Assembly: GCA_902805935.1 (NCBI GenBank) | Contig: CADCUR010000065.1 | Coordinates: 4,302-39,048, forward strand | Length of the DNA stretch: 34,747 bases | Reading direction: 5' to 3' | Source: an uncultured Pyrinomonadaceae bacterium | GTDB lineage: Bacteria; Acidobacteriota; Blastocatellia; Pyrinomonadales; Pyrinomonadaceae | Position numbers and translations under genes: made by a program | The notes under the pieces: model-generated | Told to the model about the DNA's origin: nothing | Database searches by the model: none | What the model saw: only the letters and a program-made list of their open reading frames with translations | Part shown: positions 1 to 34,747 of the stretch, in pieces | How positions within the stretch are numbered: the first letter of the stretch is position 1 | Layout of the letters: each line of letters starts with the position of its first letter

Positions 1-48
1 TTTGCCGCCGCCCGACGGCGAGCTGATGATGATTAAATTGCCTTGCAT
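1..48 (-). CDS. gmk: Guanylate kinase, N-terminal fragment (cut by window edge)
   Basis: Reverse complement of 1-48 reads MQGNLIIISSPSGGGK, a guanylate kinase N-terminus with P-loop; lies directly downstream of yicC, a common yicC-gmk order. Confidence 0.85.
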   Translation of the reverse strand, partial: MQGNLIIISSPSGGGK

Positions 49-57
49 TTTAGTTTT

Positions 58-115
58 TAGTTTTTAGTCTTTGGTCTCTAGCATTGCAAAAACTTAAGAC
101 CAAAAACAAAAACTA
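58..115. repeat. Imperfect inverted repeat in the yicC-gmk spacer
   Basis: TAGTTTTTAGTCTTTGGTCT (58-77) versus AGACCAAAAACAAAAACTA (97-115). Confidence 0.6.
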
Positions 116-991
116 TTCGACATTTTGAACTTGTTCCCGAATTTTTTCAATCGCCGATTTTATCTGCAACGCCGATTCTTTAACCGTTAGATTATTCGTT
201 TTCGAGGCGATGGTATTGGCTTCGCGGTTAAGTTCCTGCGTCAGAAAATCGAGTTGTTTGCCGACTTCTTTTTCTTCGTCCATAATGCCGCGAAATTGTT
301 CGATGTGGCTTTTCAGGCGCGTGATTTCTTCGGCGATGTCGCTTTTGTCAGCCAGATAAGCGACTTCCTGAGCGAGACGCGACTGGTCGAGTTCGATTTG
401 CGCGTCGCTTTTCGCCAGCAGATTTTCGATGCGCTTGGTTAATTTTTGCCGGTATTCATCCGCCACGTTTCCGCTTTCCGATTCGATTTTCGGCAAATGA
501 TTTTCGATTTCCGAAAGCAGATTTTCCAAATCGTTTTTCAATGATTCGCCTTCGGTCTCGCGCATCTTTTCCAGTTCGTCGAGCGCTAGATTGATTGCCG
601 TTTCAACGCCGTTTGAAAATTCTTCGCTTAAATCTTCCGCCTTCGGCTGCAAAGCGTTCGGTAGCCGGGCGATATAATTGAAATCCGGCTCGCCGGCGAG
701 GGAAAATTCCGTCTGCATTTGTCTTAACGCCGAAATATAACCGGCGATTAACGGACGATTTAGTTCATAGACGATTTCCCCGGTTCGTTCGTAATTGACG
801 AAAACGTCAACGCGCCCGCGCGACAGGCGCGCTTGAATCGTCCGTTTCAAGTTTGTCTCCAAGTTTTGCAGTTCGTTTGCAAGGCGCAAATTTAAATCCA
901 GAAAGCGGTTGTTGACGGTTTTTATTTCGACGGAGACGGCGAAGTTTTCATTTGAAACTGCGCCGCGTCCGAAGCCGGTCATTGATTTCAT
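113..991 (-). CDS. yicC: YicC/YloC-family protein (endoribonuclease family)
   Basis: 292 aa, starts MKSMTGFGRG, contains the VKTVNNRFLD-like motif (VEIKTVNNRFLDLNLR) and the C-terminal FLTQELNREANTIASKTN signature. Confidence 0.93.
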   Translation of the reverse strand: MKSMTGFGRGAVSNENFAVSVEIKTVNNRFLDLNLRLANELQNLETNLKRTIQARLSRGRVDVFVNYERTGEIVYELNRPLIAGYISALRQMQTEFSLAGEPDFNYIARLPNALQPKAEDLSEEFSNGVETAINLALDELEKMRETEGESLKNDLENLLSEIENHLPKIESESGNVADEYRQKLTKRIENLLAKSDAQIELDQSRLAQEVAYLADKSDIAEEITRLKSHIEQFRGIMDEEKEVGKQLDFLTQELNREANTIASKTNNLTVKESALQIKSAIEKIREQVQNVE

Positions 992-1140
992 ATTTTGTTG
1001 TTTGATTGCCTTTCGTCTGTTTCTTTGACACGAGTTTTTTCTTTCGCTTGCGGCGAATGCTTTTTTATTTCCCGCCGCAGAAAATCTTTCTGCTCGGGCG
1101 TCAGTTCGCCGATTTTCTTTAACATTTCTTCTTTGGTCAT
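988..1140 (-). CDS. Small hypothetical protein (~50 aa, charged)
   Basis: ORF track 988..1197; internal ATG at 1138-1140 (MTKEEMLKKIGELTPEQKDFL...) avoids overlap with the ABC transporter gene; its TGA overlaps the yicC ATG (ATGA). Confidence 0.55.
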   Translation of the reverse strand: MTKEEMLKKIGELTPEQKDFLRREIKKHSPQAKEKTRVKETDERQSNNKI

Positions 1141-1153
1141 ACGCCGGATTTTA

Positions 1154-2965
1154 TCACGATTTCTCGATTGCTGCGGAAACGAGTTTGTCTTCGGCAAACT
1201 GCAGCTCGTATAATTTTTTATAAATTCCGCCTTTTTCTAATAATTCATCGTGCGTCCCTGTTTGGATGATTCGCCCGCGTTCCATCACGACGATCGTATC
1301 GGCGCGGCGAACGGTCGAGAGACGATGAGCGATGACGATTGAAGTTTTATTTTTCATTAAATTCGCCAGCGCCTTCTGCACTAATCTTTCCGATTCGGCA
1401 TCGAGCGCGGAAGTCGCTTCGTCCAAAATTAAAACGGGCGCGTTAACCAGAACGGCGCGGGCAATCGCAATTCTCTGGCGTTGACCGCCCGATAGAAAAG
1501 TTCCGCGTTCCCCGACAATCGTCTCGTAACCGTTGGGCAGTTCTTTGATAAATTCGTGAGCGAAGGCAATTCGGGCGGCTTCTTGGATTTCTTCATCGCT
1601 CGCCTCGGGTTTGCCGTAGGAAATGTTGTAGCGAACCGTATCGTTAAACAAAACCGTTTCCTGCGTGACAAGCGCAATTTGTCGTTTCAGACTCGAAATA
1701 CGTGCGTCGCGCAAATCGATTTCGTCCCAGAAAATCGCGCCCGTCGTCGGGTCGTAAAGCCTTTGGATGAGTTTTATCAAACTCGATTTTCCGCCGCCGC
1801 TTTCGCCGACGAGCGCGACCATTTGACCTTTCGGAATCTCTAAATTTAAGTTGCGGACAACCGTTTTGTTTTCGTTTTGATAACTGAACGAAACGTCTCT
1901 CAGCTCGATTTTGTTACGCAGGGCGCTTAACTCAACGGCGTTCGGTTTTTCCGGCAGCGCGTCGTTTTCGTCCAGAACGTCCCAGACATCTTTGGCGGCG
2001 GCGAGCGCCTGCACGATTTGGTTGTGCTGGCGCGAGAGTTTGCGCATCGGGTCGTAACTGCTGAAAAGAAAGCCCAGAAAAGCGAAAAATTGCGCGGCTT
2101 CCATTCTGCCCGAATCTATTTCGCGCAACCCGAAATAAAATAAAATGACGATTGCCGCGACGCCGACAATCTCAATGGTCGGCGGCGAAGTTGCGGCGAT
2201 ACGTCCCGAACGAAGATGCGCGCGGGCGATTTTGCGCGCCGCTTCCGCAAATCTCGACTGCTCGCGTCGTTCTGCGGAATACGCTTTGACGATAGTTTGA
2301 TTCGTCAAAGTTTCCTGCGCCGTGTCCGAAAGAAGTTTGTTGCTCTCGATAAATTCTTCGCTGAGTTTTCTGAGCGCTTTGGAAAATTTGGCGGTTAAAA
2401 TTCCGATTATCGGCGCGGTGATGATTGCTCCCAGCATCAGCCGCCAATTGTAATAAAACGCTCCGCCGAGAAAAAAAACGAGTATCAGACTTTCGCGCAG
2501 AATATCGCGCATATTCGAGGCGACCGAAATCTCGATTGCCGAACAGCTCGTGACCAATCTGGTGACCAAATAGTTCGTTCGATGACGTTCAAAAAAACTC
2601 GCCGATTGATTTAAGAGATGCGCGTAAAGTTCCTGCCGCAAATTCAAAACGGCGGCTTGCCCGATTTTCGCCATCAGATACGAAGAAAAATATTCGGCGA
2701 CGCCTTTCAAAACTGTGAAAGAAACGAGCAAAACAGAAATCATCAGCCATTGCCGATACCAATCGCCTTCAGGAATTAATTTCTGCAAACTGAATAACGT
2801 TTCGGGATTTTTCGCGGCGGATGGCAAAAATTGGTCAAAAATGGGAACGAGCATTGCCACAATCGCGCTTTGAAATATGGCGCCGAAGACCATCGCTAAA
2901 AACGCGAAAAAAAAGGTTAGCCGATGCGGGCGCAGGTGTTTGAGCAGTCTTTTAAATTCTTTCAT
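1154..2965 (-). CDS. ABC transporter, fused permease/ATP-binding protein (MsbA/lipid-flippase type)
   Basis: 603 aa; N-terminal TM domain, Walker A GESGGGKSS, signature LSGGQRQR, Walker B VLILDEATSALD, H-loop IVIAHRLST. Confidence 0.95.
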   Translation of the reverse strand: MKEFKRLLKHLRPHRLTFFFAFLAMVFGAIFQSAIVAMLVPIFDQFLPSAAKNPETLFSLQKLIPEGDWYRQWLMISVLLVSFTVLKGVAEYFSSYLMAKIGQAAVLNLRQELYAHLLNQSASFFERHRTNYLVTRLVTSCSAIEISVASNMRDILRESLILVFFLGGAFYYNWRLMLGAIITAPIIGILTAKFSKALRKLSEEFIESNKLLSDTAQETLTNQTIVKAYSAERREQSRFAEAARKIARAHLRSGRIAATSPPTIEIVGVAAIVILFYFGLREIDSGRMEAAQFFAFLGFLFSSYDPMRKLSRQHNQIVQALAAAKDVWDVLDENDALPEKPNAVELSALRNKIELRDVSFSYQNENKTVVRNLNLEIPKGQMVALVGESGGGKSSLIKLIQRLYDPTTGAIFWDEIDLRDARISSLKRQIALVTQETVLFNDTVRYNISYGKPEASDEEIQEAARIAFAHEFIKELPNGYETIVGERGTFLSGGQRQRIAIARAVLVNAPVLILDEATSALDAESERLVQKALANLMKNKTSIVIAHRLSTVRRADTIVVMERGRIIQTGTHDELLEKGGIYKKLYELQFAEDKLVSAAIEKS

Positions 2966-3121
2966 TGCGGAAAAAGAAAATTATTAACGTAAAACGGCAG
3001 ACGCGCAAGGACTGGCGAAACATTAGACTTTTCCCCGCCGCGCTTTTCGGGTAGAATTGCAACATTAAAGCCGACCGGCGCATCTCTATATTTCGGACCA
3101 ATCCGCTTCGGAGAACAAAAA

Positions 3122-4672
3122 ATGAAAAACCTGAAACTTCTTAAATTAAGTCTGATACTTTCCATTTTTACATTATTAAACATTCCAGCATTCGCCCAGG
3201 TTGATGTGGCGCGGCAAACCAAAGCCGTAACTTACCCGCTCGATGAAGTCGTCCTGCTGCAATTTCGTGGCACGACGCGCTTTCCGCGGATGAGAGGCGA
3301 AGGCAAAATCAAACGCACAGGGAAAAACGGCACGGAAGTCGAGCTTTCCGTCTCGAAGATGCCGCGCCCGTTTGAACTCGGCGCGGGCTACGCGACTTAT
3401 GTTTTATGGGCGATTTCCCCGGACGGGCAGGTTGATAATCTCGGCGAAGTCCGTCGGCGCGGAACTTTTGAATTCGATTCAAAAATCTCGGTTACGACGC
3501 CCCTGCAAACCTTCGCGCTGATCATCACGGCTGAGCCGCATTTTCTCGTGCGCCGTCCGAGCCGAGCCGTGATGCTGGAAAATCTTAATCCGTATTCGCA
3601 AACCGGCAGAACGATTGCGACGAGCGTCGCCGTCGAATATTTCGGCAATTCGAGCGATTATTTTTCTGACGCCCGAACGCCGGAAATCGCTGAGATTGAT
3701 TACTCAAAAACGCCTTCGACGATTTTGCAGGCGAAACAAGCGATTGCTTTAGCGAGATTTGCGGGCGCGCAGCGCGACGCCGCCGAAGAACTAAAGCAAG
3801 CCGAAACGCTTTTGCTGAACGCCGAAAACGGCTTTCGCGCCGACCGACCCGAAGAAACCGTTGACATACAGGCGCGGCAGGCAATCAGCGCGGCGGTCAA
3901 AGCCGAAACAGTCGCCGCGTCGCGCCGCGAAGCCCGCGAAAAACGCAACGAAAAAACCAGACAGGACGCAGAGATCCGTGAGTCCGAGACGAAAATTCTC
4001 GATATCCAAAACGAAATGACCGAAGTTCGCGGCGAACTCGCACGCGAAACGCGCAACCGCGAACTTGCCGAACGCGACGCGCAAACATACGCCAATCAGG
4101 TAAAAGAATTGCGTGCGGAAATCGGGCGACTGCGTGAAGAACTCGGTCAGACGAAATCCGACGCGGAAATTGCCAAAGGTCAACTCACGCGCATCGAAGA
4201 AGAAAAACAGGCTGAGGCACGCCGTCGAGAAGAAGCCGACCGCGCGTCGCAACTGCAAGCAAACGAAACTGTTTTAATGCAATCACTTCGCCGTTTCGGA
4301 GCGGTCGAGCGAACCGACCGCGGCATCGTTTTGAATTTGCCGGAAAACTATTGGGCGGCGATTCGCGCCGATAGTTTCGCGCCGACCGCCGAACCGAAAC
4401 TAACCGCGCTCGGTGAAATTTTAGCAAGCAGCAACGATTATAAAATCGTTGTTGAATCGCATACCGATAACAAAGGAGAGCCGCAAGAATTAGAAACTCT
4501 GACGCAAAACCGCGCCCAAATAATTGCCGCCAAAATGCAAACGCTCGGCGTGGCGCAAAACCGTATCGAAGTTAAAGGATACGGGGCGGCGTTGCCGATT
4601 GCGCCGAATACGACTAACGCAAGCCGCGGAAAAAATCGCCGCGTGCAGGTGATTTTAGTTCCCAATATTTAA
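3122..4672 (+). CDS. OmpA-family protein with signal peptide and long coiled coil
   Basis: 516 aa; signal-like N-terminus ending ...NIPAFAQ; heptad-rich centre; C-terminal OmpA-like segment IVVESHTDNKGEPQELETLTQNRAQIIAAKMQTLGVAQNRIEVKGYGAALPIAPN...NRRVQVIL. Confidence 0.9.
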   Translation: MKNLKLLKLSLILSIFTLLNIPAFAQVDVARQTKAVTYPLDEVVLLQFRGTTRFPRMRGEGKIKRTGKNGTEVELSVSKMPRPFELGAGYATYVLWAISPDGQVDNLGEVRRRGTFEFDSKISVTTPLQTFALIITAEPHFLVRRPSRAVMLENLNPYSQTGRTIATSVAVEYFGNSSDYFSDARTPEIAEIDYSKTPSTILQAKQAIALARFAGAQRDAAEELKQAETLLLNAENGFRADRPEETVDIQARQAISAAVKAETVAASRREAREKRNEKTRQDAEIRESETKILDIQNEMTEVRGELARETRNRELAERDAQTYANQVKELRAEIGRLREELGQTKSDAEIAKGQLTRIEEEKQAEARRREEADRASQLQANETVLMQSLRRFGAVERTDRGIVLNLPENYWAAIRADSFAPTAEPKLTALGEILASSNDYKIVVESHTDNKGEPQELETLTQNRAQIIAAKMQTLGVAQNRIEVKGYGAALPIAPNTTNASRGKNRRVQVILVPNI

Positions 4673-4682
4673 AGCGCAAGAG

Positions 4683-4802
4683 TTCTAAACAGAATTTAAC
4701 CGCGAACAAATACGAACGAACACGAAAAATTAGAACCGACTCTTAAGTGATTTTAATTTCGTGAATTTTCGTATTCGTTCGTGGTTAAAAATCCTGTCTT
4801 AA
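4683..4802. repeat. Long imperfect palindrome between convergent genes (putative bidirectional terminator)
   Basis: Left arm TTTAACCGCGAACAAATACGAACGAACACGAAA from 4695; right arm reverse complement TTTAACCACGAACGAATACGAAAATTCACGAAA ending 4799; weaker pairing extends outward. Confidence 0.7.
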
Positions 4803-4805
4803 AGA

Positions 4806-5780
4806 TTAATTCTTTAGAACCAAAATTCTGTTCGGCGGCAGCCCGACCATACATTCTTCGCCGACGTTGAGACCGACGAGTCGCAAAACCAACGCTTCGA
4901 GCGTCAAGCCATTAGCGTTGAGTTTGATAAGCGTCGTTGCGCCGAGAAACGAAACGCCGGTGATCTCGGCGCGCAGCAGATTGTCTTCGGGGAATGACGC
5001 GCCGAAAGAGATGGAAACGTGTTCGGGACGAATGGCGAGCGTGACCGTTTGATTGACTGCGCCGGGAGCGTCCGTTTCCACACGGTCGGTGAACAATCGG
5101 TGTTCGCCCTTTAAGGTTTGAAATTCCGGCGCGTCGCTTTTGCTCGATGCGATGCGTTTCGCTTCAATCAAATTATTTCTGCCCGTCACGCGCGCGACGG
5201 CGACGCAATTCGGATTTTCAAAAACTTCGCGCGGCGTTCCCGTCTGCACGATAACGCCGTTATGAAGAACCGAAACGCGGTCGCAGATGGAAAAAACTTC
5301 GTTATAATCGTTGGTCGCAAAAATTACCGCCAGATTTTTTTCCTTCACCGCCTGTCGCAGTTTTTCGCAATTACGTTCGCGCGTGATGCGGTCCATAAAA
5401 CAAAATTGGTTATCGAGCAGCAACACTTCGCAAGCGTTTTGCAGAGCGTGTTCGAGAGCTAAAACCTGCCCTTCGCCGTCGGCAAGCTGTGAAGATTTTT
5501 GCGTATTGAACATTGATTTCCAAAACTCGTCGTTCGTCAGTTTCGGAAAATTGAAGCCGCGCTCGTCGCAATCGCGGCTTGTCAAATCTTCGGAATTATA
5601 AAAAATCGTGCCGTCGTTCTGCGGTTCGACGCCGGCGAGAACGCGGATAACCGTTGTTTTTCCTTCTGCCACCACGCCGAATAAACCCAAAATTTCGCCT
5701 TTTTCGACCTGCAACGAGACATCTTTGATGACCCAATTATTGTCGTATTTTTTCGAGAGATTGTTGATAATCAGTGACAT
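4806..5780 (-). CDS. ABC transporter ATP-binding subunit with TOBE-like C-terminus and degenerate catalytic motifs
   Basis: Start taken at MSLIINNLSKKYDN (ATG at 5778-5780; ORF track extends to 5861). Walker A GVVAEGKTT; degenerate signature LADGEGQ; Walker B VLLLDNQ; switch region FATNDYNE; C-terminal LAIRPEHVSI, as in MalK/PotA-type TOBE regions. Confidence 0.85.
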   Translation of the reverse strand: MSLIINNLSKKYDNNWVIKDVSLQVEKGEILGLFGVVAEGKTTVIRVLAGVEPQNDGTIFYNSEDLTSRDCDERGFNFPKLTNDEFWKSMFNTQKSSQLADGEGQVLALEHALQNACEVLLLDNQFCFMDRITRERNCEKLRQAVKEKNLAVIFATNDYNEVFSICDRVSVLHNGVIVQTGTPREVFENPNCVAVARVTGRNNLIEAKRIASSKSDAPEFQTLKGEHRLFTDRVETDAPGAVNQTVTLAIRPEHVSISFGASFPEDNLLRAEITGVSFLGATTLIKLNANGLTLEALVLRLVGLNVGEECMVGLPPNRILVLKN

Positions 5781-5979
5781 TTCTTTATGAAAAAATATGA
5801 AACTTCTGTGTAAAAGGCGCGTGCAAATTAAAAGTATGCTTATGTCATCCGAATAAGGCAAGCGGGCAGAAAAGTAAATAGTCTAAAGTTAAAAGCAAAA
5901 ACTTTTTGCTTTTTTTGTTCAAAACCATTACCGATTGCGATACAATAATTTTTGAGGAAATGCGAGTTGATTAAAAATT

Positions 5980-6255
5980 ATGGCAAAAGACAATGCAAGT
6001 TTGAAAAGAAAGGTGATTGAAGCGGGCAGTTGGAAGGTAGCGCGCCGCGTTGCCAAATCTATTCCATACGTCGGGACAGCAGTGTCAATCGGTCTGGTCG
6101 GCTACGACATCAAAAAAAAAGGCGTCGTTAAGGGCGTTTTGAATTCGGGTCTCGACGCGATTCCGTTCGTCGGTTTAGGAAAAAACGTTATCGAATTTTT
6201 TACGGGCGATTTGCTGCCTGACAAAACGGTTAATGGTGGAAAAAATGAAAAATAA
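5980..6255 (+). CDS. Small hydrophobic protein (91 aa), hypothetical
   Basis: ATG ORF; two similar segments IPYVGTAVSIGLVGYDIKKKGVVKG and IPFVGLGKNVIEFFTGDLLPDKTVNG; 3' end overlaps the start of the next gene. Confidence 0.7.
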   Translation: MAKDNASLKRKVIEAGSWKVARRVAKSIPYVGTAVSIGLVGYDIKKKGVVKGVLNSGLDAIPFVGLGKNVIEFFTGDLLPDKTVNGGKNEK

Positions 6256-6979
6256 ATTTCTATATACGAGCATCTTGGCTGCGATTTTATTAAGCGTGTT
6301 GGTTTCGGCGGCGGACGCGCAGACAAAACGGCGCAAAAGAACAATTAACCCGCCGGTTGCGCCGCCCGCCCAAACCGTTCCGATTGATGTCAGCCGCAAC
6401 GACCGTTTTGTGGACGGCAACCAAATTGTTTTGGGCGAAATCGCCACGCCTGACGAACCGACAAGCGAAGCCATCAGCCCGCCAACCGTCGAGATGAGCG
6501 ACGAAAGCGGTGCCTCGGCTGACACGCGCATCAAAGAATTAAACGCGCGCATCAGATCGCTCGAATCCGGCAACCGCAACGAATACGACGAAAAGCAAAA
6601 ACGTCTGCTGCTGAATCTGGATATTCTCTCGCGGGCGGAAAGCCGCGCCGAGTCATTACGCAAACAGCTTTTTGAAATGGTCGAAAAAGAAGCGACTGTA
6701 AGAACGCGGCTCGAACAAGTCAGCTTTGACGCGCGTCCCGAAATGATCGAGCGTTCCGCCGTTTTTGCAGGCTCGATGCGACCCGAAGAAATCCGCGACC
6801 AGCGCAAAAAATCGCTCGATGCCGAAAAGAAAAATCTCGAATCTCTTTTGACGCAGATTCAAACCAGCCGCACGTCTCTGGAAGAAAACGTTTACAAAGC
6901 CGATTTTCTCGTGGAAAAAATCCGGCTCAAACTTGATAAGGATATTGACCAGGCGTTGGCGGAGGAAAAAGAAAACTAA
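6245..6979 (+). CDS. Secreted coiled-coil hypothetical protein
   Basis: ORF track 6233..6979; likely start MKNKFLYTSILAAILLSVLVSAADA (signal peptide) at 6245; Pro-rich linker then charged coiled coil. Confidence 0.75.
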   Translation: MKNKFLYTSILAAILLSVLVSAADAQTKRRKRTINPPVAPPAQTVPIDVSRNDRFVDGNQIVLGEIATPDEPTSEAISPPTVEMSDESGASADTRIKELNARIRSLESGNRNEYDEKQKRLLLNLDILSRAESRAESLRKQLFEMVEKEATVRTRLEQVSFDARPEMIERSAVFAGSMRPEEIRDQRKKSLDAEKKNLESLLTQIQTSRTSLEENVYKADFLVEKIRLKLDKDIDQALAEEKEN

Positions 6980-7014
6980 TCAACCGACATCAAAATCCGT
7001 CTCAAGCGGAACAG

Positions 7015-7050
7015 AAAAAAGGCGCAGATTAAACAATCTGCGCCTTTTTT
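7015..7050 (+). terminator. Rho-independent terminator
   Basis: AAAAAAGGCGCAGATT-AAAC-AATCTGCGCCTTTTTT, perfect stem, after the stop at 6979. Confidence 0.92.
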
Positions 7051-7195
7051 CTTATTCTATCAAAAGTTTCCGCCGAAAATTTTCTTAGCTGAACTAATTC
7101 TGCAAGCCAAAGCAACTTGCCGCGTTCCTCAATTTGTCATAGAAAGCGTCAACTAAAATTTTCCCCGCGCTTAAATCATTCAATTTAAGGAGAAG

Positions 7196-9433
7196 ATGAT
7201 GAGATTCAAAAATGCTGCGAGTTTATTTTGTTTAGTATTTGTCGGTTTAATTTCCGTCGGTTCAATCAAGGCGCAAGGCGTGATTGTGCCGATTGTTTGC
7301 GACGTTCGTCCGTGTCGTCCGATTCTGTTGCCGCGCCCGATACCCATTCCAAACGCGCTGCCGGTTAAATCAATCGAGCTTGATACAAAAATTAACGGAC
7401 AAGTGGCGACGACGCGCGTCGAGCAGGTTTTTCGCAACGACACCGCTTACACGCTTGAAGGAACTTATTTTTTCCCGATTCCCGAAACGGCTTCGATTGT
7501 TGAATTTGCAATTTGGGAAAACGGTAAAAAACTCGTCGGCGAAATTCGCAGCCGTGAAGAAGCCAGACGGATTTACGATGAAATCGTTAGGCGGCAAAAA
7601 GACCCCGGACTGCTTGAATATGCGGGCAGAGATTTGTTTCAGGCTTCGATTTTTCCAATTCCGCCGAACTCAGACAAAAAACTCGAAATCGTTTACTCGC
7701 AAATCTTGAAAGCCGAATCGGGAACCGTCGCTTATCGTTATCCTTTGGGTATGGGCAGAAATCTCTGGTCGCGGCAGAATCCGGCGTTTGAAAATTCAAA
7801 TCGTAATATGCCCGCGCAAAAAATCGGGACTGTTTCGGGGAAAATCGAAATCGTCGGCGGCAAAGACGGAATCAGAAACGTTTATTCGCCATCGCATCAA
7901 ATTGACGTTCGGGGTAAAGGCGAGACCGGCGCGAGCGTTTCGTTTGAAACGACGGGCAACGACAACGATTTTCAGCTTTTTTACACCTTGTCGAACAGCG
8001 ATTTCGGAATGTCGCTTTTGACTTACCGCGAGCCGGGCAAAGACGGTTATTTTTTGCTGACGCTCTCGCCGAAGGACAACCTTTCCGAAAGGGAATTGGT
8101 CAACAAAGACATCGTTTTCGTTCTCGACACGAGCGGTTCGATGAATGAAGAAGGCAAAATGGAAAAAGCGCGTGCGGCGCTGCTTTTTGGCGTCCGCACT
8201 TTACGCGAAGGCGACCATTTTAACATTATCAATTTTGCGGGCGAAGAACATCTGATGGAAACCAGCTTGATTGCCGCCAATGATTCGGGCAAAAAACGCG
8301 GCGAAGATTTCGCGGGCAAATTAAACGCGACCGGCGGCACGAACATCAACGATTCACTCGTCGCCGCGCTCAAACAATTCAATGCGTCGCCGCGCCCGAA
8401 AATGCTCGTTTTTATGACCGACGGTTTGCCGACCGTCGGCGAGCAGAACATCGAACGAATCGTCGCCAACGTGAATAAAGCCAAAGCCGAAGGCATCCGC
8501 CTGTTCACGTTCGGCGTCGGGTACGACGTGAACACGCAGCTTCTTGACCGACTCGCGGCGGAAAATTCGGGCGCGGCGGATTACGTCGAGCCGAAAGAAA
8601 ATTTGGAAATAAAAGTCTCGAACTTTTTTACGAAGGTCAGTTCGCCGGTTTTGTCCGATTTGCAGATTGATTTCGGCAGCGCGGAAATTGATTACATTTA
8701 TCCGCGCCGGATAACGGATTTGTTTAAGGGCGGGCAAATCACTTTGATCGGGCGTTACCGAAACGACCGCGAATTGCAAAATACCACGCTTCGTTTAACC
8801 GGCAAATCGGGAACTGAAAATCGCTCATTCGCTTATCAAAATTTAGACTTTCCGTTGCGCGCCGAAGACAATAATTTTCTGCCGCGTTTGTGGGCGACCC
8901 GGCGTGTTGGCTGGATTTTAGAACAAATTCGCGCGGGCGGCGAAACCAAAGAGCTGCGCGACGAAGTTGCCGAACTCGGCACGCGCTACGGCATCGTTAC
9001 GCCTTACACTTCTTACCTGGCGACCGACGGCAGTTTTGAGTCGGTCAGACGCGACGCTTCGGGTTCGTTTGTAATGAACGACCAAGCGGCGCGCTCGGTG
9101 AGAGAGAAAAGCGGAAAAGACGCCGTAAAATTAAGCGTGCAGCAAAACGCGCAAATGTCGAACGCGACGCTCGCGCCGTCGAGTCGCAATGTTTTTGTGG
9201 CGGACGGTGTGAATAATCAATTTGTCGGCACGAAGAATTTTTACAATCAAAGCGGCGTTTGGCAAGATGCCGAATTCAAAAGCGAAGCTAAATTGGCGGA
9301 AGTGCGAATACAATTCGCCAGCCGCGAGTATTTTGATTTGTTGAATCGAGAAAAGGAACTCGCCCAGTTCTTCGCTTTGGGCGAACAGGTCGTCGTCGTT
9401 TGGAAGGGCAAAGTGTATCGAGTAACCAAATAA
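7196..9433 (+). CDS. VIT-domain and von Willebrand factor A-domain protein, secreted
   Basis: 745 aa; signal peptide; VIT-like region (TRVEQVFRNDTAYTLEGTYFFPIPETASIVEFAIWENGKKLVGEI...EEARRIYDEIV); VWA MIDAS DTSGSMNEEGKMEKARAAL...GGTNINDSL...FMTDGLPT. AAGGAG upstream of the start. Confidence 0.92.
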   Translation: MMRFKNAASLFCLVFVGLISVGSIKAQGVIVPIVCDVRPCRPILLPRPIPIPNALPVKSIELDTKINGQVATTRVEQVFRNDTAYTLEGTYFFPIPETASIVEFAIWENGKKLVGEIRSREEARRIYDEIVRRQKDPGLLEYAGRDLFQASIFPIPPNSDKKLEIVYSQILKAESGTVAYRYPLGMGRNLWSRQNPAFENSNRNMPAQKIGTVSGKIEIVGGKDGIRNVYSPSHQIDVRGKGETGASVSFETTGNDNDFQLFYTLSNSDFGMSLLTYREPGKDGYFLLTLSPKDNLSERELVNKDIVFVLDTSGSMNEEGKMEKARAALLFGVRTLREGDHFNIINFAGEEHLMETSLIAANDSGKKRGEDFAGKLNATGGTNINDSLVAALKQFNASPRPKMLVFMTDGLPTVGEQNIERIVANVNKAKAEGIRLFTFGVGYDVNTQLLDRLAAENSGAADYVEPKENLEIKVSNFFTKVSSPVLSDLQIDFGSAEIDYIYPRRITDLFKGGQITLIGRYRNDRELQNTTLRLTGKSGTENRSFAYQNLDFPLRAEDNNFLPRLWATRRVGWILEQIRAGGETKELRDEVAELGTRYGIVTPYTSYLATDGSFESVRRDASGSFVMNDQAARSVREKSGKDAVKLSVQQNAQMSNATLAPSSRNVFVADGVNNQFVGTKNFYNQSGVWQDAEFKSEAKLAEVRIQFASREYFDLLNREKELAQFFALGEQVVVVWKGKVYRVTK

Positions 9434-9469
9434 AAATCCGGTTTGGAAACAAATCTTTGTAATGTAACG

Positions 9470-9525
9470 TAGGTGACATTCGGCGAAATAAATTATATCT
9501 TATTCGTCGAAGTCACCTAAAATTT
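9470..9525 (+). terminator. Stem-loop with trailing T-run, probable terminator
   Basis: TAGGTGACATTCGGCGAA (9470-9487) pairs with TTCGTCGAAGTCACCTA (9503-9519), followed by AAATTTTTTC. Confidence 0.6.
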
Positions 9526-9536
9526 TTTCAGTTTTT

Positions 9537-10529
9537 ATGAACGAAATGTTTACCAAGGTTTGGAAGAAGGCTGTTCTTTCGGTTTGGCTGACGCTTTTTG
9601 CCGCGCAACTCTTTTACGCTCAATCGAATTGGAACGCAGGTAAAAGCGGCGCGGGCGGCGATTTGGTGGCGGTTTATTTTACGTCCGCCGAGCGCGGTTT
9701 CGTCGCGGGCGACGGCGGTTATCTAGCGCAAACCGACGACGGCGGCAGAACCTGGACGAAACAAGCACTCGGCACGACCGAAGACATCAACGAAATTTAT
9801 TTTCGCAATGATGACAACGGTTACGTCGTCGCGGGCAGAAAAATGTTTGCGACCGGCGACGGCGGGCGCACTTGGCGCGAGATAAAAATTTATGATCCGA
9901 AGGATTTCCGACAAGGTGCGCCGGAATTTTTGAGCGTCAGGTTCGCTGATAAAAAACGCGGCTTAATTGTCGGCTCGATTGTTAATCGAGACGTGGTGGT
10001 TGATTCGCTGGTGATGCGAACCGACGACGGCGGCGCAACTTGGGCGCGAGTCATCGTGCCTTCGAGACTCGAATTGTATCATCTGGATTTTGTCAGCAGC
10101 TCGCGCGGCTGGATTGTCGGCGACGACGGCTTGATATTGACGACTACAGACGGCGGTATGAATTGGGTCAAGCAAAATTCAAAAACCGACAAGACGCTCT
10201 ACAACGTTGATTTCCGCGATTCGGAGGAAGGCTACGCGGTCGGCGGCAATCGCGGCGTCGGTGTGATTTTGCGAACCGAAAACGGCGGCGCGACTTGGGA
10301 AACGGTTAAAACGAATTTTTCAAAAACCTTTCTGCGCGTAGATTTCGCCGACGATAAAAACGGCTGGATCGTCGGCTACGGCGGAACGATTCTGCGCTCA
10401 AACGACCGCGGCAAAACCTGGATTTTGCAGGACAGCGGCACGAAAGACAATTTTTACGGTTTATTTATGATGAAAAAATACGGCTGGGCGGTCGGCGCGA
10501 AAGGCTCGATTGTGCGGTATCAAAGATAG
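9537..10529 (+). CDS. YCF48/HCF136-like (BNR-type beta-propeller) secreted protein
   Basis: 330 aa; signal peptide; repeats TDDGGRTW, GDGGRTW, DDGGATW, TDGGMNW, ENGGATW, NDRGKTW, alternating with GWIVG/GYAVG motifs. Confidence 0.88.
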   Translation: MNEMFTKVWKKAVLSVWLTLFAAQLFYAQSNWNAGKSGAGGDLVAVYFTSAERGFVAGDGGYLAQTDDGGRTWTKQALGTTEDINEIYFRNDDNGYVVAGRKMFATGDGGRTWREIKIYDPKDFRQGAPEFLSVRFADKKRGLIVGSIVNRDVVVDSLVMRTDDGGATWARVIVPSRLELYHLDFVSSSRGWIVGDDGLILTTTDGGMNWVKQNSKTDKTLYNVDFRDSEEGYAVGGNRGVGVILRTENGGATWETVKTNFSKTFLRVDFADDKNGWIVGYGGTILRSNDRGKTWILQDSGTKDNFYGLFMMKKYGWAVGAKGSIVRYQR

Positions 10530-10561
10530 TAATTTTTTTGAATTTGAAACAAATACCTAAA

Positions 10562-10603
10562 AGGAAAAGCCTCGCGGTTTTATGAAACCGCGAGGCTTTT
10601 CCT
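10562..10603. terminator. Bidirectional hairpin terminator between convergent genes
   Basis: AGGAAAAGCCTCGCGGTTT-TATG-AAACCGCGAGGCTTTTCCT, 19-bp perfect stem between the YCF48-like gene and pgi. Confidence 0.85.
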
Positions 10604-10618
10604 CGAATTGTTTTTCGG

Positions 10619-12298
10619 TTAAATCAACGAGGCAAGTTTTTCCAGTCCGGCTTTGACATCTTTTCCCAAATGCACCCGCAAAGCGCGCCGTTTGCGGTCG
10701 AGCAGAACCTGAAAATCGCCGCGCGCCTGCGCCGTCTTGACCGCGCCGAAAGTGTATTTTTGGTCGGGAACTGGTAAATCCGCCGCGTCGTCCGACGTGA
10801 TTTGCAAAAACACGCCGTTGCTGGCGCCGCCTTTGTAGGCTTGTCCGGTCGAATGCAGAAAACGCGGTCCGAAACCCAGACAAGTCGCCGATTTTTTGGC
10901 TGACAAAACCGAATGCCGAATTTTCTGCGCCAGCGTTTCGTTTTTCGGATTCATTTCGACGTAGGCAAGCAGCGCGAAGTAGTCGTCTTTTTCAATTCGA
11001 TTCAGATGCGCCTTTAAATAATTCGCCAGGGATTTCTCGCCGTCTAAATGCTCGTCTAATTCCGCAGCGTTTTTTTCGTCGGTGAAAAGTTTGATTCCGT
11101 CGTTTTCAAAAAACGGCTGTTCGGCGGGAAATTCGCCGGTCTTTTCGTATTCTTCGGTGAGTTTTTTGGCTTCGATTTTCGCCGCCTCGACATCGGGCTG
11201 ATTAAACGGATTGATTTGCATAATCGAACCGGCAACGGCGGTGGCGTATTCCCATCGGAAAAACTCCTGTCCGAGATTCATTACATCCGCGAGCTTGATT
11301 CTAACGACCGGATGCCCTGATTTTTCGAGTTCGGCAACCGATTCGTTTTCCTCAGAATCTTTCAATTTCAGATAAGCGAAAACTCGGTCGTCGCCGTAAT
11401 TTTCCGGCGATTGAATCGCTTCGCGGTCAACGGGAATTATCGAAATATCGCTTTTGCCGGTTGATTCGGCGATCAACTGTTCGAGCCATGCGCCGGCATC
11501 GTGAATTTCGGGCGCGGTGAAAATCGTCAATTTATCACGCCCTGAAGTTTGGCAAACGCCGAGAATCGTTCCGAGAATCGCGCCCGGATTTTCCAACGGA
11601 TTTTCGTTTCGGCAAGCCGCAACCATTTCATCGGTTCGCCGATAAAAATCTTCAACATCAATTCCCATCGCCGCCGCCGGAATCATTCCAAAAACGGATA
11701 GCACGGAAAATCTTCCGCCGATTTTCGGGTCGCCGAAAAAGATGTTGCGGAAATTATCGCGCTCGGCAACTTGCTGCATCTTCGAGTTCGGGTCGGTGAT
11801 GGCGACAAATTGCTTCCCGGCATTTTCGCGTCCGACCGTTTCGGAAACTCGCTCGAAAAAGTATTGCTTGAAAACATTCGGCTCTAAAGTCGAACCGCTT
11901 TTGCTGGCGACGATGAAAAGCGTTTTTGCTAAATCAATCCGGCTTTCGAGCGTTTTTATTTGCGCCGGAACGGTCGAATCCAAAATATGAAAATTTTTCG
12001 CGCCGAAGGTGATCGAGAAAACTTCGGGTCCGAGCGACGAGCCGCCCATTCCGAGCAGAACGATGTCGGGAAATTCCCGCGCGTCAGCGGCAAAATCCAG
12101 ATATTTCTGCAAATCTTTCGATTCGCGTTCGACAATATCAAGCCAGCCGAGCCACTTAGCTTCGTCGTCGTTCGTCCAAACTGTCGCGTCTTTCGCCCAC
12201 ACGCGAGCGATTTTATTTTCTTTTCGCCATTCATCGAAAGTTGTTTGAACGGTTTTTTCGAGTTCTTTGGGTAATGAATATGTTAGTTGATTCAGCAT
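10619..12298 (-). CDS. pgi: Glucose-6-phosphate isomerase
   Basis: 559 aa; LLGMGGSSLGPEVF, FIVASKSGSTLEPNVFKQYF, ITDPNSKMQQVA, GGRFSVLSVFGMIPAAAMGID motifs; resembles the Pgi half of Tal-Pgi fusion proteins. Confidence 0.9.
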   Translation of the reverse strand: MLNQLTYSLPKELEKTVQTTFDEWRKENKIARVWAKDATVWTNDDEAKWLGWLDIVERESKDLQKYLDFAADAREFPDIVLLGMGGSSLGPEVFSITFGAKNFHILDSTVPAQIKTLESRIDLAKTLFIVASKSGSTLEPNVFKQYFFERVSETVGRENAGKQFVAITDPNSKMQQVAERDNFRNIFFGDPKIGGRFSVLSVFGMIPAAAMGIDVEDFYRRTDEMVAACRNENPLENPGAILGTILGVCQTSGRDKLTIFTAPEIHDAGAWLEQLIAESTGKSDISIIPVDREAIQSPENYGDDRVFAYLKLKDSEENESVAELEKSGHPVVRIKLADVMNLGQEFFRWEYATAVAGSIMQINPFNQPDVEAAKIEAKKLTEEYEKTGEFPAEQPFFENDGIKLFTDEKNAAELDEHLDGEKSLANYLKAHLNRIEKDDYFALLAYVEMNPKNETLAQKIRHSVLSAKKSATCLGFGPRFLHSTGQAYKGGASNGVFLQITSDDAADLPVPDQKYTFGAVKTAQARGDFQVLLDRKRRALRVHLGKDVKAGLEKLASLI

Positions 12299-12321
12299 AT
12301 AAATAATTTAGCACAGCGCCG

Positions 12322-13380
12322 TTAAATTTTTCCTCTTTCTATCGAAGTGGCGGCGATTAAGCCGAGCGCCTCGACAAAATGATTGAACGCCGCAAAACGC
12401 TTGTCGCGCGTATAGCCTTTGACGAATCGCGCGTAAATCTGCTGCGCGATAACGGCTAGTTTGAACGTGCCGTAGACGTAATAAAAAAGTATGTCGGAAA
12501 CATTTCTGCCCGACGCGTTCTCATACATTTCGACCAACTCGTCGCGCGCGATGTTCTCCATCAAAACGCGCGGGTTAAACGGCATATTCAGAAGATGTTC
12601 GCCCGATTCCTTCGACATCCAGTAAGCCAGACTCGAACCCAAATCCATCAAAGGCTCGCCGACGGTCGTCATTTCCCAATCAAGAACGGCAACGATTTCC
12701 GACATGTTTTCGGGATTGAGCATCACGTTGTCGAATTTGTAATCGTTGTGTATCAGAGCCGCGCCGTCGTTTTTCGGGGGAACGTTTCGGTCGAGCCATT
12801 CGATTGCCGTTTCGAGTTCCGGGTGTTCGTCGGTTTTGGCATTGAAATATCGTTTCGTCCAGCCCTCGACTTGCCGCCGGGCGTAGCCTTCGGGTTTTCC
12901 CAAACGCCCGAGTCCGATTTTTTCGTAATCGAGCGCGTGAAGCTCGGCGAGATTTCCGATAAAAGAGGCGCAAACTTTTCTTTGCAGCTCCGGCGAATTT
13001 TCCAAAATCTTCGGCGCCGCGCCGCGAATAATCAAACCCGTGCGCCGCTCCATCAAATAAAACTCCGAGCCGATAACGGTTTCGTCGCCGCAGAAAATCA
13101 GAGGCTTCGGCGCGGGCTGATAAACGGTCGAGAGCTTCGACAAAACATCGAACTCGCGCTTCATATCGTGAGCCGATACAACGGTATTGCCGAACGGCGG
13201 GCGGCGCAAAACGTATTCTTCGGCGCTGATTTTCACGAGGTAAGTCAGATTGGAACTGCCCGCCGGAAATTGCAAAATCTTAATTTCGTCAGTTTTCACG
13301 CCCAAATTCTGGCGTAAAAAAAACTGCAAATTTTCCGCGTTTAGTTCTTCGCCCGGACGGATTTCGGCGGTGTCTTTCAT
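12322..13380 (-). CDS. Aminoglycoside phosphotransferase (APH)-like family protein, ACAD10/11-kinase/LvaA type
   Basis: ORF track to 13446; likely start MKDTAEIRPGEELN at 13380. Contains FPAGSSNLTYLVKISAEEYVLRRPPFG, LIHNDYKFDNVMLNPE and VAVLDWEMTTVGEPLMDLGSSLAYW. Confidence 0.9.
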   Translation of the reverse strand: MKDTAEIRPGEELNAENLQFFLRQNLGVKTDEIKILQFPAGSSNLTYLVKISAEEYVLRRPPFGNTVVSAHDMKREFDVLSKLSTVYQPAPKPLIFCGDETVIGSEFYLMERRTGLIIRGAAPKILENSPELQRKVCASFIGNLAELHALDYEKIGLGRLGKPEGYARRQVEGWTKRYFNAKTDEHPELETAIEWLDRNVPPKNDGAALIHNDYKFDNVMLNPENMSEIVAVLDWEMTTVGEPLMDLGSSLAYWMSKESGEHLLNMPFNPRVLMENIARDELVEMYENASGRNVSDILFYYVYGTFKLAVIAQQIYARFVKGYTRDKRFAAFNHFVEALGLIAATSIERGKI

Positions 13381-13457
13381 AAAATTTTTCTGCCGCAAAC
13401 AGTACAAATTACACCAAGGCTTTTTTGTGCTAATCTGTGGTTTCAAAGCCTAAAATT

Positions 13458-14645
13458 ATGAACTTCGATTATTCAACGAAAACGCGCGAACTGCAAAACA
13501 GACTCGGCGCATTTATGGATGAAAACGTCTATCCGAATGAAAGACGGTTCGACGAGGAAACGAATTCCGGCGACCGTTGGCAGCCGTCCGAGCTAATCGA
13601 AAATCTAAAAACCAAAGCGAAAGCCGAAGGTTTATGGAATTTGTTTTTGCCCGAAGCGTCCGGTTTGTCGAATCTCGAATACGCGCCGCTCGCCGAACTG
13701 ATGGGCAAAGTCGTCTGGTCGTCCGAGGTTTTTAATTGCTCCGCGCCCGACACGGGAAATATGGAAGTTCTTGAAAAATACGGCAGCGACGAGCAGAAGC
13801 GAGAATGGTTAAAGCCTTTGCTCGACGGCGAAATCCGTTCGTGTTTTGCGATGACCGAACCGGACGTGGCATCGAGCGACGCGACGAATATTCGCTCGTC
13901 AATCGTTAAGGACGGCGACGGTTACATTTTGAACGGACGCAAATGGTGGTCAACCGGCGCGGGCGACGCGCGCTGCAAACTGGCAATTTTTATGGGCAAA
14001 ACCGACGAAGCGGCGGCGAAACATCTACAGCAGTCAATGATTCTCGTGCCGATGGACACGAACGGCGTGAAGGTCGAGCGGATTTTAACTGTTTTCGGCT
14101 ATGACGACGCGCCGAACGGACACGCGGAAATTTCTTTTACGGACGTGCGCGTTCCGGCGAAAAACCTTTTGCTCGGCGAAGGTCGCGGTTTTGAAATCGC
14201 GCAGGGTCGGCTCGGTCCAGGTCGCGTTCATCATTGTATGCGCCTAATCGGAGTCGCCGAACGCGCTTTGGAATTGATGATTAATCGAACGAACGAGCGA
14301 ACGGCTTTCGGTAAAAAAATCAACGAGCAAGGCGTAATTCGTCAATGGATTGCCGAAGCGCGTCTGGCAATCGAGCAGGCGCGGCTTCTAGTTTTGAAAT
14401 GCGCGTGGATGATGGATACGGTCGGCAACAAAGCGGCGCGACGAGAAATTGCGATGATCAAAGCCGTCGTCCCGCAGATGGCTTTAAAGATTATTGACCG
14501 CGCGATTCAGGCGCACGGCGGCGGCGGCGTTTGTCAGGATTTCCCGCTCGCGCAGTTTTGGATTTACGCCAGAACTTTAAGATTGGCTGACGGACCTGAC
14601 GAAGTGCATCTTGAATCGGTGGCGAAAATGGAGTTAAAGAAGTGA
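13458..14645 (+). CDS. Acyl-CoA dehydrogenase
   Basis: Start at ATG 13458 ([13 protein letters not shown]); [87 protein letters not shown]. Confidence 0.94.
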
Positions 14646-15133
14646 ATATTCGACAAGCACAATTTACCGATGCCGCGCAGATTGCCGAGATTTATAATTA
14701 TTATATTTTAAACACGCATCATACGTTTGAAACAGAACCGTTGAGTGCTGATGAAATGCAGCAGCGTATCGCCGAGACGAGCGAAGATTACCCGTTTCTA
14801 ATCGCTGAATACGAAGGGGTGATTCAAGGTTATGTTTATGCCGCGCAGTTTAAATTGCGGCAAGCCTATAAGCATTCGGTCGAAGTTTCGATTTACGTCA
14901 GAAATCAAGCGAAGCAAAAGGGAATCGGGTCGGAACTTTATCAAAGGCTGCTCGAAGAACTCAGTGAGACCGACGTTCACGCGCTGATGGCGGGAATTTC
15001 TCTGCCGAACGAGGCGAGCGTCAGATTTCACGAAAAACTCGGCTACGAAAAAGTCGCGCATTTCCGGGAAGTCGGCTATAAATTGGGCAGATGGGTTGAC
15101 GTTGGTTTTTGGGAAATGCTTAATAGATTTTGA
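14642..15133 (+). CDS. GNAT-family N-acetyltransferase (phosphinothricin acetyltransferase-like)
   Basis: 163 aa; GTG start overlapping the upstream TGA (GTGA); [99 protein letters not shown]. Confidence 0.92.
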
Positions 15134-15924
15134 TGACCAGACAGATTATTCACTTCGCTCACGCCAACGGTTTTCCCGCCAAAACTTACAGCCAACTTTT
15201 CTCGCATCTCGCAGACGATTACGAAATCGGTTATCTCGAACGCCACGCGCACAATCCGAAATTTCCAGTAACCGACGGTTGGGAACGGCTGCGCGATGAG
15301 CTGCGCGAAGCGATTGAAAAACGATACGCGCGAAAAATCGTCGGCGTCGGACATTCGCTCGGCGGCATTCTGCATTTTCTCGTCGCCGTCGAAAAACCCG
15401 AACTTTACGAAGCAATCGTTTTGCTCGACGCTCCCGTTATCAGCCGTCTGAGCAGCGGCGGCGTGAAAATCTTGAAAATGCTTAATTTAATTGACCGCTT
15501 TACGCCGTCGCAAACGACGCGCTTTCGGCGCAATCTCTGGCAATCGAAAGATGAAATCTACGAACATTTCAAACAAAAAGAAAAGTTCGCGGCTTTTGAC
15601 GAAACAGTGCTGCGCGATTACGCCGAACACGGCACGATTGAAACCGAAAGAGGTTACGAACTATTTTTCAAGCCTTCGATTGAGGCGAAAATTTACCGCT
15701 CTCTGCCGCATAATCTGCCGAAGTTTCGCGGCAAGTTAAAAGTTCCCGCCGCGTATATCGGCGGCACCCGTTCGCGCGAGGCGCGAATGGCACGCCTTTC
15801 GTTTATGCGCAAACATCTCGCCTTTGAGTTTCATTTTCTTCAGGGATCACATCTTTTTCCGCTCGAAAAACCGCGTGAAACTGCCGAAGCAATCAGAACT
15901 GCCGTTCGGCAATTAACCAAATAA
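15133..15924 (+). CDS. Alpha/beta hydrolase
   Basis: ORF track from 15130; ATG at 15133 overlaps the upstream TGA (TGATG). HANGFPAKTY oxyanion region, GVGHSLGG nucleophile elbow, GSHLFPLEKP with candidate catalytic His. Confidence 0.88.
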   Translation: MTRQIIHFAHANGFPAKTYSQLFSHLADDYEIGYLERHAHNPKFPVTDGWERLRDELREAIEKRYARKIVGVGHSLGGILHFLVAVEKPELYEAIVLLDAPVISRLSSGGVKILKMLNLIDRFTPSQTTRFRRNLWQSKDEIYEHFKQKEKFAAFDETVLRDYAEHGTIETERGYELFFKPSIEAKIYRSLPHNLPKFRGKLKVPAAYIGGTRSREARMARLSFMRKHLAFEFHFLQGSHLFPLEKPRETAEAIRTAVRQLTK

Positions 15925-16022
15925 ACCTTGCCTCTGAAACAAATCCGGCGATCAGCCTGAACAGACGATTAATCAATTTGAAAAATAATCAGTCATTGTT
16001 CGTTAAACATTACAAAAAATTG

Positions 16023-16051
16023 TTGACAATCTTTTATAACTAATGTAATTT
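16023..16051 (+). promoter_or_regulatory. Candidate sigma70-type promoter upstream of pilM
   Basis: TTGACA (16023-16028), 17-nt spacer, TAATTT (16046-16051); about 300 nt before the pilM start. Confidence 0.45.
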
Positions 16052-16346
16052 TGATTTTGTGATGACGCGCGACAAGCGTCACTTCCTGTCGCCACCTAGA
16101 AAGCGAAAGTTTTCATAAATCAAGAATTTAGAATTGCCTTCAACCAAAAACAAAAACGAAAGCGGAATTACGGCTCTACAAACAGCTTGACCTGTCAAAA
16201 AGCGTCCTGCCCGGTGCTGTCAATTTTGAAAACGGTGGCAAAAATCCCCAAGTTGCCGAAAATCCGATTCGTTTGAATTATGAAAACTCGTGCGTTGCGT
16301 AAATACAGATCGGCTCATAAGACGAGCCTGGAGGAGCAGATAAAAA

Positions 16347-17408
16347 ATGCGATTCGGTAAAAAGAAAACGGTTGCCGGTTTAGATGTCGGTTCGAGTTCG
16401 ATAAAAATGGTCGAGCTGGACGGCAAAATGAACAGCTTGAACTTGGTAGGTCTGGGTTTTGAAAATTTGCCCGACAACACTATCGTTGACGGGCAGATAA
16501 TGGAGTTAAACGTCGTCTCAGACGTAATCAGCAACATCTGCAACAGCCATCAGATAACCACCACACACGTTGTGACCGGCGTCAGCGGACATTCGGTGAT
16601 TATCAAAAACATCGTTCTGCCGCCGATGAGCCAGGAAGAACTCGAAGAATCAATTGATTGGCACGCCGAGGAACATATTCCATACGATTTGGCGGATGTC
16701 AATCTCGATTATCAAGTGACGGGCGAAACCGCCGACTCGAAATCGGTTTTAATCGCCGCCTGCAAGCGCGAACGCATTGACAATATCAAACAGGCGATTC
16801 AACTCGCGGGCAAAACGCCGGTCGTCATTGACGTTGACACTTTCGCCCTGCAAAACTGCTACGAAATCAACTACCAGCCCGACGATTCGCAAGTCGTCAC
16901 CCTGCTCAATATCGGCGCCTCCACGATGAACGTCAATATCGTGCGCGGCACGCGCTCGCTCTTTACGCGCGACATAACGGTCGGCGGCAGCCAATTCACC
17001 GACGTTTTGCAGCGCAATTTAGGCTTGAGCTTTCAGCAAGCCGAAGCCGTCAAGCGCGGCGTGATGGACGGCACGGAAGGCATCGAGGAAAACGCCATCG
17101 AACCTTTAATTAACGATGTAACGGAAATCGTGGCGATGGAAATTCAAAAAACATTCGACTTCTATCGCGCTACGACCGACGACAGCAATGTCGTCGTGCA
17201 GAAAATTTTGATTTCCGGCGGCGGCTCGAAACTCGCCGGACTCGCCCAGGAATTGTCCAAACGCCTTGAGTTGCCGGTCGAAGTCCTCGACCCTTTCCGC
17301 AACATTAAAGTGGACGCGCGCAAATTCGACCCGGATTATTTAAGCGAAATTATGCCTGAAATGGCGGTCGCCGTCGGTCTGGCAGCCAGAGGAGTGGAAC
17401 TCAGATGA
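16347..17408 (+). CDS. pilM: Type IV pilus assembly ATPase PilM
   Basis: 353 aa; VAGLDVGSSSIKMVEL, LPPMSQEELEESIDWHAEEHIPYDLADVNLDYQV; GGAGGAG upstream of the ATG; followed by pilNOPQ. Confidence 0.96.
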   Translation: MRFGKKKTVAGLDVGSSSIKMVELDGKMNSLNLVGLGFENLPDNTIVDGQIMELNVVSDVISNICNSHQITTTHVVTGVSGHSVIIKNIVLPPMSQEELEESIDWHAEEHIPYDLADVNLDYQVTGETADSKSVLIAACKRERIDNIKQAIQLAGKTPVVIDVDTFALQNCYEINYQPDDSQVVTLLNIGASTMNVNIVRGTRSLFTRDITVGGSQFTDVLQRNLGLSFQQAEAVKRGVMDGTEGIEENAIEPLINDVTEIVAMEIQKTFDFYRATTDDSNVVVQKILISGGGSKLAGLAQELSKRLELPVEVLDPFRNIKVDARKFDPDYLSEIMPEMAVAVGLAARGVELR

Positions 17409-18190
17409 TTAAAATAAACCTTTTAGATTCGGTAACGGAAAGACAAGCCGGAACAACGGTCCTCGTCGAGCGCAAGATTTCCAACCCGTCTTCGCGGTTG
17501 CTGTTGATGACGATGGCGACGGCGTTTCTGCTCGTGGCGATCATCGGCTGGGATGTCATTAGCACGCGGATGGCGAAAGCCGAAGCCGAACGGCAGCTCG
17601 CCGAGCAACAGCGAATCGCCGTCGAGATGGAAGCCGTAATGAAGGAAATGAAGGAGCTTGAAATAAAGATCCAAAACATTGACACGCGCATTACCGCCAT
17701 CAAGCGGCTCCGTGATTCGCAAGCCGGACCTTCCGCCGTTTTGGAAGCGATGCGCGAACGAATTTCGATGGTGCCGGGCGTTTATCTGGCATCGGTCGAG
17801 CAGACCGGCGAGCAGTTGATTATCAAGGGCGATTCGCCCGACGAATCGGCGGTCACGCAGTTCGGGCGCAGCTTAGAATTTTCCGGCGGGTTATTCTCGA
17901 ATCTCAATATCGAAACGCAGCGCAAGGAAAAACCGAATCAAGCGCCCGCGTCGCCGAACGCCTCCGACGCTCCGCCGCGCCAAGAAATCGTCGGCTTTAC
18001 GATTCGCTGCGCTTACACGCCTTCCAAAGCGAGAGCCTCGCAAAACACCGGGGCGACGACGGCGAGCAATATTGTCGAGCCGCAACAACAGCCGGGAGCA
18101 AACACCGTACAAAGCGCAATCAAACAACAATTGCCAAACCCGACGCCGCTGCCCGACGTCGCCGCACCGCCGCAGGTTGCTAAAAACTAA
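17405..18190 (+). CDS. pilN: Type IV pilus inner-membrane protein PilN
   Basis: MIKINLLDSVTER start, single TM, ATGA overlap with pilM, PilN-like periplasmic region followed by a Pro/Gln-rich tail. Confidence 0.92.
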   Translation: MIKINLLDSVTERQAGTTVLVERKISNPSSRLLLMTMATAFLLVAIIGWDVISTRMAKAEAERQLAEQQRIAVEMEAVMKEMKELEIKIQNIDTRITAIKRLRDSQAGPSAVLEAMRERISMVPGVYLASVEQTGEQLIIKGDSPDESAVTQFGRSLEFSGGLFSNLNIETQRKEKPNQAPASPNASDAPPRQEIVGFTIRCAYTPSKARASQNTGATTASNIVEPQQQPGANTVQSAIKQQLPNPTPLPDVAAPPQVAKN

Positions 18191-18237
18191 TCACTACCTA
18201 TCGAACGCTTTGTTTGAAAAAATAAAAGGAAACCGAA

Positions 18238-18882
18238 ATGTTAGAAAAATTAAAAGCCCAGCCTTGGCACATTCAACTGATAATTTTAGTCATCATCGCG
18301 TCGTTGCTTTACTTGACGGTTTGGTATTTCGTAACCAGCGAAACGCGCGTCGAGATTCAAGATTTGAACGAAAAGGTCGCGCAATTGACTGCTAAAAACG
18401 AAGCGGCGAAAATCGCCACGCAGCGCATCAACGAATTCCGCTCGCTTTACGCCAGCAAATCAATGGAATACGACGAACTGAAAGTTCTGCTGCCGGAAGA
18501 GCGCGAAATTACCAATGTTCTACAGGGTCTGCAGGACACGGCGGGCGAGAGCCGCCTGATTGTCAATCGGTTCAGCCCGCGCGACGACGTGCAGCAGGAC
18601 GCGATGATGGCAAAACCGGTCGAAATCGAAGTGGACAGCAATTTTAATAATTTGCGCGCCTTTTTCGATAAAATGGCGAAACTCCAGCGCATCGTTTCGA
18701 TTACCGATTTCAAGTTAAATCAGTTGGAGAAACAATCCGCGGACCGAACCTTGCACGCGCAATTTTTGCTAACGGCTTACTACGCCGCGCCGGAAACCCT
18801 GGCAGCGCCCGCCGCTGTCCCGCCTGGCGCGCCCGCGCCGAAAGGCAGCCCTCAGCCCGCCGCCTCGCCTGCGGTGAAATAA
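18238..18882 (+). CDS. pilO: Type IV pilus inner-membrane protein PilO
   Basis: 214 aa; N-terminal TM, coiled coil, LPEEREITNVLQGLQDTAGESRLIVNRFSP; genomic position. Confidence 0.9.
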   Translation: MLEKLKAQPWHIQLIILVIIASLLYLTVWYFVTSETRVEIQDLNEKVAQLTAKNEAAKIATQRINEFRSLYASKSMEYDELKVLLPEEREITNVLQGLQDTAGESRLIVNRFSPRDDVQQDAMMAKPVEIEVDSNFNNLRAFFDKMAKLQRIVSITDFKLNQLEKQSADRTLHAQFLLTAYYAAPETLAAPAAVPPGAPAPKGSPQPAASPAVK

Positions 18883-18928
18883 AGTTTGTCGAAAAATTTA
18901 TTTGAAAATACTGCTTGAGAGAAAAGTT

Positions 18929-19723
18929 ATGATGAAATCGAAAATTACACGCCTTTTGAGTTTGAGTTTAGCCTGCGCCGGATTCATACTGGCGAGCGGA
19001 AACGACGCGGCGGTTAGCGCCCAAACGCGCGACCCGTTTAGTAAACCGGCGTGGGCGCAACCGCGCGTTACCGGTTCACCGACCGGCAGCAGCGGTTCCG
19101 GCGTGACTGCAACTGGCAAACCGAAACCCACCGGTCCGCCGCCTGTGATAATCGTTACCGCGCCGCCGATTGAAAGCCGCATCGCTTATTACAAAAATAT
19201 CCGCGAGTCAGCAGCGGCAAGCGGATTGGACATTCCGAAAGTGACGAGCGTTTTGACTTTGGACGAAATGGCGGTGACCGGTATCTTTCGCACGCCGCGC
19301 GGTTATGCGGCGATGGTCGAAGCCAAACCGATTAAACTTTCCTACACGATTTATCCGGGCGAAAAGTTTTTCGACGGTCAACTCGTGGCGATTGAAGAAA
19401 ACCGGCTCGTGTTCCGTAAAGTGACGAAAATGAGCAACAAAAAATTCGTCTCTTCGGTGGAAAATAAAACTCTCCGTCAATATACGGTCGAGCAGGAAGT
19501 CCAAGGCACTGCTCCGATTCAAGCGACACCGCGCTCGGATGAGCCGACCCAGAACGCGCTCGTTCCGAAAGAGTCGCAGCCGATTCTAGTCGCGCCGTCG
19601 TTGATTATCTCTCCGCTTGATGAAATGAACCGACAACCGGTTGAGGCGCCAGCCAAAACGGTCAAGGAGAAATCCGGCAAAAAAGCGAAAAAGCCTGTCA
19701 AAGTCGCCAAAAATCAAAATTAG
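18929..19723 (+). CDS. pilP: Type IV pilus lipoprotein/assembly protein PilP-like
   Basis: ORF track from 18902; likely start at 18929/18932 followed by a signal peptide; RDPFSKP motif; LDEMAVTGIFRTPRGYAAMVEAKPIKLSYTIYPGEKFFDGQLVAIEENRLVFRK. Confidence 0.85.
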   Translation: MMKSKITRLLSLSLACAGFILASGNDAAVSAQTRDPFSKPAWAQPRVTGSPTGSSGSGVTATGKPKPTGPPPVIIVTAPPIESRIAYYKNIRESAAASGLDIPKVTSVLTLDEMAVTGIFRTPRGYAAMVEAKPIKLSYTIYPGEKFFDGQLVAIEENRLVFRKVTKMSNKKFVSSVENKTLRQYTVEQEVQGTAPIQATPRSDEPTQNALVPKESQPILVAPSLIISPLDEMNRQPVEAPAKTVKEKSGKKAKKPVKVAKNQN

Positions 19724-19910
19724 AAATTACGAAACGAAAGGCGAGCGGCAACGGTAAAAAGTTTAATTTGATTCGGTGATATTTCTGAGTCTGAAAATTA
19801 CAACTTTTCTAATCACCTAAAACTTGAGCCGAGCAATCGGCAAATCAAAGCGGCGCGGTCGCTTATCCACAGAACGCGCTTTCAATTCAACGATAAAACT
19901 ACAATTTACG

Positions 19911-19937
19911 CATCTCTTAAAACTTAAAAGAGAGATG
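19911..19937 (+). promoter_or_regulatory. Leader hairpin immediately upstream of the pilQ ribosome-binding site
   Basis: CATCTCT (19911-19917) / AGAGATG (19931-19937), then CGGAGGAAAC before the ATG at 19957. Confidence 0.4.
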
Positions 19938-19956
19938 AACTTACTACGGAGGAAAC

Positions 19957-21714
19957 ATGGATTCTCTAAAAAATTTAAGCGGCTACGGCAAACGCGCCGT
20001 CTTCGCTTTAATGATTATCAGTTCGATAGCCTTAACCTCGTTCACGCAAACCGTCGAATCGCAGCAGCAGGGCAAACGCTTCGGCGATCCGGGATTCATC
20101 GGCGAGCCGATAAATTTGAACGTCGTCAACGCCGATATACGGGATATTTTGAATTACATCACTGAACAATACGGCGTCAATTTCGTGATTGACAAATCGG
20201 TGAAAGCCGTTCCCGTTACCATCAACGTCAACAACGTTCCCTGGAACATCGCGCTCGAATCGGTTTTGCGCTCGCAGGAACTCGGCGTGCAGGTCAACGG
20301 CTCGATTCTGCGCATCGCCGAGCAGAAAACCCTCGCCGACGAACAATCAATCGCGCAAAGAATCAGAGACAATCAACTCGATACGTCGCCGCTCTATACG
20401 GAATTCATTCGTCTGAATTACGCGCGCGCTTCGGGAACTTTGAACGGTGATTCGGGTGGTGCCGGAGCGTTCACTTCGGGCGTTTCCAGTAACAGTTCCA
20501 ATGCGGGAAGCATCAGCAACAGCGGCGGCTCCGACCAGGGCATTTTGGGAATCATCAAACGCCGTCTGTCGCGGCGCGGCGCGGTCGAGGTTGACGGGCG
20601 CAGCAATACTTTAATCATCACCGACGTTCGTGAAAACATTGACGCTATTCGTCAACTCGCCACCTTGCTCGACCAACCCGAACCGCAAGTCGAAATCGAA
20701 GCCCGAATCGTAATCGCCACGCGCAATTTCAGCCGCGATTTGGGCGTGCAACTTGCCGCCCTCGTTTTGAGCAACGGCAGAGCCGCTTCGTTCGCTACCG
20801 CTCCAGGTAGTCAGCTTCAAGACCCAGCCGGAGGCGCGGGCGGCGGCGCGGGAGCGCAAAATACTACTGGATTCAGAGAGAACGGTATTCCGGTAGGCAT
20901 TGGGCGTGATCCAAATAACAGTTTGATTTCTTCGATACCGAATACGGTTATCGGTTTGACGACCGGCATTTTCGGCTCGGCGCAAATCAGCGCATTGATT
21001 ACCGCCGGAGAAGCGAAAGGTCAGGCGAAAACCATCGCCACGCCGCGCATCACGACTTTGAACAATCGTCCGGCGCAAATCGAAAGCGGTTCGCAAATTC
21101 CGGTCACGACCATTCAGCCGGGCGGCGGCGCAGCGGGAACTTTGATTGCGACGACCGAATACGTTTCGGTTCCGCTGCGTCTGGCGGTGACGCCGCAAAT
21201 CACCGATGTCGGCACGGTTTTGTTGAACGTGGTGGCGGAAAACAGTTCGGCGGTCGCCACGGGCGGTTTCGCTCCGGCAATCTCGACGCAGAGAATGCAG
21301 ACGCAGGTGATGGTACCGGACGGCGGCACGACGGTCGTCGGCGGGGCGCTGCTCGACAGCGAGCGCGAAACGCAAGACCGCACGCCGGGTTTGGCGCGCG
21401 TTCCGCTGCTCGGCAACTTGTTCAAACGCAAAGGCGTGTTCCGTGATTCGACCGAGCTTTTATTCTTTATCACGCCGCGCATTTACCGACCGGATTACCA
21501 GGGCAATCTGACTTCGGGCAAAATCAGCGACGGGCAGCGCTCGACGACAATTCTGCAGCCGGTTCCGCTCGGCAATCCGGCTTCCAATTCGGTCGTTCCG
21601 AGCAACACGATTCCGAGCAATCAGCAATCGCCAATCGTTCCGGTGCAGCCGGTTCAACAGGTGCAGCCGACGGTTCAGCCGCCGACCACGCCCGGCAGTA
21701 TCAACCGACCATAA
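19957..21714 (+). CDS. pilQ: Type IV pilus secretin PilQ
   Basis: 585 aa; secretin N-domain INLNVVNADIRDILNYITEQYGVNFVID; DQPEPQVEIEARIVIATRNFSRDLGVQ; C-terminal secretin VPDGGTTVVGGALLDSERETQDRTPGLARVPLLGNLFKRKG...ELLFFITPRI. Confidence 0.96.
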   Translation: MDSLKNLSGYGKRAVFALMIISSIALTSFTQTVESQQQGKRFGDPGFIGEPINLNVVNADIRDILNYITEQYGVNFVIDKSVKAVPVTINVNNVPWNIALESVLRSQELGVQVNGSILRIAEQKTLADEQSIAQRIRDNQLDTSPLYTEFIRLNYARASGTLNGDSGGAGAFTSGVSSNSSNAGSISNSGGSDQGILGIIKRRLSRRGAVEVDGRSNTLIITDVRENIDAIRQLATLLDQPEPQVEIEARIVIATRNFSRDLGVQLAALVLSNGRAASFATAPGSQLQDPAGGAGGGAGAQNTTGFRENGIPVGIGRDPNNSLISSIPNTVIGLTTGIFGSAQISALITAGEAKGQAKTIATPRITTLNNRPAQIESGSQIPVTTIQPGGGAAGTLIATTEYVSVPLRLAVTPQITDVGTVLLNVVAENSSAVATGGFAPAISTQRMQTQVMVPDGGTTVVGGALLDSERETQDRTPGLARVPLLGNLFKRKGVFRDSTELLFFITPRIYRPDYQGNLTSGKISDGQRSTTILQPVPLGNPASNSVVPSNTIPSNQQSPIVPVQPVQQVQPTVQPPTTPGSINRP

Positions 21715-21725
21715 TTGACGATTCG

Positions 21726-21795
21726 ACATTTGAAGCCCGCGCTTTGGAGCGCGTGTTTAAAGCAAAAACCGGCGGAAGAAGCGAGCTTCAAATGT
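21726..21795 (+). repeat. Nested inverted repeat downstream of pilQ
   Basis: ACATTTGAAGC (21726-21736) / GCTTCAAATGT (21785-21795), perfect 11 bp, enclosing CGCGCT-TTGG-AGCGCG (21738-21753). Confidence 0.75.
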
Positions 21796-21855
21796 TGAAA
21801 ATCTTCAAATATGAACCGGTGATATAAAAACCGATAGACAAGTTTCCTCGAATGT

Positions 21856-21892
21856 TTCCCGTCAGACAATTGCTTGTCTGACGGGAATTTTT
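21856..21892 (+). terminator. Rho-independent terminator downstream of the pil cluster
   Basis: TTCCCGTCAGACAA-TTGC-TTGTCTGACGGGAA-TTTTT, 14-bp perfect stem. Confidence 0.92.
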
Positions 21893-22113
21893 ATCTTTAA
21901 AAAAATGTAATCACCGCGTCGGCGACGCGTTGAAAAGCATTTTGATTTCGTAGATTCATTATCGAACCGCTCCGAATTGAAAAAAGCCCAGTATCAAAAA
22001 TTACAGCACGAAGAAAGATTTATCTGTTTCCAACCTTCCATTTTTAATTTTTTGGAGACCAAAAGATTATTCATTTGACTGGTAATAGACAATTTGAACG
22101 TAAGGAATTGGTA

Positions 22114-22260
22114 ATGCTGTCAGCAAAAAAAACAAAAATAGTCGTCGTAGATTCTGACGAGCCGATAAAAAAGGATGAGTTAGGCAATTACTTAACTCAT
22201 CCTTTTTTATTCGAGTTTGCCGGTTATTCAATACTGTTCGCCGACAATTTCTTTTACTGA
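22114..22260 (+). CDS. Candidate small ORF (48 aa) overlapping a terminator hairpin
   Basis: ATG at 22114 preceded by AAGGA with 7-nt spacing; MLSAKKTKIVVVDSDEPIKKDELGNYLTHPFLFEFAGYSILFADNFFY; no family recognised. Confidence 0.3.
   Translation: MLSAKKTKIVVVDSDEPIKKDELGNYLTHPFLFEFAGYSILFADNFFY
22167..22208. terminator. Intrinsic terminator, potentially bidirectional
   Basis: AAAAAAGGATGAGTTA (22167-22182) / TAACTCATCCTTTTTT (22193-22208); perfect 16-bp stem with A and T tracts on both sides. Confidence 0.85.
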
Positions 22261-22264
22261 TTCA

Positions 22265-23713
22265 TTATTGCGCGAGGTAGCCGCTCGGCACAGGAACGTC
22301 TTCGGTCGCGCCGAAGAATACCGCGCTGAAAGTGCTGTTAGAACTTCGCAGGATATACCAGTTGCTGCCGCGCAGCACAGCAATGTCGGTTTTGCCGTCG
22401 CCGTCGTAATCCGCCGGAACGGGTTTGTCGGTAGAAATTCCGAACGATACGCCGGTGAAACCGAGTTGGCTTCTTTGGATATACCAAACGCCGTCACGGT
22501 AAACGGCGACATCGGTTTTGCCGTCGCCGTCGTAATCCGCTTGGACGAGTCTGTCGTTGGAAGCGCCGAACTGAATGCCGACGAATCCTAATTGGCTGCG
22601 CTGGATATACCAGGTGCTTTGGCTCGGACGGAACACGGCGATGTCGGTTTTGCCGTCGCCGTCGTAATCGCCCTGCGCGATTTTATCGCCCGCCGCTCCA
22701 AAAGACGCCGAAACGACCTGGGCGTTCGAACTTTGCAAAATATACCAAGCATTATTTGACGGACGGAAAACGGCAATATCCGACTTTAAATCGCCGTCGT
22801 AATCGCCGACGACCGGCACGTCGCCGCTTGCGCCGAACTGCGTTCCCGTAAATCCGGCGGTGCTTCTCTGTATATACCAAGTGCCGTTTGACGGACGGAA
22901 AACGGCGTAATCGCTTCGGCGGTCGCCGTCGTAATCGGCTGAGACAATTTTGTCGCCGCCCGCTCCGAACTGCGCGGCGAGCAAATTACCGTTTCCGCTG
23001 TTCAGACTATACCAAGTTCCGTTCGACGGGCGAAAAACCGCGACATCGGATTTGCCGTCGCCGTCGAAATCGGAAATCGCGGCGCGTTGCGCGCTCGTGC
23101 TGTCGCTGATGCTGCGGCTCGCCGTGTAGATGTAATCGCCGCCCGGTCCGCCGTCGCTGTTGGCGGCGTTTCCGGCGACGTAAAAGCTGACCGTGCCGAC
23201 TCCGCTTGCGGGCGCGCGCCATGTGAAAGTCCAGGATTTTGAGCCGAAGCTGGTCGGAATTAAACCGTCAACCGTGTGTTCGACATAAGAGCGCACGTTG
23301 CCGCCGACGATGCCATTGAGAATTTGCATTTGCGTCGGCGTTTGCGTCGGCAGCGTGAACGTGCCGGCGGCTCTGCCTTGATTGTCCACGGCGGTCAGTT
23401 GAAAGCCGTAAATCACCGCATCTTCTTTGCTGGTCGTTACGGTAACGGGAATTTGCTGATTCGGCGCGTATGTGGCAGGCAGAGCGGAAATGGATACGCT
23501 GCCCGAACCGCTGTTTAAGGGGTTGTCCGAATGACAAGCCGTGCAATTGCTCTCGCCCGGCGCGTTCGTGTGCGCGGGCGTCGGACCGAACGCCGACGCG
23601 CTGACTTTATCCGAACGGACGGCGAATTTCTGAAAACAGAAAACGGCGAATACGGCGGCGATGGTCACCGCCGTTAATTTTATAAACCGAATTTGACGCA
23701 AAGCGGCTGACAT
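22265..23713 (-). CDS. Secreted protein: CxxCH plus Ig-like/choice-of-anchor-type N-terminus and C-terminal FG-GAP/VCBS-like repeats
   Basis: 482 aa; signal segment; APGESNCTACHSDNPLNSGSGSVSIS...YGFQLTAVDNQGRAAGTF; six D(F/Y)DGDxxSD/TD...AVxR repeats plus a terminal partial repeat. Confidence 0.88.
   Translation of the reverse strand: MSAALRQIRFIKLTAVTIAAVFAVFCFQKFAVRSDKVSASAFGPTPAHTNAPGESNCTACHSDNPLNSGSGSVSISALPATYAPNQQIPVTVTTSKEDAVIYGFQLTAVDNQGRAAGTFTLPTQTPTQMQILNGIVGGNVRSYVEHTVDGLIPTSFGSKSWTFTWRAPASGVGTVSFYVAGNAANSDGGPGGDYIYTASRSISDSTSAQRAAISDFDGDGKSDVAVFRPSNGTWYSLNSGNGNLLAAQFGAGGDKIVSADYDGDRRSDYAVFRPSNGTWYIQRSTAGFTGTQFGASGDVPVVGDYDGDLKSDIAVFRPSNNAWYILQSSNAQVVSASFGAAGDKIAQGDYDGDGKTDIAVFRPSQSTWYIQRSQLGFVGIQFGASNDRLVQADYDGDGKTDVAVYRDGVWYIQRSQLGFTGVSFGISTDKPVPADYDGDGKTDIAVLRGSNWYILRSSNSTFSAVFFGATEDVPVPSGYLAQ
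22270..23085 (-). repeat. Tandem coding repeats (FG-GAP/Ca-binding DYDGDGKTD type)
   Basis: The DNA word gccgtcgccgtcgtaatc recurs every ~120-135 nt, encoding DYDGDGKTD. Confidence 0.9.
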
Positions 23714-23944
23714 GATTTTTGACTCCTTGACTTCAGGTTAGAATTTTTTCTTTGGACGTTTAGATTTGATTAAAAGTTTAAGAAAAACCTATGTTTTGAA
23801 AATATGCTTTGTCGCCTCAAAAGTCAAAAAAAATAGAAGCGCACGGGCAGCAAATTAATATAAACTTATTTTAGCCAGCCGAAGTGTTCGTTAAAGACGA
23901 CTTTCGAGTTTTGCTTTTTTGCTTTTAATTTTTTAATTTTAGAT

Positions 23945-25060
23945 GTGCTTATTCTGCAAATAATCGTTTACGCCGTTGGCGCGACGGCGATAATTTTAAC
24001 AATTTTGCCTTTTTTGAGATTCGGAATGTGGTGGATTCGCATCGGCGATTTTCCGCGCCTTCAAATCGCGTTTTTGTGTTTGGCAACGGCGATGGTTTTA
24101 GTTCTCTCCGCCGATTTTCCGCTGCGTGCATTTGAAACGGTTTTTCTGCTGACGCTCGTCGCCTGCGCCGCATATCAGCTTTACTGCGTTCTGCCGTATC
24201 TGCCGTTTTACCCGAAACAAGTCGAAACGAGCCGCTCGCCGCCCGGCGAAAATACCATCAAACTTTTGATATTCAACGTCTTTATCGAAAACCGGCAGTC
24301 GGCGAAACTTTTGCAGGCGGTCGAAAAACTCGACCCGGACGTAATTTTGCTGGCTGAACCCGACGAGCGCTGGGTGACGGAGGTTGCGGCGCTCGAAAAA
24401 AATTATCCTTACACGGTTTTGCATCCGCTCGATAACGCTTACGGAATGGCTCTCTACTCCAGGCTCGAACTCGACAAACCGCAATTGAATTTTTTTATCG
24501 AAGACGATATTCCTTCGATTATCACGGGCGTCAAATTAAAATCCGGCGAGATGATAAATCTTTACTGCCTGCATCCGCGACCGCCCGTGCCGACCGAAAG
24601 CGACCGCTCGAACGAACGCGACGCGGAACTTTTGTTCGTCGGGCGGATGATCAACGAGCGCGACGCGCCGACGATCACCGCTGGCGATTTTAACGATGTC
24701 GCTTGGTCGCGGACGACGAAACTTTTCCAGAAAATTAGCGGCTTGCTCGACCCGCGCGTCGGGCGCGGTCTCTACACATCTTTTCACGCGAAGTATCCGA
24801 TTCTGCGGTTTCCGCTCGATCACGTTTTTCACTCGAATCATTTTCGGCTCGCCGATCTGCGTCGTCTGCCGCGTCTCGGATCAGACCATTTCCCGATTTT
24901 CATCGCATTAAGTTACGAAAGAGACGCCGAACACGCGCAGGAAGAACCCGTCGCCACGCCCGAAGACGAAAAGGAAGCGGTCGAAACGATTATCGAAACG
25001 CTCGAAATGATTGAAGCAGAGGAAGCGGAAAAAGCAGAAGGTGAAAAAGTGAAAAGTTGA
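23945..25060 (+). CDS. Membrane-anchored endonuclease/exonuclease/phosphatase family protein
   Basis: 371 aa, GTG start as given; three hydrophobic N-terminal segments; LLIFNVFIENRQ, LAEPDERWV, TAGDFNDVAWS, FPLDHVFHSNHF, RLGSDHFPIF motifs; acidic C-terminal tail. Confidence 0.88.
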   Translation: MLILQIIVYAVGATAIILTILPFLRFGMWWIRIGDFPRLQIAFLCLATAMVLVLSADFPLRAFETVFLLTLVACAAYQLYCVLPYLPFYPKQVETSRSPPGENTIKLLIFNVFIENRQSAKLLQAVEKLDPDVILLAEPDERWVTEVAALEKNYPYTVLHPLDNAYGMALYSRLELDKPQLNFFIEDDIPSIITGVKLKSGEMINLYCLHPRPPVPTESDRSNERDAELLFVGRMINERDAPTITAGDFNDVAWSRTTKLFQKISGLLDPRVGRGLYTSFHAKYPILRFPLDHVFHSNHFRLADLRRLPRLGSDHFPIFIALSYERDAEHAQEEPVATPEDEKEAVETIIETLEMIEAEEAEKAEGEKVKS

Positions 25061-25122
25061 AAAAGTTTATTGAGGATTGCGTTAAACTTTTCCGCTTTTC
25101 CGCTTTTTCACCTTCTTGCTTT
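25027..25122. repeat. Long imperfect palindrome at convergent gene ends
   Basis: Perfect core AGAAGGTGAAAAAG (25036-25049) / CTTTTTCACCTTCT (25103-25116); imperfect pairing spans about 40 nt per side. Confidence 0.75.
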
Positions 25123-25674
25123 AAATTGTTTCGGTCCATACCACAGCCAGAAACCCGAAATCGTGAAAAGCAGTAACGCGCCGCCCATTATCGTCGTATA
25201 GACGAGTTTGAATTGTTCGCCGTCGGTGTCGAGCAGATAATCGAGAATCGAGCCGTCGTGAATGTTTTCGATGAAATCCGAGCGGCGGCGTTCGATGTGC
25301 AAAAGCCCGCCGGTCGCGCAGTCGAGCTGTATGCCCCAGTAATCTTCGACGAAAACGAATTTGACCATTCCCTTATCGGGACGAAAATCAATGCGTTCGA
25401 GTTCCGGCGACATATCGGGCGCGATTTGCTCGCGGGCGATTGTCAGGGCTTTTTCGTGCAGCACATCAACCGGAAGCCAATCCTTCATATCGGTTGATTG
25501 CCCTTGAAAAGATTTCGGCAGAATAACGCCGCCCGTGTGCTTTTTCCAGCCTAGCAGCAGCCCGGTGCAGGCGACGATAAAAAAGAAGACGAACAACAGA
25601 GCGCCGGTCGTGCGGTGAAGTTTGCGGGCGATGCGGAGAATTCGCGCCTGCCGTTTTCTTTGTTCAGAATTCAT
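25108..25674 (-). CDS. PepSY-associated TM helix protein
   Basis: 188 aa; KLHRTTGALLFVFFFIVACTGLLLGWKKHTGG...; C-terminal TM ALLLFTISGFWLWYGPK. Confidence 0.85.
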   Translation of the reverse strand: MNSEQRKRQARILRIARKLHRTTGALLFVFFFIVACTGLLLGWKKHTGGVILPKSFQGQSTDMKDWLPVDVLHEKALTIAREQIAPDMSPELERIDFRPDKGMVKFVFVEDYWGIQLDCATGGLLHIERRRSDFIENIHDGSILDYLLDTDGEQFKLVYTTIMGGALLLFTISGFWLWYGPKQFKARR

Positions 25675-25678
25675 TTAC

Positions 25679-25749
25679 GATTTATGATTCGGAATCTGCG
25701 ATTAAAGATGTCGCTCGCTTTATAAATCCTAAATTCCGAATCATAAATC
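25679..25749. repeat. Inverted repeat spanning the ppk1 stop and PepSY gene start
   Basis: GATTTATGATTCGGAAT (25679-25695) / ATTCCGAATCATAAATC (25733-25749), perfect 17 bp. Confidence 0.85.
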
Positions 25750-27864
25750 CTTGCCGACGAAATACATCTGCGAGTCGAAGGCTTTTTTCTTCGAGTCGGG
25801 CGCGATTTTGCGGTAAGTTCCGTCCGGGTTTAAAAGCTGCGCGTTAACCGTATCTTTGGCGTAAGTGTCCAAAATTTCTTCTTTGATATACTGCCGCAGG
25901 CGCGAATCTTTAATCGGGACAATCGCTTCGACGCGGCGGTCGAGGTTGCGGTGCATCCAGTCGGCGCTGCCCATATAAATCTCTTCCGCGCCGCCGTTGC
26001 CGAAATAGAAAATGCGGCTGTGTTCGAGAAATCTGCCGACGACGGACACAACGCGAATGTTTTCGGAAAGCCCTTCGATGCCGGGACGCAAAACGCAGAT
26101 GCCGCGCACGATTAAATCAATCGAGACGCCCGCCTGCGACGCGCGGTAAAGCGCGCGGATAATCGCGTCGTCGGTCAGGCTGTTGATTTTCGCAATGATG
26201 CGACCTTCTTTCGCCTCGCCGTTTTGATGCTCGATTTCGCGCTCGATCAATTCAATCATTCGCTCGCGCATATTAATCGGCGCTACCAGCAGAGAACTGT
26301 AATCGTTTTTGTAAGAGTAACCGGTCAGAAAATTAAACAAATCGCTCGCGTCTTTGCCGATGTCCTCGTCGGCGGTGAGCAAGCCCAAATCGGTGTAATG
26401 CTTTGAGGTCGTCGGATTGTAATTGCCGGTGGCGAGGTGAACGTAGCGGCGCAGTTTTTCCTTTTCGTAGCGCACGACGAGTGTTACCTTCGAGTGTGTT
26501 TTCAAACCGCGCATTCCGTAGATGACGTGAACGCCTTCGTTTTCCAAACGCCGCGCCCATTCGATATTATTTTCCTCGTCGAACCTCGCCTTTAGTTCGA
26601 CAAGCGCGGCAACCTGTTTGCCGTTTTGACTCGCCTTCATCAAAGATTTCACAATCGGCGAATCTTTTCCCGTGCGGTAAAGACAAATTTTAATGGCGCG
26701 GACGTTTTCGTCTTCCGCCGCCTGGTTGATAAAATCGGTCACCGTGCTGTAAGCCGTGAACGGGTGATGCAGTAGAACGTCCTGTTTTTTCAGCACGTCA
26801 AACACGTTTTCCGACCCGCGAATCGCTGACGGAATCGAATAACGAATCGGCGCATCCTTCAAATCGGGACGCTCCAGCGAATACAGCGACATCAAATCGG
26901 GAACGTTTAAATATCCGTCAATTTTATAAACGTCGCGTTCGGTCAAGCCGATTGATTCGGTCAGATAATTCACCATTTTGTCGGGCATCGAAGGCGTGAT
27001 TTCCAAACGGACGGGAAAACTGAAACGCTTCTGGTAATGCAGTTCGCGCTCCATCGTGCTGAGAATGTCGCTCGCTTCGTCAACGCGCAGTTCGATGTCG
27101 GCGTCGCGCGTCAGGCGAAACAAGTGTGCCTTATTCGCCTGCATATTCGGAAACAGATAATTAATATTCGCCGCCACGAGTTCGCCGAGCAACGCGTATC
27201 TCGTCTCGCCATCCTGAACCGGAATCAGACGCGAAACGCTCGGCGGCAATTTTATTCGCACGAAGCGGTTACGGTTGTAAAGATACGTCAGTTTGCCATG
27301 ATCGAAACTTTTATCCGGCTCGACCGTCAAACCCAAATTCAAACTCAAATTCGAGACATACGGAAACGGATGACTTACATCCACCGCTTGCGGCGTCAAA
27401 ACCGGAAAAATATTCTTTAAAAAGTATTTTTCGAGTTTCTTTTTCTCATCGTGATTCAAATCTTTATAAGAAACGATTTTAATGCCCGCTGCGTCGAGCT
27501 GCGGCAGCACTTCTTCGTTCAGACAGCGCATCTGGTCGGCGAGCATCGGCAGCAGACGCTGGCGAATCGCCACCAGTTGTTCGAGCGCCGTCATTCCGTC
27601 GCGCGAAGTTCGCCGAATACCTTCGGCGACCTGCTCTTTTAAGCCCGAGACGCGAATCATAAAAAATTCGTCGAGATTCGTCGAGAAAATCGAAAGAAAC
27701 TTGAGCCGTTCGAGCAGCGGCGTTGTTTCGTCGAGCGCCTCGTCTAAAACGCGGCGGTTAAATTCGAGCCAACTGAGTTCGCGGTTTGACAGATAACGCG
27801 CATCGTCCACCGGCAATAATTTTTTCGCTTTGGCGTGGGCAATTTTTTGAGCGACAGGATTCAT
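25741..27864 (-). CDS. ppk1: Polyphosphate kinase 1
   Basis: 707 aa; YLSNRELSWLEFNRRVLDEA, LLHHPFTAYSTVTDFINQAAEDENVRAIKICLYRTGKDSPIVKSLMKAS, VALVELKARFDEENNIEWARRLENEGVHVIYGMRGLKTHSKVTLVVR, HLATGNYNPTTSKHYTDLGLLTAD. Confidence 0.97.
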   Translation of the reverse strand: MNPVAQKIAHAKAKKLLPVDDARYLSNRELSWLEFNRRVLDEALDETTPLLERLKFLSIFSTNLDEFFMIRVSGLKEQVAEGIRRTSRDGMTALEQLVAIRQRLLPMLADQMRCLNEEVLPQLDAAGIKIVSYKDLNHDEKKKLEKYFLKNIFPVLTPQAVDVSHPFPYVSNLSLNLGLTVEPDKSFDHGKLTYLYNRNRFVRIKLPPSVSRLIPVQDGETRYALLGELVAANINYLFPNMQANKAHLFRLTRDADIELRVDEASDILSTMERELHYQKRFSFPVRLEITPSMPDKMVNYLTESIGLTERDVYKIDGYLNVPDLMSLYSLERPDLKDAPIRYSIPSAIRGSENVFDVLKKQDVLLHHPFTAYSTVTDFINQAAEDENVRAIKICLYRTGKDSPIVKSLMKASQNGKQVAALVELKARFDEENNIEWARRLENEGVHVIYGMRGLKTHSKVTLVVRYEKEKLRRYVHLATGNYNPTTSKHYTDLGLLTADEDIGKDASDLFNFLTGYSYKNDYSSLLVAPINMRERMIELIEREIEHQNGEAKEGRIIAKINSLTDDAIIRALYRASQAGVSIDLIVRGICVLRPGIEGLSENIRVVSVVGRFLEHSRIFYFGNGGAEEIYMGSADWMHRNLDRRVEAIVPIKDSRLRQYIKEEILDTYAKDTVNAQLLNPDGTYRKIAPDSKKKAFDSQMYFVGKDL

Positions 27865-27998
27865 ATTTAAATTTTATACGGACAATCAGGAGATAAACAA
27901 TAAATCTGATGTTAAATTTTTCAACGAAAAGCGTTCACGACTAACATCATCTTATATGAAATCTAACAAATAAAAAGAAGCAAGGTCAACGAGAAAGA

Positions 27999-28168
27999 AT
28001 GAGCGGTAATAGTGAATCAGTTTGAAGTCAAAATGGCGGTTCTATGCAGAAATACGCACGATAGCCGGACTATCGTGCGTGTTTCTGCATAGAATCTTCG
28101 AACTGATCCGACTAATGAATGAGCGATGAATAAAATTATTTACATTTTATTCATCGCTCACCGCTCAT
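27999..28168. repeat. Multibranched inverted-repeat structure (possible structured RNA, complex terminator or REP/MITE-like element)
   Basis: Outer 9 bp 27999-28007/28160-28168; 12-bp arm 28016-28027/28096-28107 (one wobble); 25-bp hairpin 28040-28064/28070-28094 (one T-G); TGAGCGATGAATAAAAT-tatttac-ATTTTATTCATCGCTCA hairpin near 28120-28160. Confidence 0.75.
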
Positions 28169-28183
28169 CATTCATTCCTTATT

Positions 28184-31100
28184 TTACGGAATGTATTGTT
28201 TGGGAATCGGCAAATCGGAACTCGCGCCGAACGCCGCTGTTAAAAATCCCGCCGTTGTGCGGTTGACATACCAAGTGCCGTTGCGGAACACCGCAACGTC
28301 CGTCTTGCCGTCGCCGTCGTAATCGCCCGGCACGGGAACGTCAGTCGAAACGCCGAATTGCAAGCCGGTAAAGCCTAGATTGCTGCGCTGCAAATACCAG
28401 GCGCCTTCGGATTGGCGGTAAACGGCAAGGTCAGTTTTGCCGTCGCCGTCATAATCGGCTGGCACGAGTTTATCGGTTGCCAAACCGAACTGAATGCCGG
28501 TGAATCCGAGCTGGCTGCGCTGGATATACCAGATGCCAGAGCGGAAAACTGCCAAATCGGTTTTGCCGTCGCCGTCATAGTCGTTGGCAAGCGGAATATC
28601 GCCCGTCTGTCCGAACTGCGCCGAAGTTACAACGCCGCCGTTGCTGCCGCGGATATACCAGAAACCGTTTGACGGACGAAACACCGCGACATCCGCTTTG
28701 CCGTCGCCGTCATAATCGCCGATTTGCGGCACGTCGCCCGCCGCGCCCCATTGAACAGTCGTCGCCGTCGCATTGCCGCTGTTCAAAACGTAAAAGGACA
28801 TACTGCCCGCCGCCAGACGCGCCACGGCGACATCGGTTTTGCCGTCGCCGTCGTAATCGCCGGGCGTTAAGCGATCGCCGTTGACGCCCCAATTCAGAGC
28901 GGCGAATCCCGAAGTCGAACGGTTCAGATACCAGTTGCCATCGGTCGGTCGGAACACCGACAAATCGGTTTTTCCGTCGCCGTCAAAGTCGGCGCGGGCT
29001 TTGTTTGAAAACTCAATCGGAATGCAGTTGAAATTCGTTACTAACTCGACGTTATCGAGATAAGTTCCCGCGCCGCCGATTGCAGTGTCCGCGCCCGCGT
29101 TCCATCTGAACTGGACGTTCTGACCGTTAGCGGCGGCGGGCAAAGTGATTTCCACGTCGCGGTAGCCGTTTGAATTTCCTGACCACGCTTGCCGTCCGGC
29201 GTTCGGGAAAGTTCCCGTGCCGATGGTCGTCGGATACGCGCCCGTAACGAACGCGCCGCCGGCGGCGATTATGTCCTGATACGCGCCCGAACCGATCCGC
29301 ATATCGAGCGTCGTGCCGTCAAATCCGCTTTCGGTATTGTAATTTATCTTGAATTTCAATTTTGCCGAAGCGATTGTTACCGCAATCGGCGGCGATTCGA
29401 GCTGCGCCAAGTAAACGTTTGCCGGGTCGGGAGCGAACATCGCGTTCGGCGCGCTGAATGCGCCGGTCGCCTGCGAGCGCCAGGGAATGGTGCTGCCCGT
29501 GCTTGGATTCGGCGCCGGCGCAGTCCAACCTGTCGGAAGCTCCGGAGCGGTTACGCCGTCAAATGATTGCACAACGCCGCCCGCCGGTTGACCGACTAAA
29601 ATCGTGCGCGTTTCGGTTTTCGGACCCAAACTGCTGGTAATGTTCAAAGTGATTGTTAAAACGCTGCCACAGGGCTGACCGGCGGGAACGGTGTAGCTGA
29701 CCGTGCGCGTCACAGTTTGACCGTTGGCGATTGTGCCGTAATCAGCCGTTCCGCCGCCCACGACTTGCAGCATCACATTGTTCGCCGGGTTGCCGGTATT
29801 GTTTGTCAGCGGAATGCTCAACTGCAAAGTTTCGCCCGGGTCGGCGAATCCGTTGTTGTTGCCGCCCGCGTCGCTGAACGTGAAAGTCGGCGATTGGACA
29901 AGGTTCGGCAAATCGAACGCTTCGGTGACATTCGCCGGAGAAGGCGAGTTAACCCGCGCCGAAAAGCCCATTCCGCGAACGGCGAAACCAGCCCAGATGT
30001 CGGCGACATCAACGCCGCCGTTGCTCGCCTGCGCCGCCGCGATAATCGCGTCGCGCTCCTGTAAAAACGTCGGACCGAGCGGAGCCAATTTCATTCCGTC
30101 GGTCACGTATTGCAGAACGCGGCGATTGCCGACTGCCCAACCGTGAGTGCCAATCAGTTTGGCGCGAACTTCCCACAACGCCGAACTCCAGATTTCTCCG
30201 GCGGCGTGAACCTGGTCGCACTGCGTCGAACCGAACGGTCCGCGAGGGAAAGCACTGATCGTGCCGATTGCCGTCGGCGTGCCGATCTCCGTGTTGCAGT
30301 TTGCGTTCAAATGGCGAAACGACAGCGGATTATGCGGCTTGCCGTTCGGTCCGAGAAACGATTTGACCGCTTTCGGGAAACGCCGAATGCCGTAATAATA
30401 ATTTTTGTTGTTGCCCGCCGCGCCGCCTAAATATGTGGCGTAACCGCCGGTCGTGTAAATTCCTTCAATCGGGTCGGTCGGCTCGGACAACATCGCGTGT
30501 CCGTAAAAGTCGCCCCAGCCCTCGCCCATTCCGCGCGACATATTGCTCGTCAAACCGCTTGCGTTGCCGTGCAGACGGTTGGAGAGTCCGTGTGTCACTT
30601 CGTGAATGATAATGTCCGCATCAATCGTTCCGTCGTAGTCGGGAGTCGGCGCGCTCCACAGATACATCTGCATCCTGCCGCGCCCGCCGTCCGCCGGAGT
30701 ATTAAAGTTAGCGTTGTTCGTGCCGGAAGAATCCTGACCTTCGGCGGAAACACGGTCGGCGCCGCTTCCGCCACGCCCGAAATTATCCTGCTGGAAATTG
30801 CGGGCTTGTTCGGTAAAACCGAGCAGATACATTTCGTCGTGGTAACGGTTCATCACATAAAACATCTGCGTCACCGCGCCCTTTTGAAATTCGACGCCGA
30901 GTGGGTCGTCGCCCGGTGAAGGATTTCCCGGAGCCGGATTGTATGCGAAATTAAACGTGCGGTTTGTGCCGCTGACCACCGCGTCAACACCGTTCGGCGC
31001 GGCACGGTCAACGCCTGCTTCCACAGCGTTGCCGTCCGTCCAGCCGTTCGCGCCGTTCGCGCCGTCGTTAATCCAGCCGTTATTGTTAAATGTATATGGC

Positions 31101-32215
31101 GCTTCGTTGCCGATTAACGTGACATTGGTTCTGGCTTGAATCGCGCCCTGCGTTCCGAGCGTCGGGTCAATCGGTCCCGGCGTCATCGGCGCGGGGTTGT
31201 CCAGCACGCGCAGAAAACTCGTCGAGTTCGCATAGACGTTAAAGGTCGCCGCTTGAGTTTGCTCTTCGGCGATACATTTGCGCCAAAGCATTTTGCCCGT
31301 CTCGGCGTCAACGATGACGTAATACGAATAAACCGGTTGCCAAATTAAAACGCGCCACGCCGCGCGAGCCACGCCCGGTTCGGTCGGGAAATACATTTTC
31401 TCGGCGGTCGTCGCAAAATCGCCCTCACCGAAAACCGCTTTCAAATCAGTTGATTGATTAGCGTTCGGCGCCAAATCGGTGGATTTCAATTCGTAATTAA
31501 TATACTGGGCGGCGGCGGCTACCGCATCCGCCGGATTCCGAAAATCCGTCGTTAAACTTGCGTAATCGAGTTCCGGAGCGAGGTTATTGATGACGCGAAT
31601 CATTTCGCCGCGTTTTGTGAAACCCGCTTTGATTTCGCCGCGAAAAACCGGCACGCCGCCGATTGTCTGGTCGTAATGAACAAACGATAATTCGCCGTCC
31701 GGGTTTGTGTAATCGGCAGTGGATTTGAGTTGATTCGTTTGCTCGTCGGTTAAGCCGAACAGTTCATTGTTTTGTTTGATGAAATTGCGAAGAACGTCAG
31801 ACTTTTTCCCTTGCGAAGCGGCAGTTAAAAAGGCGCCGCCTTGTTTGACATCCGACGCGATAACTTCCGGCGTGCGAATGTCTTCGTTGTATTCGATTTT
31901 CAAAGTCGGAATCGTCTGCCGCAGAAGTTCTTCTCCGGCGACGAATTTATCGCGCGCGTCGGCTACGGCAACGGCGTCTCTGCCCGCCGTCTGGCGAAAA
32001 CTCAACAGTGTTTCCGCTTGGCTCTTATCGGTTCGTATGTCGTAATTTTCTAAGTCATTAACCGAACCGGCGATTATCTGTGAACCGTCTTGTCCGGCAT
32101 TGACCGCCTTTGAGCGAAATTGATTCGGCAAAACGATAATCGCCGCAATCAATCCTAAGACCGCAAAAGCAAACACAACCCGGTAACGAGTTTTCGTGTC
32201 ATCTGAAATTTTCAT
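28184..32215 (-). CDS. Secreted fungalysin-type (M36) metallopeptidase with C-terminal FG-GAP repeats
   Basis: 1343 aa; FTP-like propeptide (SFVHYDQTIGGVPVFRGEIKAGF); zinc motif DIIIHEVTHGLSNRLHG with downstream GMGEGWGDFYGHA; Ig-like and choice-of-anchor-like regions; six D(F/Y)DGDGK(T/A)D repeats plus a terminal partial. Confidence 0.93.
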   Translation of the reverse strand: MKISDDTKTRYRVVFAFAVLGLIAAIIVLPNQFRSKAVNAGQDGSQIIAGSVNDLENYDIRTDKSQAETLLSFRQTAGRDAVAVADARDKFVAGEELLRQTIPTLKIEYNEDIRTPEVIASDVKQGGAFLTAASQGKKSDVLRNFIKQNNELFGLTDEQTNQLKSTADYTNPDGELSFVHYDQTIGGVPVFRGEIKAGFTKRGEMIRVINNLAPELDYASLTTDFRNPADAVAAAAQYINYELKSTDLAPNANQSTDLKAVFGEGDFATTAEKMYFPTEPGVARAAWRVLIWQPVYSYYVIVDAETGKMLWRKCIAEEQTQAATFNVYANSTSFLRVLDNPAPMTPGPIDPTLGTQGAIQARTNVTLIGNEAPYTFNNNGWINDGANGANGWTDGNAVEAGVDRAAPNGVDAVVSGTNRTFNFAYNPAPGNPSPGDDPLGVEFQKGAVTQMFYVMNRYHDEMYLLGFTEQARNFQQDNFGRGGSGADRVSAEGQDSSGTNNANFNTPADGGRGRMQMYLWSAPTPDYDGTIDADIIIHEVTHGLSNRLHGNASGLTSNMSRGMGEGWGDFYGHAMLSEPTDPIEGIYTTGGYATYLGGAAGNNKNYYYGIRRFPKAVKSFLGPNGKPHNPLSFRHLNANCNTEIGTPTAIGTISAFPRGPFGSTQCDQVHAAGEIWSSALWEVRAKLIGTHGWAVGNRRVLQYVTDGMKLAPLGPTFLQERDAIIAAAQASNGGVDVADIWAGFAVRGMGFSARVNSPSPANVTEAFDLPNLVQSPTFTFSDAGGNNNGFADPGETLQLSIPLTNNTGNPANNVMLQVVGGGTADYGTIANGQTVTRTVSYTVPAGQPCGSVLTITLNITSSLGPKTETRTILVGQPAGGVVQSFDGVTAPELPTGWTAPAPNPSTGSTIPWRSQATGAFSAPNAMFAPDPANVYLAQLESPPIAVTIASAKLKFKINYNTESGFDGTTLDMRIGSGAYQDIIAAGGAFVTGAYPTTIGTGTFPNAGRQAWSGNSNGYRDVEITLPAAANGQNVQFRWNAGADTAIGGAGTYLDNVELVTNFNCIPIEFSNKARADFDGDGKTDLSVFRPTDGNWYLNRSTSGFAALNWGVNGDRLTPGDYDGDGKTDVAVARLAAGSMSFYVLNSGNATATTVQWGAAGDVPQIGDYDGDGKADVAVFRPSNGFWYIRGSNGGVVTSAQFGQTGDIPLANDYDGDGKTDLAVFRSGIWYIQRSQLGFTGIQFGLATDKLVPADYDGDGKTDLAVYRQSEGAWYLQRSNLGFTGLQFGVSTDVPVPGDYDGDGKTDVAVFRNGTWYVNRTTAGFLTAAFGASSDLPIPKQYIP
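28190..29000 (-). repeat. Tandem coding repeats (FG-GAP/Ca-binding DYDGDGKTD type)
   Basis: Same DNA word family (ttgccgtcgccgtcgtaatc) recurring as in 22270-23085. Confidence 0.9.
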
Positions 32216-32572
32216 TTTTTGGAATTCTCCTTTGAAGCAAATTTTAAAAAGATAAAAGCGAATTTCGGCTGTTGAAGACCGAATAACAAAACAAATGTCT
32301 CGACTTTGAGGAATTTATCAAAACAATTTGTTACGATTAGAGCATCTAACGAGTCAGACGGATTAGAATAAATATCTGACGAATTATGCCTGATTAGTTG
32401 TAAAATTTTTGGGGTTGCAAAATAAGATTCTTACAAAAATTACGATTTCGGTCAAGCAGTCATTACAATTTAGCGAAAAATTAAACGCGTTTTCGGCACG
32501 CGGAAGACGCTTTCGGTAATTTAATTATGCCGAGCGTTGGTGTATAAAAATAAAATAAATCAGGAAAATACT

Positions 32573-34561
32573 GTGGAAGAAATTTTCGGCAAAGGCGGAC
32601 TCATCGCCAAATACCATAAAGATTACGAATACCGGCACGGTCAAATCAAAATGGCGGAGGCGGTCTTAAAAGCATTTGAAGAGAAAAAGCATCTGATCGT
32701 TGAAGCGGGAACCGGCACGGGCAAAACGCTCGCCTACCTTGTTCCGGCAATCGCCGCCGCGCTCGGACAAAAAAAACGAATTATAGTTTCGACGGGAACG
32801 AAAAATTTGCAGGAACAATTAATGGAAAAAGACATTCCGTTTCTGCAAAAGGTGATGCCGAAGAAATTTACCGCCGCCTATATGAAAGGTCGCTCTAACT
32901 ACGCCTGTCTTTATCGCATCGCCAAGGCGGAAAACCAGCCGATTCTCGAAGGCGTGGACGAAATGGATTCGTTTGAGGAAGTCCGTCACTGGGCGCGCGA
33001 ATCGCAGACGGGCGACCGCGCCGAACTCGTCAATCTGCCGGAAAATATTTCGTTCTGGTCGAGAATCAATGCCAAATCGGAAATTTGTCTGGGACAGAAA
33101 TGTCCCGATTTCGAGCCGTGTTTCGTCACCCGTATGCGCGCCAGAGCCGAAGACGCCGACATCGTGATTGTCAATCATCATCTTTTTTTCGCGGATTTGA
33201 ATATCCGCGGTAACGAATACGGCAGAGTTTTGCCGGATTATTCCGCCGTGATTTTCGACGAAGCGCATTTAATCGAAGACATCGCCGCCGATTATTTCGG
33301 CTTTCAAATTTCGACTTTTCAAATTGACGAACTCGCGCGCGACGCCGATAATTTGCCGATTACCGATGCGATTGCGACGCGTGAAATCACGAAACTCGTC
33401 GCTCGAATCATCGGACTCGCCGATCAATTCTGGACAAGATTTGTTCAAGGACGCGGACAGGACGGACGCTTTCCGCTGCTGCCGAATGCGTTCGCGCAAA
33501 AAGTCCGCGATGAAATTCAGCCGACGCCGCTCGGCGAAGCGTATTTCGCGCTTGATTCCGCGCTCGAAAGACTGGAAACGGCGATTGACGTTTACGCCGA
33601 AAAGATGACCGAAGCCGAGAGCCTTGTGCGGCGTGTTCGGCAAACGCGCTTCGATCTGGATTTCGTTTGCTCGCAAGCCGAGAAAAATTACGTTTACTGG
33701 CTCGAACGACGCGGCAGAGGAATGTTTTTGCGCGCGTCGCCGATAGACGTTTCTCAGCTTTTACAGGAAAAACTTTTTGACAAATTAGAGACCGTCGTGA
33801 TGACTTCAGCGACCCTATCCAGCAACGGAAAATTCGATTTCATCAAAGATCGTCTCGGTTTGGACACGACGAAAACCGACACGATGCTCGCACCGTCGTC
33901 TTTCGATTATCAAAAGCAAGCGATAATTTATTTGCCGAAAGCGATGCCCGAACCGCGCGCGCCGGAATTCAACCAAATCGCCGCCAGTGAAATCATCAAA
34001 TTATTAAATGTTACGAACGGTCGCGCCTTTGTTTTATCAACCAGCCTTTCGGCGATGAACGCGCTCTACGAACTCGTCTCGATGCGCGTCAATTTCCCGT
34101 GTCTCGTGCAAGGCTCGATGTCGAAAGCCGGACTTCTGGAAAGATTCCGCAAAACGCCGAACGCCGTTTTGTTTGCGACATCTTCGTTCTGGCAAGGCGT
34201 TGACGTGCAGGGCGAACAGCTTTCCTGCGTCATCATAGACAAACTCCCGTTCGCCGTCCCGACCGACCCGATTGTCGCCGCCAGAACGCGCTTTATAGAC
34301 GACAACGGCGGCAAATCGTTTTTCGATTATTCCGTCCCGAACGCTGTCATAACATTAAAGCAGGGAATCGGGCGATTAATTAGAAGTTCGACCGACCGGG
34401 GCGTGATTGCGCTTCTCGATTCGCGTCTCAGAACGAAAGGCTACGGCAAAGATTTTCTGAACAGCCTGCCGCGTTGTAAAATAACGAGCGAACTGAAAGA
34501 CGTGGCGGGAATTTTTGGAGGTGAAGAAAATGGAAGCAGTTTTGTTAGACGAAATTATTAA
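32573..34561 (+). CDS. dinG: DinG/XPD-like ATP-dependent DNA helicase with probable Fe-S cysteines
   Basis: ORF track from 32537 (TTG); GTG at 32573 with AGGA 7 nt upstream is a plausible start. VEAGTGTGKTLAYLVP, VIFDEAHLIED, QGIGRLIRSSTDRG; Cys in NYACLYR...SEICLGQKCPDFEPCFVTR. Confidence 0.9.
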   Translation: MEEIFGKGGLIAKYHKDYEYRHGQIKMAEAVLKAFEEKKHLIVEAGTGTGKTLAYLVPAIAAALGQKKRIIVSTGTKNLQEQLMEKDIPFLQKVMPKKFTAAYMKGRSNYACLYRIAKAENQPILEGVDEMDSFEEVRHWARESQTGDRAELVNLPENISFWSRINAKSEICLGQKCPDFEPCFVTRMRARAEDADIVIVNHHLFFADLNIRGNEYGRVLPDYSAVIFDEAHLIEDIAADYFGFQISTFQIDELARDADNLPITDAIATREITKLVARIIGLADQFWTRFVQGRGQDGRFPLLPNAFAQKVRDEIQPTPLGEAYFALDSALERLETAIDVYAEKMTEAESLVRRVRQTRFDLDFVCSQAEKNYVYWLERRGRGMFLRASPIDVSQLLQEKLFDKLETVVMTSATLSSNGKFDFIKDRLGLDTTKTDTMLAPSSFDYQKQAIIYLPKAMPEPRAPEFNQIAASEIIKLLNVTNGRAFVLSTSLSAMNALYELVSMRVNFPCLVQGSMSKAGLLERFRKTPNAVLFATSSFWQGVDVQGEQLSCVIIDKLPFAVPTDPIVAARTRFIDDNGGKSFFDYSVPNAVITLKQGIGRLIRSSTDRGVIALLDSRLRTKGYGKDFLNSLPRCKITSELKDVAGIFGGEENGSSFVRRNY

Positions 34562-34747
34562 AACGGTGGTCAATCTGAAACCCGAAGACCGGCAAAAAGT
34601 AATTCGGGCTGTTCAGGAGAAAAAGGAAGAAGAGCGCGAAACAAAAACGAATGGCATGAAAGTCGGCGGGAGAGGCTTCGTTCATCCGAATACGATTTGG
34701 ATAAAAGAACATCACGCCGAATATGCCGGAAAGCACGTCGCTTTGAA
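34530..34747 (+). CDS. DUF5678-like small protein (truncated by window end)
   Basis: GGAGGTGAAGAAA upstream of the ATG; reading frame MEAVLLDEIIKTVVNLKPEDRQKVIRAVQEKKEEERETKTNGMKVGGRGFVHPNTIWIKEHHAEYAGKHVAL... is open to the edge; overlaps the dinG 3' end by 32 nt. Confidence 0.7.
   Translation, partial: MEAVLLDEIIKTVVNLKPEDRQKVIRAVQEKKEEERETKTNGMKVGGRGFVHPNTIWIKEHHAEYAGKHVAL

Follow-up and report, generated by a model that had tools for sequence, protein, structure and literature searches.

The gene at the centre of this analysis lies in a window of 34,747 nucleotides (the whole stretch of DNA that was analysed) from an uncultured bacterium of the soil family Pyrinomonadaceae. We interpret it as an ATPase gene that has outlasted its PhnT2/FbpC-like importer and been exapted, and its product would be a non-hydrolysing nucleotide-binding protein working via its TOBE domain, probably in regulation; the probability of this reading is put at roughly 0.6. 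The window ORF is not an isolated oddity but a member of a clade spanning 53 genomes. The features on which the argument draws are collected in Table 1.

Table 1. Features of the short ABC ATPase-like gene and its surroundings, in window coordinates.
Feature	Position	Strand	Remarks
Short ABC ATPase-like protein, TOBE-bearing, with no transporter	4806..5780	-	324 aa, stop codon within coordinates; one of 53 family orthologues
Walker A GVVAEGKTT, residues 35-43	5652..5678	-	G40 in 52/52 and K41 in 51/52 full-length short proteins
Residues 72-98, remnant at the expected place of the Q-loop and the larger part of the helical subdomain	5487..5567	-	Low model confidence at residues 81-100
LADGE replacing the LSGGQ signature, residues 99-103	5472..5486	-	
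Walker B LLLDNQ, residues 120-125	5406..5423	-	D123 invariant; Asn124 at the catalytic Glu position
FATNDYNE, residues 154-161	5298..5321	-	Asn157 at the switch His position
C-terminal linker and TOBE region, residues 190-324	4809..5213	-	With IRPEH and ASFPEDN; most constrained part across the short clade
Leader motif AAGTTTC (clade: AAAGTTYC)	5799..5805	-	About 18 nt before the start codon
Promoter-like element CTTGCCTTATTCG-GATGACATAAGCATACTTTTAATTTGCACG	5820..5862	-	TTGCCT-N17-CATACT, spaced like a -35/-10 pair
C3, orphan protein of 91 aa, divergently encoded; synteny marker	5980..6255	+	Adjoins short genes and long-form operons alike

The reading frame was confirmed to run uninterrupted on the minus strand from 5780 to 4806, as an earlier note on this DNA had stated, and all of the motifs quoted there (GVVAEGKTT, LADGE, LLLDNQ, FATNDYNE and LAIRPEHVSI) were found in it. 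The Walker A pattern GxxxxGK[ST] and the Walker B Asp are both kept. Two Pfam families matched the protein above cut-off: ABC_tran by its N-terminal part only (positions 2-55 of the 137 in the profile), and TOBE_2 in its entirety, in agreement with the intact TOBE-like C-terminus described earlier. The interval from Walker A to the signature is 55 residues, as compared to 89-96 in canonical relatives, and together with the truncated ABC_tran match this bears out the claim that the helical domain has been nearly deleted. NCBIfam and PDB profiles similarly aligned in two separated stretches with the middle absent, and the NCBIfam score fell far under every cut-off listed (160.7 vs 457.7 bits for PhnT2). 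A monomer predicted by AlphaFold displayed an ABC core and a TOBE domain with good confidence (pLDDT 86, pTM 0.80), the poorest-modelled part being residues 81-100 of the helical-region remnant; L202, a more strongly reduced member, was modelled with low confidence (pLDDT 68), and its model was set aside. When the window model was compared to known structures by Foldseek, the best PDB match was FbpC of Thermus thermophilus (TM 0.77), with MalK at up to 0.83; a sequence search of the PDB with the TOBE region alone yielded nothing significant. The window protein shares descent and fold with ATPase subunits of the FbpC/PhnT2/PotA type.

Relatives of the gene were sought by a six-frame search of 119 genomes of the GTDB family (an identical set was returned for family and order), and were found in 74 of them, 53 carrying a short form and 21 a long form. 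The long proteins are canonical, with 357-369 aa, a Q-loop, LSGGQ, DE and TH (16 aligned of 21). The short proteins measure 288-326 aa (n=53, one of them cut by a contig end; residue counts below use the 52 full-length sequences), and their Walker A to signature interval is 26-57 residues vs 89-96 in the long ones. The Q-loop/helical region is missing in all 52, and present in all aligned long proteins. Position 124, that of the catalytic Glu, is most often D (23) or N (15); E is found there in 7, and the other 7 have G, S or R; at position 157, that of the switch His, N (23) and S (17) prevail and His was seen once. The Glu/His pair is thus broken in 51 of 52. A single short protein (L027:546-1478) keeps both residues, still without a signature or a helical domain. 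Since 51 of the 52 have no intact pair and none has a Q-loop/helical region, the degraded motif pattern is not due to chance, and in orthologues the substitution of the Walker B Glu and the absence of the switch His and of the helical region all proved to be conserved. When analyzed in a tree with the long proteins, the short ones occupy one side of a branch with a support of 100, that is, they form one clade. No relative outside the family was detected in a 297-genome phylum sample at E 1e-40; those relatives that carry names belong to Pyrinomonadaceae or are unclassified Acidobacteria MAGs, and the literature searches turned up no account of a family like this.

What was retained is as consistent as what was lost. 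Gly40, the Walker B Asp123 and the D-loop Asp130 occur in 52/52 short proteins, Lys41 in 51/52, and the full Walker A pattern in 46/52. Judging from these conserved residues, the window protein would still be expected to bind nucleotide. This may not be universal among the short proteins, as the Walker A Ser/Thr has been lost in three of them and Arg replaces Lys in one. The distribution of constraint has also changed. The ratio of divergence in the TOBE part (residues 190-324) to that in the C-terminal half of the NBD (99-189), bootstrapped over columns, was 3.59 (CI 2.51-5.80) in the long proteins and 0.63 (0.54-0.72) in the short ones; maximum-likelihood partition rates for TOBE and NBD were 1.65 vs 0.44 and 0.67 vs 0.97, respectively. 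As both measures reverse between the two forms, the weight of constraint has passed from the motor to the tail. The shift is clear for the clade as a whole and amounts only to parity in the window's subclade, where the ratio was 0.86 (CI 0.68-1.09; 0.62 in the remaining short proteins), so that TOBE is not clearly more constrained than the NBD there, and pairwise dN/dS even favours the NBD. Thirteen of the 22 columns that are invariant across the 52 short proteins lie in the TOBE part (G225, H227, L248, R251, P252, E253, P264, D266, N267, G280, L292, V298 and C310), two of which, P264 and D266, are variable in the long proteins.

It is this shift of constraint to the TOBE domain that suggests a sensing or regulatory role. 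The same data are also compatible with a function residing in TOBE only, as a ligand-, nucleic acid- or protein-binding module, with the NBD remnant serving as a folding and dimerisation scaffold to which ATP is irrelevant. The most reduced members (L046, L050 and L053), with 26 residues from Walker A to the signature, no Walker A Ser/Thr and a TOBE domain which is still conserved, speak for such a scenario; the near-complete retention of G40, K41, D123 and D130 is hard to explain without nucleotide binding. We regard it as possible, though clearly the less probable of the two.

The origin of the short gene is indicated by its surroundings. Most long genes share an operon with genes encoding a fused double permease, a PIG-L protein and an extracellular solute-binding protein (SBP_bac_6/8). 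According to NCBIfam, the three transporter parts are nearest to putative 2-aminoethylphosphonate systems (PhnT2/PhnU2/PhnS2), below equivalog cut-offs, and the operon typically constitutes a PhnT2/FbpC-like importer. An orthologue of its permease, counted at 69% identity or more to the query, was present in 21/21 long genomes and in 0/53 short genomes. The window's own genome does hold a distant fused FutB-like permease (G000:C78:4732-6830, 30% identity) with its own ATPase adjoining, the open frame of which is only 231 aa and thus probably too short for a TOBE domain. The short genes stand alone, in most cases with C3 on one side and an OmpA-like gene on the other. Wherever flanks were read, neither a permease nor a binding protein adjoins them, and this includes the window gene, for which it had already been noted. 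C3, which has no Pfam match and is characterized by the motifs IPxVG, DIKKKG, GLDxxPxVG and FTGDxIPDK, was found in 87 of the 119 genomes, usually as a single copy, beside gatA or beside the short gene. Both the short gene and the long operon have it upstream in divergent orientation, so that the two loci look like positional homologues at their C3 end, and the short gene is most likely the orthologue of the long gene after loss of the transporter. In the tree, two long proteins of g10 group with the short ones against the other 14 long proteins (support 100), and they possess ASFP(A)DN, most of the ASFPEDN motif of the short proteins. In view of synteny and tree, the most likely direction is from long to short, the transporter having been lost. 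In the genomes of loci L171, L172, L173 and L180, gatA and C3 are kept and the importer ATPase and permease genes are gone from that place.

A different neighbourhood was observed in two g5 genomes (L090:6995-9143 and L092:5784-7954), where the short gene follows an MlaD-domain gene at a distance of 10-26 bp, both being on one strand, and may be co-transcribed with it. This arrangement would fit a role as accessory regulator in lipid transport (MCE/Mla). It is limited to these two genomes, the other short loci having C3, coiled-coil, VIT/VWA and OmpA-like genes as their usual neighbours, and the explanation is accordingly considered improbable. Also improbable, and slightly more so, is that the protein is still a transport ATPase which energises other permeases in trans, in the manner of the multitask ATPase MsmX. 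Multitask NBDs are known in type I importers (PMC7658222), and other BPD permeases are present in the window's genome; however, several of these adjoin an ATPase gene of their own, and the short protein has lost the helical subdomain that contacts the coupling helices, together with the Q-loop, the signature and the Glu/His pair.

A conserved block, CTTGC-N8-GATGACAANAGCATACTTTTNTTTGCACG, is found about 40 nt 5' of the start codon and is followed by AAAGTTYC in 51 of the 53 short genes, the copies in L017, L040, L043 and L044 being degenerate; the two genes without it are those downstream of the MlaD-domain gene. Mean column conservation is 0.84 within the block vs 0.54-0.56 in its flanks, and the element is missing upstream of every long gene. 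At up to three mismatches, it was detected as one copy per genome in 35 of the 119 genomes, and a control with the reversed pattern was never matched. Thirty-three of these sites are at a short gene and two are beside C3 with the gene gone. The window's own genome has a single site; no site was found outside the family in the phylum sample. In G052, G053 and G062, from which the gene has disappeared, the block persists next to C3 as a relic with mismatches in each. The TTGCNT-N17-CATACT spacing is suggestive of a promoter in which selection also acts on the spacer and the start region, and this would point to a dedicated regulator or to autoregulation. A consensus scan did not report the element as a promoter, so the label derives from conservation and spacing. 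Two other roles were considered and rejected: a leader peptide (ATG ACA ...), as codon 3 of the window copy is a stop and the frame is broken by indels in relatives, and a regulon marker, as sites in the own genome, the family and the phylum sample occur only at short genes or their relics. On the other side of the gene, a long AT-rich inverted repeat (4689-4797) separates it from the convergent OmpA-like gene and is probably a bidirectional terminator; at this locus Rfam yielded only plant microRNA models, below threshold, at the repeat.

Least probable of all is a slowly decaying pseudogene: NBD motifs are indeed progressively lost and the gene has been cleanly lost in G005, G044, G052, G053, G062 and G073, but 22 positions are invariant over 52 sequences, the upstream element decays only where the gene is gone, none of the short matches contains an internal stop, and whole-gene pairwise dN/dS in close short pairs is about 0.07-0.15 (both estimators being rough where dS is near or above 1), indicating purifying rather than relaxed selection. 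The clean losses do imply that the gene is dispensable.

Taken together, the results argue for an exapted ATPase gene. In the short clade neither the cognate permease orthologue nor the helical subdomain and Q-loop is left, and the hydrolysis residues have been replaced, with the phosphate-holding residues and the D-loop Asp retained. The product may reside in the cytosol, probably as a dimer, and serve as a scaffold that binds ATP without hydrolysing it; its tandem-OB TOBE domain would bind a small ligand or a protein partner, and the protein would in this way act as a sensor or regulator, a role akin to that of the MalK/ModC regulatory domains with transport removed. The pseudo-ATPase half of the earlier note's proposal is well supported by the conserved residue losses, the purifying selection and the absence of the cognate permease; its other half, repurposing for sensing or regulation, stands as a hypothesis, and no ligand, partner, target or regulon was found for the short proteins in this analysis. 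A more specific version, in which a free-standing ATP-binding regulator derived from an ABC transport ATPase acts via TOBE, possibly on its own promoter, is offered tentatively; the latter possibility is raised by the strong conservation of the element, its single copy per genome and its decay after gene loss.

Few known machines are as conserved as ABC NBDs, and a lineage with an eroding motor half and a newly constrained regulatory tail is a natural experiment in how transport subunits become regulators. Since the family holds canonical, partly eroded and strongly reduced forms as well as clean losses, the order of events can be tested. If an ATP-binding TOBE regulator is indeed encoded, it would represent a class of transporter-derived regulator with its intermediates preserved over about ten genera. 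There is also a caution for annotation, as such genes will be named transport ATP-binding proteins despite having no accompanying transporter.

Among known systems, the ATPase subunits of type I importers of the FbpC/PhnT2/PotA type share a common fold, domain order, TOBE_2 and ancestry with the window protein, which differs from them in having no Q-loop, helical subdomain, LSGGQ, catalytic Glu, switch His, permease or binding protein. E. coli MalK sequesters MalT; it resembles the window protein in being an ABC subunit that bears a TOBE domain and, in addition to transport, has a regulatory role, but is an active transport ATPase, whereas the window protein has no transporter. MalK is also bound by EIIA-Glc (PMC10710835). 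The C-terminal regulatory domain of ModC, at the same position as the TOBE domain of the window protein, binds molybdate/tungstate at the dimer interface (PMC10710835); its ligand inhibits transport, while the window protein has no transport left. In gonococcal FbpC the C-terminal domain comprises two OB folds per monomer, domain-swapped between subunits, and iron binding by a C-terminal histidine cluster has been thought plausible (PMC2896483). By analogy, FbpC, ModC and MalK are precedents for regulation via such subunits rather than evidence on the window protein. The degenerate nucleotide-binding sites of heterodimeric ABC transporters likewise combine replaced catalytic residues with retained nucleotide-binding ones. 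In those transporters a competent NBD and a membrane domain remain as partners, and the helical subdomains are kept.
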